Assembly (NCBI RefSeq): GCF_037198285.1
Contig: NZ_CP147243.1
Span: 2,286,422 to 2,350,421, forward strand
Direction of reading: 5' to 3'
DNA: 64,000 nt
DNA from: Haladaptatus sp. DJG-WS-42
GTDB lineage: Archaea; Halobacteriota; Halobacteria; Halobacteriales; Halococcaceae
Of this stretch, positions 1-64,000 are shown piece by piece; position 1 is the first letter of the stretch, and each line of letters opens with the position of its first letter. Under the pieces are notes generated by a model. It was given only the letters and a program-made list of their open reading frames with translations, ran no database searches and was not told where the DNA came from. The position numbers and the translations under genes are program-made.

Positions 1-1615
1 CCGCATGCTCAACAACAACTTAGACCCCGACGTGGGCGAGAACCCCGAAGAACTCGTCGTCTACGGCGGCACCGGCCGCGCCGCCCGTAGTTGGGACGCC
101 TACGACGCAATTCTCGCAGAACTCCGCGACTTAGACGACGACGAGACGCTCCTCGTCCAATCCGGCAAACCGGTGGGCCGATTCACGACCCACGAACGCG
201 CGCCTCGCGTCCTGATTGCGAACTCGAATTTAGTCGGAAAATGGGACAACTGGGAGCACTTCCACGAACTCGAAGCAGAGGGTCTCATCATGTACGGCCA
301 GATGACCGCCGGGTCGTGGGCCTACATCGGCACGCAGGGCATCATTCAGGGAACCTACGAAACCCTCGCGGAAGCCGGTCGCCAGCACTTCCCCGACGCC
401 AAGGGCCTCACGGGAACCATCACGGTCACCGGCGGCCTCGGCGGGATGGGCGGCGCACAACCGCTTGCCGTGACGATGAACCACGGTGTGTGCATCGCCG
501 CGGAAGTGGACGACCACCGCATCGACCGCCGCATCGAGACGCGCTACTGTATGGAGAAGACCGACGACTTGGACGAAGCCATCTCGATGGCACAGGAAGC
601 TGCTGCGAAGGGCGACCCCCTCTCGATTGGCCTGCACATGAACGCCGCCGACATGTTCGAGGGGATGCTCGAACGAGACTTCGTCCCCGACATCGTCACC
701 GACCAGACGAGCGCCCACGACGAACTGGAAGGCTACTATCCCTCGGGCTACACCGTCGAAGAAGCCGACCAACTCCGCGCAGAAAACCCTGAGAAATACG
801 TCGAGGAGAGTCTCGACACGATGGTTCGCCACGTCGAAGGCATCCTCGCCATGCAGGAGCAGGGCGCAATCGCCTTCGAATACGGGAACAACATTCGTGG
901 ACAGGTCAAAGAACACCGCGGGATGGCAAATGCGTTCGACTTCGAGGGCTTCGTCCCGGCCTACATCCGACCGCTGTTCTGCCGTGGCAAGGGGCCGTTC
1001 CGTTGGGCCGCACTCTCTGGCGACCCGGCAGACATCCACCGCACCGACGACGCCGTGAGGGAACTGTTCCCCGAGAAGGAACACCTCCACCGCTGGATCG
1101 ACCTCGCACAGGAGCAGGTCGCGTTTCAGGGCCTCCCGTCGCGGGTTTGCTGGCTCGGGTATTCGACCGACGAGGACGGCATCACCGAACGCGCGAAGTT
1201 CGCGCTCAAAATCAACGACCTCGTGCGCGAGGGTGAAATCTCGGCCCCGGTTGTCGTTACGCGCGACCACCTCGACGCGGGCAGCGTCGCAAGTCCGAAC
1301 CGCGAGACAGAGGCCATGCGCGACGGCTCAGACGCCGTTGCTGACTGGCCACTCTTGAACGCCCTGCTCAACTGCGCGGCGGGCGCGGACATCGTGAGCG
1401 TCCACGACGGCGGCGGTGTTGGCATCGGCAACGCGCTCCACACGAACAATCACGTCGTCCTCGATGGAACCGACCTCGCCGCAGAGAAGGCCCGTCGCGT
1501 GTTCACCACTGACCCCGGCATGGGCGTCATCCGCCACGCCGACGCAGGCTACGAGGAAGCGCTTGACGAGGCGACCGTCTCGAACGTCCCGATTCCGATG
1601 CGAGACCGGAAATGA
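1..1615 (+). CDS. hutU: Urocanate hydratase, 5'-truncated by the window
   Basis: Urocanase converts urocanate to imidazolonepropionate, the second step of histidine degradation, in the cytoplasm with tightly bound NAD+. About 536 residues are visible from the Met codon at 5. That Met aligns with an internal LNNNLDP region of the family (usual length about 555-590 aa), so the true start lies upstream of the window and the frame is open to the left edge. The glycine-rich [12 protein letters not shown] segment (about residues 142-153) is the NAD site. The RVCWLGY segment carries the conserved active-site Cys (about residue 382 of the visible part). The stop overlaps the hutG start as ATGA, which indicates one transcript hutU-hutG-hutI. 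Identity is firm; only the N-terminus is missing. Confidence 0.96.
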
Positions 1616-2526
1616 GCTTCGCAGAACCCGAACACTGGCAAGGAACGTCTTCGGACCCGAGCGACGAGCAGTTCGGCCACGTCGTTGAAGCCACCTCGTT
1701 GGACAAGGCAAGCGAGTACGACGCCGTCCTCGTCGGTGAACCCTACGACGGCGCAGTCATCTCGCGCAAGGGAGCCGCAGACGGTCCAGCGGCCATCCGC
1801 GCGGCGCTCGCAGGCATCAAGAGCCATCACTTCGACGCCGGGCCAGTCTCAAGTATCGGCGACCTCGGCGACGTGGTGATTCCCGATGGCTCGGTTGCTG
1901 AAGTTCAAGACGCCGTCCGAGCGACTACCGCCGAAATCCACGCACAGGACACGATGCCGGTGTTCCTCGGTGGCGACAACTCACTGACGTTCCCGAACGT
2001 TGCTCCATTGCTCGAATCTGGCTCAGTCGGCGTCATCAACTTCGACGCGCACCTCGACGTTCGGGAAGTCCCTGAGTCGGGGCCGACGAGCGGAACGCCC
2101 TACCGCCAACTCCACGACGCGGGACTCGCGGGCTACGCCTGCGTCGGCGCACGCCACTTCGAAACGAGCACCGCGTACCACGATTTCGTCCTCGACAACG
2201 AGGGCGAAGTCGTGACTGCAGAAGAGGTTTCTGACGACGCGGTGGCCGCAATCGACAGCGCGCTCTCGGCCCTCGAACACGTTGACACGCTCTATCTGAG
2301 CGTGGACATCGACGTGCTGGATGCAGTCTACTGCGGAGCAAGCGCACCCACTCCCGGCGGTCTCTCGCCAGGCGACCTGTTTCGCGCGGTCAGACTCGCC
2401 GCGAGTGACGATCGCGTCGCTGGCTTTGAAGTCGTGGAGTGCGCACCACCACTCGATGAACACAACCGAACCGTCGATGCTGCGGCGCGCACCGTCGCCC
2501 AATTCCTCGCGGGGTGGTCGGCGTGA
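1612..2526 (+). CDS. hutG: Formimidoylglutamase (arginase/ureohydrolase family)
   Basis: This 304-residue ureohydrolase-fold protein should hydrolyse N-formimidoyl-L-glutamate to glutamate and formamide, the last step of the hut pathway. Visible family motifs are FLGGDNS (about residue 120), NFDAHLD (about 143) and SVDIDVLDA (about 231), which carry the Asp and His ligands of the binuclear Mn centre. The first motif reads GGDN where the family norm is GGDH, so one expected Mn-ligand His is an Asn. The ATG overlaps the hutU stop and the TGA overlaps the GTG of hutI, so the three genes are translationally coupled. An agmatinase activity is possible from fold alone, but the hut context argues for HutG. 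Confidence 0.9.
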
Positions 2527-3737
2527 GTGACCTCGTCATCCACGACGCCGCAGAACTCGTCGTCGGAAAGGCCGAGGATGCACCGCTCGAACGCTACGAG
2601 AACGCCGCGATTGCAGTAGCGGATGGGACGGTCGTCGCGGTCGGTTCGACTGCCGACGTGACCCGTGAGTACCCGGCGGAGAACGCAACCGAGGCAATCG
2701 ACGCCACCGGCAAAACGGTGCTCCCGGGCTTCGTTGACCCGCACACCCACGCCCTGTTCGCGGGAGACCGCTCCGACGAATTCGAGGCAAAGCTGCGCGG
2801 AAAGACGTATCAGGAGATTCTGGCGGCGGGCGGTGGGATTCTCAAATCCGTTCGCTCGGTTCGAGAAGTGGACGACGAAACGCTCGTCTCGAACTTGCTC
2901 GGCCATCTCGACCGAATGCTCGCCCACGGGACGACGACTGTCGAGGTCAAGTCAGGCTACGGCCTCGATACGGAAACCGAACTCCGGATGCTCGACGCCA
3001 TCCGCAAAGCCGACGGACAGCACCCAGTGGACGTAATTCCGACGTTCATGGGCGCACACGCCGTCCCGCAGGGGATGGACGCGGACGAGTACACCCAAGA
3101 GGTCATAGAGGAGCAACTGCCCGCCGTCGCGGAGCAGGGCATCGCGGAGTTCAACGACGTGTTCTGCGAAAAAGACGTGTTCTCCGTCGAGCAATCGCGG
3201 CGGATCCTTGAAGCCGGTGAAGAACACGGATTGACGCCGAAAGTGCACGCAGAAGAACTCGCACACATTGGCGGGACGAAACTCGCCGCCGAACTCGGCG
3301 CGACGAGTGCAGACCACCTGCTCCACTCGACCGAAGAGGACATTCTGGCGCTCGTGGAGGCGGGTGTCGTTCCGGTTCTCTTGCCGGGCACCGCTTTCGG
3401 CCTCGGCGCGGAATTTGCGGACGCACAGATGATGCTCGAACAGGGCGCACCCGTCGCCATCGCGACCGACTTCAACCCGAACTGCCACAGCCACTCGATG
3501 GGCTTCGCGCAGTCGCTCGCGTGCGTCGAGATGCACATGACGCCCGCGCAGGCGCTCGTCGCCGCAACCGAACATGCCGCGCTCGCGCTCGACAGACCGA
3601 ATCTCGGCCGACTCGACGCGGGTGCGCCAGCAGACCTCGTCGTCGTGGACGCCCCGAACCATGTCCACGTGCCGTATCAGTACGGAACGAATCTGGTGGA
3701 AACGGTGGTCAAAAACGGCGAGCGTGTCTTCGGGTAG
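2523..3737 (+). CDS. hutI: Imidazolonepropionase
   Basis: A 404-residue amidohydrolase that opens the ring of 4-imidazolone-5-propionate to give N-formimidoylglutamate, the third hut step. The metal-binding PHTHALFAG motif, the HAEELAH segment and the FNPNCHSHS segment near the C-terminal half are all typical of HutI. I chose GTG at 2523 because it overlaps the hutG stop as GTGA; an in-frame GTG at 2514 is the alternative and adds three residues. No histidine ammonia-lyase follows. The next gene is convergent, so hutH must be upstream of the window or elsewhere. Confidence 0.93.
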
Positions 3738-3847
3738 TCAGAGGGAGTATCGTACTTACTCGGGGGTCTTTCGGTCACACCTCGACAGAGGCACGTGGTT
3801 TGACGACCGTATTGTGAGGGCTCGTTGAACAGGTACGAGACCCCCTC

Positions 3848-5419
3848 TCAGTTCACGTTTCGTTCCGAATCGCCCCAGTACTGGTCGCGCAGGTCGGTTT
3901 TCCGGACTTTTCCATAGGAGCTGCGCGGCAACTCGGTTACGATGTCGATTTCTTTCGGTTTTTTGTATGCCGCGAGGTCGGTCTCGCAGGTGGCTTCGAG
4001 TTCGTCTCTGAGCGTTGCGTTCTCGATTTCTGCGTCCGGGCGCGGTTCGATAATGGCAATCACTTTCTCACCCCAGTAGTCATCAGGAACGCCGATGACG
4101 GCGGCGTTCGAGACGGCCGTGTGGGTGGCGAGCACCTCTTCGATTTCGCGGGGGTAGACGTTCATCCCGCCGGTGATTATCATGTCCTTTTTCCGGTCTA
4201 AGATATAGAGGAAGCCGTCTTCGTCAAAGCGCCCCACGTCGCCGGTGTGGAGCCAGCCGTCCACGATGGTCTCTGCGGTTTTCTCGGGCAGTTCCCAGTA
4301 GCCCGGCGTCGCGAGCGGCGACCGGACCGTTATCTCCCCGAGTTCGCCTTGCTCGACGGGTTCGTTTTTGTCGTCCACGAGTCTGACTTCCGCGGTGTCC
4401 ACTTCGCGGCCCGCAGATTGGAGTAGTTGTTCGTTTTCTTCCGCCGCCCGGCGATGGGTTTCGTGGTCGAGGACGGAGATGGTCATGGGACACTCCATCT
4501 GGCCGTAGGACTGGATGAACACATCGCCGAAGGTGTCGAGGCCTTCGCGCAGGCGGGCGGCGCTCATCGGCGCACCAGCGTAGTAGAGGTTGCGAAGCGA
4601 GGAGAGGTCACGGTCGTCGTCATCTGCGTCGTAAGTATCGAGCAGTTTGTAAATCATCGTCGGGACGACGAAGATGGAGTTCACGCCGTGGGTGTCCACC
4701 GCCTCAAGGAAGTCGTCGGGGTCGAAGCCATCGACGAGGATGTTCGTCCCGCCAACGAGCATGGTTGATTCGACGAGAAAGCCTGTGCCGTGGGTGAGCG
4801 GCGCGGCGTGGAGCGTCACGTCACCGTCTTGCTGTCCGAGTTCAGTTTTGAGCGAGAGCGCGGTCGAGAGCCACGTGTGGTGGGTGTGGGTCACGCCCTT
4901 TGGCAAGCCCGTCGTGCCCGATGTGTACATCAGCGCACAGGGGTCGTCGCGACTCCCGACGGACTGAGGGGTTGTGTCTGAGTCGAAGAGTGACTCGTAG
5001 GCGTGCGTCTCGCCGGGGAAGGCTGCATCTTCGGCGCCGACCACGACGTAGTGGGTCGCCCGCGCGTCCATCTCGGTGCAGTGGTCTGCGAACTGCGCTT
5101 CTGCGACGAGCACGTCGATGTCGGCATCAGAGACAAGGTGGTCGTGGTCGCCCGGCGTGAGCATCGTGTTGAGCGGGACTTTGAGCGCGCCAAGTCGGTA
5201 GGCAGCGACCGACGTTTCGATGAATGCGGCGTGATTTTTCACCAGCAAGCCGACGCGGTCGCCGGGTGAGACGCCGAGCTGTGCAAGGCCAGAAACGAGC
5301 CGATCTACGCGCCCGTCGAGCGTTTCGTAGGTTACCCCGTCTTCAGCTCCACGACCGAGGAGCGCCGTGCGGTCTGGATGGCGTCTCGCGGCTCGTCTGA
5401 GAATATGCCCAAGATTCAT
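3848..5419 (-). CDS. AMP-forming acyl-CoA ligase (ANL superfamily)
   Basis: A full-length 523-residue adenylate-forming ligase that activates a carboxylic acid to its acyl-CoA using ATP and CoA. The P-loop-like MYTSGTTGLPKG motif, the hinge region around GWLHTGD...DRKKDMIITGG and the C-terminal SYGKVRK with the catalytic Lys are present, so the enzyme looks intact. The start is taken at ATG 5419 (MNLGHIL), because the longer open frame upstream lacks family similarity and runs into the divergent promoter region. It is divergent from the MaoC-like gene (106 nt apart). The substrate cannot be read from the sequence; a medium/long-chain or aromatic acid is possible. Confidence 0.88.
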   Translation of the reverse strand: MNLGHILRRAARRHPDRTALLGRGAEDGVTYETLDGRVDRLVSGLAQLGVSPGDRVGLLVKNHAAFIETSVAAYRLGALKVPLNTMLTPGDHDHLVSDADIDVLVAEAQFADHCTEMDARATHYVVVGAEDAAFPGETHAYESLFDSDTTPQSVGSRDDPCALMYTSGTTGLPKGVTHTHHTWLSTALSLKTELGQQDGDVTLHAAPLTHGTGFLVESTMLVGGTNILVDGFDPDDFLEAVDTHGVNSIFVVPTMIYKLLDTYDADDDDRDLSSLRNLYYAGAPMSAARLREGLDTFGDVFIQSYGQMECPMTISVLDHETHRRAAEENEQLLQSAGREVDTAEVRLVDDKNEPVEQGELGEITVRSPLATPGYWELPEKTAETIVDGWLHTGDVGRFDEDGFLYILDRKKDMIITGGMNVYPREIEEVLATHTAVSNAAVIGVPDDYWGEKVIAIIEPRPDAEIENATLRDELEATCETDLAAYKKPKEIDIVTELPRSSYGKVRKTDLRDQYWGDSERNVN

Positions 5420-5525
5420 GCGTGACAATTTCTGACGCGGGATAAAATAATTCCGCACGCGGCAGGGTGTCGGCAAGAACGGAGGCGACCCGACGATACA
5501 AGCCGTCTCGTACCTGTGTGTAGTC

Positions 5526-5972
5526 ATGCCACAGACGGCGTACTTCTACGAGGACTTGGCGGTGGACGACACGTTCGAAACGCGCGGCCGGACGATTACC
5601 GAGAGCCATCTCGTCACCCACGCGGGCAACACGGGGGACATGAACGAACTCCAGATGAACGAGGCGTTCGCAAAAGAGACGCGCTTTGGCGAGCGCGCGG
5701 TGCACGCCCCGCTCACCTACTCGATGATGGAGGGGCTCATCACGAGCGACTTCCGCCACGAAGATTCCAATATCTGTTACTACGGGCTTGATAAGATGCG
5801 GATTCCACACCCGACGTTCATCGGCGACACCATCAGCGTCTCGCGGACAATCACAAAGACCGAAGCCCGCGAAGACGGCGGTATCGTCACGTTCCGCGAC
5901 GAGGTGACGACCGAGGAGGGAAAGGTCGTCCTCGTCTGTGAGACGCTCGAATACATCCGCTCGCGGGAGTGA
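5526..5972 (+). CDS. MaoC-like hot-dog fold protein, possible acyl-CoA hydratase
   Basis: A 148-residue single hot-dog domain of the MaoC/(R)-specific enoyl-CoA hydratase type. The segment AGNTGDMNELQMNEAFA corresponds to the hydratase motif GDxNPxH. The Asp and Asn are kept, but Pro is Glu and the catalytic His position is Gln, so classical hydratase chemistry is doubtful. The later HPTFIGDTISV segment is also family-typical. It lies divergent to an acyl-CoA ligase and converges on an iron alcohol dehydrogenase with no gap between the two stops, which suggests a role in acyl-CoA metabolism. A thioesterase-like or non-catalytic role is an alternative. Confidence 0.8.
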   Translation: MPQTAYFYEDLAVDDTFETRGRTITESHLVTHAGNTGDMNELQMNEAFAKETRFGERAVHAPLTYSMMEGLITSDFRHEDSNICYYGLDKMRIPHPTFIGDTISVSRTITKTEAREDGGIVTFRDEVTTEEGKVVLVCETLEYIRSRE

Positions 5973-7127
5973 TTACCACGCGGCTTCGAGAAACGCGACG
6001 AGGTCCGCTTCGGTGATGTCTCGCGGATGACTCGCGAGCGATGGCTCTGCTGCGGCGATTCCTGCGACGGCTTCGAAGTCGTCCTTCTCGACGCCCACGT
6101 CGCGCAGGCGGGTTGGCGTCCCGATAGTTTCCTGGAGCGTGGTGACTGCGGAGAGGACGTTTTCGAGCGTTTCTTCTGCAGACCCAGTTACGTCAACGCC
6201 CATTGCCTGCCCGATTCGGCGGATGGCGTCGGGGGCTGCTGGCGCGGTGAAGCGAATGCCGTGAGGGAGGAGGATGCTGTTTCCGTCGCCGTGAGAGAGC
6301 GGGTGGCGCGCACAGAGGATGTGATTCACGCCGTGATTGATGCTGACACCACCGACGACGCCGAGTCCCGAGAGCGCTGCGCCAAGTTGTGCTTGCACGC
6401 GCGCTTCGGGGTCGCCTGCGACCGCACCGGGCAGATGTTCTACGAGCAAGCGAATCGCCTTCTCGGCGGTGGCCTGATAGAACGGATTGTCGCTTCTGCC
6501 CGCTGAATACAGAATTTCGACGGCGTGGTCGAGCGCGTTCATGCCCGTGCTCCCGATGACCGACGCAGGTGTCGTTTCCGCGATAGCCGGGTCGTAGATG
6601 CTCGCCTGCGGTCGCACCTTTTCGTCTAAGAGGACGACTTTTTCTTCGGGGGTGGACACGCCACAGATGTTCGTCACCTCGGCCGCAGAGAGCGTCGTGA
6701 CCACACAATAGAGCGGCAGTTTTTCTGCGGGCAACTCAGGCACTTCGACCTGTCCGTCTACATTCCGGGTTTTGAGTTGGGAGAGGGCATCGGTTCGCTC
6801 TGCGGCGAAGATGGCGATGGCTTTCGCCGTATCGCTCGCACTCCCGCCGCCGACGCTCACGAGGGTGTCTGCGTCGCAGTCGCGGAGGCGCTCGACGCCT
6901 TCGACGACAGTTTCGTGCGGGACGTTCGGTCGTGCGCCGGTGTACGTCTCCACGAGCGTCTCGCCAAGTGCCTCAGTGACCGGTTCCATGACGGCGGCTG
7001 TCGCACCGACGTTCTCGCCACAGACCACCATGACGCTCGCGTCCGCGTCGATGAGGTCGGTGAGTTGGGAGACACTATCTGGTCCCCACACGAACCGTGC
7101 CCGTTCGTATTCGTGGTCAAAAATCAT
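5973..7127 (-). CDS. Iron-containing alcohol dehydrogenase family protein
   Basis: A 384-residue member of the Fe-ADH/dehydroquinate-synthase-like superfamily, resembling maleylacetate reductases and group III alcohol dehydrogenases. The dinucleotide-binding SVGGGSASDTAKA segment (about residues 91-103) is clear. The metal-binding part is visible as NALDHAVE and as NHGVNHILCARHPLSHG, with several His that usually ligate Fe or Zn. It would reduce or oxidise an alcohol, aldehyde or keto acid with NAD(P)H; the substrate is unknown. It shares an 86-nt divergent promoter region with the acyl-CoA dehydrogenase, so the two may be co-regulated. Confidence 0.85.
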   Translation of the reverse strand: MIFDHEYERARFVWGPDSVSQLTDLIDADASVMVVCGENVGATAAVMEPVTEALGETLVETYTGARPNVPHETVVEGVERLRDCDADTLVSVGGGSASDTAKAIAIFAAERTDALSQLKTRNVDGQVEVPELPAEKLPLYCVVTTLSAAEVTNICGVSTPEEKVVLLDEKVRPQASIYDPAIAETTPASVIGSTGMNALDHAVEILYSAGRSDNPFYQATAEKAIRLLVEHLPGAVAGDPEARVQAQLGAALSGLGVVGGVSINHGVNHILCARHPLSHGDGNSILLPHGIRFTAPAAPDAIRRIGQAMGVDVTGSAEETLENVLSAVTTLQETIGTPTRLRDVGVEKDDFEAVAGIAAAEPSLASHPRDITEADLVAFLEAAW

Positions 7128-7213
7128 ACACGTTCTAGAATATGCAGAAAGTTAGCAGTTAGCATTCAGGAGATTTCCCGCGCTGGTTGCGTTTATCCCA
7201 AACGTCTTAGGGA

Positions 7214-8449
7214 ATGATGGCCCTTGACAAGGTAATGCAGTACAACGACTCTGCCCTCGCACAGGAAGTCTCCGGACGGGTGCGAGAGTTCATGGACGAC
7301 GTGGTGATTCCAGCAGAACGCGACCTCGAACCGGGCGCCGTGGTCTCCGATTCTGTTCTCGCAGACCTGCGCGAGCAGGCCCGTGAGTACGACGTGTACG
7401 CGCCGCAAATTTCAGAGGAGTACGGTGGGATGGGCCTCGAATTCCGCGACGTGCTCCCAGCGTTCGAGCAGGCGGGACGCAGTATCCTCGGCGCGCCCGC
7501 GATGCGCGTAGACGCTCCCGACGAAGGCAACATGCACACCTTCGAAATGCTCGGCACGAAAGAGCAGAAAGACGAGTGGCTTCGGCCGCTCGTCGCCGGT
7601 GACATTCACTCCGGGTTCGCCATGACTGAGCCGATTCAGGGCGGTGGCTCAGACCCGAAGATGCTCAAGACGAAAGCCGAGAAAGACGGCGACGAGTGGG
7701 TCGTAAACGGGCACAAGTGGTGGACGACGAACGGTAGCGACGCGAGCATCCTCATCGTGATGGCGCGCACCGACTTCGACGCCCACCCGTATCAGGGCGC
7801 GTCGCTGATTCTCGTCCCAATCGACACGCCCGGCGTGGAAGTCGTCCGCGACATTCCGCACACCGGCGGCGGCGTCATCGGAACCGTGCACTCCGAAATC
7901 AAGTTCAACGACGTGCGCGTCCCAGAAGAGAACTTGCTCGGCACCGAAAACATGGGCTTCACCCACGCCCAACAGCGTCTCGGCCCGGCCCGCCTGACCC
8001 ACTGTATGCGCTTTTCGGGCATGGCTCAGCGCTCGCTCGACGTGGCGAAAGCCTACATCTCAGAGCGCGAGGCCTTTGGCGGCCCGGTCGCAGAGAAGCA
8101 AGGCCCGCGCTTTGCGATCGCCGAACACGAGACGAAACTCCACGCCGTGAAGACGATGGTGCGCCACGCCGCGTGGCAAATCGCCGAGGGCGACGAAGCC
8201 CGGATTCCCGTCTCCATGTGTAAGGTGTTCGCCGCGAACGTCGCACAGGAGGCCATCGACACGTCGTTGCAGTTCTGTGGCGCAAACGGGATGGGCAAAG
8301 ACCTGCCAATCTCCGACTTCTACGAGGAGGTTCGCCAGTTCCGCATCGTAGACGGCGCAGACGAGGTTCACAAGCGCGTCATCGCGCGCAACGCGTTCGA
8401 CGAAATCGACCCCGAAGAGATTTCCACGGTCACGCGGTTCGACGGGTAA
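7214..8449 (+). CDS. Acyl-CoA dehydrogenase
   Basis: A 411-residue flavoprotein of the acyl-CoA dehydrogenase family, which introduces a double bond into an acyl-CoA and passes electrons to ETF. Typical segments are FAMTEP followed by a Gly-rich stretch, the NGHKWWTTNGS strand, GGPVAEKQGPRFAIAE near the FAD site and a C-terminal YEEVRQFRIVDGADEVHK. The sequence type is nearest to the ACAD10/11 or CaiA-like branch, by impression. The start at 7214 lies about 20 nt after a TATA-like gtttatc at 7191-7197, so the transcript is probably leaderless or nearly so. The next gene downstream, an acyl-CoA ligase on the same strand, has its own promoter. Confidence 0.92.
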   Translation: MMALDKVMQYNDSALAQEVSGRVREFMDDVVIPAERDLEPGAVVSDSVLADLREQAREYDVYAPQISEEYGGMGLEFRDVLPAFEQAGRSILGAPAMRVDAPDEGNMHTFEMLGTKEQKDEWLRPLVAGDIHSGFAMTEPIQGGGSDPKMLKTKAEKDGDEWVVNGHKWWTTNGSDASILIVMARTDFDAHPYQGASLILVPIDTPGVEVVRDIPHTGGGVIGTVHSEIKFNDVRVPEENLLGTENMGFTHAQQRLGPARLTHCMRFSGMAQRSLDVAKAYISEREAFGGPVAEKQGPRFAIAEHETKLHAVKTMVRHAAWQIAEGDEARIPVSMCKVFAANVAQEAIDTSLQFCGANGMGKDLPISDFYEEVRQFRIVDGADEVHKRVIARNAFDEIDPEEISTVTRFDG

Positions 8450-8467
8450 ACTGCAACACTCAGCGAT

Positions 8468-8488
8468 GGCAACGCACGGCGCGTTGCC
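8468..8488. repeat. Perfect 8-bp inverted repeat, 5-nt spacer
   Basis: The arms GGCAACGC (8468-8475) and GCGTTGCC (8481-8488) are perfectly complementary. The element sits 19 nt after the acyl-CoA dehydrogenase stop and just upstream of the TATA box of the following ligase gene. It could be the terminator of the first gene or a regulator site over the BRE region of the second. Confidence 0.7.
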
Positions 8489-8493
8489 AACAC

Positions 8494-8516
8494 CCTTATA
8501 CTGGTATTTCATACCA
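8494..8516 (+). promoter_or_regulatory. TATA box with adjoining operator-like palindrome
   Basis: A TATA-like ccttata (8494-8500) lies about 27 nt before the ATG at 8525, the spacing expected for a leaderless haloarchaeal transcript. Directly after it the palindrome TGGTAT-ttc-ATACCA (8502-8516) fills the space between TATA box and start. A protein bound there would block initiation, so repression by a fatty-acid-type regulator is inferred. Confidence 0.6.
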
Positions 8517-8524
8517 CAGCACAC

Positions 8525-10054
8525 ATGCGAATCGACGACTTGCTTGAGGCGCGCGTCGAGAAGACGCCGGAAAAGACGTTTCTGAATTTTGGTGACCAGC
8601 AGTACAGCTACGCAGCCGCTGTCGCGGCCTCCAAACGCTACGCAAACGCGCTCGCAGACTGGGGCGTCGAACAGGGGGACAGAGTGGCGCTCTTTCTCCC
8701 GAACCGCCCGGAGTTCCTGTTCACGATGTTCGCAAACGCGTACCTCGACAGCATCACCGCGCCGTCGAATCCAGAGTATAAAGCAAGCGCGCTCCGCCAC
8801 TCGCTCGAACTCTCACAGCCCGTCGTGTTGGTGACCTCAGAAGCCCTGCTTAACACGGCTGTCGAAGCTGCCCGCGGAACCAGCGTCGAAGAAATCCTCG
8901 TCTGCGACGACGTGGAGGGCTACGACTCGCTTCCCGACCTTGCTGAAGGCCAGTCCACCGAGGTCACGCCGCCATCCGACGACGACCGGGCAATCGGTCT
9001 GCACATGTACACCTCGGGGACGACCGGGCCGCCAAAAGCCGTCGAGTGCGAACACCGAAACTGGACCATCTCGGCCATCGACTTCCAGAAACGGATGGGC
9101 TTTACCCACGACGACGTGCTGTTCACGGCGCTCCCGCTGTTCCACGCCAACGCCCAGATTTACTCGACGCTTGGGGCGGCGGCCGCCGGGGCCGAGGTCG
9201 TCATCTACGAGAAGTTTTCCTCGTCTAACTGGTGGGACTGGTGTCGCGAACACGGCGTCACCGAGTTCAACGCGATGGGGAGTATGCTGAAGATGCTCGA
9301 CAACATGCCACCCGCAGCCGACGACGCCGACAATCCGGTCGAGTACGTCTTCTCTGCGGGGACGCCGAAAGACCTGTTCGAGCCGTTCGAGGAACGATTC
9401 GACATCCAAATCGTCGAAGGGTACTCACTCACCGAAGACCCACTGCTCATGCTCAATCCGACCGACAAGGACAAGCGTCGCGTCGGGAGCATCGGCCTGC
9501 CGCCCGCAGAAAAGCGTGTCAAGGTTGTTGACGACGACGGCAACGAGGTGCCTCGCGGCGAGAAGGGCGAACTCATCCAGAACTGTCCGGCGATGCTCGC
9601 GAGTTACTACGACCAGCCCGAGAAAACCGCAGAGGCGGTCGTCGATGGCTGGTTCTACACGGGTGACTACGCGAAAATCGACGAAGACGGCTTCGTCTAC
9701 TTCTTAGACCGCAAGAAGGACATCGTCCGCCGTGGCGGTGAGAACATCTCGACGTACGAAATCGAGGGCGTCATCAAAGCCTTGGACGGTGTCGAGGAAG
9801 TCGCCATCATTCCGAGCCCAGACGAGTTCTACGACGAGGTGGTAAAGGCGCTGGTCATCAAAAAGGAGGGCTTCGACATCACGCCAGAGGAAATCATCGA
9901 GACGTGTGAGGCCGAACTCTCGTCGTTCAAAGTGCCCCAGTACGTGGAGTTTGTAGACGAGTTCCCGTACACGCCAACCGGAAAGATTCAGAAACAAAAA
10001 CTCCGCACCCGCGAGAAAGAAGAGCGCCCAAGCCACTGGTCGCGCACAGAGTGA
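8525..10054 (+). CDS. AMP-forming acyl-CoA ligase, CaiC-like
   Basis: A 509-residue adenylate-forming acyl-CoA ligase. The nucleotide-binding MYTSGTTGPPKAVE, the EGYSLTEDP segment, the hinge GWFYTGDYA...DRKKDIVRRGGENIS and the C-terminal TPTGKIQKQKL with its catalytic Lys are all intact. The RRGGENIS variant resembles crotonobetaine/carnitine-CoA ligases and related enzymes, but the substrate is not determined. It follows the acyl-CoA dehydrogenase on the same strand, with a 75-nt gap holding two palindromes and its own TATA box, so it is likely an independently regulated first step of an acyl-CoA catabolic route. Confidence 0.9.
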   Translation: MRIDDLLEARVEKTPEKTFLNFGDQQYSYAAAVAASKRYANALADWGVEQGDRVALFLPNRPEFLFTMFANAYLDSITAPSNPEYKASALRHSLELSQPVVLVTSEALLNTAVEAARGTSVEEILVCDDVEGYDSLPDLAEGQSTEVTPPSDDDRAIGLHMYTSGTTGPPKAVECEHRNWTISAIDFQKRMGFTHDDVLFTALPLFHANAQIYSTLGAAAAGAEVVIYEKFSSSNWWDWCREHGVTEFNAMGSMLKMLDNMPPAADDADNPVEYVFSAGTPKDLFEPFEERFDIQIVEGYSLTEDPLLMLNPTDKDKRRVGSIGLPPAEKRVKVVDDDGNEVPRGEKGELIQNCPAMLASYYDQPEKTAEAVVDGWFYTGDYAKIDEDGFVYFLDRKKDIVRRGGENISTYEIEGVIKALDGVEEVAIIPSPDEFYDEVVKALVIKKEGFDITPEEIIETCEAELSSFKVPQYVEFVDEFPYTPTGKIQKQKLRTREKEERPSHWSRTE

Positions 10055-10055
10055 G

Positions 10056-10634
10056 TCAGCGTCCGGTGTCGTACTTGTAGGTCGCGTCGGTCGGGTCGAT
10101 ACCGAAGTCTTCTGGGGTGTCTTCTGGTTCCGGTTCTTGCCTTTTCGCCGCCTGTTTGAACCGCTCGCGGAGGGGTTCTGGCATGACGAACTCCGAAGGA
10201 GCGATAGCGACGGAAATCACATCCGGCGACTGACGCTCTCGCTTCTCTGTGAGCCGGTCGCTGAGTTTCTCGGGGAGCGCACTCGTCGCCACTGGGTCGA
10301 AGCCGAACTGTGTGAGATATTCTGGCGTGTCGGTGAGCGCGTACACCGTCTCAAAGTCGTGGTCTGTTGCCTGCGTGAGGAGGCGTTCGATGACGTGGGC
10401 AGAGACGCCCTGTCTGCGCCAGTCTGTGAGCGTGCCGATGCTCGTGAGTTCGCACAGCTCGCCGTCGTCGGTGACGTGGATTCGGATGCGCCCGAATCCG
10501 GCCCGCTCGTTGGTGTTCTCATCGACCGCAATGACGTAATCGCGAGAGCGAAAAGCCGTGCCGTCGAGTCCCATCGCCTCAATGTGGTCGAGCAACCAGA
10601 CCTCATCTCGGTTCTTCGCTTCTCGGACGTACAT
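10056..10634 (-). CDS. GNAT-family N-acetyltransferase
   Basis: A 192-residue GNAT-fold protein that probably transfers an acetyl group from acetyl-CoA to an amine, amino acid or protein. The acetyl-CoA pyrophosphate loop is visible in LTDWRRQGVSAHVIERLL (about residues 67-84), preceded by the strand GELCELTSIGT, and the YALTDTPEYLTQFGF segment is the usual C-terminal motif. Start ATG 10634 is preferred to the longer frame beginning at 10661. The C-terminal 40 residues are charged and probably extended. It converges on the ligase gene with one base between stops. The substrate is unknown; argA-like and protein acetylases share this look. Confidence 0.78.
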   Translation of the reverse strand: MYVREAKNRDEVWLLDHIEAMGLDGTAFRSRDYVIAVDENTNERAGFGRIRIHVTDDGELCELTSIGTLTDWRRQGVSAHVIERLLTQATDHDFETVYALTDTPEYLTQFGFDPVATSALPEKLSDRLTEKRERQSPDVISVAIAPSEFVMPEPLRERFKQAAKRQEPEPEDTPEDFGIDPTDATYKYDTGR

Positions 10635-10778
10635 GGCAATCTCTTGTCTCGCGGTGAGCAAAAGGATTTGGCGCGTCCCGACCGTCCTCGAGAAAAATCA
10701 TACGTAGGTTGACACTACAGTGGGACGTCGTGGCACAACTACTTTGTATTCGCTTGAATATCTCCATATAGGCTAATC

Positions 10779-12767
10779 ATGGAATCTCTTGAGGACTTTG
10801 ACGACATCGTGTACGAACCCTCCCAGGAGTTCGTCGAATCGACGAACGTCTGGCGATTCATGCAGGAACACGACATCGCCGATTACGACGCGCTCATCGA
10901 GCGGACGACCGTCGATTCGGGCGATGGCGAATCGGGTGTAGAGTGGTTTTGGGACGAGATCGTAGACTGGATGGGCGTCGACTTCTACGAAGACTACGAT
11001 TCGGTGCGCGACAACACCGACGGACCGCAGTTCTCGAAGTGGTATCCGGGCGGTAAACTCAACATCGCGCACAACACGGTCGACCGCCACGCGACGGTTG
11101 ACTCACCGAACCGGAACAAGGTCGCTTGTCTCTGGGAGGGCGAACCGGGCGAGGTTCGGGAACTCACGTATCACGAACTGTATCGCCAATCGAACCAAGT
11201 CGCAAACGCGCTCCGCGAACGCGGCATCGAGAAGGGCGACACGGTGGGCCTCTACATGCCGATGGTTCCGGAAGTCATCTCGATTCTCTACGGCTGTTTC
11301 AAAGTCGGTGCGATTGCGGTTCCTATCTTCTCCGGGTTCGGCGTTGACGCCACTGCAACCCGCATCGAGGACGCCGAATGTCGCGTCCTGTTCACGGGCG
11401 ACGGGTTCTACCGCCGGGGCAGCAAGGTGCGCTTGAAAGGGCAGGCAGACGAAGCTATCGACGAAGCCGGGCACGTCGAACACACCATCGTCTACAACCG
11501 CTTCGACGACGGCGAAGCACCGTGGGACGACGCCCAAGACGAGTGGTGGGACGACGCCGTCGCGACCCAAGACGACGAGTTCGACACCGTTGCACTGGAC
11601 TCGGCAGACGAGTCGATGTTGCTCTACTCCTCGGGGACGACGGGGATGCCAAAGGGCATCGTCCACACCCACGCGGGGGCACAGCTGATGACTGCAAAGG
11701 AGATTCACTTCGGCTTCGACCAGAAGCCGTCTGACCGCTTCTTCTGGGTGTCCGACATCGGCTGGATGATGGGGCCGTGGACGCTCATCGGGAACCACAC
11801 CTTTGGCGGCACCATCGTCATGTACGAAGGCGCGCCGGACTACCCGAATCCAGACCGCTTCTGGTCGATGATCGACCGCCACAAAGTTTCCACCTTCGGT
11901 ATCTCGCCAACAGCCATTCGCGCGATTCGCAAGAAAGGCGACCACTGGGTCGAAGGTCACGACCTCTCGTCGCTTCGACTCCTTGGCTCGACTGGCGAAC
12001 CATGGGACCCCGAATCGTGGATGTGGTTTTTCAACGAAGTCGGCGGCGGCGACACGCCGATTATCAACATCTCGGGTGGCACCGAAATCTGTGGCTGTTT
12101 CCTCATGCCGATGCCGATTCAGCCGCTCAAGCCGTGTACCCTCGGCGGCCCCGGACTTGGCATGGCCATCGACATCGTGAACGAGCAGGGCGAATCCATC
12201 GCCGCAAACCACGAACGCGGTTACCTCGTCGCCACAGACTCCTGTCCGTCGGTGACCAAGAGCCTCTGGGACGGCGACGAACACTACCTCGAAGAGTACT
12301 GGTCGAAGTTCGGCGACATGTGGAATCATGGCGACTGGGCGCAGATTGACGACGACGGCCTCTGGTTCCTCCACGGCCGCTCTGACGACGTGTTGAACGT
12401 CGCGGGCCGCAAGGTCGGTCCTGCCGAAGTCGAAGGCGCGCTCATCGAACACAACGCGGTCAACCAGGCCGCCGCCGTCGGCGTCGATGACGACACCACG
12501 GGAACGGCCGTCGTCGCCTACGTCATCGTAGAAGAAGGCGTCGAGGAATCGGACAACCTCCGCGCAGAACTCACGAACCAAGTGGGCGAGGAGCTCGGCA
12601 AGCCGTTCCGCCCGCGCGAGATTCTGTTCGTAAACGAGTTCCCGAAGACGCTGAGTGGGAAAATCATCCGCCGTGCCATCGCTTCGGCGTACGATGGCGA
12701 CGACATGGGTGACCTCTCAAGCATCGAGAACCCTGACGCCGTAGACGCCATCAAGAACGCGCGGTAA
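10779..12767 (+). CDS. Acetyl-CoA synthetase-like acyl-CoA ligase (AMP-forming)
   Basis: A 662-residue ANL enzyme with the size and N-terminal extension of acetyl-CoA synthetases. Residues about 1-110 form the ACS N-domain. LYSSGTTGMPKGIVHTH is the nucleotide loop, WVSDIGWMMGPW is the ACS acyl-site strand, and GSTGEPWDPESW and ISGGTEICGCF follow. The C-domain has HGRSDDVLNVAGRKVGPAEVE and ends with KTLSGKIIRRAI, containing the catalytic Lys. It could activate acetate, propionate or another short acid; assignment as acs itself is not certain because the GGTEICGCF segment differs from bona fide Acs. A TATA-like catata at 10763-10768 lies close upstream. Confidence 0.9.
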   Translation: MESLEDFDDIVYEPSQEFVESTNVWRFMQEHDIADYDALIERTTVDSGDGESGVEWFWDEIVDWMGVDFYEDYDSVRDNTDGPQFSKWYPGGKLNIAHNTVDRHATVDSPNRNKVACLWEGEPGEVRELTYHELYRQSNQVANALRERGIEKGDTVGLYMPMVPEVISILYGCFKVGAIAVPIFSGFGVDATATRIEDAECRVLFTGDGFYRRGSKVRLKGQADEAIDEAGHVEHTIVYNRFDDGEAPWDDAQDEWWDDAVATQDDEFDTVALDSADESMLLYSSGTTGMPKGIVHTHAGAQLMTAKEIHFGFDQKPSDRFFWVSDIGWMMGPWTLIGNHTFGGTIVMYEGAPDYPNPDRFWSMIDRHKVSTFGISPTAIRAIRKKGDHWVEGHDLSSLRLLGSTGEPWDPESWMWFFNEVGGGDTPIINISGGTEICGCFLMPMPIQPLKPCTLGGPGLGMAIDIVNEQGESIAANHERGYLVATDSCPSVTKSLWDGDEHYLEEYWSKFGDMWNHGDWAQIDDDGLWFLHGRSDDVLNVAGRKVGPAEVEGALIEHNAVNQAAAVGVDDDTTGTAVVAYVIVEEGVEESDNLRAELTNQVGEELGKPFRPREILFVNEFPKTLSGKIIRRAIASAYDGDDMGDLSSIENPDAVDAIKNAR

Positions 12768-12821
12768 GCCTCGCGGCCCCGACTCGCACCACTTTTGCTC
12801 GCGGACTCGCAACGACCAGCC

Positions 12822-13538
12822 ATGGATACGTTCGCCGACCTGTTGGCCAGAGCGCGCCGGAGTGGCGCTCCCGCGCTGCGCGCACACGGGAGTCGCATCC
12901 GGCGGTACAACTACACCCAGCTATGTACCCTCTCGTGGCAGTCGGGGAGCGTCCTTCGCCACGTCGGCGTCGCCAAAGGTCGCCGGGTCGCACTCGCGGC
13001 CTCGCCGTCGCCAGAACCGGTGCTCACCTTCCTTGGGGCAGGCCTCCTCGGTGCAATCGTGGAGTTCGAACCCGACACAGAGGTAGACGCCCGCGCGCTC
13101 GTCGCACCCTCGTCTTCGATTGCAGACTACGAACTCCCGCCGGGCGGCCAGCGAATCGCCTACGGTGAGCGCCCCGACGACCCTTCGACCATGTTCTTCG
13201 AGAAGGAGGTCTGGAGCGAGAATCCGGTGATTCCACCTATCGATATTTCGCCCGACGACGAGGTATTGGCGGCTGGTGTCGAGGTCTACACGCAGGGCCA
13301 ACTGCTCCGGGCGGCCGAAAACGTGATTGAAGAATACGCCCTCACCGACGAAGACGAAGTCGCCATCCGCACGCCGCTCACCGAACCCGGAACCGTCGTC
13401 GCGGGGCTTCTCGCGCCGCTCGTGGTCGGCGGGACAATTGTGTTCCCCGGTGAGGACAGCGAGGGGACGATTGCGGTTTCAGCGGGCGAGGCTCCTGAGG
13501 AGCGCGTGATTGAGTTGCGTGACGTGCGAATCGAATAG
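12822..13538 (+). CDS. Degenerate mini AMP-binding (ANL-like) protein
   Basis: A 238-residue protein that looks like a shrunken adenylate-forming ligase. Residues about 27-75 (RYNYTQLCTLSWQSGSVLRH then VGVAKGRRVALAASPS) match the N-terminal ANL signature. Residues about 153-205 (QLLRAAENVIEEYALTDED then PLVVGGTIVFPG) match the region after the P-loop. The SSGTTGxPKG loop itself is missing, as are the hinge and the C-terminal lid with its catalytic Lys, so adenylation is unlikely. It follows the ACS-like gene by 54 nt on the same strand and may be a regulator or partner of acyl-CoA ligases. I read it as a real gene because the frame is clean and hydrophobic patterning is kept. Confidence 0.7.
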   Translation: MDTFADLLARARRSGAPALRAHGSRIRRYNYTQLCTLSWQSGSVLRHVGVAKGRRVALAASPSPEPVLTFLGAGLLGAIVEFEPDTEVDARALVAPSSSIADYELPPGGQRIAYGERPDDPSTMFFEKEVWSENPVIPPIDISPDDEVLAAGVEVYTQGQLLRAAENVIEEYALTDEDEVAIRTPLTEPGTVVAGLLAPLVVGGTIVFPGEDSEGTIAVSAGEAPEERVIELRDVRIE

Positions 13539-13567
13539 CAAGGACGAAGTCGAAAGCGAATCGTGGC

Positions 13568-14713
13568 TTAGAAACTGTTCTTCAACTTCTCGAAGAAGCC
13601 TTCGCTCACGTCGACTTCCTCGCCGCCTGCTTCGGCGAACTGCTTGAGCGCTTCTTTCTGTTCTGTGTTGAGTTCTTCGGGCGTGACGACCTGCACCTGT
13701 ACGAACATGCTCCCCTTGCTCCGGCGGCGGAGTCGCGGCATCCCCTTGCCCTTCAGGCGGAAGGTCTCACCAGATTGCGTTCCCTTCGGGATGTCCATCG
13801 TGACGCTGCCGTCGAGCGTTTCGATTTCTACCTTGTCGCCGAAGACAGCCTGCGGGAAGGAAATTGGGTGGCGATAGTAGAGGTCGTCGCCGTCGCGCTC
13901 GAACTCCGGATGCGGTTCGACCTGAATGTCGATGAGAAGGTCGCCGTTGGGGCCGCCTTTCTCGCCGGGTCCTCCCTCGCCGTCCATCCGGAGGGTTTGT
14001 CCGTCGCGGATGCCCGCGGGAACATCGACCGAGAGGGTCGCCTCGCGGCGCACGCGCCCGTCGCCGTGACAGGTGTCACAGGTCTCTGAGTAGAGCGTGC
14101 CTTCCCCGCCACAGTGGTTACACGTCTGGGTCTGCTGGATGCGCCCGAGGGGCGTCTGCTGGACGTGGGTGGTTTGGCCGCGACCGTCACACTGCGGACA
14201 GGTGTCGGCGTCTGCGCTCTCAGGGTGGCCTTTGCCGCCACAGTCGTCACACGCTTCCGGTCGCGTGAGCGTGAACTGGCGCTGGAGGCCGTCGTGGGCG
14301 TCCTGCAGGGTGATGGTCATCGACGTACGGAGGTTCTGTCCCTGCCGCGGGCCGTTGCGCTGGCTCCGGCCGCCGCCGAAGAACTGCTCGAAGATGTCGT
14401 TCATCCCGCCCATGCCACCACCGCCGCCGAAGCCGCCGCCAAAGCCACCGGCCCCGCCCGCACCGCCGTCGAAGCCGCCGCGCTTTTCGGCCTGCTCGAA
14501 GCGTTCGTGGCCCATCTGGTCGTAGGCGCTTCGTTTTTCTTCGTCAGAGAGAACCTCCTTCGCTTTCTTGACCCGCTTGAACTTCTCTTCTGCATCGGGC
14601 TCGTCACTGACGTCTGGGTGATACTTCGCGGCCTTCTTGCGGAAGGCGCTCTTGATGTCGTCTTCGTCAGCGTCACGAGAGACGCCGAGCACTTCGTAGA
14701 AGTCCTCGCTCAT
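13568..14713 (-). CDS. dnaJ: Chaperone DnaJ (Hsp40, type I)
   Basis: A 381-residue type I J-protein that delivers unfolded clients to DnaK and stimulates its ATPase. The J domain at the N-terminus has YHPDVSD with the HPD triad. A Gly/Phe-rich stretch follows (about residues 79-112). Then come four zinc-finger repeats, CDDCGGKG, CPQCDGRG, CNHCGGEG and CDTCHGDG, then the two beta-sandwich client-binding domains. The start MSEDFYEVLG is unambiguous. Unlike the common grpE-dnaK-dnaJ order, this gene is separated from dnaK by four genes. The upstream region is shared with the divergent Rieske gene. Confidence 0.97.
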   Translation of the reverse strand: MSEDFYEVLGVSRDADEDDIKSAFRKKAAKYHPDVSDEPDAEEKFKRVKKAKEVLSDEEKRSAYDQMGHERFEQAEKRGGFDGGAGGAGGFGGGFGGGGGMGGMNDIFEQFFGGGRSQRNGPRQGQNLRTSMTITLQDAHDGLQRQFTLTRPEACDDCGGKGHPESADADTCPQCDGRGQTTHVQQTPLGRIQQTQTCNHCGGEGTLYSETCDTCHGDGRVRREATLSVDVPAGIRDGQTLRMDGEGGPGEKGGPNGDLLIDIQVEPHPEFERDGDDLYYRHPISFPQAVFGDKVEIETLDGSVTMDIPKGTQSGETFRLKGKGMPRLRRRSKGSMFVQVQVVTPEELNTEQKEALKQFAEAGGEEVDVSEGFFEKLKNSF

Positions 14714-14841
14714 TCGTTACCCGTGGTAAACCCCGGAAATACTTGAAAAGAACGGGTCGCGCCGACGCACAGTCAGGTCACTAATTTTACAAAAATCGGG
14801 TTCAGCGAACGGTTATGTTCGTATGATAACAACTGACGAAT

Positions 14842-16578
14842 ATGGCTACAGAAGCCGACTTTATCCCCGTCGCCTCGCTTGCAGCCCTCAAGCAAGACGG
14901 GACGACCATTGTCTCACATCACGGCCGTTCAGTCGCGCTGTTCTACCACGAAGACCAGGTGTTCGCGGTGGACAATCGCTGTCCGCACATGGGCTTCCCC
15001 CTCTCGAAAGGCACGGTAGACGAGGGCGTCCTCACCTGCCACTGGCATCACGCCCGGTTCGAACTCTCCTGCGGTGACACCTTCGACCCGTGGGCTGACG
15101 ACGTGCAAACGTTTCCCGTCCGCGTGGAGGGCGACGAGATTCTCATCGACCCGAACCCCGAACCGACCGTCCCACCGGCAACACACTGGCGAAATCGATT
15201 AGCAGACGGCCTCCAAGAAAACCTCCGTCTGGTCATCGCCAAAGCCGTCATCGGCCTTGAAGCCGAAAGCGAAGACCCGTCGGTCCCCATCAAAACCGGC
15301 GTCGATTTCGGGACGAAATACCGCGACGCGGGCTGGGGAAGCGGCCTGACCGTCCACGCCGCGATGGCGAACATCCTGCCCGCGCTCTCCGAGATGGACC
15401 AGAAACGCGCCCTCTACACCGGCCTCAGATATGTCGCAAACGACGCCGCGGGCGAGCCACCGCGCTTCGAGCAACCCGGCTTTACGACGACGGACGTGTC
15501 GAAAGACCGCCTCAAGTCGTGGTTCCGCGAGACCATCGAGGTCCGGGACAACGATCCCTCAGAGCGCACCCTCCGAACCGCAATCGGCACGCTCTCGCCC
15601 GAGGAAGTCGCAGAAATCATGTACACCGCCGCGACCGACCACCGCTATCTCAACGCCGGCCACTCCTTTGACTTCGTGAACAAGGCGTTCGAAGTCCTCG
15701 ACCACATCGGCTGGGAGAATGCCCCGAACGTCCTCCCGACGCTCGTCGATGAACTCACGGGCGCGACTCGGAGCGAAGAACTCTCCTCGTGGCGACAGCC
15801 AATCGATGTTGCGGCCCTACTCGCTGACGCCTACGCCCCTCTCGATGAAATGGTCGAAACCGGCGCAGGAAAGACGTGGGAGAAACCAGCCGATTTCACC
15901 GAAACCCTGCTCGCAGACGACCCGCACGCGATTGTCGATGCGCTCATCGAAGCCGTCAAATCGGGCGCGACCACCACGGAACTCGCCCACGCCGTCTCCA
16001 TCGCGGCGATGCGCCGGGTCGCCCACTTCGGGACGGCAAACGAGTTCTCGGATTGGAACACCGTCCACCACACCTTCACCTACGCGAACGCAGTGGAGCA
16101 AGCCACCCGCCGTACGGCAACCACAGAACTTTACAGGGGAATCTTCGACGGCGCGATTTCGGTGTATCTCGACCGTTTTCTCAACATGCCGCCCGCCCCG
16201 CTTCCCGAACCCGGCGAGTCCGACGCCGACCCCGCCGATCTCCGCGCCCAGCTCATGGATGTGTTCGACGAGGAAGGTGAGGTGAATATGGCCGCAGAAC
16301 TCGTGAGCGAACACTTCGACTGTGGCGGCGACCCCGCCGACCTGATGCAGACGCTCGGCGAAGCCTTGCTCCGCGAGGACGCGAACTTCCACACGCTCCA
16401 GAATCTCGAAGCCTGCTTCAAGCAGTTCGAGGTGGCAAAATCTGAGTCCGAGAAACGACTCGCGCTGATGACCGTCGCCCGCTACATGGCCGCCCATTTC
16501 CCGACGCGCCGGGAGGCAGAACAGACGTTCACGATTGCGTCGCGGCTGCACCGCGGTGAGAAGATTTACGAAGCGTAA
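14842..16578 (+). CDS. Rieske [2Fe-2S] domain protein with large helical C-terminal region
   Basis: A 578-residue protein with an N-terminal Rieske domain. C47-P-H49-M-G and C66-H-W-H69 supply the two Cys and two His ligands of a [2Fe-2S] cluster, with the strand pattern of ferredoxin-type Rieske domains. The remaining 470 residues are mostly helical and contain no domain I can name; they are not the catalytic domain of ring-hydroxylating oxygenases, since no 2-His-1-carboxylate pattern is evident. No signal peptide or membrane segment is seen, so it is cytoplasmic. It is divergent from dnaJ. The partner and substrate are unknown. Confidence 0.82.
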   Translation: MATEADFIPVASLAALKQDGTTIVSHHGRSVALFYHEDQVFAVDNRCPHMGFPLSKGTVDEGVLTCHWHHARFELSCGDTFDPWADDVQTFPVRVEGDEILIDPNPEPTVPPATHWRNRLADGLQENLRLVIAKAVIGLEAESEDPSVPIKTGVDFGTKYRDAGWGSGLTVHAAMANILPALSEMDQKRALYTGLRYVANDAAGEPPRFEQPGFTTTDVSKDRLKSWFRETIEVRDNDPSERTLRTAIGTLSPEEVAEIMYTAATDHRYLNAGHSFDFVNKAFEVLDHIGWENAPNVLPTLVDELTGATRSEELSSWRQPIDVAALLADAYAPLDEMVETGAGKTWEKPADFTETLLADDPHAIVDALIEAVKSGATTTELAHAVSIAAMRRVAHFGTANEFSDWNTVHHTFTYANAVEQATRRTATTELYRGIFDGAISVYLDRFLNMPPAPLPEPGESDADPADLRAQLMDVFDEEGEVNMAAELVSEHFDCGGDPADLMQTLGEALLREDANFHTLQNLEACFKQFEVAKSESEKRLALMTVARYMAAHFPTRREAEQTFTIASRLHRGEKIYEA

Positions 16579-16583
16579 TCGGT

Positions 16584-16886
16584 TCAAGAGGCGAATTTCT
16601 CCCGACTTCGCGTCACCGACCATACGAGGTAGGCGAGGGCAGTGATGAGTAGAGCACCCACCTGGTAATCGAGGCGAGCAGTCAGAAACGCTCCTGCGAG
16701 CAGGCTAATGAGAACGACTAAAACGAGGGTGTGTTCCGTATCTCCACTTTTCCACGTTTCGTAGGTCGTGTACAGCCCAATCCCAGCGACCAGCGCGAAC
16801 AGGATTTGCCGGAGGATGACGATTCCGTAGCCGAGAATGGAGACAATCAGCAAGAAAACGCCGATGTCGAGCAGACGTCGGTGCAT
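16584..16886 (-). CDS. Small integral membrane protein
   Basis: A 100-residue protein with four predicted membrane-spanning stretches: LLDIGVFLLIVSILGYGIVI, ILFALVAGIGLYTTYETW, LVLVVLISLLAGAFLTA and VGALLITALAYLVWSV. I place the start at ATG 16886 (MHRRLLD); the frame extends to 16925 without added features. It converges on the Rieske gene with five bases between stops. No family is recognised and function is unknown. Confidence 0.65.
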   Translation of the reverse strand: MHRRLLDIGVFLLIVSILGYGIVILRQILFALVAGIGLYTTYETWKSGDTEHTLVLVVLISLLAGAFLTARLDYQVGALLITALAYLVWSVTRSREKFAS

Positions 16887-16968
16887 ATACACAGTCGTCT
16901 GCAACAGAAAATAATTGTTTCCCAACTAACAAAACAGCACTTTTCCCCAGTCGGTTTGATGGTGAACT

Positions 16969-17181
16969 ATGGTCATCTCACCAGAATCACTCGCCGACGA
17001 GTTTGCGACTATCTTCGAAGACAACTACGACGACGTAGTCATCTACGGCGACGAGGAGAAATCAACGATTCTCCACGAAGGCCCCGCTCGCATCCGCGCA
17101 AACGGCTGGGTCGAAGTGCCAAGTGGTCGGCTCTTGTCACCAAATGCGGTTCACCACATCGACGTGCAGGGAACTCGGTAG
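16969..17181 (+). CDS. Small acidic haloarchaeal protein of unknown function
   Basis: A 70-residue acidic protein in a clean frame. It begins MVISPESLADEF and has a beta-rich second half (ILHEGPARIRANGWVEVPSG) that looks like a short beta-barrel or SH3-like hairpin. No cysteines, no membrane segment and no motif that assigns a function are present. It is divergent from the small membrane protein, with 82 nt between starts containing AT-rich promoter sequence. Confidence 0.55.
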   Translation: MVISPESLADEFATIFEDNYDDVVIYGDEEKSTILHEGPARIRANGWVEVPSGRLLSPNAVHHIDVQGTR

Positions 17182-17228
17182 TGGTTACAGAGCTCTGAAT
17201 CTGGCTTGAAACCCTGATAAACGGCTTC

Positions 17229-17246
17229 TTTGACGTATGTGTCAAA
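17229..17246. promoter_or_regulatory. Inverted repeat TTTGAC-N6-GTCAAA upstream of the GYD gene
   Basis: Perfect 6-bp arms (17229-17234 and 17241-17246) are followed within about 10 nt by AT-rich gttaacatatact (17248-17260), a plausible TATA region. The GYD start is at 17346, which would give a leader of roughly 60 nt. This looks like a regulator-binding site, or a short hairpin. Confidence 0.45.
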
Positions 17247-17345
17247 AGTTAACATATACTCGCCCCATCTAGTATGCGGCGTTCTTTCTGCAAGGAGGTG
17301 GGGTCCGCCGAGCTGCCACAAGGACGCTAGTGGAGACGTAAAGCA

Positions 17346-17639
17346 ATGGCAACCTACATCACGCTGTGGAATTACACGCAGCAAGGAATTGAAAACATCG
17401 ACGACAGTCCTAACCGACTTGATGCCGCTACCGACCTTATCTCGTCGCTCGGCGGCGAACTAAAGGAGTTTTACCTCACGATGGGGGCGTACGACCTCGT
17501 CACCGTCGCTGAGTTCCCAGACGATGATACTGCCGCAAAGGCACTGCTTCGCATCGCGCAAACTGGCAACGTTAGCTCACAGACGATGAAGGCGTGGCCG
17601 GAAGCAGAGTACCGCGACCTTATCGCAAGTCTACCCTGA
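17346..17639 (+). CDS. GYD-domain protein
   Basis: A 97-residue protein matching the GYD family, a ferredoxin-like alpha/beta fold named after a Gly-Tyr-Asp motif, here MGAYDLV (the Tyr-Asp pair is kept). The opening TYITLWNYTQQGIENI and the FPDDDTAAKALLRIA segment are typical. The family has no settled function; it resembles dimeric alpha/beta barrel monooxygenase-like proteins. It stands alone between an unusual leader and the dnaK terminator hairpins. Confidence 0.8.
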   Translation: MATYITLWNYTQQGIENIDDSPNRLDAATDLISSLGGELKEFYLTMGAYDLVTVAEFPDDDTAAKALLRIAQTGNVSSQTMKAWPEAEYRDLIASLP

Positions 17640-17743
17640 ATCATTATCGATTCAGATAGCGCTCCTTCTTTGCCGCTGGTTCAACAAACCGAAAACTCGG
17701 CTGACTACTGCGACGGTCTAGTCGTCCTTCTCGCCTACGTCCT

Positions 17744-17762
17744 CAGAGTTCAAAGAACTCTG
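17744..17762. terminator. Hairpin between the convergent GYD gene and dnaK
   Basis: CAGAGTTC (17744-17751) and GAACTCTG (17755-17762) form a perfect 8-bp stem with an AAA loop. It lies 16 nt beyond the dnaK stop on the minus strand and about 105 nt beyond the GYD stop, so it is probably the terminator of dnaK. Confidence 0.6.
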
Positions 17763-17768
17763 ATGGGC

Positions 17769-17796
17769 TGAAGACGACTACTTGTCGTCGTCTTCA
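17769..17796. repeat. 10-bp inverted repeat spanning the dnaK stop codon
   Basis: TGAAGACGAC (17769-17778) pairs perfectly with GTCGTCTTCA (17787-17796). The right arm lies in the acidic Asp-rich tail codons of dnaK and the left arm ends at its stop. With the next hairpin it makes two stem-loops in tandem at the 3' end of the dnaK transcript. Confidence 0.55.
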
Positions 17797-19658
17797 ACGT
17801 CTTCGAAGTCGGCGTCGACGTACTCGTCGCCACCGTTGGTTTCAGCATCGGCGTCGCCGCCCATGCCACCCATGCCGCCCATGCCAGCGCCGCCTGCAGC
17901 CTGTTGCTGGGCCTCTTGTTGCTGGTACATGCGCTTGCCAATCTCTTGGAGATTCTCTGCGAGGTCCTCGGTCGCGGCTTCGAGTTCGTCCGCGTCTGCG
18001 TCCTCGTCTTCGAGGGTTGCCTCGACTTCCTCGATTGCGGCTTCGATTTCCTCGCGGAGTTCGTCGTCGACGTTCTCCTCGTTCTCGTCTAAGAGGGTCT
18101 TTGCACGCTGGACGGAGCCTTCTGCCTCGTTGCGAGCTTCGATGAGGCGACGGCGCTCTTTGTCCTCTTCTGCGTGCTGTTCTGCCTCTTGGGTCATGCG
18201 GTCGATTTCATCATCGGAGAGGCCTGCGCCGCCTTCGATGGTGATGGACTCTGCGTTCCCGGAGCCTTTGTCCTCGGCTTCGACGTTCACGATACCGTTT
18301 TCGTCAATGTTGAACGTGACTTCGATTTGCGGGGTTCCGGCGGGTGCGGGTGGGATGCCCGACAGCTGGAACTCGCCAAGGAGTTCGTTCTTGTTCGCAA
18401 TCTCGCGTTCACCCTGGAATACGCGCACCTGCACCGAAGTCTGGTTCGGTGCGGCCGTCGTGAACACCTTCGACTCCTCGGTCGGAATGGTCGTGTTCTT
18501 CTCGATGAGGCGCTCGAACAGGCCGCCTTTGACCTCGATACCGAGGCTGAGCGGCGTCACGTCGAGCAGGACAATGTCGTCTACGTCACCGGAGAGCACG
18601 CCGCCCTGAATCGCCGCGCCGAGGGCGACGGCTTCGTCTGGGTTGACGTTCTTCTTTGGCTCTTGGCCAACGACGTCTGCCACCTTTTCGGTGACCTGCG
18701 GCATGCGCGTCGAACCACCGACGAGGATGACTTCGTCGATGTCGGAGGCTGCGTAGCCTGCGTCTTCGAGGGCCTGTTTCGTTGGACCGACGGTGCGCTC
18801 GATGAGGTCAGACGTCAGGCTCTCGAACTTCGCACGGGAGAGGTCTTTTTCGAGGTGAACCGGGCCGTCGTCAGTTGCCGTGATGAACGGAAGGTTGATT
18901 TCCGTCTGCTTGCGGCTGGAGAGTTCGATTTTGGCCTCTTCTGCGGCGTCTTTGAGCCGCTGGAGGGCCTGCCGGTCGTCGCGGAGGTCGATGCCGTGTT
19001 CGGCTTCGAATTCCTCTGCGAGCCAGTCGATGATGGCCTGGTCCCAGTCGTCGCCACCGAGGTCGTTGTCCCCGTTCGTGGCGACCACTTCGTAGACGCC
19101 GCCGCCGAGGTCAAGGATGGACACGTCGAACGTCCCGCCACCGAGGTCGAAGACGAGGACGGTCTGGTCTGAGTCGTCGTCAAGCCCGTACGCCATCGAC
19201 GCAGCGGTTGGCTCGTTGACGATGCGCTCGACTTCGAAGCCAGCGATTTCGCCTGCGTCCTTCGTCGCCTGACGCTGGCGGTCGTTGAAGTACGCCGGAA
19301 CGGTGATGACTGCCTTCTCCAGTTCGTCGCCGAGATAATCCTCAGCGTCTCGCTTGATTTTCTGGAGAATCATCGCCGAAATCTGCTCGGGCGTGTAGTC
19401 CTCGCCGTCGATGTCGACAGCGTACTCGTCGCCCATGTGGCGCTTGATCGATTGAATGGTCTTTTCTGGGTTCTGGATGGCCTGGTTTTTGGCCGGTTTC
19501 CCGACTAACCGTTCGCCATCGTCGGTGAACGCGACCACCGAGGGCGTGGTTCGGTCCCCTTCACTGTTGACGATAATCTCGGGGTCTCCACCCTCCATGA
19601 CCGCGAACGCGCTGTTCGTGGTACCAAGGTCGATACCGAGAATCTTGTTGCTCGCCAT
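17778..19658 (-). CDS. dnaK: Chaperone DnaK (Hsp70)
   Basis: A 626-residue Hsp70 with ATPase motifs [11 protein letters not shown]-type start (here [12 protein letters not shown]), [23 protein letters not shown] and [10 protein letters not shown]. The substrate-binding domain begins around [12 protein letters not shown], a helical lid follows, and the tail is Gly/Met-rich then Asp/Glu-rich. Start ATG 19658 (MASNKILG) is chosen over the frame start at 19670. It refolds or holds client proteins with DnaJ and GrpE. grpE lies upstream on the same strand with 159 nt between, enough for a separate dnaK promoter (AT-rich around 19687-19695). Confidence 0.98.
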
Positions 19659-19817
19659 CTTGGTGAGCACTATCGCCTTCGTCCGGTTAAAAGTTGCTAG
19701 ATACGTTGCCTCACACCCACGCTACACAGCGCCTCAGTCGGGCGATTTCAAAATATGTGCCTGTCTCACATCCTGTGCTTATATGATGACCGCAATTCGA
19801 CCGCCGCAGATGTCTGA

Positions 19818-20438
19818 TTATTCAGCGTTGCTGACCGTCACCTGCGCCGGACGCAGGACGCGGTCTGCCATCTCGTAGCCCGACTGGTACACTTCCGCGA
19901 TGGTGTCTACGGGCTGGTCGCTTTCGACGCGCAGCATGACCTCGTGGCGCTGTGGGTCGACGTCGCTGCCTGGTTCCGGTCGAATCTCGGTTACGTTCTC
20001 GTCTTCTAAGATGCGGTCGAACTGCCGAAGCGTCGATTCGATGCCGCTCACGATGTCCGAGTCTGTAGCCTCGTCTGCCTCGTCGAGCGCTCGCGCGAGG
20101 TTGTCGCGCACGTCGATGAGCCGCTCGACCAAGTCCTCGGTCGCGCGCTGTTTTTCCTGCTCGCGGCGCTTTTTCATCCGCTTTTTGTAGTTTTGGAACT
20201 CGGCTTGTTTTCGCTTCAGGCGACTTGCTAAGCCCTCGCGTTCTGCTTCGAGTTCCTCTGTGGCTGCCGCCTGTTCGCGGAGCGATTCGATTTCGCGGGC
20301 CAGTTGCTCTGGCTCCGTCTCTTCGACGCGGGTGACGAGTTCAGCAAACGCATCCTCCTCGGTGTTTGCCTCGGCTTCGGGGGCGTCCTCGGGGCCTGCG
20401 TCAGGCACAGGCTCCTCTGCGCCTTGGTTTTCACTCAT
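19818..20438 (-). CDS. grpE: Nucleotide exchange factor GrpE
   Basis: A 206-residue GrpE that releases ADP from DnaK. The N-terminal 60 residues are acidic and disordered, followed by a long helix (RLKRKQAEFQNYKKRMKKRR) that forms the dimeric coiled coil. The beta-wing domain contains EIRPEPGSDVDPQRHEVM and the closing VYQSGYEMADRVLRPAQVTV. ATG 20438 (MSENQG) is preferred; the frame is open to 20465. It is upstream of dnaK on the same strand and divergent from the XPB helicase gene. Confidence 0.95.
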   Translation of the reverse strand: MSENQGAEEPVPDAGPEDAPEAEANTEEDAFAELVTRVEETEPEQLAREIESLREQAAATEELEAEREGLASRLKRKQAEFQNYKKRMKKRREQEKQRATEDLVERLIDVRDNLARALDEADEATDSDIVSGIESTLRQFDRILEDENVTEIRPEPGSDVDPQRHEVMLRVESDQPVDTIAEVYQSGYEMADRVLRPAQVTVSNAE

Positions 20439-20600
20439 GCCTAACACAGACGCGCCAGCGGCCATAAAAATTCAGAAATGTGATTCGGCTTGTGAGAGGG
20501 TATTCTCCACTTCGAGCGCGGTTCAACACTCGAAATAATCCCCTGCGTTGGTGGTTATCGGGTGGCGAACGTTAAGTGTCCACACCACCGATTTTTGCCC

Positions 20601-21950
20601 GTGTCTGCGGTCACCCTCACCTTTGAAGACGGGACGATTCGCGTGTCCGGGCTCACAGCGCAGACGGCCCGCGACCTCCCGCACGTCGAGTACGACCCCC
20701 GTTCGAAAACGGCGCGAGCACCGGCGATGCACTATCTGGAACTCCGGGACGCGCTCGCCGCATCCTCCGACGTAGACGACCGCGTCCTCTCGTTTGCTTC
20801 CGTCCCCTCCCTTTCTTCCACTTACGACCTCCGACCCTACCAGCAAGCGGCCCTCGACGCATGGAAAGAGGCGGGCAACCGAGGCGTTCTCGAACTCCCC
20901 ACCGGAAGCGGGAAAACCGTCATCGGGCTCGGGGCAATCGAAGCACTCGGGACGCCAACGCTCGTCGTCGTTCCGACCATCGACCTGCTCACCCAGTGGC
21001 GCGACGAACTCGAAACCGAATTCGACTGCCCGATTGGGCAACTCGGCGGGGGCGAACAAACGCTCGAAGCCATCACCGTTTCGACCTACCACTCGGCGTA
21101 TCTCAAAGCCGGTTCCATTGGCGACCGCTTCGGTCTCGTCATCTTCGACGAGGTTCACCACCTCGGCGGCGAGGGGTTTCGACAGATTGCCCGCTTGCTC
21201 GCCGCGCCCGCCCGCCTCGGACTCACGGCGACGTTCGAGCGCGAAGACGACGCCCACGAGGTGATAGAAGACCTCGTCGGCCCGCTTTGCTACACCATCG
21301 AGATAGACGACCTCGCGGGCGAACACCTCGCAAACTACGACATCAAGCGCCTCACCGTCGAACTCACTCCGGACGAGCGCCGGGAGTACGAGCGCCACCA
21401 GTCGGTGTTCACCGACTACCTCGCCTCTTCGAATATCCAGCTCAGGAGCGGGAGCGACTATCAGAAACTCGTGATGCGCTCGGGCACCGACCCGCGCGCC
21501 CGTGAGGCACTGCTCGCAAAGCAGCGCGCCCGCGAGGTGATGATGAATTCACAGGCGAAACTCGACGAACTCGCCACCATCCTCGACCGGCATCGCGGCG
21601 ACCGCATCATCGTCTTCACCGCGCACAACGCGCTCGTCTACCGCATCTCAGAGCGATTTCTCATCCCGGCGATTACCCACCGGACAGGGACGAAAGAGCG
21701 CCGCGAGGTTCTCAGAAAATTCCGCACCGGCGAGTTCTCGCGGGTCGTCACCGCGAACGTGCTCGACGAGGGCGTGGACGTGCCCGATGCGAACGTCGCC
21801 GTCGTGCTCTCGGGGAGCGGAAGCGAACGCGAGTTCACCCAACGCCTCGGGCGAATTCTCCGGCCGAAAGCCGACGGTGGCCGGGCGGTGTTGTACGAAC
21901 TTGTGAGCAAGGAAACAGCAGAAGAGCGGGTCGCCAATAGACGGCGGTAG
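20601..21950 (+). CDS. XPB/Rad25-like DNA helicase (SF2)
   Basis: An SF2 helicase of about 450 residues related to archaeal XPB, which unwinds DNA in repair together with Bax1. The N-terminal damage-recognition-like domain covers about residues 1-70. Helicase motifs are LPTGSGKT (Walker A, about 98-105), FDEVHH (DEVH box, about 182) and LTATFEREDD, which holds the RED motif specific to XPB. FTAHNALV and the motif VI QRLGRILRPK come later. GTG 20601 is chosen because the family begins near TLTFEDGTI; ATG 20562 in frame would add 13 residues. The nuclease partner lies 560 nt downstream, separated by an antisense gene. Confidence 0.9.
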   Translation: MSAVTLTFEDGTIRVSGLTAQTARDLPHVEYDPRSKTARAPAMHYLELRDALAASSDVDDRVLSFASVPSLSSTYDLRPYQQAALDAWKEAGNRGVLELPTGSGKTVIGLGAIEALGTPTLVVVPTIDLLTQWRDELETEFDCPIGQLGGGEQTLEAITVSTYHSAYLKAGSIGDRFGLVIFDEVHHLGGEGFRQIARLLAAPARLGLTATFEREDDAHEVIEDLVGPLCYTIEIDDLAGEHLANYDIKRLTVELTPDERREYERHQSVFTDYLASSNIQLRSGSDYQKLVMRSGTDPRAREALLAKQRAREVMMNSQAKLDELATILDRHRGDRIIVFTAHNALVYRISERFLIPAITHRTGTKERREVLRKFRTGEFSRVVTANVLDEGVDVPDANVAVVLSGSGSEREFTQRLGRILRPKADGGRAVLYELVSKETAEERVANRRR

Positions 21951-21951
21951 C

Positions 21952-22428
21952 TTATTTCGGGAATTTAATCACGAGACTTCCTTTCGCGTCGAACGCGTCC
22001 ATAGTGACGGGGAACGGAACCTCGAACGACGCGGTTTCGCCGGGACCGAGGTCGAACGCTTTACCGGCTTGATAGCTGTCTTTGCCAACGTCAACGTGGA
22101 TGACGACGGCCTGTTTCGCCTGCTTCTCGGTGACGTTTTTGGCGGTGCCCGTAATCACGAGATTGCCAGCATCGTCTGCTTTGAAATCGAACGCCTCGAC
22201 TTCGATAGGCGTGGGGCCCTCGCGTTCCTCACCGTCGTCGATGTCTGAGACGTCTCCCGTCCAGTCGTCCGGGTACTCGACGGTCGTTGTTGCGTCTTCA
22301 GAGCCTCCACCAGACGAACTGGTTTCAGTATCGTCTGCACCGTTTGAAGAAGAACACCCTGCAGCAAAACTCAGAGTCGCGACTGTCGTTGTCGCGCCAA
22401 CAGTACGAAGGAAAGTCCGACGTTCCAT
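21952..22428 (-). CDS. Tat-type lipoprotein of unknown function
   Basis: A 158-residue exported protein. It starts MERRTFLRTVG with a twin-Arg signal, then a hydrophobic stretch ending in a lipobox-like FAAGC (Cys about residue 25), so it is probably lipid-anchored outside the cell. A Ser/Thr/Asp-rich linker follows, then a beta-sandwich-like domain (VEVEAFDFKADDAGNLVIT-like strands, about residues 75-158) resembling FxLYD-type domains of haloarchaeal surface proteins. ATG 22428 is chosen since the signal begins there. It lies antisense in the gap between the XPB and Bax1-like genes, where most archaea have nothing. Confidence 0.8.
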   Translation of the reverse strand: MERRTFLRTVGATTTVATLSFAAGCSSSNGADDTETSSSGGGSEDATTTVEYPDDWTGDVSDIDDGEEREGPTPIEVEAFDFKADDAGNLVITGTAKNVTEKQAKQAVVIHVDVGKDSYQAGKAFDLGPGETASFEVPFPVTMDAFDAKGSLVIKFPK

Positions 22429-22510
22429 ATCTATCACGTATCCATTCTCTTGTAAGAACGTTGGGGCCGTTGTCAGACGATTTTTGTGTAACCCGCACCC
22501 AATCTTACGT

Positions 22511-24016
22511 GTGCTCACGAAAGACCTCCTCCGAGTGTCGCGGGCGGGCGGTGGCTACGCGCCACAGTTCGCTGGCCGCGAAGAACGCCCGCTCGCCGCG
22601 CGCGTCATCGGAACCTATCAGGGACACGTCGGCGAGACCCGCGCCCGCTTAGAGGAGGCCCTCACTCGCCTCGAAGCAGACGCCGACTTCAAACTCGTCC
22701 GCGGGCTTGCCAAACTAGTCGAGCGCGAAGCCACCTTCGAGACGAACGCGCCGCTCCCACCCGAGCGCACTCGTGCAAGCGTATTCGCCGCCGCAGAGTC
22801 TGTGGGCGTCGTCACCGACGCAGAACGCGACGCCGCGCTCGAACGGGCCGCCCAGTCGCTCGCAACGACGACCGACGCCGTCGCAGCATCGCTCTACGCA
22901 GACCTCGAAGAACACCAGGTGCTCACCTCACTCTCGGTTCGCTGGAGCCCGGACGAACTGCTCGCTCAGTACAACCTCTCGCTCGCCCAGACGGCGCTGT
23001 TCGACGCGACGGAACTTCGGATACGGAGCAGCGACCCGAAAGCCCTGATTTCCGCGGTCAAGCGCCTGCGACTGATGTACGAGATTCGAAAAACTGACGC
23101 GGGCCGCGAGGTGGTCGTCACCGGCCCGACCGGCCTGTTCCAGACGAGCCGGCGCTACGGAACGCGCTTTGCCCGCCTCCTTCGGTCGGTCGCAAAAGCC
23201 CCCGAGTGGCGCATCGAAGCGACCATCGACGACCGCGGAACCGAGCGCTTGCTGACCCTCACGCAGGACGACGTGTCCGTGCCCGGCACGGAGCCAGTCA
23301 CCGACGTGACGTTCGACAGCGGCGTCGAAGCCGAGTTCGCCGCCCGATTCACCGCGCTCGGTCTCGACTGGAATCTCGTGCGCGAACCGGAACCGCTCGA
23401 AGCGGGCGCGAGCGTGATGATTCCGGATTTCGCCTTCGACTGGAAGCACTCGCCGTTTCGCGTCTATTTCGAAATCATGGGCTTCTGGACGCCCGAGTAC
23501 GTCGCAAAGAAGCTCGGCCAGATGGACGTGGTCGAAGATGTCGAACTCCTCGTCGCCGTCGATAGCACCCTCGGCGTGGGCGAAGAAATCGCCGCCCGCG
23601 ACCACCGCGCGATTCCCTACACCGGCTCCGTCCGCGTCAAAGACGTGGTGGACGTGCTCCGCGAGTACGAACAGGAGTTGATCGAAGAAAGCGCCGAAGC
23701 CCTCGCTGAGGAACTCTCACCCGACGGAGATGTAATCACACTCAGCGCGCTCGCAAGCGACCTCGGTGTGAGCGAATCGGTGCTTGATGATAAGGTGTTT
23801 CCTGACCACGAGCGCGTGGGTCGGACTCTCGTCCGCCCGACCGTGCTGTCGGCACTTCGTGACGAAATTCACGCGGGCATGTCGCTGAGCGAAGCCGAAT
23901 CTGTCTTGTCGAGCCACGGCATCGAAGACGCAAGCGCGGTGCTTTCGAAACTGGGCTTTCGCGTTGAATGGGAAGGCTTGAGCGGCGGGACGGTGCGCGA
24001 GAAAGAGACTGAGTAG
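22511..24016 (+). CDS. Bax1-like nuclease, XPB partner (DUF790 family)
   Basis: A 501-residue protein of the DUF790 family. In archaea this is Bax1 (binds archaeal XPB), a structure-specific nuclease that works with XPB on damaged DNA. The nuclease core is visible at about residues 305-340: IPDFAF, then a Glu in VYFEIMGFWTPEYVAKKL, matching a PD-(D/E)xK pattern. The C-terminal 100 residues carry helix-rich segments. The frame is open far upstream, antisense to the lipoprotein gene; the true start is most likely GTG 22511 (VLTKDLLRV), just after that gene's divergent start. Its position next to XPB supports the assignment. Confidence 0.87.
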   Translation: MLTKDLLRVSRAGGGYAPQFAGREERPLAARVIGTYQGHVGETRARLEEALTRLEADADFKLVRGLAKLVEREATFETNAPLPPERTRASVFAAAESVGVVTDAERDAALERAAQSLATTTDAVAASLYADLEEHQVLTSLSVRWSPDELLAQYNLSLAQTALFDATELRIRSSDPKALISAVKRLRLMYEIRKTDAGREVVVTGPTGLFQTSRRYGTRFARLLRSVAKAPEWRIEATIDDRGTERLLTLTQDDVSVPGTEPVTDVTFDSGVEAEFAARFTALGLDWNLVREPEPLEAGASVMIPDFAFDWKHSPFRVYFEIMGFWTPEYVAKKLGQMDVVEDVELLVAVDSTLGVGEEIAARDHRAIPYTGSVRVKDVVDVLREYEQELIEESAEALAEELSPDGDVITLSALASDLGVSESVLDDKVFPDHERVGRTLVRPTVLSALRDEIHAGMSLSEAESVLSSHGIEDASAVLSKLGFRVEWEGLSGGTVREKETE

Positions 24017-24054
24017 CGAGCAACGATTATTCTCCACTCAGCCGTAGCAAGTGC

Positions 24055-24267
24055 ATGGCCCGCTCGGAACCCGAGGTGTACCCAATGGCGCTGTTTTGCC
24101 AACTTACCGTCTCCGACATCGAAAACTCGCTTGCGTGGTACGACGCCCTCGACTTCACCAGAATCTACGAGATGCCGGTGATGAGCCACGATCGGTATCG
24201 CAAGTATGCGGACATCATGCTCGTGACCGACGAGTGGGACGAAGCCTCGTCGGCCGAAAGCGAATAG
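24055..24267 (+). CDS. Half-length VOC/glyoxalase-like protein
   Basis: A 70-residue protein whose core (ALFCQLTVSDIENSLAWYDA and on to KYADIMLVTDE) matches the first beta-alpha-beta-beta-beta unit of a vicinal oxygen chelate domain, as in glyoxalase or bleomycin-resistance proteins. A normal VOC protein has two such units and 120-140 residues, so this is half a domain. It may dimerise to complete the barrel or may be a truncated relic; no second half is visible downstream. A later in-frame ATG lies at 24085. Confidence 0.55.
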   Translation: MARSEPEVYPMALFCQLTVSDIENSLAWYDALDFTRIYEMPVMSHDRYRKYADIMLVTDEWDEASSAESE

Positions 24268-24291
24268 CCGTGCTCCGGCGTCTACGCTCGT

Positions 24292-24837
24292 ATGGCTGAC
24301 AGACAACACTCGCTGTCCCTCCAGGCCCAGAATGATGCGGCGGGAACCTCCTCGGACGCGTACGCCTGTTTTGTCGATTACTGTGGTTCAGACGGGACGC
24401 TCCTCGCGCGGACGGCCGCCGACGCAGAACACAACCACTGGGGTGTCTACACGCGAAAATACCCGCTCGACAATCCCTCTGGAAAGCGCGTCAAACGGCT
24501 CTCGATGAGCGGCGGGATGGCCGACACCATCGCCCGGTTCATGAGTCCTGAAAACGTGCGCATCTGGGTCGATGCCGAAGAACAGCCGATTCTCGATTTG
24601 CGGAGCCGACAGGCCGACGAGCGCGTGGTCATCTACGTCGATAGCGACCGCAACTCGCTGCGCATCAACGACCTCGGTCGGAAGAAAGAACTGCTCGAAA
24701 TCAGCCTCGGCGACAATCCGAAAATCGACTTCAAGGGTCTGCCGGTAGAAGGGCTGAATCTTGACGGCTACGTCTCGAAAGAGCGATACGACGCACTCGA
24801 GCAGCGCGTCGAAAAACTCGAAAAACAGCTTCGTTAG
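24292..24837 (+). CDS. Haloarchaeal protein of unknown function with C-terminal coiled coil
   Basis: A 181-residue hydrophilic protein that I do not recognise. Residues about 20-130 are beta-rich (ACFVDYCGSDGTLLA, WGVYTRKYPL, VVIYVDSDRNSLRI). The last 25 residues (SKERYDALEQRVEKLEKQ) form a short coiled coil, suggesting oligomerisation. No signal peptide, membrane segment or metal motif is seen. It overlaps the convergent PUA-like gene by four bases. Confidence 0.65.
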   Translation: MADRQHSLSLQAQNDAAGTSSDAYACFVDYCGSDGTLLARTAADAEHNHWGVYTRKYPLDNPSGKRVKRLSMSGGMADTIARFMSPENVRIWVDAEEQPILDLRSRQADERVVIYVDSDRNSLRINDLGRKKELLEISLGDNPKIDFKGLPVEGLNLDGYVSKERYDALEQRVEKLEKQLR

Positions 24838-25343
24838 TCGAACTGGCGGCCCTTCGGAACGACCGAGCGCAACTCGCCGTGGAGGTAAAGACCGACGCCG
24901 ATTGGTTCGGTGACGCCCGCGAGTTCGTGGGCAGCGATGAGGTAGCCCCAGTCGCCGTCCCAGTCGGGGTAGTCGATGTCCGTACCGTGGGCGAACTGCT
25001 CGGCTTGCTCTGTGTCGAGGACGATGACGTTCTTGGTCGCGTGGCGTCCGAATCGCTGAGCGCCGTTCGTCGTTGGCTTCCAGTGTTCTTGGCGGGTGCG
25101 CATGAGCTTCATGCCGAGGCCCTCGATGCTGATTGGCGCGGCCACGTCGCCGCCGAAAATCCATATTTTCCCCGCGCCCTTCTCCCAGAGCGTGAAGTCG
25201 TCGAAGACGGACTTCGGGACGCCGTAGCGGTCGTACCAGAAGTTGACAACTTGTTCGCGCGAGGCGCGCCCCTCGATTTCTTGGTCTGCTGGCGTCTCGG
25301 GGAGGCGGTCGAACTGTTGGCCCACGTTTCCGTCACCGCTCAT
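24834..25343 (-). CDS. PUA-like RNA-binding protein paired with an NSUN methyltransferase
   Basis: A 169-residue protein resembling the pre-PUA/PUA-like C-terminal domain of RsmF/NSUN-type RNA methyltransferases, as a stand-alone gene (I believe catalogued as DUF7122 in haloarchaea). The segment VNFWYDRYGVPKSVFDDFTL and the later DWDGDWGYLIAAHELAGVTEPIG-type strands support RNA binding. Its start overlaps the stop of the methyltransferase gene as ATGA, so the two are co-translated and probably act as a split two-subunit enzyme. Confidence 0.75.
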   Translation of the reverse strand: MSGDGNVGQQFDRLPETPADQEIEGRASREQVVNFWYDRYGVPKSVFDDFTLWEKGAGKIWIFGGDVAAPISIEGLGMKLMRTRQEHWKPTTNGAQRFGRHATKNVIVLDTEQAEQFAHGTDIDYPDWDGDWGYLIAAHELAGVTEPIGVGLYLHGELRSVVPKGRQFD

Positions 25344-26266
25344 CTTCCCACCTCCAACTTCGCACAGAAGAACCCACCAGTATCGTTGTGCTGTGGGTAG
25401 ACGCGCTTTGCGTTCGTCACTTGCTCGTCGTACTCTTCACCCTGCCACTCAGTCACGCCAGGGACGTGTTCGAGGCCGAGGTCGTAGTCCACGACGCGAC
25501 AGTCTTCGTTGTCGAGAACGTGGTCGAGGACCGCCTCGTTTTCCTCGGGGGCGAACGTACACGTCGAGTAGACGACCGTTCCGCCGGGGCGCGTGATTTG
25601 GAGCGCCCGTCGGAGGATGCCCTTCTGGATGCCCGCGATGGATTCGACGTGGTCGAGCGTCCACTCGTCAACCACGTCGGGGTTCTTTCGAACTGTGCCC
25701 TCACACGAACACGGTGCGTCCACGAGCACGCGGTCGAACTGGTCGAACCCACCGTCTTCGGGCGAGCCGAACGGTTTCATCGAGAAGTTGCGCGCGTCTT
25801 GATTCGTGACCGCGACGCAGGTCGCGCCCAGACGCTCCGCGTTGAAACGCAGGGCGGAGAGCCGACCGAGGTTGTTGTCGTTGGCGATGAGCACGCCCTT
25901 GTCGTCCATCTGGGCCGCAATCTGCGTGGTCTTGCTTCCCGGCGCGGCGCAGGTGTCGAACACCCGGTCGCCCGGCTGTGGATCGAGGGCGAGCGGTGGG
26001 AGTGCCGACACTTCTTCTTGCCCATGAATCCAGCCGTGGAAGTACGGCCACGTGGTGCCCGGACTGCGCGTTTCGAGCTTGAGCAGGTCGGGGTTCCACT
26101 CCAGTTGCTCGTAGCCGACACCCTCCTCGTCGAGGGCGGCACAGACCTGTTCTCGCGTTGCTTTCAGCGTGTTCACCCGGACGACGGAGGGCAGCGGGCG
26201 CTCACAGGCAGCCCGATAGGCCTCCACGTCGTCCATCAGCGGTTCGTACCGCTCAAGAGCCTCCAT
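25340..26266 (-). CDS. NOL1/NOP2/Sun-family RNA (cytosine-C5) methyltransferase
   Basis: A 308-residue SAM-dependent m5C methyltransferase acting on tRNA or rRNA. The SAM site is FDTCAAPGSKTTQIA. The two family Cys lie in DAPCSCEG and in STCTFAPEENE; the second is the catalytic nucleophile and the first releases the product. The N-terminal PSVVRVNTLK segment is typical. ATG 26266 (MEALERYEPL) is chosen over the frame start at 26359. It lacks an RNA-binding PUA domain, which is supplied by the overlapping downstream gene. It is divergent from the PAC2 gene. Confidence 0.93.
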   Translation of the reverse strand: MEALERYEPLMDDVEAYRAACERPLPSVVRVNTLKATREQVCAALDEEGVGYEQLEWNPDLLKLETRSPGTTWPYFHGWIHGQEEVSALPPLALDPQPGDRVFDTCAAPGSKTTQIAAQMDDKGVLIANDNNLGRLSALRFNAERLGATCVAVTNQDARNFSMKPFGSPEDGGFDQFDRVLVDAPCSCEGTVRKNPDVVDEWTLDHVESIAGIQKGILRRALQITRPGGTVVYSTCTFAPEENEAVLDHVLDNEDCRVVDYDLGLEHVPGVTEWQGEEYDEQVTNAKRVYPQHNDTGGFFCAKLEVGR

Positions 26267-26357
26267 TCTTGCACAGTCTATTCGTGGCGACCGCTTGTGG
26301 GTTTCGAACGCGCACACTGCCCGGGCGCTTATGGAATCGCGGTGAGTATGCGCAGTC

Positions 26358-27098
26358 ATGGCACACGTCCAAATTCACGACGAGTCGCTCGACCTCTCAG
26401 CGCCAACGCTGGTCGAAGGGCTTCCCGGCGTCGGTCTCGTCGGCAAAATCGCGGCCGACCACCTCGTCGAACAGTTCGAGATGACCCACTACGGGTCGCT
26501 CTACTGCGAGGGCATTCCGCGCGTCGCGGTGTACGGCAAAGGTGAATCAGCCGTCAAAGCCCCCGTCCGGCTCTACGCCGACGAATCGCGCAACCTCGTC
26601 GTCCTCCAAAGCGACATCCCCATCTCTCCCTCCCAAGCCGTCGAGTTTTCGAGCTGTCTCTCCGGCTGGGTCGAAGCACACGACGCGACCCCAATCTTCC
26701 TCTCAGGCCTCCCAACCCAGAAGGACGCGAACGAACCCGCCCTCTACGGCGTCTCGACCGGCGAGGGCGCGTCGCTCCTCGAAGCCGCAGACATCTCACA
26801 CCCGACCGAAGGGGGGCTCATCTCTGGCCCGACTGGCGCGCTCATCAATCGCGCCGCCGAACTCGACATCACCGGCGTCGGCCTCATCGTCGAGAGCGAC
26901 AAGCAATTCCCCGACCCTGAAGCCGCCCGCATCCTCCTCATGCGCGGCATCGAACCGCTTGCGGACATCGACGTGGACACCGACGCCCTCGTTTCCCACG
27001 CAGAAGAGATTCGGACGGCGAAAGAACAGTTCGCAAAGCGCATGCAGGACGCAGACGAGGAAAGCACGCAGGCGAAGCCGCTCCGTATGTTCCAATGA
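26358..27098 (+). CDS. PAC2-family protein (proteasome assembly chaperone-like)
   Basis: A 246-residue PAC2-domain protein related to archaeal PbaB and eukaryotic PAC2, ATP-independent chaperones for proteasome alpha-ring assembly. The PTLVEGLPGVGLVGKIAADHL opening and the GGLISGPTGALINRA segment are diagnostic. The last 40 residues are charged and probably helical. PAN lies about 9 kb away in this window, so it is not in the same operon; the proteasome link is inferred from the family. The stop is followed immediately by a large palindromic element. Confidence 0.85.
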   Translation: MAHVQIHDESLDLSAPTLVEGLPGVGLVGKIAADHLVEQFEMTHYGSLYCEGIPRVAVYGKGESAVKAPVRLYADESRNLVVLQSDIPISPSQAVEFSSCLSGWVEAHDATPIFLSGLPTQKDANEPALYGVSTGEGASLLEAADISHPTEGGLISGPTGALINRAAELDITGVGLIVESDKQFPDPEAARILLMRGIEPLADIDVDTDALVSHAEEIRTAKEQFAKRMQDADEESTQAKPLRMFQ

Positions 27099-27099
27099 A

Positions 27100-27235
27100 C
27101 CTTTTTCCTGCGGGGGTCGCACAGCGACCCCGCTGGCAAAAACGTTCATGAAAAAGGCCGAACGCGCCAGACGGCGCGTTCGGGTGCTGTGGTGGAGGTT
27201 GTCGCACCGCCACCGCTACCGCACAGCATAGCACC
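27100..27235. repeat. Compound palindromic element with three stem-loops
   Basis: Starting two bases after the PAC2 stop there are nested inverted repeats. The outer arms CCTTTTTC (27100-27107) and GAAAAAGG (27150-27157) enclose GGGGTCGC/GCGACCCC (27113-27120, 27124-27131). Next comes a perfect 10-bp stem CGAACGCGCC-AGAC-GGCGCGTTCG (27159-27182). A third structure has arms TGCTGTG (27185-27191) and CACAGCA (27222-27228) with inner GGTGG/CCACC. This is too elaborate for a terminator and looks like a repeated intergenic element. Confidence 0.65.
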
Positions 27236-27283
27236 GTAATTTCTTTGGCTTGGTTGCGTATTACCGATGACGAACTCTCGACA

Positions 27284-27460
27284 CTATATCCAGGACTCCA
27301 ATTCACCAATAATCCGGCTGACCGTCGACCGAGGGATTCCAGTCTCGGTCTGCAGTTCCGACTGCGTACAGAACGCGTTGGTAGTGAAGGTGGTGAAGAT
27401 GGTTGCACGACTGTCTGACCTCACCAAGAACTGGAGGATGTCGAGGGGAGGTTGTCTCAT
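27284..27460 (-). pseudogene. Truncated winged-helix regulator fragment
   Basis: A 58-residue frame (from ATG 27460) containing only a helix-turn-helix: the ELQTETGIPRSTVSRIIGELE segment closely parallels KLQDETDIPRATLSRILADFQ in the full regulator at 27976-28782. It stops right after the recognition helix, where the full protein continues into the wing and a C-terminal sensor domain. It is therefore most likely the 5' remnant of a duplicated regulator gene. It follows the membrane-protein gene by 10 nt on the same strand. A functional stand-alone mini-HTH cannot be excluded. Confidence 0.6.
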
Positions 27461-27470
27461 ATCGGCTTCA

Positions 27471-27914
27471 CTACGTGGGCGTCGACGAGGTAGAAGATAG
27501 CTCGGCCGCAGCCCGTTTCCGCCACGCAACACCCGACGTGACGATCAACGCCAATCCGAGTGCAGTGTACACGACCGGTCCGGCCTGAATCCCGTTACTG
27601 CTCGGAGTTTCGCCGATAGCTCCCGTACCGACGAGGACGACAGTACCGACGACGAGGATACCGGTGACAATCGAAACTGCATACCCTGCCGCATCGGTTC
27701 GTCGGAGGAGGACGAAGCCCATCACAGCGGCGGTGGTGTTGAATACGAACAGTGGTATCGCCCCTGCCGGTGGTGGTGCCAGCCCCGACGGTCGGATCAC
27801 TGCGGCCTGAAAGACCATTGCACCCATAACTGCAATCCCCACGAGCAGGGCGAGTGATGTGTCGTACCACGGAGTATCGGTCGATTTTAATTCGGGTGGT
27901 CGCTCTGTTGCCAT
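27471..27914 (-). CDS. Four-helix integral membrane protein of unknown function
   Basis: A 147-residue protein with a hydrophilic N-terminus (about 20 residues) and four membrane segments: LALLVGIAVMGAMVFQAAVI, GAIPLFVFNTTAAVMGFVLL, AVSIVTGILVVGTVVLVG and GPVVYTALGLALIVTSGVAW. No family is recognised. It lies between a full FilR1-type regulator and a truncated copy of such a regulator, all on the minus strand, so the regulator may control it. Confidence 0.7.
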   Translation of the reverse strand: MATERPPELKSTDTPWYDTSLALLVGIAVMGAMVFQAAVIRPSGLAPPPAGAIPLFVFNTTAAVMGFVLLRRTDAAGYAVSIVTGILVVGTVVLVGTGAIGETPSSNGIQAGPVVYTALGLALIVTSGVAWRKRAAAELSSTSSTPT

Positions 27915-27975
27915 GACTGAACCCCAGGTAGAAGAATCGATTCACATCGAATTAACCGCACCGAGCGGGAAGTTC

Positions 27976-28782
27976 TCACGTCGTGAGAAGCTCTGCAGCG
28001 GCCTCGGGATCGAGCGGTTCAGCCTCGCGCTTCAACGACTCGAACATCGCCTCGGCCCACACCAGGATTGCGTCGTCGCCGGTTTCCACCAGCCCCTGGA
28101 TCGCCCCTTCCTCGTCGGTCACGAGAAACATGGTCCAGCCGTCGGCGATGATCAGCTGGGGTTCAATGCCCTCATCGTAGAGATAAATCTCCACATTTCC
28201 AGTATTGAACAGCTCCTGGGCCGATTCGGCCAGTTCAGGATCGTCCTTGACTACCTCCAGGACGCCAGCGGCGATGACTCCTTCCAGACTCTGTCCTCTC
28301 TGAACGACGCCACGCAGCGCCGCCAAGATGGGCGCGTGAACGACGCTGTAGCAGAACGTCCGCACGTGTTCCGCATCCTTCACGACCGCTGCCGCCCGTT
28401 TCACCGGGGCCATTGGATCGATAGGCGTTGGCAGCGTCACATCAGCAGTGGCGAGGCTGTCAAAGTCGACCGCGAGTTCATCGAGCGGAAGCCACCCCGC
28501 GAGCGTCTGAAGCGCCCGCGTCGATTTGACCGACTCAAGTAGTGACTCCAACTCCGCGGAGATGAGATCGCCTAGGGGGGTAGTCCGATATCGATGGCCG
28601 TCTCTCGAGACCAGTTCACGGTCTTGGAAGTCGGCGAGGATACGACTGAGTGTCGCCCGGGGAATATCGGTCTCATCCTGGAGTTTCGGGCGCGTCCGCG
28701 GCTCCGATGTGAGTGCCAGGAGGACATCAACGCGGTTCTCGGCCCGCGTGACGAATGCCACCAGGTGGATCGGAGATTCCAT
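27976..28782 (-). CDS. Winged-helix transcriptional regulator with FilR1-type C-terminal domain
   Basis: A 268-residue regulator. The N-terminal winged helix includes LLALTSEPRTRPKLQDETD and the recognition helix of IPRATLSRILADF, with a wing at VSRDGHRYRTTPLG. The C-terminal 170 residues (about 95-265) resemble the FilR1 middle domain found in many haloarchaeal regulators, thought to be a ligand-sensing module. ATG 28782 is preferred; a GTG three codons upstream is in frame. A TGTTAACA palindrome at 28793-28800 just before the start is a candidate autoregulatory site. Confidence 0.8.
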   Translation of the reverse strand: MESPIHLVAFVTRAENRVDVLLALTSEPRTRPKLQDETDIPRATLSRILADFQDRELVSRDGHRYRTTPLGDLISAELESLLESVKSTRALQTLAGWLPLDELAVDFDSLATADVTLPTPIDPMAPVKRAAAVVKDAEHVRTFCYSVVHAPILAALRGVVQRGQSLEGVIAAGVLEVVKDDPELAESAQELFNTGNVEIYLYDEGIEPQLIIADGWTMFLVTDEEGAIQGLVETGDDAILVWAEAMFESLKREAEPLDPEAAAELLTT

Positions 28783-28800
28783 GTGGAACACTTGTTAACA

Positions 28801-29009
28801 CATAACTAAAACTTTGCGTGCAGACTGGTGATTTAGACGATCTCCAACCCGATGGATGCACCCTCTAAGTCCAGCACGCCACTCCTATTAACCACCGAGC
28901 ATTTCAACAGAACCACGCTCTCTTTTTCGATTCTGTCACTGCGAATCAAATCACTGTCCACCAATCGCATTCTGCCAGTTTGAAATACGGTCAGGTACAA
29001 CCTCTCTGT
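28801..29009. other. Intergenic region without a recognised gene
   Basis: About 210 nt between the regulator start and the 49-residue gene. It must hold the divergent promoters of both; an AT-rich stretch lies near 28801-28815. I see no convincing ORF, RNA gene or strong palindrome in it. Confidence 0.5.
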
Positions 29010-29159
29010 ATGAGCGATTTAGAAGACGCCGTCTCAGAGTTCCTGCGGAAATCGAAGAGCGTCTATAACGAATACGAACGTGGCTACACTGACGCCGACG
29101 CCGCCCTGTCGGTGCTCGAAATGCGCATTGACGAACTGCGCGACGAGTTCGAAAACTAA
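29010..29159 (+). CDS. 49-residue acidic helical micro-protein
   Basis: A short gene reading MSDLEDAVSEFLRKSKSVYN and ending IDELRDEFEN, with regular heptad-like spacing that predicts two amphipathic helices. The clean start, acidic composition and proper stop suggest a real small protein, and I recall similar sequences in other haloarchaea. No motif assigns a function; helical hairpin dimers of this kind are common among haloarchaeal micro-proteins. It is 91 nt upstream of the aminotransferase start. Confidence 0.6.
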   Translation: MSDLEDAVSEFLRKSKSVYNEYERGYTDADAALSVLEMRIDELRDEFEN

Positions 29160-29250
29160 CCTGTCGACGGGGTTTTTCTCTGGGGCGCATCACGCACCCT
29201 GTCCACACACCACACATCAGAGTTATTCTCTCCCCCACCCGATTTTGCCC

Positions 29251-30372
29251 ATGACAGAATTTGCTCGTCGAGTCGAGCGCGTCTCGATCAGTGGCATTCG
29301 CAAGGTGTTCGAGGCGGCAGGCCCCGACGCCATCAACCTCGGCATCGGACAACCGGATTTTCCAACGCCCACGCACGTCCGTGAGGCGGCCCAGCAGGCC
29401 ATCGCGGACGGCGCGGTTGACGCCTACACACCGAACAAAGGCATCCTCCCGCTACGGGAAGCCATCGCGGCCAAACACGAGCGCGACAACGGCGTCGCGG
29501 TTGACCCCGAGAACGTCATCGCCACCTCGGGCGGGAGCGAAGCGCTCCACCTCGCCTTCCAAGCCCACGTCGACCAAGGCGACGAGGTCATCTTCCCCGA
29601 CCCCGGCTTCGTCTCCTACGACGCGCTTACCCACATCGCGGGTGGCGTCCCGCGCCCGCTCGGCCTGCGCGACGACCTGACGATGGACCCGGCGGCCGTC
29701 GAAGACGCGATTACCGAAGACACGGCCGCCTTCGTCGTCAACAGCCCCGCGAACCCGACGGGTGCAGTCCAGTCGAAAGCAGACATCAAAGAGTTCGCCC
29801 GGATCGCCGACGAACACGACGTGCTCTGCATTTCCGACGAGGTGTACGAACACATCGTGTTCGACGGTGAGCACTACTCGCCGCTCGAATTCGCCGAGAC
29901 GGACAACGTCGTCGTCGTCAACGCCTGCTCGAAGGCCTACTCGATGACGGGCTGGCGGCTCGGCTGGGTCACCGGCAGTCACCGCCGCGTCGAACGCATG
30001 CTCCGCGTCCACCAGTACGCACAGGCCTGCGCCGCCGCGCCCTCGCAGTACGCCGCAGAAGCCGCGCTCTCGGGGCCACAAGACTGCATCACAGAGATGG
30101 TGTCGGCGTTCGAACAGCGCCGCGACGTCGTCCTTGACGGCCTCGCGGACATCGGCCTCGAAACGCCGAAGCCACGCGGCGCGTTCTACGCCATGCCGAA
30201 AGTTCCCGACGGCTTCGTGGACGAAGTCATCGAACGCGGCGTCATCCTCGTGCCCGGTGAAGCGTTTGGTGAGAACGGCGCGGGCTACGCGCGCATCTCC
30301 TACGCCACCGGTATTGAAGACCTGAAAGCCGCCCTCGAACTGATGGGCGACGCCGTCGCCGCCGTGCAGTAA
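29251..30372 (+). CDS. PLP-dependent aminotransferase, class I/II
   Basis: A 373-residue fold-type I aminotransferase of the aspartate/aromatic subgroup Igamma type seen in archaea. NLGIGQPDFPTP opens the substrate-binding region, ATSGGSEAL is the PLP phosphate loop, VNSPANPTGAV and SDEVYEHIVFDG hold the PLP-ring Asn and Asp-Tyr, and NACSKAYSMTGWRLGW contains the Schiff-base Lys. ARISYAT near the end carries the carboxylate-binding Arg. ATG 29251 is chosen over the longer frame from 29080, which overlaps the upstream micro-gene. The amino-acid substrate is not determined. Confidence 0.92.
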   Translation: MTEFARRVERVSISGIRKVFEAAGPDAINLGIGQPDFPTPTHVREAAQQAIADGAVDAYTPNKGILPLREAIAAKHERDNGVAVDPENVIATSGGSEALHLAFQAHVDQGDEVIFPDPGFVSYDALTHIAGGVPRPLGLRDDLTMDPAAVEDAITEDTAAFVVNSPANPTGAVQSKADIKEFARIADEHDVLCISDEVYEHIVFDGEHYSPLEFAETDNVVVVNACSKAYSMTGWRLGWVTGSHRRVERMLRVHQYAQACAAAPSQYAAEAALSGPQDCITEMVSAFEQRRDVVLDGLADIGLETPKPRGAFYAMPKVPDGFVDEVIERGVILVPGEAFGENGAGYARISYATGIEDLKAALELMGDAVAAVQ

Positions 30373-30423
30373 CCCTTTTCTCCCCCATACACGTTTATCA
30401 GCTAACACGTCCTTGCTACTTCT

Positions 30424-31275
30424 ATGCCCGTCGCCCGCCACGGAGCTGGCTTCGCCGCGGCGATTCGCGCCCTCGCCTCACAGATTCACCCAGTGTTCAT
30501 GCTTCCGCCCATCGCCGCGTCGTGGTTCGGTGCGGTGCTCGCCCGCGACCTCTCGCCGTCGCTCGCGGCGCTCCACATGACGGCGGCGTTTTTCGCGCTC
30601 TACACCGCCCACGTCAAAGACGGCTACGTGGACTTCTACGTGCGCGGCGAGGACGACGACCACCCCCTTTCAGCCAGTGGCGCGAAACTCGCGCTCACCC
30701 TCTCATCTGCCGGATTTTTCACCTGCCTGCTCGCCATTGGCTACGTCGTGGACGTGTGGGCCGCCCTGCTCACGCTTCCGGGCTGGCTCATCGGCTACCT
30801 TCACGCACCCCAACTCGACATGCACCCACTCACGACGACGATGGGCTACCCGCTCGGCATCTCGATTTCGCTTCTTGGTGGATATTACGTCCAGACCCAA
30901 ACGCTCACGCTCCCGGTGCTCGCCTTCGCCGCCGTCTTTCTCGCCATCTTGTCGGGGGTGAAAATCATCGACGACGCTCAGGACTACGACTACGACCGCT
31001 CCATCTCGAAACACACGGCCGTCGTCGTCCTCGGCAAAGCCCGCTCGCGGCGGGTTGCCTACCTGCTCATGACCCTCGGCCTCGGAGCCATCCTCGTGCT
31101 CGCTGCGCTCTCCGTGTTCCCGAAAAGCGCCTCCCTCGCCGTGCTCGGCTTCGGCGTCGTCGCCCTGTTCGCCCGGCGAGCAGGCCCAGAACTCGCCACG
31201 ATGCTCCTGATTCGCGGCTCCTACGTCTTCCTCGCGCTGTTGCTCGTCGCCGTCTGGTTTCGCCCGCTCGGGTGA
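30424..31275 (+). CDS. UbiA-family prenyltransferase
   Basis: A 283-residue membrane protein with about eight or nine hydrophobic segments and the two Asp-rich motifs of the UbiA superfamily: KDGYVDFYVRGEDDD (first loop) and KIIDDAQDYDYDRSISKHT (second loop). These bind the prenyl diphosphate through Mg2+. Likely products are a prenylated lipid, quinone, or carotenoid/bacterioruberin-type compound, but the acceptor cannot be read. The first motif departs from the common NDxxDxxxD. It lies 51 nt after the aminotransferase, same strand. Confidence 0.82.
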   Translation: MPVARHGAGFAAAIRALASQIHPVFMLPPIAASWFGAVLARDLSPSLAALHMTAAFFALYTAHVKDGYVDFYVRGEDDDHPLSASGAKLALTLSSAGFFTCLLAIGYVVDVWAALLTLPGWLIGYLHAPQLDMHPLTTTMGYPLGISISLLGGYYVQTQTLTLPVLAFAAVFLAILSGVKIIDDAQDYDYDRSISKHTAVVVLGKARSRRVAYLLMTLGLGAILVLAALSVFPKSASLAVLGFGVVALFARRAGPELATMLLIRGSYVFLALLLVAVWFRPLG

Positions 31276-31311
31276 ACAGTTTTCAGCATTCCAACCGTTT
31301 TCTAGCGTATC

Positions 31312-32253
31312 ATGCAGGATTTCCCCGTTCTCGGAGACGACGACGTGCTCGCTGCCATCGACACCGCAGACGTCGTGGCGACGATGGAACTCGCCATCCG
31401 CGAACACGCCTTTGGCAATCTCGTCTCCCCGCCGCGATTCAGCGTCGATGTCGAAGACGGGTCGCTCGTGTTCACCGCCGGGGCTGCGACTGGCGAGGTG
31501 CAAGCGCTCGGCTTCCGCGTGTACGAAACCTTCCGCGACAACTCGCCAGAACACACCCAACTCGTCGCCGTCTTCGACAGTCAGACGGGAGCGTTCAAAG
31601 GCCTCGCCCTCGGCGACCAAATTGGGTTGCTTCGAACCGGGGGCATCGGCGGCGTCGCCGTCGAACACCTCGCCCGCGAGGACGCGACGACGCTCGCACT
31701 TATTGGGTCTGGCAAGCAGGCGCGAATGCAAGCGCGTGCCGCCGCGAGCGTCCGGAATCTCGATGAGATACGAGTGTTCTCACGAACGCGCGACAACCGC
31801 GCTGATGCGGCGATGGAGCTCAACGACGAACTCGATGGGCACGTCGTCGCCGTCGAGAGCGCGAAAGCCGCCGTCGAAGAGGCGGACATCGTCATCTGCG
31901 CGACGACGAGTCGCAATCCGGTGTTCGAGCACAAGTGGCTCTCGCCGGGAACCCACGTGACGACGCTCGGCCCGAAGTTCGTCGGCGCACACGAACTCCC
32001 GATGGAGACGGTCAAACGCGCCCACACGGTCGCCACCGATTCGCTGGCCCAAGTCAAGGGCTACGCAGATTACAAACAACCCTTCTTCGTGGAGGGCGAG
32101 CGTCGCGCCGAGATGGTCGAACTCTCGGCGATAGTCGGCGGCGACCACGCCGGGCGAAAACGCGAGGGAGACCTGACGGTGTTCTGCTCGGTGGGCCTTG
32201 CGGGAACGGAAGTCGTGTTAACTGACGAAATTCTCAGACGGGTCGGCGAGTAA
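31312..32253 (+). CDS. Ornithine cyclodeaminase/mu-crystallin family dehydrogenase
   Basis: A 313-residue NAD(P)-dependent enzyme. The dinucleotide site is ALIGSGKQARMQARA (about residues 128-142) and the substrate part carries GLLRTGGIGGVAVEHLA and the late EVVLTDEILRR. Family members include ornithine cyclodeaminase, alanine dehydrogenase and ketimine reductases, and sequence alone does not separate them. The gene follows the UbiA gene by 36 nt on the same strand and converges with the ParB-like gene with no gap. Confidence 0.85.
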   Translation: MQDFPVLGDDDVLAAIDTADVVATMELAIREHAFGNLVSPPRFSVDVEDGSLVFTAGAATGEVQALGFRVYETFRDNSPEHTQLVAVFDSQTGAFKGLALGDQIGLLRTGGIGGVAVEHLAREDATTLALIGSGKQARMQARAAASVRNLDEIRVFSRTRDNRADAAMELNDELDGHVVAVESAKAAVEEADIVICATTSRNPVFEHKWLSPGTHVTTLGPKFVGAHELPMETVKRAHTVATDSLAQVKGYADYKQPFFVEGERRAEMVELSAIVGGDHAGRKREGDLTVFCSVGLAGTEVVLTDEILRRVGE

Positions 32254-32649
32254 TCAGTCGAGTTGCGTCGCCAATCGGTGACACCGGTCTATCCACTCCA
32301 CGTCGTAGGCCTCTGGCGAGAGCACACGACCGGAGAGGTCGGGAACCGTCTCAACGCCTTCCTCCGCACACCAGTTGATACATTCTACGTACACTGGAAA
32401 GTCGTCACTCGTGCGAATCTCCGGGTCGTAGGTGACGGGGAGTTTCATACACCCGGCGAGGTGCGCGACGAACGCGCGGGTGTGCCCGTCAGCGAGGTAG
32501 GTGTCGCCTTCGTACTCGAATACCGGCAGCGGCCCAAACGTCGGCTCGTCGAAGTCGAACCAGCCCATGACGGCGCTGAGCTTTTCGCTCGACAGGTAGA
32601 GTTGGCTCGGCTTCACCTCGGCCATCGGGAGCCATGCGGTGTGGCTCAT
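32254..32649 (-). CDS. Small protein with ParB-like DGHTR motif
   Basis: A 131-residue protein with PLPVFEYEGDTYLADGHTRAF (about residues 40-60), a strand-turn pattern seen in ParB/sulfiredoxin-like domains where a D/NGHTR/H motif binds nucleotide. The rest contains several Cys and Trp residues but no other known motif. It follows the YchF gene with an ATGA overlap, so it is co-translated with that GTPase. Function is unknown; a nucleotide-binding partner role is a guess from motif and context. Confidence 0.65.
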   Translation of the reverse strand: MSHTAWLPMAEVKPSQLYLSSEKLSAVMGWFDFDEPTFGPLPVFEYEGDTYLADGHTRAFVAHLAGCMKLPVTYDPEIRTSDDFPVYVECINWCAEEGVETVPDLSGRVLSPEAYDVEWIDRCHRLATQLD

Positions 32650-33827
32650 TTGGCCGACGAGACGATTTTGATGACGTCGCCTTCGTCGAGTTCGTGGCTC
32701 TCTGCGATGCGTCGATTCGACTTTGCATCGACAGCGTGGAGGTAGGCGTCACCGATGTCTGAGTGCACCGCGTAGGCGAGGTCGTGGGGCGTCGAACCCC
32801 GGGGCAGGAGGAAGGCGTCGGGGAGGACGTTCTCTTGGCCATCTGTCCACTTACCCTCGTTCTGGACGGGGTAGGCGGTGAAGTGGTCGAGCAGGTCGTA
32901 GACGGCGGTGTTCAGCGCCTGTTGGACGCCCGTGCCACCGAACTCCGCCATCACGTCGCGGATTTTTTCTAAGCCTTTCTCCTGTGGCGCAGAGAGGTCA
33001 CCAAGAATTTCGAAGTCCTCGTCGCCGGGGTCGTAGGCGATGAGTCCGGCTTTCGCACCCTGTCTGAGTGCGAGTTCGCCGTCCGCCGTGGCGGGAATGA
33101 CCAACTCTGCGGCTTCGCGGAGGCGTTCGACGTTCTCTGGGGGCGCAATGTCTGCCTTGTTTGCGACGATGACGATTGGTTTCGTCTGCGCACGGATATC
33201 GCGGGCGAGGCGCTCGCGGTCTGCGTCGGTCCACTCCTGTGGGTTATCCGGATAGTCGAGGTTCCGGAGAATCGTGGTCACGTCGTGTTCGGTCGCACCG
33301 ACGCCCGTGAGCAGTTCGGTGAGTGCCTCGTCGATGTCGAAGCCGGGCGAGCGCGACTGGCGCGTGACCGACTCCCAATTCTTGTTCAGGATGCCCGCGA
33401 GCCAAAGGTCCATCTCCTCTTGAATGAACGTGACATCTTCGACCGGGTCATGGTCGCCGATTTCGACGGGTTCGCCCTCGGCGTTCGTCCCACCGGAGGC
33501 GTCCACAACGTTCAGGATGACGTCGGCGTTGGTGAGCGCGTCTAAGAACTGATTGCCGAGGCCGCGCCCCTCGTGTGCGCCCGGGACGAGCCCGGCCACG
33601 TCGAGCAGTTCGATGGCAACGTAGCGCTTGCCGTCGTGGCAGTGTTCGTTGTTACAGCGCTCCTCGCGGGTGAGACACGGACAGTCGGTTCGCACGTAGC
33701 TCACCCCGCGATTTGGGTCGATGGTCGTAAACGGATAGTTACCCACGTCCACCTCGGCGAGGGTGGCCGCTTTGTAGAAAGTTGACTTGCCAGCGTTTGG
33801 CTTCCCGGCAAGCGCGATAGAGAGCAT
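32646..33827 (-). CDS. YchF/OLA1-type GTPase with TGS domain
   Basis: A 393-residue Obg-family NTPase. The P-loop GKPNAGKSTF, the switch regions with NYPFTTIDPN, DVAGLVPGAHEGRGLGNQFLD and the base-recognition VANKADIA are clear. The NKAD is near the NKxD norm; bacterial YchF has NxxE and prefers ATP. DCPCLTREERCNNEHC is an insertion with four Cys, typical of archaeal members. The last 70 residues form a TGS domain. It probably acts in ribosome-associated stress or translation control. Confidence 0.92.
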   Translation of the reverse strand: MLSIALAGKPNAGKSTFYKAATLAEVDVGNYPFTTIDPNRGVSYVRTDCPCLTREERCNNEHCHDGKRYVAIELLDVAGLVPGAHEGRGLGNQFLDALTNADVILNVVDASGGTNAEGEPVEIGDHDPVEDVTFIQEEMDLWLAGILNKNWESVTRQSRSPGFDIDEALTELLTGVGATEHDVTTILRNLDYPDNPQEWTDADRERLARDIRAQTKPIVIVANKADIAPPENVERLREAAELVIPATADGELALRQGAKAGLIAYDPGDEDFEILGDLSAPQEKGLEKIRDVMAEFGGTGVQQALNTAVYDLLDHFTAYPVQNEGKWTDGQENVLPDAFLLPRGSTPHDLAYAVHSDIGDAYLHAVDAKSNRRIAESHELDEGDVIKIVSSAK

Positions 33828-33866
33828 GTGCTCACATACCGTGGTTACCCAAAATTGCCTTTCGGT

Positions 33867-34724
33867 CTATTCGGTGTCGGCTGCCTGCTCGCCGCGAACC
33901 TGCGTAATCTCGCCGCGCGCCCGAATCGACCCGTCTATGACCGCACCTTCGTGGAGCAAGAGGTCTTCGCAGGCCACGTCGCCAAGGATGCGCGTCCCTT
34001 CCGTCACCGAGACGGTTCCCCTGCGCGTGGTCACGTCGCCGTGAATCTGCGTTCCCTCACCGATTGCGATGTCGCCGCGGGCGCGGAGACTGCCGAAGAT
34101 GTTGTTGTCGTCGCCAACCTCGATGGACTCTGCGCGGATGTTCCCATGAAGACGACACTCGTTGCCGATGGTCGCGGGCGTCGAAACCCGCCACGCATCG
34201 TCGCTCACGTGGGCATTTCGCGGGATGAGGACCGGCTCGTCCTCCGGTTCGCCGCCGTCTGCGAGTTCGGTGAGCACCTCCTCTGCAGCTTCCTCTTCAC
34301 CGAGGCGCAGGAGCTGTGAGAGATAGATGAACAGGAACACGATGGTCGGAACCGGATTACGAATCACAATCCAGCCGTTCGCCTCGAAGCCGTTTTCGAT
34401 GTTCACGTCGTCGCCGATGTCGAGGTCACCAGAAACGATGAGCTGGCCTTCGATGTGGACGCGCTCGCCGAGGTAGGCGTCTTGGCCGACGAGGACGTTC
34501 CCGGCGATGTCAGACCACATGTCGATACGGCAGTCGCCTTCCGCTTCGATGTCGCCGCCGAAGGTGACGCCCTCACCGGCGATGACGTTGCGTCCGCGAA
34601 CCCCGAACTCGACCGTGCTGCGCGCACCGACGATGACGTCGCCGTCGGTCACGAGGTCGTGTTCTTCAACCGTCGTCCCGTTTGGGATGGCTAGTTTGTC
34701 GAGAGGGTCCGAACGCAGTGGCAC
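33867..34724 (-). CDS. Bactofilin-like polymer-forming protein with a central hydrophobic segment
   Basis: A 285-residue protein with two right-handed beta-helix stretches (about residues 20-110 and 175-275). These show repeating GDI/GNV/GD-type turns typical of bactofilins and polymer-forming cytoskeletal proteins. Between them is a hydrophobic segment PTIVFLFIYLSQLLRL followed by an acidic EEEAAEEVL linker, which could be a membrane contact. Halofilins, described as archaeal bactofilin-type proteins, are a possible relationship from family knowledge. It may organise cell shape or an envelope-associated scaffold. Confidence 0.75.
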   Translation of the reverse strand: MPLRSDPLDKLAIPNGTTVEEHDLVTDGDVIVGARSTVEFGVRGRNVIAGEGVTFGGDIEAEGDCRIDMWSDIAGNVLVGQDAYLGERVHIEGQLIVSGDLDIGDDVNIENGFEANGWIVIRNPVPTIVFLFIYLSQLLRLGEEEAAEEVLTELADGGEPEDEPVLIPRNAHVSDDAWRVSTPATIGNECRLHGNIRAESIEVGDDNNIFGSLRARGDIAIGEGTQIHGDVTTRRGTVSVTEGTRILGDVACEDLLLHEGAVIDGSIRARGEITQVRGEQAADTE

Positions 34725-34826
34725 GGAATGAACTCCTCTCTCTGTTCGTATTAATCCTCCGCGAATGTCTGACGGATGGCTGACGAGGTCGGTTGGTTTT
34801 TACTGTGCAAGGTAGTACCCTTCCCT

Positions 34827-35027
34827 ATGACGGTTCTTTCCTTTGATAAGCAGGGTGTTGATGTTGTCTACGAGGGGTCTGAGTTCCGCTTAGAGCGTGA
34901 GTTCGTTGAAGAAGCCATCGGAAAATCGTATCCCGACATCACCGACCACGAAGTACTCAAAATCATCGAGAAAAAGCCCTCGCTCAGCGGCCCGGCTCGC
35001 CGCATCGAAGACATCCTTCGCACGTAA
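34827..35027 (+). CDS. Small haloarchaeal protein, probably DUF5800
   Basis: A 66-residue protein starting MTVLSFDKQGVDVVYEG, followed by a helix LEREFVEEAIGKSYPDITD and KIIEKKPSLSG. I recall this pattern as the haloarchaeal DUF5800 family. The start at ATG 34827 is chosen because the longer frame from 34776 adds only non-conserved residues. No catalytic motif is seen. It is divergent from the bactofilin-like gene and 40 nt upstream of a 44-residue membrane micro-protein. Confidence 0.7.
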   Translation: MTVLSFDKQGVDVVYEGSEFRLEREFVEEAIGKSYPDITDHEVLKIIEKKPSLSGPARRIEDILRT

Positions 35028-35067
35028 CGTCAAAAGACTCAAGAGACGACCGAGCAACGGTTTGCGT

Positions 35068-35202
35068 ATGAACCTTCCCGCGCAGTTCGACCACGACTCG
35101 TTTACGGCCGCGATTGGCGCGTTTCTCGGCTACGGCGTCATCCTCGCAGCGATGACGTTGTTGCTGTTTGCCATCCCGTATCTCGCGTTCCTCGCACTCT
35201 AA
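35068..35202 (+). CDS. 44-residue single-pass membrane micro-protein
   Basis: Reads MNLPAQFDHDSFTAAIGAFL then a long hydrophobic run to the C-terminus (GYGVILAAMTLLLFAIPYLA). It predicts a short soluble N-terminus and one long transmembrane helix of about 30 residues, possibly kinked at the Pro. The clean start and adjacency to the preceding gene suggest it is real. No function is known. Confidence 0.5.
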   Translation: MNLPAQFDHDSFTAAIGAFLGYGVILAAMTLLLFAIPYLAFLAL

Positions 35203-35208
35203 CAGTAA

Positions 35209-35646
35209 CTACGCGGTCTCGTTTTTCTGCCTTCTGACCACACACCGAGCGTACCACAGCACAGAGAAATCCTGTGGGCTCGGAATCGCACACGCCATCC
35301 ACCCGATGAGCGCGACCTGCAAGGTGAGATTCCCGGTCGCAAACGGGTCTGGCAACACGCCGAGTGGGATGCCCGCGAGTGGGAGTAACAACGTGAGTGG
35401 CATCATCGACGCAATTTTCAGGCGGAGCGGCGCACGGGTAGCAGGAAACGCCTGTGGCGTCACCGATGCGAGTTTGCCAAAGAAAACCATCGAGAGGAGT
35501 CCGTCGTCGCGCGCTGGAGCCCAGTCGATGCGGTAGGACACACCAAGCGTGGAGAGCGCGAGCGCGTGGGATAGCTCGTGGGCGATAATGCCAGCGACAC
35601 CGCTTGCAAGGAGCGCGAACGCGGCACCAAACAGTTCGTGAGTCAT
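35209..35646 (-). CDS. Putative membrane zinc metalloprotease (M50-like)
   Basis: A 145-residue membrane protein with three or four hydrophobic segments. The first includes VAGIIAHELSHALAL, an HExxH zinc-binding motif embedded in a membrane helix as in site-2-type (M50) proteases. A full M50 protease also has a downstream NPDG/NxxPxxxLDG motif supplying the third ligand; none is obvious here, and the protein is short. ATG 35646 is chosen over the frame start at 35745. It could be a minimal protease or a degenerate relative. Confidence 0.6.
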   Translation of the reverse strand: MTHELFGAAFALLASGVAGIIAHELSHALALSTLGVSYRIDWAPARDDGLLSMVFFGKLASVTPQAFPATRAPLRLKIASMMPLTLLLPLAGIPLGVLPDPFATGNLTLQVALIGWMACAIPSPQDFSVLWYARCVVRRQKNETA

Positions 35647-35821
35647 CGCAAGCGGTGAATACCGAATCTGGACTGTGCCACCAGCATAACTGCTCCGAAC
35701 ATATCTAATACTTGCCCGAACACGGACAGCTTTCGAACCCATCAAAGTAACGTACTCTTATTTTTACATGACTCTGCTGGCCCACTGCATAACGAACCTC
35801 TCACCGGTTGTTCGCATATCT

Positions 35822-36034
35822 ATGGCATTCCTAGAGTCAACCACAGCTATCGCACAACTCATCCCAATCCAATCGTTCTCCGGACAGTTCCTCCAATGGG
35901 CGATTGTGTTCTTCATCATCGCTATCATCGCGGCGCTCGTCGGCGCTCGCGGTGTCGCAGGGGTCACAATGGACGTCGCAAAATGGTTCGTGATTATCTT
36001 CGTCGTGCTCGCGCTCATCACGCTCATTCTCTAA
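35822..36034 (+). CDS. DUF1328-type small membrane protein
   Basis: A 70-residue protein with two transmembrane segments, [18 protein letters not shown] and [17 protein letters not shown], joined by a short loop [12 protein letters not shown]. This is the pattern of the DUF1328 (YtjA-like) family of small inner-membrane proteins. The start at ATG 35822 fits family length (about 55-70 residues). Function is unknown; bacterial relatives are stress-associated. Confidence 0.75.
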
Positions 36035-36103
36035 CGGCTGGGCTGTGGAGAGACGACGCTCACTGCGTTGCTGCCTTTTTAAACTAAAAAATCGAACCTT
36101 CGT

Positions 36104-37315
36104 TCAGGCGAACGTCTTCGAGACGTCGTCGTCTTCTTCTTCGGCCTGAATCTTCGCCCACGCATCTTGGAAGTCTTTCATCGCAACGTTTGTGCGTCCG
36201 TCGCGGATGGCGAACATCCCGGCTTCCGTACAAATCGCGCGGATGTCAGCACCGGAGGCGTGGGTCGTCACTTCGGCGAGGTTCGAGAAGTCCACGTCGT
36301 CGTCGACGTTCATGTTGCGCGTGTGAATCTCGAAAATCTTCTCGCGGCCTTCGGGCCCGGGCTTTGGCACTTCGATGAGGCGGTCGAAGCGCCCGGGGCG
36401 GAGAATGGCTCGGTCGAGCATGTCAAAGCGGTTGGTCGCCGCGATGATACGAATTTCACCGCGCTCTTCGAAGCCGTCCATCTCAGAGAGCAGCTGCATC
36501 ATGGTCCGCTGGACTTCGGCGTCGCCCGAGGTTTTCGAGTCCGTCCGCTTGCTCGCGATGGCGTCGATTTCGTCGATGAAGATGACTGCAGGTTCGTGGT
36601 CGCGGGCGACTTGGAACAGGTCGCGCACCAGCTTTGCGCCCTCACCGATGAACTTGTGGACGAGTTCGGAGCCAGCCATCTTGATGAAGGTGGCGTTTGT
36701 CTGGTTCGCGACGGCTTTCGCGAGCAGGGTTTTCCCGGTGCCCGGTGGGCCGTAGAGGAGCACGCCGGACGGTGGCTGAATCCCGACCTGCTCGAACATC
36801 TCAGGGCTTTCGAGCGGCATCTCGACGGTTTCGCGAACTTCGTTGAGCTGCTCATCGAGGCCACCGATGTCCTCGTAGGTCACGTCCGGTTTGTGTTCGA
36901 CCTGCATCACGCGGGCGCGGACGTCCGTCTCGTCGTCAAGCGTTTTGACGATGGAAAGAGAGTTGTTGACGGCGACGCGCGTGCCCGGTTCGATCTGTTC
37001 GAGCATCTCGTCTGTGACCTCGGTGAGCGCCTCCTGATTGTTGCCGTGCTGTTTGATGACGACACCTTTCTCGGTGATTTCCTGAATCGTCGCAATAAAC
37101 AGCGGAGACTGCTTTAATTTCTTGTTCTCGTGGGTCAACCGCTCAAGTTTCTGTTGGTACTTGTTGTTCTCTGCGTTGGCGTCGAGGAGTTTGTCGCGCA
37201 TCTCCTCGTTTTGTGATTCGACCACCTGCAAGCGCTGGCGCAAAGCCTCAATTTTCTCCTGCTGTGACGCGTCCTCATCGTAGGGAAGGTCCACGTCGTC
37301 AACAGTATCAGTCAT
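36104..37315 (-). CDS. pan: Proteasome-activating nucleotidase (PAN)
   Basis: A 403-residue AAA+ ATPase that unfolds proteins and feeds them into the 20S proteasome. An N-terminal coiled coil (about residues 15-70) is followed by the OB domain (about 70-130). The AAA core has GPPGTGKT (Walker A), FIDEIDA (Walker B), ATNRFDMLDRAILRPGRFDR (second region of homology) and a C-terminal helical subdomain. The extreme C-terminus is KTFA, whereas the typical HbYX motif docking into the 20S ring ends hydrophobic-Tyr-X. Identity as PAN is firm; which paralogue (A or B) is not. Confidence 0.96.
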   Translation of the reverse strand: MTDTVDDVDLPYDEDASQQEKIEALRQRLQVVESQNEEMRDKLLDANAENNKYQQKLERLTHENKKLKQSPLFIATIQEITEKGVVIKQHGNNQEALTEVTDEMLEQIEPGTRVAVNNSLSIVKTLDDETDVRARVMQVEHKPDVTYEDIGGLDEQLNEVRETVEMPLESPEMFEQVGIQPPSGVLLYGPPGTGKTLLAKAVANQTNATFIKMAGSELVHKFIGEGAKLVRDLFQVARDHEPAVIFIDEIDAIASKRTDSKTSGDAEVQRTMMQLLSEMDGFEERGEIRIIAATNRFDMLDRAILRPGRFDRLIEVPKPGPEGREKIFEIHTRNMNVDDDVDFSNLAEVTTHASGADIRAICTEAGMFAIRDGRTNVAMKDFQDAWAKIQAEEEDDDVSKTFA

Positions 37316-37425
37316 TACTGCGGCTTAGGTCGCTAGTTCATAAGAGGCTTCGGGTAAACCCCGCCAGCGAATGACAGATATGACGGCTGGATTGACTCTT
37401 CAGAAACGCTGGGAATATGCCCTAA

Positions 37426-37456
37426 GGTAATAATCACTATCCGGAATTATTAATAC
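37426..37456. promoter_or_regulatory. Imperfect inverted repeat in the PAN/regulator divergent promoter
   Basis: GGTAATAAT (37426-37434) and ATTATTAATACC (37445-37456) are near-complementary arms within AT-rich sequence 24 nt before the winged-helix regulator start. This may be the autoregulatory site of that regulator overlapping its own TATA box. Confidence 0.4.
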
Positions 37457-37479
37457 CGAGTATCTGCACACCTCTGATA

Positions 37480-37743
37480 ATGAGTACACAAGAGCCAGTC
37501 GTGGCGGACGAGCAGGAAGACCGGTGGGAACTCGTACGAGAACTCCCACCTAGTGCGAAACTCGTGGCGAAAATTCTGGATTACAACGACACGCTCACCC
37601 AGAGCGAACTCGTCGAAGAGACGCTGTTGCCACCGCGGACGGTGCGCTATGCGCTCAACCGCCTCGAAGAGGCGGGCGCAGTCTCCTCTCGCTTCTCGTT
37701 TACCGACGCGCGAAAACGCCTCTACTCGCTCGATCTCGAATAG
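37480..37743 (+). CDS. Winged-helix DNA-binding regulator (MarR/TrmB-like)
   Basis: An 87-residue protein with an acidic N-terminal tail of about 20 residues and a single winged helix. SAKLVAKILDYNDTL is helix 1, QSELVEETLLPPRTVRYALNRL is the helix-turn-helix, and AVSSRFSFTDARKRLYSLDL is the wing. It resembles short MarR/TrmB-like regulators of archaea. It is divergent from PAN with an imperfect palindrome between, so control of PAN or itself is likely by context. Confidence 0.82.
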   Translation: MSTQEPVVADEQEDRWELVRELPPSAKLVAKILDYNDTLTQSELVEETLLPPRTVRYALNRLEEAGAVSSRFSFTDARKRLYSLDLE

Positions 37744-37774
37744 GTTCACATAGGAAGCCGAACCAGCGCGGGCT

Positions 37775-38125
37775 GTGCCCGACCCAGACCCATCGACTGC
37801 CACCGTGAAACGTGCGCTCAGACGACTCGCGTTTGCTGTCTCAGCCACTGAACCCGACTGCCGTGCGGCGACGGACTGCGCCGATGCAACTCACATCGTT
37901 ACCCGCGGTATCGCGGCGATAGACGACATCGAACTGGCGGCGGATTTTCTCACAGACGTTGGCTTCGACCGGTTCGAGCAGGCGCTTACAGCGTGCGAGC
38001 GCGAAGAACCGGACTCGCTCGTTCAATCGGGACGCGAGGCGGCAGAGGCGTACCGGGCATTTCGGCGTGCGGCCAATCACTTCCGCTCTGGTCGCGGAAC
38101 CCCTTTACGTCGAGACGCGAAATAG
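37775..38125 (+). CDS. Hypothetical helical protein upstream of mre11
   Basis: A 116-residue protein beginning at GTG 37775 (MPDPDPSTATVKRALRRLAF), mostly helical, with three Cys residues (two in PDCRAATDC) and an Arg-rich C-terminus. It ends seven bases before the mre11 start on the same strand, which implies one transcript with mre11-rad50. I do not recognise the family; its location suggests a link to double-strand-break processing, but nothing in the sequence shows this. Confidence 0.62.
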   Translation: MPDPDPSTATVKRALRRLAFAVSATEPDCRAATDCADATHIVTRGIAAIDDIELAADFLTDVGFDRFEQALTACEREEPDSLVQSGREAAEAYRAFRRAANHFRSGRGTPLRRDAK

Positions 38126-38132
38126 CTTCGAC

Positions 38133-39572
38133 ATGACTCGGGTGATTCACACGGGGGACACCCACATCGGCTATCAGCAGTACCACGCTGCAGAGCGCCG
38201 AGAGGATTTCCTCGCTGCCTTTCGACAGGTCGTAGACGACGCGGTGGCGGCGGACGTTGACGCCGTTATCCACGCTGGCGACCTCTTTCACGACCGAAGA
38301 CCAGACCTCCAAGACCTGCTCGGGACGCTCTCTGTCCTGCGAACGCTCGCCGACGCCGACATCCCATTTCTCGCCGTCGTTGGCAACCACGAGGGGAAAC
38401 GCAACGGCCAGTGGCTCGACCTCTATGAGAATCTCGGTCTCGCCACGCGCCTCGGGAGCGACCCGTACATCCTCGGAAACACCGCCTTCTACGGCCTCGA
38501 CTTCGTGCCACCGTCCCGGCGCGACCAGCTAGAATACGAGTTCGACGCACACGACGCCGACCACGCCGCGCTCGTCACCCACGGCCTGTTCACACCGTTC
38601 GACTTCGGCGATTGGGACACCGAAGTCCTCCTCGAAACCGCCTCTATTGACTTCGACGCGATGTTGCTCGGAGACAACCACAAGCCCGGTAAAACGCAGA
38701 TCGGTGAGACGTGGGTCACCTACTGTGGCTCCACCGAGCGCGCGAGCGCGACCGAGCGCGACGACCGTGGCTACAACATCGTCACCTTCGAAAACGGCGT
38801 GGACATCACCCGTCGGGGACTGCCGACCCGACAGTTCCACTTCATCGACATCGAACTCGGTGAGGGCGAAGGAATCGACCAGGTGCGCGACCGCATCCGC
38901 GAGTACGACCTCGAAGACGCCGTTGCGCTCATCACCATCACCGGCGACGGCGAATCGCTCTCCCAAGCCACGGTCGAGGAGTTCGCAACCGACCACGGCG
39001 CGCTCGTCGCCCGTGTCACCGACAAACGCGAGTACGACGCTCCAGAAACCGTCTCGAACGTTTCGTTTGCAGACCCGGACGAAGCTGTCCGCGAGCGTGT
39101 CCGCGAACTCGGCCTGAGCGGCGCTGCTATTGAACTCGACGAGGTGGTTCGCGCGAGCAAACTCGCCAACGCAAACGTGCGAGACGAGGTCGAAACCCGC
39201 GTCCGCGAACTGCTTGAGGACGACGACTTCACGGCGTTCTCGCCCGCGCCTCGTGAGGAATCAAACGGAGCGAGCGACCAATCAGCCGAGCCAGCCGACG
39301 CGACCGAAGCCGAAACCGACGCAGCAGCACTCGACACAGCGACAACAGAATCAGCTGACGACGAGAACGAAGACGCAGACGGCACCGCAGAGACGGCCGA
39401 CACAGCGGCCGACTCGACGGCTGATTCCGGCGGAGACGAAGACGGTTCGTCTGAAGCCGACGCAGACAAAGAGCCGGACACAGCGCCCACAGACGAACCA
39501 CCTGACGATACACCTGCAACAAGTGAGTCGTCCGGCGCTGCGTCCCAGCGCTCCATGGAGGAGTACCTATGA
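38133..39572 (+). CDS. mre11: DNA double-strand break repair nuclease Mre11
   Basis: A 479-residue Mn-dependent nuclease of the Mre11-Rad50 complex. The phosphoesterase motifs are in order: HTGDTHIGY, HAGDLFHDR, VGNHEGKRNG, LVTHGLF and LGDNHKPGK (about residues 5-190). A cap domain follows. The C-terminal 115 residues are an Ala/Asp/Glu/Thr-rich disordered tail ending in ASQRSMEEYL, which resembles a short Rad50- or partner-binding peptide. The long frame from 37959 is not the start; ATG 38133 (MTRVIHTGD) is. The stop overlaps the rad50 start as ATGA. Confidence 0.95.
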   Translation: MTRVIHTGDTHIGYQQYHAAERREDFLAAFRQVVDDAVAADVDAVIHAGDLFHDRRPDLQDLLGTLSVLRTLADADIPFLAVVGNHEGKRNGQWLDLYENLGLATRLGSDPYILGNTAFYGLDFVPPSRRDQLEYEFDAHDADHAALVTHGLFTPFDFGDWDTEVLLETASIDFDAMLLGDNHKPGKTQIGETWVTYCGSTERASATERDDRGYNIVTFENGVDITRRGLPTRQFHFIDIELGEGEGIDQVRDRIREYDLEDAVALITITGDGESLSQATVEEFATDHGALVARVTDKREYDAPETVSNVSFADPDEAVRERVRELGLSGAAIELDEVVRASKLANANVRDEVETRVRELLEDDDFTAFSPAPREESNGASDQSAEPADATEAETDAAALDTATTESADDENEDADGTAETADTAADSTADSGGDEDGSSEADADKEPDTAPTDEPPDDTPATSESSGAASQRSMEEYL

Positions 39573-42238
39573 AGTTCGAGCAGATTCGCTTAGAGAATTT
39601 CAAGTGCTACGACGACGCCGACCTCGGCCTCGAACACGGCGTGACGGTCATCCACGGCGTCAACGGGAGCGGGAAATCCTCGCTGCTCGAAGCCTGTTTC
39701 TTCGCGCTGTACGGGCCCGGTGGGTTCGACCGCAGCTTAGACGAGTTCATCACCATCGGCGCGGAGGAAGCCGCGGTGGAACTCTGGTTCGCACACGCGG
39801 GCGTCGAGTACCGAATCGAGCGTCGCATCAAACTGCGCGGCGAGCGCGCCCAGACCACCGCCTGCGTCCTCGACACGCCCGACGGCACGATAGACGGCGT
39901 GAACGACGTGGAGAGCCACATCCGCAAACTGCTCCGGATGGACGCGGATGCGTTCGTAAACTGCGCCTACGTCCGCCAAGGCGAGGTGAACAAACTCATC
40001 AACGCCTCCGCGCGCGAGCGCCAGTCGATGATAGACGACCTCCTCCAACTCGGTAAGTTAGAGGAGTACCGCGAACGCGCGAGCGACGCCCGCCTCGGCG
40101 TTAAAAGCGTCCTCGACGACCGCCACGGCAGTCTCACGCAACTCGACGACCAGATTGCAGAAAAAGAGGCGAAGAACTTCCACGCCCAACTCAACGATGC
40201 CGAGACGAAACTTGCTGAGTTAGACACCGAAATCGAGCGCATCGAAGGCAACGTCGAGAAGGCGACGAAGACGCGAGACGATGCCGAAGCCATCCTCAAA
40301 GCGCACGAACAAAAGCGCGAAGAACTCGCCGAACTCGCTGAAGAAATCGAAAACGTCCGCGAGAGCATTCGGTCGGACGAGAGCGAACGCGACGCGCTGA
40401 AAGAACGCATTCGCAATCTCAAGGAGGCGACCGAGGAACTCAGAGACGACCTCGACGAACAGGTCGCAGCGAGTGAGCTTTCGGCGGGAACTGAGGAGGC
40501 GGTCGAAGCCGCTCTCGATGCCGTCGAGCAAGAGGACGACGACCTCCACGAACAGTTCAGCGAACAACGCGTTGAGGTACAAACGCATACCGGGAATGCA
40601 GAGGCACACGAAGAACGTGCGGCAGAACTCGAAGCTGAGGCGGAACAAAAGCGCACCAAGGCAGAGGAAACGGCGGCGGCAATCGAGACCGACGAACAGA
40701 CGCTCACAGAGCGCCGAGAGAAGGTCTCCACGCTCAAAGCCCAGCTTGCAACCGAACGGGCGCGGTTCGATGACGCTCCAATCGACTTTGGAGACGCCGC
40801 CGACTTCCGCGACCAACTGACCGACGAACGGACCGAACTCACGGAAAAAGAAACAGACCTCAGAGCAAAAATCACCACCCTCCGGTCGAACATCGAAGAC
40901 GCTGAAGCACTCTTAGCAGAGGGGAAGTGTCCAGAGTGTGGCCAGCCTGTCGAAGACTCGCCACACGTCGATTCGCTCACGGAGGACAAGAAGACGCTCG
41001 AAGCGCGCGAATCCGAACTCGAAGCACTCGAAGCAGAGAAAGACGCGCTCGAAGAACGCATCGAAACTGTAGCGGCGCTCCGCGAAGCAGAGCGCACCGT
41101 CGCGGACGTGAAGAGTCAGAAATCGAGCCTCGAACAACTCGTCACGGAACGCGAAGAGACGCTCGAAGAGCGGCGAGAAACCGTTGAGCAACTGCGTGAG
41201 CAGGCAGACGAACTGGAGATTCGTGCGACCGAAAAACGCGAGGCAGCAAAAGAGGCGGAGGCGAAGGCGACCGAAGCCCGCAAACAGGTTGCAGACCTCA
41301 ACCAACAGCGAACGGCACTCCGCGAGCGAAAGGCTCGGTTAGAAGAGATGCAAACGCTGTTATCGGACATCGCGGATAACGAGACGAAAATAACCCAACA
41401 ACGCGAACGCCGCGAACACCTGAGTGAGATAAACGAAGAGCGCAGAGAGCGCCTTGCTGACATCACGGCACGAAAGCGCGAGTTAGAAGACGAGTTTGAC
41501 GAGCAGACCATCGAGAACGCGCGAAACGAGACGAAACGTGCGCGCACCTACCTCGAAAAGGCAGAGCCGAAACTCGCAGAACTCGCAGCCGAACGCGACC
41601 AACTCACCGGGACGGTTGGCGCGCTCGAAAACGCCATCGAAGAACTCGAAAACCTCCGCGAGCGCCGCGATCGCGTTGCGGATGCTGTCTCGCATCTGGA
41701 GTCGCTGTACGATGAGGCAGAAGACCTCCAGAACATGTACGGCGACCTGCGTGGCGAACTCCGGCAGCGTAACGTCGAAACGCTCGAACGCATGCTGAAC
41801 GAGGTGTTTGACCTCGTCTATCAGAACGACTCGTATTCGCGCATCGAACTCGACGGCGACTACGAACTCACGGTGTATCAGAAAGACGGCGAGCCACTCG
41901 CCCCAGAGCAGTTGTCGGGTGGCGAACGCGCCATCTTCAACCTCAGCCTGCGTTGTGCTATCTATCGGCTGCTCTCTGAGGGTATTGACGGGGCTGCGCC
42001 GATGCCGCCGCTCATCCTCGATGAGCCAACTGTGTTCTTAGACGACGGGCACGTCACCCAACTCATCGAACTCATCGACTCGATGCGCACGCTCGGCGTC
42101 GAACAAATCGTCGTGGTGTCTCACGACGAGGAACTGGTCGGTGCCGCAGACGACCTCGTGGTGGTCGAAAAAGACTCCACGAGCAACCGGTCGCACGCGG
42201 AGCGTGAAACCCGCGAACTACCCGCGGAGTTGCTGTAG
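39569..42238 (+). CDS. rad50: DNA double-strand break repair ATPase Rad50
   Basis: An 889-residue SMC-like ATPase. The N-terminal Walker A is HGVNGSGKSSLLEA (about residues 30-43). Two long coiled-coil arms meet at the zinc hook CPECGQP (first Cys about residue 454). The C-terminal lobe has the signature LSGGERAIFNLSLR and Walker B LILDEPTVFLDDGH. It tethers and processes DNA ends with Mre11. Its last 21 bases overlap the end of the convergent winged-helix gene. Confidence 0.96.
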   Translation: MKFEQIRLENFKCYDDADLGLEHGVTVIHGVNGSGKSSLLEACFFALYGPGGFDRSLDEFITIGAEEAAVELWFAHAGVEYRIERRIKLRGERAQTTACVLDTPDGTIDGVNDVESHIRKLLRMDADAFVNCAYVRQGEVNKLINASARERQSMIDDLLQLGKLEEYRERASDARLGVKSVLDDRHGSLTQLDDQIAEKEAKNFHAQLNDAETKLAELDTEIERIEGNVEKATKTRDDAEAILKAHEQKREELAELAEEIENVRESIRSDESERDALKERIRNLKEATEELRDDLDEQVAASELSAGTEEAVEAALDAVEQEDDDLHEQFSEQRVEVQTHTGNAEAHEERAAELEAEAEQKRTKAEETAAAIETDEQTLTERREKVSTLKAQLATERARFDDAPIDFGDAADFRDQLTDERTELTEKETDLRAKITTLRSNIEDAEALLAEGKCPECGQPVEDSPHVDSLTEDKKTLEARESELEALEAEKDALEERIETVAALREAERTVADVKSQKSSLEQLVTEREETLEERRETVEQLREQADELEIRATEKREAAKEAEAKATEARKQVADLNQQRTALRERKARLEEMQTLLSDIADNETKITQQRERREHLSEINEERRERLADITARKRELEDEFDEQTIENARNETKRARTYLEKAEPKLAELAAERDQLTGTVGALENAIEELENLRERRDRVADAVSHLESLYDEAEDLQNMYGDLRGELRQRNVETLERMLNEVFDLVYQNDSYSRIELDGDYELTVYQKDGEPLAPEQLSGGERAIFNLSLRCAIYRLLSEGIDGAAPMPPLILDEPTVFLDDGHVTQLIELIDSMRTLGVEQIVVVSHDEELVGAADDLVVVEKDSTSNRSHAERETRELPAELL

Positions 42239-42640
42239 CGCCTCGGTTGTGCGGGCGGTTGTTTTGTAGCCACGCTCGCCAAACACGTCCGTTTCTTCGA
42301 CGAGGCCTGCCGCGCGAAACTCGCTCATCGTCCCATAGAGCGTGCTCTCACACTTGTCGTCTGTTTCCATGAGTTCGCGCGCGGCGATCGGACCTGAGTC
42401 TTCGAGGTGAATGAGGAGGCCAAGCGCCCAGTCGTTGCGGGTCGCAGAGAGGAGTTTTCGCACGGGCTCCGGGACGGTGCGTGCGAGCGTCTCAAATGTG
42501 GATTCGCCAGAGACGTGCGAAAGACGGTCGTTTTCGACGTAGAACTCCTCGCCGGTTTCGGGGTCACGGACACGGCTCGCGTCGCTCGATTCAGCGATGA
42601 GCAAGAGGCGTCGTCCCGTGTCGTCGGTGACCGTCTGCAT
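42218..42640 (-). CDS. Winged-helix DNA-binding protein, convergent with rad50
   Basis: A 140-residue protein with a beta-rich N-terminus (residues 1-55, RLLLIAESSDASRV then GEEFYVENDR) and a C-terminal winged helix. The latter includes NDWALGLLIHLEDSGPIAAR, a helix-turn-helix around SGPIAARELMETDDKCESTLYGTMSEF, and a short wing GLVEETDVFGERGYK. It is a probable transcription regulator. The reading frame overlaps the last 21 nt of rad50 on the opposite strand, so the two 3' ends form complementary transcripts. Confidence 0.75.
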   Translation of the reverse strand: MQTVTDDTGRRLLLIAESSDASRVRDPETGEEFYVENDRLSHVSGESTFETLARTVPEPVRKLLSATRNDWALGLLIHLEDSGPIAARELMETDDKCESTLYGTMSEFRAAGLVEETDVFGERGYKTTARTTEALQQLRG

Positions 42641-42665
42641 ATCGTGAAAAACGCAGCCTAGAGGG

Positions 42666-42980
42666 TTATCCGTTCTGGAAATTGCGGTACTTCACGAGAC
42701 CGTAGACGAGCGAAACCGCGCCAAGACCAAAGACGATGCCGCCGGTCTGGAACTGTCCGCGGAAGTACATCAACATCGCCCCGAGACTGAGGGCGAACAG
42801 CGCGACGTTGAACGTGAGCACGAGCGACCAGAAGGTGCGAAACACGTCGTCGGGGATGTCCGAGACATCCGAGTTTGGCGTACTGACCGAGGGGATTTTC
42901 GGGCCGATGTCTGTCTCGGGGTTAAACTCCGTTGGCTCATCCGGCCAGGCGTCGGATTGCTCTTCCTCTAGGTCAAACAC
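42666..42980 (-). CDS. Small two-helix membrane protein
   Basis: A 104-residue protein starting at GTG 42980 (reading FDLEEEQSDAWPDEP after the initiator). The first half is acidic and soluble. Two transmembrane segments follow: TFWSLVLTFNVALFALSLGAML and GGIVFGLGAVSLVYGLVKY. The GTG is chosen because upstream codons of the open frame encode a basic, non-haloarchaeal composition. It is between the winged-helix gene and the DUF7331-like gene, all minus strand. Function unknown. Confidence 0.62.
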   Translation of the reverse strand: MFDLEEEQSDAWPDEPTEFNPETDIGPKIPSVSTPNSDVSDIPDDVFRTFWSLVLTFNVALFALSLGAMLMYFRGQFQTGGIVFGLGAVSLVYGLVKYRNFQNG

Positions 42981-43051
42981 AGGTTCACTACGCGTTCCGC
43001 AAAAAAGTATTCTCCGACGTGTGTTCTCGCCCCGGTACCCCAAATTCCCTC

Positions 43052-43237
43052 TTATGCCACGTCGCGGAGTAAAACTGCGTGCGTGGCCTGTACCCACGCA
43101 AGTGGATTCTCAGCGTCATAGAGTACAATCCCATCCTCTGTCGTATAGACCTCTGTGGTCTCGACTCCGTCTGGGACGGTTGGCTCTGGTCTGTCAGCGC
43201 TATCTGGCTGCCGACGCGGACTTGCGTGGTTTGACAT
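43052..43237 (-). CDS. Small haloarchaeal protein, probably DUF7331
   Basis: A 61-residue protein with a hydrophilic N-terminus and a conserved-looking C-terminal half (VETTEVYTTEDGIVLYDAEN then PLAWVQATHAV). I recall this pattern as the haloarchaeal DUF7331 family, often near polB. The start MSNHASPRR is the first in frame. It is divergent from DNA polymerase B with 117 nt between starts. Confidence 0.68.
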   Translation of the reverse strand: MSNHASPRRQPDSADRPEPTVPDGVETTEVYTTEDGIVLYDAENPLAWVQATHAVLLRDVA

Positions 43238-43354
43238 TAGGCCATTTCACCTCGAAGCATGGTATGTGTTATCATATTATATGTTTTGTGGATGGAGCAA
43301 GTGCGGGCGACAGACCGCTGGTGTTTTTATCAGCCGAACGACTTTGATGAGACA

Positions 43355-46048
43355 ATGACGCAGACGGGGCTCAACCAGTTTGCCGCCGCCGAGCAGGACG
43401 AAGACCGGCTCGCCGCAGAGGCACGAGCAGTCGCAGGCGACGACGGGAGGAACGCAGCCGTCGTCGATTCGGCGGCGAAGAAGTACCCCGATGCGACGGG
43501 AACCGTCGCCCTCACCGTCTCACAGGTGGATTACACCCTCGTCGGCAGTGGCGACCAAGAATCGCCTGTCCTCCACGTGTTCGGGCGCACCGCAGAAAAC
43601 GAGTTAGAACACGTCATCGTCTCCGGGTTCCAGCCCTACTTCTACGCACCGACTGCCTCGCTCTCCGACGAGAAACTTGACCTCGACACCATCACTGGGT
43701 GGGAGGAAGGCTACGAGAGCATCCGCGGCGAGAAACTGACGAAGATTTTCGGCCGCACGCCGCGTGACGTGGGCCAGATGCGCGACCGCTTCGACCACTT
43801 CGAGGCGGACATTTTGTTCCCGAATCGGTTACTCATCGACAAGGACATCACGAGCGGGATTCGCGTGCCAGACCGCCGCGGCGACGATGGAGCCATCCAC
43901 ATTCCCCATACCGAAATCGAAGCGGTCGAGGTGGATGCAGACCTTCGCATCAACACCTTCGACATCGAAGTCGAAGACCGAAACGGCTTCCCGGAAGACG
44001 GCGAGGAGCCGATTATCTGCCTCACCAGCCACGACTCGTTCGACGACGAGTACATCATGTGGCTCTACGAGGCGCCCGGCGCCGAGACCGGCCCCGACGA
44101 ACTTCCCGACTATGTCCCAATCGAGGGCGACATCACCTTCGAAATTCGCCGATTTGAGGCCGAAGACGAGATGCTCGCGGCGTTTCTCGACTATCTCGTC
44201 GAAACCGACCCGGACGTCCTGACCGGGTGGAACTTCGCGGATTTCGACGCACCGTACCTCTTAGACCGTCTCGAAGAACTCGAACGTGGTTCTGACTACG
44301 ACCTGAACTACAACCGCCTCTCGCGCGTAGACGAAGTCTGGCGCTCTGACTGGCAAGGGCCAAACATCAAAGGGCGCGTCGTGTTCGACCTGCTGTACGG
44401 CTACAAACGCACGCAGTTCACTGAACTCGACTCCTACCGGCTGGATGCAGTCGGCGAAGTCGAATTGGGAATTGGGAAGGAGCGCTATGCGGGCAGTATC
44501 GGTGACCTTTGGGAGCAGAACCCGTCAAAGCTCTTAGAGTACAACCTTCGCGACGTGGAACTCTGTGTCGAACTCGACCGCAAGCAGGGCATCATCCCCT
44601 TCTGGCGGGAGGTGGCATCGTTCGTCGGGTGTAAACTCGAAGACGCCCCGACGCCGGGCGACGCGGTTGACCTGTACGTCCTCCACAAGGTACACGGGAG
44701 CTTCGCGCTCCCTTCGAAGGGACGCGCAGAGAGCGAGGACTACGAGGGTGGTGCGGTGTTCGACCCAATTTCGGGCGTCCGCGAGAACGTGACGGTGCTC
44801 GACTTGAAGTCGCTGTACCCGATGTGCATGGTTACCATCAACGCCTCACCCGACTCGAAAGTCGGCCCCGATTACGACGGCGAGACGTTCGTCGCGCCGA
44901 ACGGCACGCACTTCAGAAAACAGCCGGACGGCATCATCCGGGAGATGGTTGACGAACTGCTCACCGAACGCGAACAGAAGAAGGAACTTCGCAATCAGAA
45001 CGACCCCGACTCTACGGAATACGACCGCTTCGACCGCCAGCAGGCGGCGGTGAAAGTCATCATGAACTCGCTGTACGGGGTGCTCGGCTGGGAGCGATTC
45101 CGCCTCTACGACAAGGAGATGGGCGCCGCCGTGACGGCGACGGGCCGTGAGGTCATCAACTTCACCGAACAGTCTGCGAACGACATGGGGTACGACGTTA
45201 TCTACGGCGACACGGACTCCATCATGCTCTCGCTTGGACCGGACGTGGACAAAGAAACGGCCATCAAGCAGTCGTTCGAGATTGAGAGCCACATCAACGA
45301 GGCGTACGACGCCTTCGCGCGCGAGAAACTGAACGCAGCGGACCACCGCTTCCAAATCGAGTTCGAGAAGCTCTATCGCCGATTTTTCCAAGCGGGCAAG
45401 AAAAAGCGGTACGCGGGCCACATCATCTGGAAGGAAGGCAAAGACGTAGACGACATTGACATCACCGGATTTGAGTACAAACGCTCTGACATCGCGCCGA
45501 TTACGAAGGAGGTCCAGCTTCGCGTTATCGAGATGATCGTCCACGGTGAAGATTTAGAGAAGGTCAAAACCTACGTCCACGACATCATCGCGGATTTCAA
45601 AGAGGGGAACGTTGATTTCGACGACGTGGCGATTCCGGGCGGCATCGGAAAGCAGTTGGACAACTACGACACCGACACCGCGCAGGTGCGCGGGGCGAAG
45701 TACGCGAACCTCTTGTTGGGTACGAACTTCCAGCGCGGCAGTAAGCCAAAGCGCCTCTACCTCGCAAAGGTTCACCCGTCGTTCTTCCGCCATGTTGAAG
45801 ATGAACGAGGACTCGACCCCGCAGGAATGAGCGCGGACGAACTGCTGTACGGCGAGTTCAAACGCGACCCGGACGTCATCTGCTTTGAGTACGCAGACCA
45901 GGTGCCACCGGAGTTCCAAGTCGATTGGGACAAAATGTTAGAAAAGACGCTTCAGGGGCCGATCGAGCGTATCTTAGAAGCGCTCGACGTTTCGTGGGAA
46001 GAGGTCAAATCCGGACAGGAGCAAACCGGACTTGGCAGCTTCATGTAG
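43355..46048 (+). CDS. polB: Family B DNA polymerase
   Basis: An 897-residue replicative DNA polymerase with 3'-5' proofreading. Exonuclease motifs are NTFDIEVED (Exo I), GWNFADFDAPYLL (Exo II) and EYNLRDVELC (Exo III). Polymerase motifs are DLKSLYPMCM (motif A), KVIMNSLYGVLGW (motif B) and YGDTDSI (motif C). ATG 43355 (MTQTGLNQF) is chosen; the upstream frame from 43259 contains the promoter (TATA-like tttttat at 43324-43330). The protein is uninterrupted, with no intein at motifs A to C, although many haloarchaeal PolB genes have them. Confidence 0.96.
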   Translation: MTQTGLNQFAAAEQDEDRLAAEARAVAGDDGRNAAVVDSAAKKYPDATGTVALTVSQVDYTLVGSGDQESPVLHVFGRTAENELEHVIVSGFQPYFYAPTASLSDEKLDLDTITGWEEGYESIRGEKLTKIFGRTPRDVGQMRDRFDHFEADILFPNRLLIDKDITSGIRVPDRRGDDGAIHIPHTEIEAVEVDADLRINTFDIEVEDRNGFPEDGEEPIICLTSHDSFDDEYIMWLYEAPGAETGPDELPDYVPIEGDITFEIRRFEAEDEMLAAFLDYLVETDPDVLTGWNFADFDAPYLLDRLEELERGSDYDLNYNRLSRVDEVWRSDWQGPNIKGRVVFDLLYGYKRTQFTELDSYRLDAVGEVELGIGKERYAGSIGDLWEQNPSKLLEYNLRDVELCVELDRKQGIIPFWREVASFVGCKLEDAPTPGDAVDLYVLHKVHGSFALPSKGRAESEDYEGGAVFDPISGVRENVTVLDLKSLYPMCMVTINASPDSKVGPDYDGETFVAPNGTHFRKQPDGIIREMVDELLTEREQKKELRNQNDPDSTEYDRFDRQQAAVKVIMNSLYGVLGWERFRLYDKEMGAAVTATGREVINFTEQSANDMGYDVIYGDTDSIMLSLGPDVDKETAIKQSFEIESHINEAYDAFAREKLNAADHRFQIEFEKLYRRFFQAGKKKRYAGHIIWKEGKDVDDIDITGFEYKRSDIAPITKEVQLRVIEMIVHGEDLEKVKTYVHDIIADFKEGNVDFDDVAIPGGIGKQLDNYDTDTAQVRGAKYANLLLGTNFQRGSKPKRLYLAKVHPSFFRHVEDERGLDPAGMSADELLYGEFKRDPDVICFEYADQVPPEFQVDWDKMLEKTLQGPIERILEALDVSWEEVKSGQEQTGLGSFM

Positions 46049-46339
46049 CTGTCTGTACTGTGACTTTTTATCGGAATTTTACTGCCAAATTCGGGTGCAG
46101 ACGTCCGGTTTTCGGCTGCGCTCCACCCTATGTGTGAGCTTCTCTAGCAAAAACCGATACACGGAGACTGTATTGACCGGCGTATCATTCTGTTTCCAAT
46201 AATATCAGTTTGCGTATCGAGATAGTTTCTTTGTCAAAATGGAAACTTCTGTTTTCTCAAATCGAAAACCTTTGCGCAAGATTGCGAAAGGATTATGGGC
46301 GCGACGTACCCATCTCAGGACGACTTAGGTGTCTCCAGA
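46049..46339. other. AT-rich promoter region of the suf operon
   Basis: About 290 nt between polB and sufC with lower GC than its surroundings. It contains a TATA-like aataatatc (46198-46206), the partial palindrome GGAAAC-ttct-GTTTTC (46241-46256) and a stronger inverted repeat at 46269-46291. No RNA gene or ORF of merit is seen. Confidence 0.5.
46269..46291. promoter_or_regulatory. Imperfect palindrome upstream of sufC
   Basis: CCTTTGCGCAA (46269-46279) and TTGCGAAAGG (46282-46291) pair over 10 bp with one bulged G and a GA spacer. It lies just upstream of the suf coding region, so it may be a regulator site responding to iron or redox state. Confidence 0.5.
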
Positions 46340-47254
46340 ATGGCTAGGCTAGAAATCAAAAACCTACACGCAGAAGTAGCAGAAGAGGGCGGCGAGCAGA
46401 TTCTCCGCGGCGTAAATCTCGAAGTGAAGTCCGGTGAGATTCACGCCCTGATGGGACCAAACGGCTCCGGGAAATCGACGACGGCGAAGGTTATCGCCGG
46501 TCATCCGGCCTACACGGTCACCGACGGTGAGATTCTGCTCCACCTCGAAGCAGACGAGTTCAAAGAGTTAGACGAGGCAATTCCAGCGGCAAAGCGCACC
46601 TGGAACCTCCTCGAACTCGAACCACCAGAACGTGCCGCACTCGGCATTTTCCTCGGCTTCCAGTACCCAGCCGAAATCGAGGGCGTCACGATGGTCAACT
46701 TCCTCCGCACCGCGCTCAACGCGAAACTCGAAGGGCGCGAGGACCTCCTCTTCGGCGAGGATGACGACGAGGAAGAAGAAGAGGAAGCGGGCTACTCCAC
46801 CTCCCCGATGGAAGGCCCAGCGGACGACGGCGAAATCGGCGTCGCTGAGTTCCAGCAGATACTCAAAGCAAAGATGGAACTCCTCGACATGGACGAGAAG
46901 TTCGCCATGCGCTACCTGAACGCCGGGTTCTCCGGTGGCGAGAAAAAGCAGAACGAAGTGCTCCAGGCAGCCATCCTCGAACCCTCCATCGCCGTGCTCG
47001 ACGAAATCGACTCCGGGCTGGACATCGACCGCCTGCAGGACGTCTCGAAGGGCATCAACGCGCTCCGTGACGAGGTCGGTACGGGCATCCTCCAGATTAC
47101 CCACTACCAGCGCATCCTCGACTACGTCGAACCAGACCACGTCCACATCATGATGGACGGGAAGGTCGTAAAGAGCGGCGACGCGTCGCTCGCTGAGGAA
47201 CTCGAGGACAAAGGGTACGACTGGATCCGCGAAGAAGTCTACGAGACAGCGTAA
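46340..47254 (+). CDS. sufC: Fe-S cluster assembly ATPase SufC
   Basis: A 304-residue ABC-type ATPase of the SUF scaffold complex. Walker A is GPNGSGKST (about residues 38-46), the signature is FSGGEKKQNEVLQ, and Walker B is SIAVLDEIDSGLDID. An acidic insertion rich in Asp/Glu (around residues 145-160) is a haloarchaeal feature of SufC. ATG 46340 (MARLEIKN) fits the family; an upstream in-frame ATG at 46295 adds 15 residues. It heads the sufC-sufB-sufD operon. Confidence 0.95.
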   Translation: MARLEIKNLHAEVAEEGGEQILRGVNLEVKSGEIHALMGPNGSGKSTTAKVIAGHPAYTVTDGEILLHLEADEFKELDEAIPAAKRTWNLLELEPPERAALGIFLGFQYPAEIEGVTMVNFLRTALNAKLEGREDLLFGEDDDEEEEEEAGYSTSPMEGPADDGEIGVAEFQQILKAKMELLDMDEKFAMRYLNAGFSGGEKKQNEVLQAAILEPSIAVLDEIDSGLDIDRLQDVSKGINALRDEVGTGILQITHYQRILDYVEPDHVHIMMDGKVVKSGDASLAEELEDKGYDWIREEVYETA

Positions 47255-47286
47255 AGGGACTGCAAGACAAACACCCACACAAGACT

Positions 47287-48717
47287 ATGAGTTCACAAGA
47301 AGACCACCTCAAGAAAACCGACACCGAGGCCCGCTTCGAGTTCAAAAAGGAGCAGAAGTCGGCGTTTAAAACGGAAAAAGGCCTCAATGAAGAGACAATT
47401 CGTCTCATCAGCGAAGACAAAGACGAGCCCGAATGGATGTTCGAGCGTCGTCTGCGCGCGCTGAAGCAGTTCCAGAAGATGCCGATGCCGACCGACTGGC
47501 CGGGCCAGCCCGACCTGACGGAGCTCGACATCAACGAGATTGTCCCGTACATCCGCCCGGACGTGGAGACACGCGGCGGTGTCGACAACTGGGACGAACT
47601 GCCAGAGGAGATTCGAGACACGTTCGACAAGCTCGGGATTCCAGAAGCTGAACGCAAGGCGCTTTCGGGCGTCGGTGCGCAGTACGAATCCGAGATTGTC
47701 TACCAGAACATGCAAGAACAGTGGGAGGAAAAGGGCGTCATCTTCTGCAACATGGACCAAGCGGTCCGTGAACACCCGGAGATCGTCAAAGAGTACTTCA
47801 TGACTAAGTGCGTGCCGCCAAGCGACAACAAGTTCGCGGCACTCCACGGTGCGGTCTGGTCCGGTGGCTCGTTCGTCTACGTCCCAGAGGACGTGACGGT
47901 CGAGATGCCGGTCCAAGCGTACTTCCGCATGAACTCGGAGGGGATGGGCCAGTTCGAACACACGCTCATCATCGCGGAGAAGAACTCCGAAGTGCACTAC
48001 ATCGAAGGCTGTTCGGCACCGAAATACGGTGTCCACAACCTCCACTCCGGTGGCGTCGAAGTGTTCGTCAAAGAGGGCGCACACGTGCAGTACTCGACCG
48101 TCCAGAACTGGTCGAAGAACACGTTCAACCTCAACACGAAGCGCGCCATCGTCGAGAAGAACGGGACGATGGAATGGGTCTCCGGGTCAATGGGTTCGAA
48201 AGCAACGATGCTCTACCCCGCGACCATCCTCAAGGGACCCGGTGCGCGTGACAACCACATCACGATTGCATTCGCTGGCAAGGGCCAGAACATCGATACC
48301 GGCGCGAAGGTCTACCACAACGCGCCGAACACGAAGTCCACCATCGAGTCCAAGTCCATCAGCAAGGACGGCGGCCGCACGAACTACCGTGGCCTCGTCC
48401 ACATCTCCCGGGGGGCAACTGGCTCCTCGACCAGCGTCGAGTGTGACGCGCTGATGTTCGACAACGAGTCCACCTCGGACACGATGCCGTACATGGAGAT
48501 CCAAGAGTCCCAAGTCGACGTTGCCCACGAGGCAACCGTCGGGAAAATCGGCGACGAGGACATCTTCTACCTCCAGAGCCGCGGGCTCGATGACGACGAA
48601 GCAAAGCAGATGATTGTCGCCGGGTTCATCGAACCCATCACGGAAGAACTGCCAATCGAGTACGCCGTTGAGCTAAACCGGCTCATCGAACTCGAAATGG
48701 AGGGCAGCCTCGGATAA
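47287..48717 (+). CDS. sufB: Fe-S cluster assembly scaffold SufB
   Basis: A 476-residue SufB, the beta-helix scaffold on which Fe-S clusters are built with SufC and SufD. Typical segments are VSKDGGRTNYRG-like (SISKDGGRTNYRGL), SSVECDALMFD-type (STSVECDALMFDN), and the closing ESQVDVAHEATVGKIGDEDIFYLQSRG. The conserved Cys in ECDALM is the probable cluster or sulfur acceptor. It follows sufC by 32 nt and precedes sufD by one base. Confidence 0.96.
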   Translation: MSSQEDHLKKTDTEARFEFKKEQKSAFKTEKGLNEETIRLISEDKDEPEWMFERRLRALKQFQKMPMPTDWPGQPDLTELDINEIVPYIRPDVETRGGVDNWDELPEEIRDTFDKLGIPEAERKALSGVGAQYESEIVYQNMQEQWEEKGVIFCNMDQAVREHPEIVKEYFMTKCVPPSDNKFAALHGAVWSGGSFVYVPEDVTVEMPVQAYFRMNSEGMGQFEHTLIIAEKNSEVHYIEGCSAPKYGVHNLHSGGVEVFVKEGAHVQYSTVQNWSKNTFNLNTKRAIVEKNGTMEWVSGSMGSKATMLYPATILKGPGARDNHITIAFAGKGQNIDTGAKVYHNAPNTKSTIESKSISKDGGRTNYRGLVHISRGATGSSTSVECDALMFDNESTSDTMPYMEIQESQVDVAHEATVGKIGDEDIFYLQSRGLDDDEAKQMIVAGFIEPITEELPIEYAVELNRLIELEMEGSLG

Positions 48718-48718
48718 C

Positions 48719-49930
48719 ATGAGTGCGCAAGTACACGCCAACCTCAGCGAAGAACAGGTTCGCCAGATCAGCGAGCAGTTAGACGAGCCCGAATGGATGC
48801 TCGAAACGCGTCTCGACGCCCTCGCGGCGCTCTCTGACGCAGCCATGCCACACGTCATCCGCACGCCAGGGCGCAACTGGACCAACCTCGCAGACTTAGA
48901 CTTCGAGTCGTTCGTTGACCCGCTCAACGCGGCCGAAGACAAAGACCAAGTTGGCCCTGACAACGTCGAAGTCCTCTCCTTTGCAGAGGCGCTTTCGGAG
49001 CACGAAGACCTCGTCAAAGCGCACTTTGGCTCCGTCATCCCAACGCAGGAGAACTACCTGACCGCTCTCTCTACGGCCCTGTTCACCACAGGCACCGTCG
49101 TCTACGTCCCGAAGGGCGTCGACGCAGAGGACGTCAAGATTCGCACCACGATGAACTCGCGGTCGCTGTTCAACTACACGCTCGTCATCACGGAGGAGAA
49201 CTCCTCGGTGACCATCCTCGAACGCCAGTCAACTGGTGAGAAGGTCGAAGGCGAGCGTTACTACAGCGGCATCGTCGAGATTGCTGCAGGCGAGAACAGC
49301 CACGTGCAGTACGGTTCCCTCCAGAATCTCGATGAGGAGACGTACAACTACCAGTTAAAGCGCGGCCAGACTGACACCTACTCGACCGTCACCTTCATCG
49401 AGGGCAACATCGGCTCTCGCATGACGAAGTCGTCGGTCGAGACGCAACTCGACGGAGACACCTCGGAGACGAAAATCGTCGGTGCGTTCTTCGGTCACGA
49501 CGACCAGCACATCGACATCGCGTCGCGTGTCTGGCACAACGCAGAGCACACGACCGCAGACCTCGTCACCCGTGGCGTCCTTGACGACGCCGCACGCTCC
49601 GTGTACGAGGGCGTTCAAGACGTTGGTCGTGAGGCGTGGGACACGAGTTCCTACCAGCGTGAGAGCACGCTGATGCTCTCAGACCAGAGCGAGGCAGACG
49701 CGAGCCCGAAGCTCATCATCAACAACCACGACACCGAGGCCAGCCACTCGGCCTCTGTCGGGCAGGTTGACAAAGAAGACCTCCTCTACATGACCTCCCG
49801 GTCGATTCCAGAGCAGGTCGCGAAAAACATGCTCGTCGAAGGCTTCTTCGTCCCCGTCTTGGACGAAATCGAAGTCGACGAGTTCCGCACGGACTTAGAA
49901 TCGCTCATCACAGAGCGCCTTTCTACCTAA
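48719..49930 (+). CDS. sufD: Fe-S cluster assembly protein SufD
   Basis: A 403-residue SufD, paralogous to SufB over its beta-helix core, forming a heterodimer with it. The segment SHSASVGQVDKEDLLYMTSRSI parallels the SufB C-terminus, and the opening LDEPEWMLETRLDALAAL is shared with the N-terminus of SufB (DEPEWMFERRLRAL). One base separates it from the sufB stop. Together with sufC it is the sole Fe-S assembly machinery of most archaea. Confidence 0.95.
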   Translation: MSAQVHANLSEEQVRQISEQLDEPEWMLETRLDALAALSDAAMPHVIRTPGRNWTNLADLDFESFVDPLNAAEDKDQVGPDNVEVLSFAEALSEHEDLVKAHFGSVIPTQENYLTALSTALFTTGTVVYVPKGVDAEDVKIRTTMNSRSLFNYTLVITEENSSVTILERQSTGEKVEGERYYSGIVEIAAGENSHVQYGSLQNLDEETYNYQLKRGQTDTYSTVTFIEGNIGSRMTKSSVETQLDGDTSETKIVGAFFGHDDQHIDIASRVWHNAEHTTADLVTRGVLDDAARSVYEGVQDVGREAWDTSSYQRESTLMLSDQSEADASPKLIINNHDTEASHSASVGQVDKEDLLYMTSRSIPEQVAKNMLVEGFFVPVLDEIEVDEFRTDLESLITERLST

Positions 49931-50031
49931 TCAGGGAGTAGGGAACTGCTTAAGTTCCCCTCGCTCTGAACTACCCTTATGCGAATGGTCACGACGGCGA
50001 CGGTATCTGGTCGTCATGCGGGGTGCGCGCC

Positions 50032-50523
50032 ATGAGCCTTGGCCAGCGCGTCTCGTCGGACCACCAACTCGCCAGATTGCTCCAGATTGGGGTCGTCTTA
50101 GAAGAAGTGGTCGAAGCGAGAGCCCACCACCACTACGAATCGCTCGGCAAAGACGAGTTAGACGACGAAATCGTCCACCTCCTCGAACACGCAGCAGAGG
50201 AGTCATCCGAGCACCGCGAACGACTCTCTGCACTCATCGACGAACTCGATGCCGAAGTCATCGGCTACGAGGAAATCGAAATGCTCGTGAGCGAGCGATA
50301 CGGGCGCACCAAACCAGAGGACTTTGATGGCCTGCTCTACGACCAACTGTGTAACGAGGAGACGGCCTACAAGTTCTACGACGACCTTATCGACGCCATC
50401 GAAGCGAGTGACACCGCCTTTACCATCGACCGGAATCGCCTCATCGAAACCCTGACCGCCATCCGCGAAGAGGAAGCAGAGGGCGTAGAAGCAGTGACGA
50501 AGCTCATGGAGACGCGCGAATGA
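50032..50523 (+). CDS. Ferritin-like four-helix bundle protein
   Basis: A 163-residue helical protein resembling ferritin-like/rubrerythrin folds: VVLEEVVEARAHHHYESLG in helix 1 and LLEHAAEESSEHRERLSALI in helix 2 have Glu and ExxH patterns that could bind a di-metal site. YDQLCNEETAYKFYDDLIDAI follows with further acidic residues. ATG 50032 is chosen; an upstream GTG at 50023 is possible. Its stop overlaps the start of the DtxR-type regulator as ATGA, so the pair is co-translated and probably iron-linked. Confidence 0.8.
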   Translation: MSLGQRVSSDHQLARLLQIGVVLEEVVEARAHHHYESLGKDELDDEIVHLLEHAAEESSEHRERLSALIDELDAEVIGYEEIEMLVSERYGRTKPEDFDGLLYDQLCNEETAYKFYDDLIDAIEASDTAFTIDRNRLIETLTAIREEEAEGVEAVTKLMETRE

Positions 50524-50978
50524 ACACCGCCGACCAATACCTGAAAGCAATCTACCTCGTCCAGCAGATGGAAGACGGCCCGGCCGCCACGGGCAAACTC
50601 GCAGATATGCTCGAAGTGAGTCCCGCGAGCGTCAACGAGATGGTCGGGAAACTCGAATCCCGCGACCTACTCGACCACGAGAAGTACAAGGGCGCTCAGC
50701 TCACCGACGAGGGCATCATGCGCGCACGCGACTCGCTGCAGACCTACTGCATCATCGAGCGCTTCCTCATCGAAGTGCTCGGCGTAGAGGAGTTCAACGC
50801 CGAGGCAAAAGCACTCGAAAGCGTCATCGACGAGACGGTGGCAGACCGCCTCGATACGATTATCGACCGGGACTCACAGTGTCCAGACTGCTTCTCAGCC
50901 GAAGACGACGTGTGCTCGCTGCTCGTCTCCGAACTCGAATTCTCCCAGTCGTCTTCCCAGTCGAGTCCAGCGAAGTAA
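50520..50978 (+). CDS. DtxR/SirR-type metal-responsive regulator, divergent metal site
   Basis: A 152-residue regulator of the DtxR/MntR family with an N-terminal winged helix (LADMLEVSPASVNEMVGKLE) and the dimerisation region. The usual metal-ligand stretch ExCxxEH is replaced by AKALESVID, so the Cys and His ligands are absent. The extra CPDC plus a later Cys (QCPDC, DVCSLL) could bind zinc or iron instead. The C-terminal SH3-like domain is missing. It is coupled to the ferritin-like gene and lies downstream of suf, so iron or redox homeostasis is inferred. Confidence 0.82.
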   Translation: MNTADQYLKAIYLVQQMEDGPAATGKLADMLEVSPASVNEMVGKLESRDLLDHEKYKGAQLTDEGIMRARDSLQTYCIIERFLIEVLGVEEFNAEAKALESVIDETVADRLDTIIDRDSQCPDCFSAEDDVCSLLVSELEFSQSSSQSSPAK

Positions 50979-51027
50979 CCCGGTTCCGTCGGCATCTTTT
51001 ATCACACTTCCGTGAGTAGCCCCTGCC

Positions 51028-51486
51028 ATGGACACTGGATTGGTTGTCGTCGAGCCCATCGACAGCACACGAGAACTCGTCCGCGAAGCCGGTGCGCTCG
51101 CCAAAGGGAGCGACGGTCGGCTCATCCTTCTCTCTATCCTCCCCGAAGAGGAGTACGACGAGCGCCACGAGGCCCGTCGCCGTGGCTCTGATTTCGAGAC
51201 CACCTACACCCTCGAAGAAGCAGAGGACGAAGCGCTCCGTCTCGCACGGAAAATCGGCCTCGAAGAGCTGAAACCCCTCGACGTCCCCTACGAAACCGTT
51301 GGCGTCGTTGGCCAGCTCACAAAGCGCATTCTCGCGATGGCAGCAGAACACGACGTAGACCACATTTTCCTCGTCGGAACGCGCCGTTCGCCCTCTGGAA
51401 AGGCGCTGTTTGGCGACGTGGCCCAGTCTATCCTCCTCAACTTCGAGAACGGGCCGGTCACCGTCTTGATGCAAGACCGAGAGTGA
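51028..51486 (+). CDS. Universal stress protein family (UspA)
   Basis: A 152-residue UspA-domain protein of the alpha/beta nucleotide-binding fold. The C-terminal part IFLVGTRRSPSGKALFGDVAQS holds the G-x2-G-x9-G-[ST]-like ATP-binding pattern in degraded form. An internal charged helix (EEAEDEALRLARKIGL) is inserted between the two halves. It probably binds a nucleotide or acts as a stress-responsive adaptor. Independent gene on the plus strand. Confidence 0.85.
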   Translation: MDTGLVVVEPIDSTRELVREAGALAKGSDGRLILLSILPEEEYDERHEARRRGSDFETTYTLEEAEDEALRLARKIGLEELKPLDVPYETVGVVGQLTKRILAMAAEHDVDHIFLVGTRRSPSGKALFGDVAQSILLNFENGPVTVLMQDRE

Positions 51487-51595
51487 CACACCTTCACGGG
51501 CTTGCGGATTCTCGAAGCGTTCAAGTATCCTGCAAAGATACGTCGAAGTAAGTCGCGTGAGAGTGCGTGAGAGTTCGCACGAGTGCGTGACAATA

Positions 51596-51643
51596 GTCCC
51601 ATGGTGGTGAGCAATCTCGGAGAGATTGCGAGGTACATGGGAC
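51596..51643. repeat. Large inverted repeat in the tRNA-Gln 5' flank
   Basis: GTCCCATG (51596-51603) and CATGGGAC (51636-51643) pair over 8 bp and enclose a second perfect stem, GCAATCTC-gga-GAGATTGC (51611-51629). AGTCCCATGGTG at 51595-51606 duplicates the first 12 nt of the tRNA gene (51663-51674). The right arm CATGGGAC can also pair with the tRNA 5' end at 51664-51671. Confidence 0.65.
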
Positions 51644-51662
51644 GAGCGAACGAAGTGAGCGA

Positions 51663-51735
51663 AGTCCCATGGTGTAGTGGCCAATCATAGCGGCCTTTGG
51701 AGCCGTTGACTCCGGTTCGAATCCGGGTGGGACTA
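51663..51735 (+). tRNA. tRNA-Gln (anticodon UUG)
   Basis: A 73-nt cloverleaf. The acceptor arms AGTCCCA (51663-51669) and TGGGACT (51728-51734) are followed by discriminator A. The anticodon stem GCGGC/GCCGT encloses loop CTTTGGA, with anticodon TTG reading Gln CAA. The T arm is TCCGG-TTCGAAT-CCGGG. No CCA is encoded and no intron is present. It decodes Gln and is followed by a T-rich stretch and a hairpin. Confidence 0.92.
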
Positions 51736-51744
51736 TTGTATTTT

Positions 51745-51765
51745 CGCGCTGGAAATCCCAGCGCG
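51745..51765 (+). terminator. Hairpin downstream of tRNA-Gln
   Basis: CGCGCTGG (51745-51752) and CCAGCGCG (51758-51765) form a perfect 8-bp stem with a 5-nt loop, ten bases after the tRNA and following a short T-run (51741-51744). A terminator or processing signal for the tRNA transcript. Confidence 0.55.
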
Positions 51766-51799
51766 TAATTCGTATCAGAAGCAACTGGTTCGTACGGGA

Positions 51800-51839
51800 G
51801 AGCGGTGCTAACCGCTCGTGTGGTTCGAATTCGTGGGAC
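51800..51839 (+). other. tRNA-like fragment, possible degenerate attachment remnant
   Basis: The hairpin GAGCGGT-GCTA-ACCGCTC (51800-51817) is followed by GGTTCGAAT (51822-51830) and TGGGAC (51834-51839). These last two match the T-loop and acceptor of the adjacent tRNA-Gln in the same order, with the T-stem broken. It cannot fold as a functional tRNA. It looks like a decayed partial tRNA copy left by an integration event. Confidence 0.4.
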
Positions 51840-51848
51840 GACTACCTT

Positions 51849-52049
51849 TTACTGACGCTCGATGTCGAGCCTCCTACGACGACGCATGATAATATCTTGC
51901 TCCCAAATGGGGCGTTCGTCGAGGTTCAGCTTCTCATCGAGGAAGTTTCTGAGCCGTTGGCCAACGGTATCGGTCTGTTGTGTCCCTTTTGGGTTCCATT
52001 CGTCAAGGAGGACGCGTGGTTTCGAACGCTTTCGCAGAACTCTCTGCAC
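51849..52049 (-). CDS. Small basic hypothetical protein
   Basis: A 66-residue frame from GTG 52049 (RVLRKRSKPRVLLDEWNPKG near the start, ending IIMRRRRRLDIERQ). The composition is basic, unlike most proteins here. It lies five bases after the DUF7504-like gene in the same direction, so it may be the last gene of the response-regulator operon. Alternatively it is a non-coding frame next to the tRNA locus. No family is recognised. Confidence 0.35.
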   Translation of the reverse strand: MQRVLRKRSKPRVLLDEWNPKGTQQTDTVGQRLRNFLDEKLNLDERPIWEQDIIMRRRRRLDIERQ

Positions 52050-52054
52050 CGATA

Positions 52055-52663
52055 TTATCGGCTATCGTTCATGTTTCCAGGGGCCGACCCGAGCGGCTGG
52101 ATTGACGGCGAGTCAGTTGCGTCGAACGTCACGCAGTAATCCATTGGTTGTTGGAGAATCCGTCTCGTTTTCTGGTCAACGTCGGCAGAAATCGCATACA
52201 GTGCGGTGTTCTGGATTGCGGTGACACGCTTTGAGACCAGATAGAGGAGACGGTAAATCGATTGAACGGATTCGTGTTCGAGCAAGGGCGTGATGTTCGT
52301 AATATAGAGGATATCACATCGTGGTGTCGCGTCGAGTGCTTCGAACAGTTGCGTTCCGAGCTCTGGAATCGCCGTGTGCGCCGCTGAGTCAGTATTGTTC
52401 TGCGTTTCGGTGGAGAACCCGATTTTCCTGAATGGCAGGTCAAACGATGCGTCGGTGAGCTTCTCGGTGTAAAATGCCTTATCACAGCCGGCGATGGCGA
52501 TGCCGAGGCCATTGGTCGCGTTTTCTGTGTGGGTGTAAAAGTAATCCCAACTTTGGGCTGGCTCACCAACAACGAGGATGTTTGCGCTGGGCAGGCTTGA
52601 CTCGTGGTGTGGAACTTCGCCAACGTCTTGTGAGTTGTTTTCAGTGGGCGTAGAGGTGGTCAT
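52055..52663 (-). CDS. RecA/KaiC-like fold signalling protein without Walker A, DUF7504-like
   Basis: A 202-residue protein from ATG 52663 (MTTSTPTENN). Residues about 30-190 show alternating strands and helices (NILVVGEPAQSWDYF, GIAIAGCDKAF, RCDILYITNITPLLE, ALYAISADVDQKTRRI) like a RecA/KaiC-type domain. The GxxxxGK[ST] P-loop is missing. This resembles haloarchaeal DUF7504/HTR-like proteins that accompany response regulators. It overlaps the response-regulator stop as ATGA, so both are made together; a phosphorelay or transducer role is inferred. Confidence 0.65.
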   Translation of the reverse strand: MTTSTPTENNSQDVGEVPHHESSLPSANILVVGEPAQSWDYFYTHTENATNGLGIAIAGCDKAFYTEKLTDASFDLPFRKIGFSTETQNNTDSAAHTAIPELGTQLFEALDATPRCDILYITNITPLLEHESVQSIYRLLYLVSKRVTAIQNTALYAISADVDQKTRRILQQPMDYCVTFDATDSPSIQPLGSAPGNMNDSR

Positions 52664-53229
52664 TCTCGAAGGATTGCAATGACATCCTGGTTCGAAAGCT
52701 GATAGAGTGCGGCACCGGCTTGTTTGTCTAGTTTCTCCCACTCTTCTTTGAGTGCCTGGTACTCCTCGCTTTCTGCAAGCTCTGCACTTGATTTGTGCGT
52801 TTCAAGCAACGCGAGTTTTGAACTGACGGAGAACAGTTGCTTGAGGTGGTCGTCGTACTCCGAACGAGACAGCATTCGACTGATGATGGTTTCAAGATCG
52901 TCTTTCCCAACGGGTTTGACAAGGTAGTCGTCGAATCCCATCTCGTAGATATCGAAGTCCGGCTCAATCGCGGAGATGATGACGACGGTACAGTCGAATC
53001 CGTGCTTTCGAATCCAGGCGAGCACCTCATCGCCGCCTAACTGTGGGAGGTTCCTGTCAAGCAGAATAACATCGAAGGAGTCGTCGAGTTTGTCGAGTGC
53101 TTCTCGACCTGTGTACGCAACTTCGACATCGTATACTGCCCCAATCCACTTTGCATAGAGCTCTGCAATATCTTCCTCGTCTTCCACGACCAAGACGCGA
53201 GGCGTCCGAGAGTCGTTTGTATCGTTCAT
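52660..53229 (-). CDS. Response regulator with C-terminal HalX domain
   Basis: A 189-residue protein with an N-terminal receiver domain: acidic pocket EDEED (about residues 16-20), phospho-acceptor Asp in VILLDRNLP, and the conserved Thr/Ser-Lys positions represented by IISA and DDYLVKPVGKDDL. The C-terminal 65 residues (SEYDDHLKQLFSVSSKLALL then YQALKEEWEKLDKQAGAALYQL) form the helical HalX domain typical of haloarchaeal response regulators. No cognate histidine kinase is encoded in this window. Confidence 0.88.
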   Translation of the reverse strand: MNDTNDSRTPRVLVVEDEEDIAELYAKWIGAVYDVEVAYTGREALDKLDDSFDVILLDRNLPQLGGDEVLAWIRKHGFDCTVVIISAIEPDFDIYEMGFDDYLVKPVGKDDLETIISRMLSRSEYDDHLKQLFSVSSKLALLETHKSSAELAESEEYQALKEEWEKLDKQAGAALYQLSNQDVIAILRE

Positions 53230-53980
53230 GTTTCACCCACCAACTATCAACAAGGTTACTGTTGGAACATAATAAGTTATATGGATTTATCAAATGAGAT
53301 TAGTCGGAATTCAAAACATTTTATCACCCTTCATCAGCTCCCCTCGCTGAACACGCATTCGCCACTCGATTGAGCACAACATGGGGAACCCACTTGCAAG
53401 AACCCATCGTTAATAATTAATCGGTCATAGCCTGGGCGCGCGCAACGACTTGCCGACAAATTATATTGGCAATAATTACCGGGTGTAGTTGCAATGTTGA
53501 CATTATCTTGCAGCAGTTACATCGTGACACATATTGTGGGAGTACATTCAACCTCGTGATATGAAAACTCCATAATTCGGGAGTTAAGCACTCTCTAAAC
53601 GTGATGGGACGACGAATCACTACAATTGTTGATACGTATTAGAAATCGTGATGAATCTATATAATTGCGTGAATTGCGTCTTTTGAAATCTAGGGTTTAA
53701 GGGCCTGAAAGCCCAGAAAAACACAAATGCAACGGTTTGAAACGGCCCGTTAAGCACATCTTATTATCTTCCAGTATTCGGGCATAACTCAGTCCATGTC
53801 AGGATATTACTGAAAGCATAACAATTTTATATCCTTGATAGAATGTTAATATTAGAAAGTAATTCAGACGGGAATTACTATCACGAAAATAAGAATAAAC
53901 GGCTTGGCGATAGCTACGGGTATAGTCCCAACTCACTCATACGGCATTCGACGTGCCCGAGAATCGCTACGAAAACCACA
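53230..53980. other. AT-rich gap without a convincing gene
   Basis: About 750 nt with clearly lower GC than the rest. The left end holds the response-regulator promoter (AT-rich 53268-53282). The right end has a TATA-like tttatat near 53827-53833 that may serve the beta-helix gene. Frames inside are short and basic. Low GC and few genes fit recently acquired or decayed DNA. Confidence 0.5.
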
Positions 53981-55552
53981 ATGGAAAAACGCGACACGAT
54001 CTCTCAGACGGCAGAACAGAACGACACTCCTTCCCTTATCGGGCGACGTAAATTCATGGGTGCGGTCGGGGCAACGGCAGCGGGCGCAACAGTACTCTCC
54101 TCGCAGAACGCATCAGCGACGACCACGACCGGCGTAGAAGACGGGTACAGCCGGGTCATTGACATCGTCGCAGACGCCGGGGCAGACAACACAGGTAACG
54201 AATCCATCACGCCGATCCTCCGCGAGTACGCTGGCGATGATACGCTCATCAAATTCCCACCAGGGCGCTACTACATGGACTCACAGTTCCGCTTTACGGG
54301 CTTCCGAAACTTCGGGCTGGTCGGCGACGACGCCACGCTCGTCCCGGCGAACTACGACGACTTCGACGGACCACAGTACCGCCTGTTCCGGCTTGGTATC
54401 TACTACAATCCCGGCGTTGACCTGCGCGTCCAAGGGTTTACGGTTGACCTCACCGCAGAACGCACCGGCATCCGCGCAATCGATGCGATGGTCGATGACG
54501 GGCTGTTCGTTGACGACATCACCATCGTTGGCCGCCACGACACCGGCACGTTCGGGCCTGCGCTGTTCTCTATCACGTCGCCTGAGGGCAAAGGGATGGT
54601 CAAGCGCTTCCGCGCCAACGACGGCGGCGCGTGGGACGAGGACACGCCGGGTGACCTCTGGCGTGGCCCCACGGGCATCCTTTGTAGCCAGTACCACACC
54701 GGACAAATCGAGTTTAAAAACTGCGAACTCGACGACTGGCCGGACAACGGCCTCTATGCGGTGACGAACGGCCGCGTCATCGTCAACGGCGGGCGCTACG
54801 CCAACAGCGAGGCTGCGAGCATCCGACTTGGCGGCCACGACTGTCTCGTCACGGGCGCGGAAGTCGTCGTCGACAAGCAGAACCCACAGAACCAGAACCA
54901 GCGTGGTATTCGCCTCGATGAAGGCCCCAACATGGCGGTCGTCGATACGACCATCCGACTGGAGAAGCCAAACGGCCACGCGCTCACGGTGATGAACGAC
55001 TGTGAGAGCGCCTACCTCCGCGGTCTCGACATCTCCATCGGCGACGAAGTCTGCCACGGCATTGTGGTGCAATCGCAAGCCGGCCCAACCGAAATTGTCG
55101 ATACGAACATCGACATCCAGCGCGGCGGCAACGCGATCCAAATCAACGGCACTGACGCGGGCAAGGTCCACTGTGAGTACGTGGACATCACGGGCACCGC
55201 AGACGGTGACTCGTGGCGCCACGCGATTCGGTGCAACCGAAACGACTGTGAGTTCCGCGTGGTGAACGTCAACCAACCGGGCGACCACTTCCGGCGCGCC
55301 CTCGTGCTCAACGGTGAGAACACGCTCGTCTACCGTGGCAAGCAAGCGGCAACCCACGTCCCAATCGTGGTCAACAGCAAGGGTGCCTGGCTCGAACGCA
55401 TCGAAGCGCGGTCGTTCAGCGGGCGAGAAGGCCTCAAACTGAACAGCATGAGCTCTGACGTGACCATCAAACGCAGTACCATCGTAAACGGTATTTGGGA
55501 CAAGAGCACTGAGGGGCTGCGGATGTACGGCAACGAATTCGAATTGAATTAA
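53981..55552 (+). CDS. Tat-exported right-handed beta-helix protein
   Basis: A 523-residue secreted protein. Start ATG 53981 (MEKRDTISQ) precedes a twin-Arg signal GRRKFMGAVGATAAGATVL (about residues 26-44), with cleavage probably after the ASA near residue 53. The mature part begins with IDIVADAGADNT, a pectate-lyase-type N-terminal cap. Repeated parallel beta-helix rungs follow, with phrases like VIVNGGRYANSEAASIRLGG, MAVVDTTIRLEK and AYLRGLDISIGD. It resembles polysaccharide lyases or hydrolases but catalytic residues are not identifiable. Location near polysaccharide-modifying genes fits surface-glycan work. Confidence 0.82.
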   Translation: MEKRDTISQTAEQNDTPSLIGRRKFMGAVGATAAGATVLSSQNASATTTTGVEDGYSRVIDIVADAGADNTGNESITPILREYAGDDTLIKFPPGRYYMDSQFRFTGFRNFGLVGDDATLVPANYDDFDGPQYRLFRLGIYYNPGVDLRVQGFTVDLTAERTGIRAIDAMVDDGLFVDDITIVGRHDTGTFGPALFSITSPEGKGMVKRFRANDGGAWDEDTPGDLWRGPTGILCSQYHTGQIEFKNCELDDWPDNGLYAVTNGRVIVNGGRYANSEAASIRLGGHDCLVTGAEVVVDKQNPQNQNQRGIRLDEGPNMAVVDTTIRLEKPNGHALTVMNDCESAYLRGLDISIGDEVCHGIVVQSQAGPTEIVDTNIDIQRGGNAIQINGTDAGKVHCEYVDITGTADGDSWRHAIRCNRNDCEFRVVNVNQPGDHFRRALVLNGENTLVYRGKQAATHVPIVVNSKGAWLERIEARSFSGREGLKLNSMSSDVTIKRSTIVNGIWDKSTEGLRMYGNEFELN

Positions 55553-55606
55553 TTAACTCTTCTGGCCATTTTTGTCGCGGGTTGCGTTTGTGCTTGGCCC
55601 AAGCAC

Positions 55607-55689
55607 CTTTCTGCGTCTGGGGGTGTGAGCCTGTATGATCGAAAATGACCTCGGTCAGGCGACCATCGTGTATGACAGCCCCGACGGCA
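55607..55689 (+). repeat. Direct repeat, left copy (83 nt)
   Basis: Aligns without gaps to 57578-57660 (offset 1971). The last 51 nt (55639-55689 against 57610-57660) are identical, and the first 32 differ at a few positions. It copies the promoter-proximal region and first 18 codons of the small gene at 57606. Together the two copies bracket the deacetylase and formyltransferase genes. Confidence 0.9.
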
Positions 55690-55700
55690 AATTTGAGTAA
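55635..55700 (+). pseudogene. Truncated 5' copy of the small gene at 57606
   Basis: Reads MIENDLGQATIVYDSPDG and then stops after three further codons (KFE, stop). The intact gene at 57606-57959 begins MVENDLGQATIVYDSPDGTI and continues for 117 residues. This is therefore a relic left by a duplication or insertion event at this site, not an independent gene. Confidence 0.85.
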
Positions 55701-55720
55701 CAGGCTTATAACACCCTGTT
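55699..55720 (+). promoter_or_regulatory. TATA box flanked by operator-like inverted repeat
   Basis: AACAGG (55699-55704) and CCTGTT (55715-55720) are perfect 6-bp arms with a TATA-like ttataa (55706-55711) in the 10-nt spacer. The start codon of the deacetylase gene is at 55783, giving a leader of about 50 nt. A regulator bound across this site would occlude TBP. Confidence 0.55.
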
Positions 55721-55782
55721 AGGCCACCCCTTCCTCGGTTCGTCTCATATTTACAAAGTCGTCAGCATCCAATTGGGGACCA

Positions 55783-56754
55783 ATGAATGGCGTGGTCACG
55801 ATTAGTATCGAAGTGGAACTAGGCTGGGGATTCCACGATATTGGCGGTCCAAAGCGGCTGAGCGACCAGTGTGTAGAGGAGCGAAAGTATCTCAAAAAAC
55901 TCCTCCACAAATGCGACGAGGTTGGCATTCCGATCTCGTTCGATGTCGTTGGTCACCTTGCTCTCAATGAATGTGATGGGACACACGAGGGCCACTACCC
56001 AGCAGACTGGTTTGCGAACGATCCCGGTACGAACTTTGAAACGAATCCGGACTTTTACGCGCCGGATATGATCGCAGCCATTGCGGCATCGAACGTCGGT
56101 CACGAGCTCTGTACGCACACCTTCTCGCATGTCCTTTGCGACCGCATGGGGGACGACTGTGTCAACGACGACATCGCTCACGCACAACAGATTCACGAGA
56201 CTCACTTCGGAAAGAAATCGGTATCGTTCGTTCCCCCTCGGCACTTCGAACCGACGGCGACCGTGCTACGAGAAAACGGAATTGAAATCGTTCGGAAATC
56301 GATTCATACTGATACGGGTAACAAAGTGAACCGCTTTTTCGAGCTGCTGATCGCTCCCCCGCTGCTCAACGAGCCACAGCTTGTCGAGGGGGTCGTCGAA
56401 ACGTACTGCACGAGCTACCAATCGCTCACTGCAAGCTCGCTCCCAATCGGTCAGCGAGAAACTCATGCGGTGTTCAAGCCCATTCCACGCAGCCTCAGAC
56501 AGCAGCTTCACCTCCGCCGGATGGAAACCGACCTCAAAGCCGTTGTCGAGAATGATGGGTACGCCCACTTCTGGTGTCACCTCTGGGATCTCTCGAACGA
56601 ACACCAGTGGGGCGTCGTCGAACCGTTCCTCGACATGCTTGCGACCTATCGTGATACGGAGGGACTGCAGGTGCTGACCATGGCGGAGCTGAACGACCAC
56701 GTCAGGGCCCAACACGCAACCGGCGTCGAACTCATGGAGGGCATCAATGGCTGA
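55783..56754 (+). CDS. Polysaccharide deacetylase family protein (NodB-like, ArnD-like candidate)
   Basis: A 323-residue carbohydrate-esterase-type TIM-barrel protein. The first catalytic motif is SIEVELGWG, where the family usually has a DD or DVD, so acidic residues are kept but altered. The zinc-binding motif is GHELCTHTFSH (HxxxH, about residue 107). Later segments VPPRHFEPTATVLRENGIEIV and AHFWCHLWDL (His, Trp) complete the active-site barrel. It removes acyl groups from aminosugars or, like ArnD, formyl groups from a lipid-linked sugar. It overlaps the formyltransferase gene by eight bases; no signal peptide is seen. Confidence 0.83.
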   Translation: MNGVVTISIEVELGWGFHDIGGPKRLSDQCVEERKYLKKLLHKCDEVGIPISFDVVGHLALNECDGTHEGHYPADWFANDPGTNFETNPDFYAPDMIAAIAASNVGHELCTHTFSHVLCDRMGDDCVNDDIAHAQQIHETHFGKKSVSFVPPRHFEPTATVLRENGIEIVRKSIHTDTGNKVNRFFELLIAPPLLNEPQLVEGVVETYCTSYQSLTASSLPIGQRETHAVFKPIPRSLRQQLHLRRMETDLKAVVENDGYAHFWCHLWDLSNEHQWGVVEPFLDMLATYRDTEGLQVLTMAELNDHVRAQHATGVELMEGING

Positions 56755-57547
56755 ACCGCTTCGTCTCTGTCTGCTCGCAGAGTCGTCGATGAGCCGGTGG
56801 CAACTCGAAGCGATCCGGAAATTGCTCGACGAACAGGATGTCACCATCAGTCTCATTGTGGTTCACCACCCACGCGCTCGCACGCGAAAAGAGAAATTCG
56901 ACCGCGCGATTCAGCTTCGTGAGTGGACCCTCGTCGCTGGCGGATTAGGGCTCATGCGCAAGCTACGAGGGTCCCACCAATTGACCGAGTCAATCCCCCT
57001 CGATGAAATCCCTGAACTCGACGGAGTCGAGCAAATCGCGTGCACGCCCGAGGTCATCAATGGCTGGAAGTATCAAATCCAACCTGAAATCGCCGAAGAA
57101 GTTGCGACGAAAGCTGACATCGCGCTTCTGTGTGGGTTCGGATTCATCACCGGGCCGATTCTAGCTGCTCCAAAACACGGCGTCTTGAGCTTCCATCACG
57201 GCGATCTACGAAAATACCGGGGGCAACCCATGGGTTTCTGGGAATATCTCCGTGGAGAACAGACCGCGGGCGTAACGCTCCAACGACTTACCGAGAAACT
57301 CGATGGTGGAGAAATCATCTATCTGAACGAAGTTGATATCAGCGACGCGCGGTACCTTCGTGAGGTGAAAACACGCCTCCTTGCGGAGTCGGTAGAAATG
57401 CTCTCTGAGGGTGTGAGACGGGTTCGTGACGAGTCGTTCTCACCGGAGACACCAACCGAACTCGGGCAGATCTACCGCATCCCAAAAGGGAAACCAGTCG
57501 CAAAATACCTCGCTAAATCTATCTTGGCAGCTGCTCGACTGTCCTGA
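56747..57547 (+). CDS. Formyltransferase family protein (ArnA/Fmt-like)
   Basis: A 266-residue protein with an N10-formyltetrahydrofolate-dependent formyltransferase core. The key region is SFHHGDLRKYRGQPMGFW (about residues 149-166), matching the HxxLPxYRG pattern of the active site. GVTLQRLTEKLDGGEIIYLNEVDI follows, typical of sugar and tRNA formyltransferases. The family Asn of the N-x-H-xSLLP motif is replaced (SFHHGDL), so the catalytic Asn may be missing; His152 or its neighbour could fill its role. It likely formylates an amino sugar, which the adjacent deacetylase could deformylate. Confidence 0.8.
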   Translation: MAEPLRLCLLAESSMSRWQLEAIRKLLDEQDVTISLIVVHHPRARTRKEKFDRAIQLREWTLVAGGLGLMRKLRGSHQLTESIPLDEIPELDGVEQIACTPEVINGWKYQIQPEIAEEVATKADIALLCGFGFITGPILAAPKHGVLSFHHGDLRKYRGQPMGFWEYLRGEQTAGVTLQRLTEKLDGGEIIYLNEVDISDARYLREVKTRLLAESVEMLSEGVRRVRDESFSPETPTELGQIYRIPKGKPVAKYLAKSILAAARLS

Positions 57548-57577
57548 TTGTTACGGTCGATACAGCGGCCAACACAT

Positions 57578-57660
57578 CTTTCTGCGTCTGGGGCTGCGTG
57601 CCTGTATGGTCGAAAATGACCTCGGTCAGGCGACCATCGTGTATGACAGCCCCGACGGCA
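57578..57660 (+). repeat. Direct repeat, right copy (83 nt)
   Basis: The right-hand copy of the repeat at 55607-55689. It includes the start codon at 57606 and the first 18 codons of the intact small gene. The first 32 nt differ by a few bases from the left copy; the last 51 nt are identical, which points to a fairly recent duplication. Confidence 0.9.
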
Positions 57661-57959
57661 CTATCGAGCAGACGGTCGATAACGAGCACGTCGCGTACTT
57701 CCAAGACCACTGGATCGTCAAAACCGGCGAAGACGACCACGGAAACGACACCATCCGACGCATTCCGTACCAGCGTGTCCACTACGTCGAACGGAATGTA
57801 GAACAGTTCGAAAACGAAGTTGAGACGCTGAAAGACCGTGTCCAGTCGTTTACCGATGATATCAGAACGCGAATCCTTGGCGACGAACCGCCAGAGAGCC
57901 AAGAACACAGTCAAGACTCAATTCGCGTAGACATAGAGGACAAAGACTCTTCGAACTAA
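57606..57959 (+). CDS. Acidic coiled-coil small protein of unknown function
   Basis: A 117-residue protein starting MVENDLGQATIVYDSPDGTI. The first half is beta-rich (HVAYFQDHWIVKTGEDDHGN), and the second half contains a coiled coil (VEQFENEVETLKDRVQSF) and an acidic tail. ATG 57606 is supported by the duplicated copy beginning at exactly this codon. The open frame upstream to 57426 overlaps the formyltransferase and is ignored. It sits 58 nt after the formyltransferase stop, and a duplicate of its 5' end lies before the deacetylase. Function unknown. Confidence 0.72.
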   Translation: MVENDLGQATIVYDSPDGTIEQTVDNEHVAYFQDHWIVKTGEDDHGNDTIRRIPYQRVHYVERNVEQFENEVETLKDRVQSFTDDIRTRILGDEPPESQEHSQDSIRVDIEDKDSSN

Positions 57960-57970
57960 CCGGTTCGAAT
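57960..57970 (+). other. 11-nt match to the tRNA-Gln T-loop core
   Basis: CCGGTTCGAAT here equals positions 51712-51722 of the tRNA-Gln gene. It begins directly after the stop of the small gene and precedes the end of the convergent decarboxylase gene. It could be the distal attachment site of an island inserted at the tRNA, or chance. Confidence 0.25.
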
Positions 57971-57978
57971 TTCGCGTT

Positions 57979-59541
57979 TCACGCACGTCGCTCGAACACG
58001 GGATGTGACGCCACGAGGCTCGGCCGGTCTTCGCGGTCGAGTTCTGCACCCGCATTTTGAATCGCGCGGAAAACGTCTTCGATGTCGCCGAGCGTCGTCC
58101 GGTGTGAGCAAATCGAGAATCGGAGGACCGTGCGCTCGTGGATGGCACTCGTCCCGAAAAATGCGAGGCCACTTTCTTGAACGACGTCGGTAATCTTCTG
58201 ATTCAACGTATCGAGATAGGCGTCGAGTGCTGCCTGCTGTTCGCCCGTGAGCGAGTCGTGTGCACCGAGGTCGGCAGGGACATAGCGGAACGAGTAGATG
58301 TAGAGATTCGGCTCGTGAATCGCGGCTACATCGGGTTCGCGCCGCACGAGCGAGTCAAGGTGGTGGGCGCATTCGATGTTCTGGCGAAGCAAGTCGCGAT
58401 AGCCTTCCGCACCGTAGAACTTGAGGCTAATCCAGACCTTGAGCGCCCGGAAGCCCCTGGACATTTGTGGACCGTGTTGGTAGAATTCGTGGCCTTCGTA
58501 CGCAGTGGGAAGCGTCCCGTGGAGATACGGTGCTTCCATGTCGAACGACCGGCGGAGACGGTCGGTATCGCGCACGAGAATCGCGCCACACTCGTAGGGG
58601 ATGTAGAGCCACTTGTGTGGGTCGAGTGTGATGGAATCTGCGCGATCGAGTCCCTCGTACTTCGTGGCGAGTTCGGGCAGCATCGCGCCGACTGCGCCAC
58701 ACGCGCCGTCTGCGTGGAACCATAGGTCGCGTTCGTCGCAGATGCGCGCGATGTCGGAGAGTGGGTCGATGGCGCTCACGTTTATCGAGCCGACTTGCCC
58801 GATAACGCAGAAGGGGATGTCGCCGTTTTCGATGTCGGCATCGAGCAGTGTTTCGAGCGCATCCGTATCCATCGTCAAATCGTCGTGGCTTGGGACGAGG
58901 CGCACGGCATCGCGGCCGAGGTTGAGCATATCGGCCACGCGGAAGATAGAGGAGTGGCCTTCGTGGTCGGCCATGTAAAGCGTATAGCGCCCGGTTCGGG
59001 TGGGTGACTGCAACCCTTCTCCGGTGGTGTCGTACGCAGCAACGTTTCTGAGCGCGGTGAGGATGGCGATGAAGTTCGCCATCGTCCCGCCGCTGGTTAG
59101 GAGGCCGCCACAGTCAGGGTCGTAGCCGATGAGGTCTGCGAGCCACGAGATGACCGTTCGCTCCACTTCTGTCGCCGCGGGTGCGGGCTTCCACCCGCCG
59201 GTGTTCATGTTGACGGCCGCGGCGAGTGCTTCGGCGAGCGTTCCCATCATGGTCCCCGACCCCATCACGTAGCCGAAATAGCGCGGCGAGGTGTTGTGGG
59301 TCGCGTTCGGAAGGATTCTCGTCTCCCACTCGCGGAGAATCGCCTCGGGACTCTCGCCATGTTCGGGGAGCGGTTCGTCGAACAGGGCTTCGACTGCTCG
59401 CTCCGACTTTGCGGGGAACACAGGGCGAGTGTCTACGTCCTCGTAGAACCTTGTAATCATGTCCACGGTCTGGTACCCAAGCTCTCTAAACTCCTCAGGG
59501 GTGAGGTCGTGGGTCGTAAATTGGTGGCTGCGCGATGCCAT
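57979..59541 (-). CDS. PLP-dependent group II decarboxylase (aromatic-L-amino-acid decarboxylase-like)
   Basis: A 520-residue fold-type I PLP enzyme of the DDC/TDC/GAD group. The Schiff-base Lys is in TLDPHKWLYIPYECG, the PLP-ring-stacking His is in MADHEGHSSI, and LTSGGTMANFIAI is the phosphate loop. HADGACGAVGAM carries the pyridine-Asp. It decarboxylates an aromatic or other amino acid to an amine; the substrate is not determined. It is convergent with the small gene at the end of the accessory segment. The start MASRSHQFTTHDLTPEEF is clear. Confidence 0.92.
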   Translation of the reverse strand: MASRSHQFTTHDLTPEEFRELGYQTVDMITRFYEDVDTRPVFPAKSERAVEALFDEPLPEHGESPEAILREWETRILPNATHNTSPRYFGYVMGSGTMMGTLAEALAAAVNMNTGGWKPAPAATEVERTVISWLADLIGYDPDCGGLLTSGGTMANFIAILTALRNVAAYDTTGEGLQSPTRTGRYTLYMADHEGHSSIFRVADMLNLGRDAVRLVPSHDDLTMDTDALETLLDADIENGDIPFCVIGQVGSINVSAIDPLSDIARICDERDLWFHADGACGAVGAMLPELATKYEGLDRADSITLDPHKWLYIPYECGAILVRDTDRLRRSFDMEAPYLHGTLPTAYEGHEFYQHGPQMSRGFRALKVWISLKFYGAEGYRDLLRQNIECAHHLDSLVRREPDVAAIHEPNLYIYSFRYVPADLGAHDSLTGEQQAALDAYLDTLNQKITDVVQESGLAFFGTSAIHERTVLRFSICSHRTTLGDIEDVFRAIQNAGAELDREDRPSLVASHPVFERRA

Positions 59542-59736
59542 AGTAAACGTTGGCTGAGCGCTTCATTAAGTAAGCACCACGACACTCTTGAAACGGCGAC
59601 ACACCTGACGTTGGGGTGTTCTTGCGGCGGCGAGTCTCTTGATTTCGTGACTACCGCAGGGCGCGTGTGGGTTGTGTGTCGTGATAACACCTATTAAGAA
59701 AGCGTTAAGCCATTGCCCTCGCTTGTCCAGCCACGA

Positions 59737-59964
59737 ATGCTCCGCTGTCCCCACGACGATTGCGGTTGGCACGCCGTTGCGCCAACGACACAGGCCGCAC
59801 AGGACAGGCTTGCAGAACACATCGCCGTAGAACATGCAATCGAGGTCGATACCACCATTCCCGAGGGGATGGTCCAGGTGAGCTTCGGCGACGGCAAGTG
59901 GAAAACCGTCACCCCAGAGGAGGCCCTCAAACTTCACCGCGAGCGAGACGACGACGAAGCTTAA
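59737..59964 (+). CDS. Small zinc-finger protein (C2H2-like)
   Basis: A 75-residue protein. MLRCPHDDCGW at the start supplies two Cys (CxxxxC) and LAEHIAVEH two His (HxxxxH), a single C2H2-like finger. An acidic tail follows (KTVTPEEALKLHRERDDDEA). Start ATG 59737 is chosen over 59713. Such micro zinc-finger proteins are numerous in haloarchaea and mostly uncharacterised. It stands alone between the decarboxylase and a DUF1059-type gene. Confidence 0.72.
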   Translation: MLRCPHDDCGWHAVAPTTQAAQDRLAEHIAVEHAIEVDTTIPEGMVQVSFGDGKWKTVTPEEALKLHRERDDDEA

Positions 59965-60047
59965 TACGCCGCTTTTCCTGACTCTGTCTCTGCAAGCGAC
60001 GAATAACTACGTGAGACGCTCGCCATCGTACCTCGGAGGCTACACCA

Positions 60048-60212
60048 ATGGCTCACCAAGTAATCTGCCGCGACGCTGGAAACGACTGTGACTTCATGGT
60101 TCGCTCTGAGAACCAAGACGAACTCATCGAGATGGTCAAAATGCACGCAAAGGAGACCCATGACCTCATGTATTCTACAGATGACGTCAAAGGCGTCATG
60201 AAGTCCGCCTGA
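60048..60212 (+). CDS. DUF1059-type small Cys/His protein
   Basis: A 54-residue protein reading MAHQVICRDAGNDCDFMVRS and ending DDVKGVMKSA, with Cys7, Cys14 and His37 and His33 arranged as in the DUF1059 family (CxxxGxxC..., HAxxxH). Small metal-binding proteins of this kind have no agreed function. The start is the first ATG and is preceded by an AT-poor leader. Confidence 0.75.
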   Translation: MAHQVICRDAGNDCDFMVRSENQDELIEMVKMHAKETHDLMYSTDDVKGVMKSA

Positions 60213-60286
60213 ACCGCCCGCACGACTCGCCTCTTTTCGGTTGCCACAACCCGTAGCGTAAAGCCGGGGCTTTCACAAGAACGACC

Positions 60287-60772
60287 ATGTCACTCGAAGG
60301 AACACAAGCCCCAGCGTTCACAGTCACCGGCACCGACGGGAGCTCCCTCTCGCTCGCAGACGCGGTCGAAAACGGCCCCGTCGTCGTATTGACCCTACGC
60401 GGCCACTGGTGTTCGTATTGCGCAGAACAACTCCAGACGTTCAGCAACCACGCCTACGACCTCTGGCGAAATCACGACACGACCATCATTCCAATCAGCC
60501 ACGACCCCGTCTCGAAACTTGTCGAGATGCGCGACCGCTTCGACCTGAAACTGCAACTCTACTCAGACCCCGACTTCGAGATGGTAACTGCCTATTCAGG
60601 CACCGAACAGTCGAAAAAACACGGGAAGATTCCGCTCTCGGGGACGTTTATTGTCGACGAAGAAGGTGTCGTGCAGTACGAACAGATCGCTGAGAACGCC
60701 GCAGACCGGACGTACGCGAACTACGCGCGTCACTTCATCAACATCGGGTTTGAGCGACCCTACACTGAATAG
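60287..60772 (+). CDS. Peroxiredoxin-like (AhpC/TSA) redoxin
   Basis: A 161-residue thioredoxin-fold protein. LTLRGHWCSYCAEQLQTF contains a CxxC (Cys42 and Cys45 region) where a peroxiredoxin normally has PxxxTxxC, so it is closer to a thiol-disulfide oxidoreductase/redoxin. IIPISHDPVSKLVEMRDRFDL and GTFIVDEEGVVQY are typical of the AhpC/TSA group. It probably reduces peroxides or disulfides in the cytoplasm. It is followed by a convergent zinc-finger micro-gene after two bases. Confidence 0.87.
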   Translation: MSLEGTQAPAFTVTGTDGSSLSLADAVENGPVVVLTLRGHWCSYCAEQLQTFSNHAYDLWRNHDTTIIPISHDPVSKLVEMRDRFDLKLQLYSDPDFEMVTAYSGTEQSKKHGKIPLSGTFIVDEEGVVQYEQIAENAADRTYANYARHFINIGFERPYTE

Positions 60773-60774
60773 GG

Positions 60775-60972
60775 CTACCCACCCCACTCGCTGCCGATGT
60801 CGTCTGCGACCTGTTGGCGCCACAGACTGAATTCTTGATTACACGGTTGACTCGTCTCGATATGGTCGATAAAGCCCCAGCCACCATCGACCAGTTCTGC
60901 CTCACAGAACGGACAGTGTTCCGGGTCACCCCACACCGGGGAAGTATTCAATTGTTCAGACGATTGGGTCAT
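60775..60972 (-). CDS. Small zinc-binding protein, probably DUF7501
   Basis: A 65-residue protein with EHCPFCEAELVDGGWGFIDH and a later SQPCNQEF. The CxxC, His and Cys form a likely zinc site, and the closing DDIGSEWGG is a recurrent haloarchaeal ending. I recall this as DUF7501. Function unknown. It is convergent with the redoxin. Confidence 0.7.
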   Translation of the reverse strand: MTQSSEQLNTSPVWGDPEHCPFCEAELVDGGWGFIDHIETSQPCNQEFSLWRQQVADDIGSEWGG

Positions 60973-61068
60973 ATGACCTGTGTTTCGATGTATTATTAGA
61001 TAATTCTATGGTCGTTAACGCAGGTAATTCGCGCATTTCTGTAGACAAACGTCCAAAAATATGTGTGG

Positions 61069-62019
61069 TTAGCGCGTGAAGAAGGCGTCCGGGCCGTGGT
61101 CGTCTTGCCAACTGAAGGCAAACAGCCACTGCGCGGCGACTCGCGTGAGCGACCGCCCATCTTCGCTTTCGCCGGTCGCGCCGTCCCAGCGGGTTTCGTC
61201 GGCCGCAAAGACGCCCGGTTGTGCCACGCGCTCGAACGTGTAGCCGGGGTTTTCGAAAGCAGCAAGTCCGTCGGGCGTCGCGAACACAACGATTTCGAGG
61301 TCGTCTACGGTCGTCATCACAACGCTCCCAGCGGCTTCGACCGTCGATTCGGGGAATCCGAGTGCGGCGTCAGCGTGCGTCACGCCGAGAACGGGTTCTT
61401 TCGGGCCGAAATCCTCACGAGCCCAGTCGCGCCCGCCGGTGCCTCGCTTGGCTCCGAGTCCAAAGCCCTCCATCTCGAAGTAGCGCTGGTAGGGATGTCG
61501 TTCGTATTCGATTGGTGCCGGCTCGTCCGTATCCGAGGCGGCTTCGCTCTCGCCGCCCGGCGGAACAAGAATTTCACCGTCAGGATAGCGTGCTTCGAAT
61601 CGTTCGAGGGTGAGTCGGGTGGCTGGCAGTATCGTGAGAGACGTACCTTCGTACTCGCCTGCAATCGCTCTGCCGAGCGACTGTTTCCACGACGAGTCTG
61701 TCTCTCGGTCGAACATCACGAGGTCGTCGTCTGCGAGCGTTCCCGAAACACCGAACGTGAGCGTGGTGCCATCGACACACCGGTCGTACACGACGGTTGA
61801 TCCACAGAGCGGACACCACGTAACGGCGACTGGCTGGCCGTCAACCACATCGTTGACGATTTCGTGGAAATTGAGCACCCGAATCGGGTAGCCACGGACC
61901 GTCTCGTTGCCTTCGACCACGACGAGTTGCTCATCACGTTCACCGCTGTAGTCCGTCGTGAACTGCGGGTCGTCGATGCTCGGAATGGCATCCGGCGGAA
62001 TGACCTGTTTGACGTTCAT
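61069..62019 (-). CDS. DUF3179 domain protein
   Basis: A 316-residue protein of the DUF3179 family, common in haloarchaea. VAVTWCPLCGSTVVYDR holds the two conserved Cys. FGVSGTLADDDLVMFDRETDSSW and AFSWQDDHGPDAFF near the end are family-typical. The frame is open upstream to 62154; ATG 62019 (MNVKQVIPPDA) is chosen because the family starts there. No signal peptide is seen with this start. Function is unknown; a metal- or redox-binding role is suggested by the Cys pair. Confidence 0.82.
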   Translation of the reverse strand: MNVKQVIPPDAIPSIDDPQFTTDYSGERDEQLVVVEGNETVRGYPIRVLNFHEIVNDVVDGQPVAVTWCPLCGSTVVYDRCVDGTTLTFGVSGTLADDDLVMFDRETDSSWKQSLGRAIAGEYEGTSLTILPATRLTLERFEARYPDGEILVPPGGESEAASDTDEPAPIEYERHPYQRYFEMEGFGLGAKRGTGGRDWAREDFGPKEPVLGVTHADAALGFPESTVEAAGSVVMTTVDDLEIVVFATPDGLAAFENPGYTFERVAQPGVFAADETRWDGATGESEDGRSLTRVAAQWLFAFSWQDDHGPDAFFTR

Positions 62020-62080
62020 AGCTCCATTCGGGAAGCCCAGCGGGTATGCCTTCCGGGAATGTGCCCCCAGCGCGCACGCC

Positions 62081-62791
62081 TCATTCGTGGAGCACGAATC
62101 GGACCCGCTCGAAGCCTTTTCCCCGTGATTCTCGCCCCTGCATTTCGAACTCACCGATCACCTCAGTGTTCGCTACGTGCGTGCCCGCACACGCGGTTCG
62201 GTCGTAACCTTCAATTTCCACGATGCGGAGTTGGTCGATGGATTTCGGGAGCAGGTCGATGCGCGTGCGCACGGGGTCGAGTTCTCGCTCTGCGGTCTCA
62301 CGGTCTAACTCGTACCACGTCACCGGCCGCGCGTCTGCGATGAGTTCGTTCATCCGCGTAGTGATGTGCGCGAGGTCGGCTGCGGTGAAGCGGTCGTGTT
62401 CGACGTCCATGCGGGCGTAGTCGGTGTAGAGTTGATTTCCGGTCGTCGGCGCGTCGAACGCTTCGATAAGCAGCGCAGACAGCAGGTGTTGGGCGGTGTG
62501 ATAGCGCATGTGGGCATAGCGGCGCTCCCAGTCGAGGTCGCCTGTGACGGTCGTCCCCTCCTCGGGTGGGTCGCCCGCGAGCGTGTGGTAGATGGTGTCT
62601 TTTTTCTGGACGTCCGTAACGCTCCATTCTGCGTCATCTGCGCGGAGCGTGCCGTGGTCTGCGGGTTGGCCACCACCTTCGGGGTAAAAGAGGGTTTCAG
62701 CCAGCACGACGCGGTCGTCAACAACGCGTGAGACCGTTGTCTCAAACGAGCGCGCGGCGGTGTCGGTAAGATACGCTGGAGTCGTGTCCAT
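62081..62791 (-). CDS. alaX: AlaX-type alanyl-tRNA editing protein
   Basis: A 236-residue protein with the editing domain of alanyl-tRNA synthetase as a stand-alone enzyme. It hydrolyses Ser- or Gly-mischarged tRNA-Ala. The zinc motif is HTAQH (HxxxH) with CAGTHV (Cys..His) near the C-terminus. FYPEGGGQPADHGTL is the usual N-terminal AlaX-M segment. The start ATG 62791 (MDTTPAYLTD) is chosen over the longer frame from 62929. It is divergent from the HD-domain gene. Confidence 0.9.
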   Translation of the reverse strand: MDTTPAYLTDTAARSFETTVSRVVDDRVVLAETLFYPEGGGQPADHGTLRADDAEWSVTDVQKKDTIYHTLAGDPPEEGTTVTGDLDWERRYAHMRYHTAQHLLSALLIEAFDAPTTGNQLYTDYARMDVEHDRFTAADLAHITTRMNELIADARPVTWYELDRETAERELDPVRTRIDLLPKSIDQLRIVEIEGYDRTACAGTHVANTEVIGEFEMQGRESRGKGFERVRFVLHE

Positions 62792-62904
62792 ACTCGCTAG
62801 TGGAGGCTTGTTATTAATCAATCGGGTTGTCGTAACGCTAAAGAGTGGTACATACGTTTTTCTACGTAACATGAACACATCACCAGCACTCCGGAGGCGA
62901 TTCT

Positions 62905-63585
62905 GTGGGAGTTGAGATCCAGGAGTCACCCATCACGGACGAGGCGTTCGAGGAGATGAAGCAGTTTGTCTTTGATTATCTCCAAGCGTCCGTCCGCAAC
63001 GAAGACGAGGGTGGCCGAATGCGGTGGTACCCGTGGCACTCGGCGGAGTATCGATACAATCACATCCTGAACGTGGTTTCGATTGCGACGAAAATCGCTC
63101 GCCAAGAGGGGGCAAACGTGGACGTGACGCGCGTTGCGGCGTTGTTCCACGACGTTGCAAAGCTCGAAGCAGACCAAGAGATCCATGCAGAAGAAGGCGC
63201 TCGCGTTGCCCGCGCCTTCCTCGAATCGCACGGCGAGTACCCCGAGTCGTTCATCGCGCAGGTGTGCGATTCGATTACCGACCATTCGTATCAGGGTGAC
63301 CTCTCGAATCTGACGCTGGAAACCCAGTGTCTCATTGAAGCTGACCTGCTCGACAAAGTTGGCGCGAACGGTACCGCGCTCATGCTCCTGCGGATGGGCT
63401 ACGAGGCGCGCACGCACATGGACTCGGCCGAAATGGTCGGGCGCGTGCTCGAACGCGGCCGCGACGCCGCCCAGCGCGTCCAAAGCGACACTGCTCGCTC
63501 GATTGCCTTCGAACGCCTCAAGCGCGTCAAGTGGTTCCAAGAGTGGCTCGAAGGCGAGATTGACGAGATGGAAAGCGACCTGTAA
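62905..63585 (+). CDS. HD-domain metal-dependent phosphohydrolase
   Basis: A 226-residue HD-superfamily protein. RYNHILNVVSIATK carries the first His, VAALFHDVAKLE the HD pair, EIHAEEGARVA a further His, and ITDHSYQ and LDKVGANG complete the metal site. It hydrolyses a phosphate ester, nucleotide or second messenger; the substrate cannot be read. Start GTG 62905 is followed by GVEIQESP. It is divergent from alaX and convergent with the LysE-type gene. Confidence 0.85.
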   Translation: MGVEIQESPITDEAFEEMKQFVFDYLQASVRNEDEGGRMRWYPWHSAEYRYNHILNVVSIATKIARQEGANVDVTRVAALFHDVAKLEADQEIHAEEGARVARAFLESHGEYPESFIAQVCDSITDHSYQGDLSNLTLETQCLIEADLLDKVGANGTALMLLRMGYEARTHMDSAEMVGRVLERGRDAAQRVQSDTARSIAFERLKRVKWFQEWLEGEIDEMESDL

Positions 63586-63616
63586 CTCGCAAACTCAGCC
63601 GTTCAACGGTTTTCGC

Positions 63617-64000
63617 TCACAAGAGCGTCGCCACCGCATCCGAGAGAAATAGGACACCGAACAGCGCGAGAATCCCCGCGCTCAGGTAGGCGACGACGGG
63701 CGCGACGGCGTCCATCCGTCGCTCGGCGGCGACGAGCGTGGCCGGGAAGCCACCGACCCAGAAGAGGATGCCGCCGAAAAAGCCCGCGAGGAGCAGCGTG
63801 CTTCCCGTTTCGACCACGAGTGACCCGCCTAACTGCTGGCCAATGTAGGGCAGCGGCGCGAACACGTCGATGGTGCCGGGTTGGAGGAGGCCAACACCAA
63901 TCGTGAGCCAGAACACGATTTGGTAGGGGTTCGTGAGCGCGAGGACGAACGCCTTTTTGAACCCATTTTGCTCGTCGTCGTGGCCGTCCCCGGTGAAGTT
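63617..64000 (-). CDS. LysE/RhtB-family exporter, 5' end beyond the window
   Basis: About 127 C-terminal residues of a membrane transporter. The segment LALTNPYQIVFWLTIGVGLL is the diagnostic LysE-family N-P-x-x-x-x-F region, followed by two or three more membrane helices (STLLLAGFFGGILFWVGGFP, VVAYLSAGILALFGVLFLSD). The frame continues through position 64000, and the GTG at 63916 is an internal Val in NPYQIVF, not a start. LysE-type carriers export amino acids or related solutes. Confidence 0.85.
   Translation of the reverse strand, partial: NFTGDGHDDEQNGFKKAFVLALTNPYQIVFWLTIGVGLLQPGTIDVFAPLPYIGQQLGGSLVVETGSTLLLAGFFGGILFWVGGFPATLVAAERRMDAVAPVVAYLSAGILALFGVLFLSDAVATLL

Follow-up and report, generated by a model that had tools for sequence, protein, structure and literature searches.

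A haloarchaeal gene pair joining a NodB fold to an S-x-H formyltransferase fold, with a possible role in N-formyl sugar synthesis

Introduction

Bacterial O-antigens are known to contain N-formyl sugars. In the examples we know of, the amine that carries the formyl group comes from an aminotransferase, and to our knowledge the substrates of the sugar N-formyltransferases characterized to date are nucleotide-linked amino sugars that aminotransferases have generated, rather than HexNAc that has been deacetylated. A formyltransferase fold and a NodB fold occur in one pathway in the ArnA/ArnD route to aminoarabinose, and in heparan sulfate synthesis NDST couples a NodB-like deacetylase to an enzyme that re-modifies the exposed amine. 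N-formylation of a haloarchaeal surface-glycan sugar has been described in Halorubrum sp. PV6, where N-formyl-legionaminic acid caps the S-layer N-glycan; for its 5-N-formyl-legionaminic acid pathway the authors name only a putative formyltransferase (HrrPV6_1050) and no deacetylase (PMC6137143). A formyltransferase encoded on a haloarchaeal plasmid was earlier proposed to be a sugar N-formyltransferase (PMC11431627).

Here we analyze a gene pair in a 64,000-nucleotide stretch of Haladaptatus sp. DJG-WS-42 DNA (the window) that resembles each of these systems in part. Compared with ArnA/ArnD, the window pair has no decarboxylase domain, no N-x-H triad and no match to the ArnD model, and its inferred order of steps is the opposite. 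NDST is a single polypeptide of the eukaryotic Golgi that adds sulfate, whereas the window pair consists of two overlapping genes in an archaeon, one of them encoding a formyltransferase fold. The sugar N-formyltransferases WbkC, Rv3404c, QdtF and FdtF share the PF00551 domain and the triad His and Asp with the window protein; in contrast to them, it has Ser in place of Asn, within S-F-H-H-G-D-x-R-x-Y-R-G, and no adjoining aminotransferase gene. Unlike the deacetylation proposed here, the Halorubrum pathway obtains its amine from the legionaminic acid route. A search of the open-access literature by term matching found no paper describing such a NodB/formyltransferase pair.

Results

A NodB-fold gene overlaps a formyltransferase-fold gene

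A preliminary description of this DNA had reported an 8-bp overlap between a NodB-type deacetylase gene and a formyltransferase (FT) gene, and the open reading frames and the sequence bear this out: the FT start codon lies at 56747, ahead of the NodB stop codon at 56752-56754 on the same strand. The same overlap length recurs in several homologous loci and at one locus (L086) where a GNAT gene replaces FT. An Rfam search of the flanks of the pair found no RNA element.

Table 1. Features of the NodB/FT locus, in window coordinates
Feature	Position	Strand	Description
NodB/CE4-fold protein gene	55783..56754	+	323 aa, E-type; proposed N-deacetylase
Formyltransferase-fold protein gene	56747..57547	+	266 aa, S-x-H type; proposed 10-formyl-THF-dependent sugar N-formyltransferase
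NodB stop/FT start overlap	56747..56754	+	8 bp, ATGGCTGA
GGAGG, Shine-Dalgarno-like	56736..56740	+	6 nt upstream of FT start codon; shared with sister species G124
TATA-like element	55746..55757	+	CATATTTACAAA; ~30 nt upstream of NodB start; conserved in G124
Left direct-repeat copy	55596..55712	+	Truncated copy of the 57606 gene's upstream region and first ~20 codons
Right direct-repeat copy	57567..57683	+	Region upstream of the intact 57606-57959 gene, with the 5' end of that gene
Inserted segment	55691..57566	+	1876 bp, 54.8% G+C; NodB and FT genes only; absent from G292

The pair was inserted into an occupied locus

A 117-bp direct repeat with 84% identical copies brackets the pair, homology of the left copy being strong to about position 55690. 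The insertion duplicated about 90 bp of the upstream region and start of the neighboring gene (57606-57959), which encodes a 117-aa protein with no family above its curated cut-off. In a genome of the same genus (G292), the 57606 gene comes immediately after a beta-helix gene, and the pair is absent, with no FT, while G124 carries the insertion with the same repeats; the 1.88-kb insert was thus gained in the common ancestor of the window genome (G000) and G124. The closest FT relatives lie in another family (G056, 53%) and the FTs of same-family genomes reach only 30-35%, with taxonomy assigned by kinship only, a pattern that fits lateral transfer of the pair. The TATA-like element is consistent with a leaderless promoter brought in by the insert. 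We set aside the idea that duplication captured the promoter of the 57606 gene, since the insert itself holds this element just ahead of the NodB start. A viral origin is likewise unsupported, with no relative in viral contigs and only distant partial matches in phages. The flanking repeat (about 90-117 bp) is longer than usual insertion-sequence target duplications, and the repeat analysis reported no inverted repeats around the insert.

The preliminary description also placed the pair beside a Tat-exported beta-helix protein. The gene (53843-55552) does encode a twin-arginine-like motif, although the protein falls below the curated cut-offs of TIGR01409 and PF13229. Because G292 has the beta-helix gene without the pair, this gene predates the pair at the locus and is not part of the module, and a fixed association of the two was rejected. 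At a Natronococcus locus (L075), the beta-helix gene adjoining FT is not clearly related to that of the window. In the window, the pair is not part of a glycan cluster and has no further glycan gene next to it. Further upstream (37959-46045), a calcineurin-like phosphoesterase is encoded with an SMC/Rad50-like ATPase and a family B DNA polymerase; no glycan genes were seen in this interval, apparently an ordinary housekeeping context of DNA repair and replication.

The NodB-fold protein has an altered but conserved first motif

The NodB protein matches PF01522 (Polysacc_deac_1) above the curated cut-off in Pfam (E=9e-7, 29.3 bits versus 23.1). Its AlphaFold model, built with an alignment (pLDDT 88.1), has the CE4 (beta/alpha) barrel fold. 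In Foldseek the best match is 3rxz (E 1e-11), followed by HpPgdA (3qbu); the NodB-like deacetylase domain of NDST is among the structural matches, and the ArnD structure 8t0j ranks only 12th (E 5e-8). The protein thus belongs with CE4 by profile and fold and differs from it in motif 1, which reads ISIEVELGWG in place of the CE4 TFDD and so lacks the two Asp of (T/S)FDD. The preliminary description had noted this alteration, which proves to be a family-wide replacement of the CE4 Asp by Glu: the pattern T-x-S-x-E-x-E-L-G-W-G is conserved within the clade, while distant paralogues have Asp at the first motif 1 position. Motif 2 (H112-T-F-S-H116) fits the metal-ligand pattern H(S/T)xxH with both His invariant, and P152-R153 and H262/H266 show little or no variation among relatives. 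The catalytic motif starts at most 12 residues from the start of the protein, so the enzyme should be cytosolic, lacking a signal peptide.

The formyltransferase-fold protein belongs to an S-x-H family

The FT protein likewise exceeds the curated cut-off of its Pfam family, PF00551 (Formyl_trans_N; E=4e-13, 49.9 bits versus 26.1). Its AlphaFold model, built with an alignment (pLDDT 94.7), matches formyltransferases in Foldseek (best E 2e-13), including FDH hydrolase, Fmt and ArnA domains at a TM of about 0.63, and is no nearer to sugar FTs than to FDH hydrolase domains. With no room for a signal peptide, FT should also be cytosolic. It does not belong to Fmt, scoring 51.3 bits against a curated 201.5 with a match that ends at position 197 of the 315-position profile, and it lacks the full length and C-terminal domain of that enzyme.

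Where N-x-H-x-S-L-L-P is expected, FT reads SFHHGD. A profile search aligns S148, H150 and D186 with N102, H104 and D140 of ArnA, the known catalytic triad of Asn, His and Asp; the Asn is essential in ArnA and Fmt. The altered active-site motif had been pointed out before, and it is conserved across the family. A search through 84,980 species genomes gave 80 loci of the family; in the 82 stretches aligned from them, Ser occupies the Asn position 80 times, while the His and the Asp are each present in 82 of 82; the two Asn exceptions are second, canonical formyltransferase open reading frames in L133 and L162. The family has loci in haloarchaea, Bacteroidota, Planctomycetota, Actinomycetota, Alphaproteobacteria and others. 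Since the motif changes of both NodB and FT are family-wide, we rejected active-site decay. Either chemistry could differ from the canonical one, with Ser for the catalytic Asn in FT and Glu for Asp in NodB motif 1.

Bacterial S-x-H members are mostly longer than the window FT, and a C-terminal GINT1_N domain (PF24793) is present in 7 of the 8 that were scanned (L151, L154, L163, L186, L187, L195 and L204). GINT1_N is a propeller-like domain that takes its name from a plant glucosamine-ceramide transferase. A literature search found no paper on an S-x-H formyltransferase/GINT1_N fusion.

The S-x-H protein might instead be a formyl-THF hydrolase or another one-carbon or acyl transferase, with NodB preparing a different amine substrate. 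We consider this unlikely: the replacement of a residue essential in ArnA and Fmt, the moderate structural similarity, no closer to sugar FTs than to hydrolase domains, and the many fusions to a GINT1_N propeller all speak for it, but the triad His and Asp are invariant, standalone S-x-H members lie in glycan clusters, and canonical N-x-H FTs show the same pairing with deacetylases.

NodB and FT are linked and have diverged together in haloarchaea

Single-sequence searches of 292 haloarchaeal genomes at fixed thresholds found an FT match (E<=1e-5) in 104 genomes and 39 loci with close E-type NodB relatives (>200 bits). An S-type FT lies directly downstream on the same strand in 24 of these 39, a count obtained by matching the NodB and FT lists by hand and reading the loci. 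Many haloarchaea thus conserve this linkage. A plasmid locus and L036, where the partner of FT is a D-type NodB, bring the total to 26 pairs, 20 of which overlap, by 4-14 bp. The distance matrices of NodB and FT are correlated (r=0.78, with none of 2000 permutations of the full set as high), and leaving out L036 raises the correlation to r=0.89. Plasmid homologues (with plasmid annotation used as distributed) sit inside glycan clusters, and on several chromosomes the pair lies among housekeeping neighbors with no adjacent glycan gene. These comparisons show the pair to be a real module and support a functional coupling of NodB and FT. The pairing is not obligatory, because each gene also occurs alone; many homologues are linked, so the concern that they might be found singly and unlinked applies to some loci and not to many others.

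The partner of NodB can be exchanged

Of the 15 NodB loci without FT, 6 have a GNAT protein adjoining NodB (L084, L085, L086, L087, L090 and L097), that of L085 belonging to PF13527. In L086, NodB and GNAT overlap by 8 bp, ATGCCTGA, with the GNAT start falling within the NodB stop, a geometry identical to that of the window. An IQ-TREE phylogeny places the window clade (with G124 and G056) as sister to L086 and L083 (support 96/86), and the FT label, assigned like the other partner labels from gene adjacency, changes 9 times on the tree, with at least 5 changes forced by strong branches. These genomes carry more than one GNAT family member, the window genome having two, so a simple presence count says little; the greatest similarity (45-54%) is among the NodB-adjacent copies of G142, G242, G178, G033 and G140. 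An exchangeable partner that acylates amines is in keeping with a NodB protein that yields a free amine.

NodB also persists without a partner of the FT type. Two loci (L088 and L089) keep NodB after clean loss of an FT that is present in syntenic relatives. E-type NodB is present in 11 genomes with no FT relative at E<=1e-5, although these may have canonical formyltransferases beyond the reach of that search. The job of NodB thus seems independent of FT.

Deacetylase/formyltransferase pairs arose repeatedly

The weak FT matches seen elsewhere turned out to be N-x-H enzymes of the canonical kind, some of which are paired as well. In L210, L220, L221 and L222, a canonical N-x-H FT overlaps a NodB-fold gene by 4 bp, with glycosyltransferase genes adjoining each pair. 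The L210 deacetylase scores 320.8 against the XrtA-system polysaccharide deacetylase model (cut-off 276.2), and the other three loci share the architecture of this XrtA-type pair. It resembles the window pair in its overlapping deacetylase and formyltransferase genes, but has the reverse gene order, a canonical N-x-H FT and a canonical CE4 enzyme, and as a pair is not homologous to that of the window. A Haloarcula plasmid (L074) carries, within a rhamnose/glycosyltransferase cluster, a further NodB paired with an N-x-H FT, and in Omnitrophota (L183) and Chloroflexi (L189) unfused S-type FTs follow deacetylases with PgaB and IcaB as best models. L036, with its different NodB, also counts as an independent pairing. 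Unrelated deacetylase/formyltransferase pairs have thus arisen separately elsewhere in Archaea and Bacteria, and we read this repeated independent pairing as selection for having both activities together.

Deacetylation followed by formylation best explains the pair

Our favored reading, which we hold with slightly better than even confidence, is that the pair is a horizontally acquired cassette that replaces N-acetyl with N-formyl on an amino sugar of a surface glycan or glycoprotein. The cytosolic NodB-fold enzyme would strip an N-acyl group (probably N-acetyl) from the sugar to expose the amine, which the overlapping S-x-H FT would then formylate with 10-formyl-tetrahydrofolate, a plausible donor because FolD is present in the genome. 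Overlapping translation would keep the two proteins in step, and the formyl group would be the product, not a transient mask, on a sugar destined for the cell surface. Broadly, the scheme would parallel that of NDST, formyl taking the role of sulfate.

The preliminary description had proposed the reverse, an archaeal aminosugar formylation/deformylation route like that of ArnA and ArnD. Its core, a coupled hydrolase and FT that probably act on glycan amino sugars, stands; the ArnA/ArnD analogy does not. In an Arn-like order, FT would formylate a nucleotide-linked amino sugar, the formyl group would mask the amine during lipid transfer, and NodB would then remove it. Both folds match those of the Arn enzymes, and ArnD (8t0j) and ArnA N-domains are among the structural matches, but FT scores 41.2 bits against a cut-off of 777 for ArnA and its 266 residues do not include the fused UDP-glucuronic acid decarboxylase domain of ArnA, and NodB has no match to the ArnD model at E<=1. 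A deformylase role is also unlikely for NodB because it persists in genomes with no detectable FT relative, and hence no obvious substrate, and at the two syntenic loci that lost FT. The use of a GNAT acyltransferase as partner and of an above-cut-off polysaccharide deacetylase in an independent pair further argue against this order, which we regard as distinctly unlikely. Deacetylation followed by formylation accounts for coupling, the FT-less NodB genes, the GNAT exchange and the genuine polysaccharide deacetylase of a convergent pair, whereas the Arn order accounts for coupling alone. Least probable is that NodB and FT act on different positions or molecules of one glycan pathway and are linked merely as a glycan-modification island, since, although members of each family are found alone as well as in clusters among many other modifying enzymes, the exact overlaps, co-divergence, same-junction partner swap and repeated pairing exceed what clustering would give, and the window pair and several other chromosomal pairs with housekeeping flanks have no adjacent glycan gene.

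If correct, deacetylation followed by formylation would be a second route to N-formyl sugars. The FT/GNAT swap at the same junction suggests that exchanging one gene could alter surface sugar chemistry, a change relevant to S-layer recognition and virus binding, and the S-x-H family calls into question the presumed indispensability of Asn in the N-x-H triad. More tentatively, and with somewhat less than even confidence, we propose that the window shows one form of a widespread "acyl-swap" module, in which an N-deacetylase is joined to a swappable N-acyltransferase (an S-x-H FT or a GNAT) to yield N-formyl or other N-acyl sugars, and that S-x-H FTs are a new catalytic class found in Archaea and many bacterial phyla, often fused to GINT1_N.

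An S-type FT without NodB also occurs at a conserved chromosomal locus (L051, L052, L054, L057 and L059), where its neighbors encode a GCD14-like tRNA methyltransferase, a TGT_C2/PUA protein and an NYN-domain protein; the role of FT may differ there.
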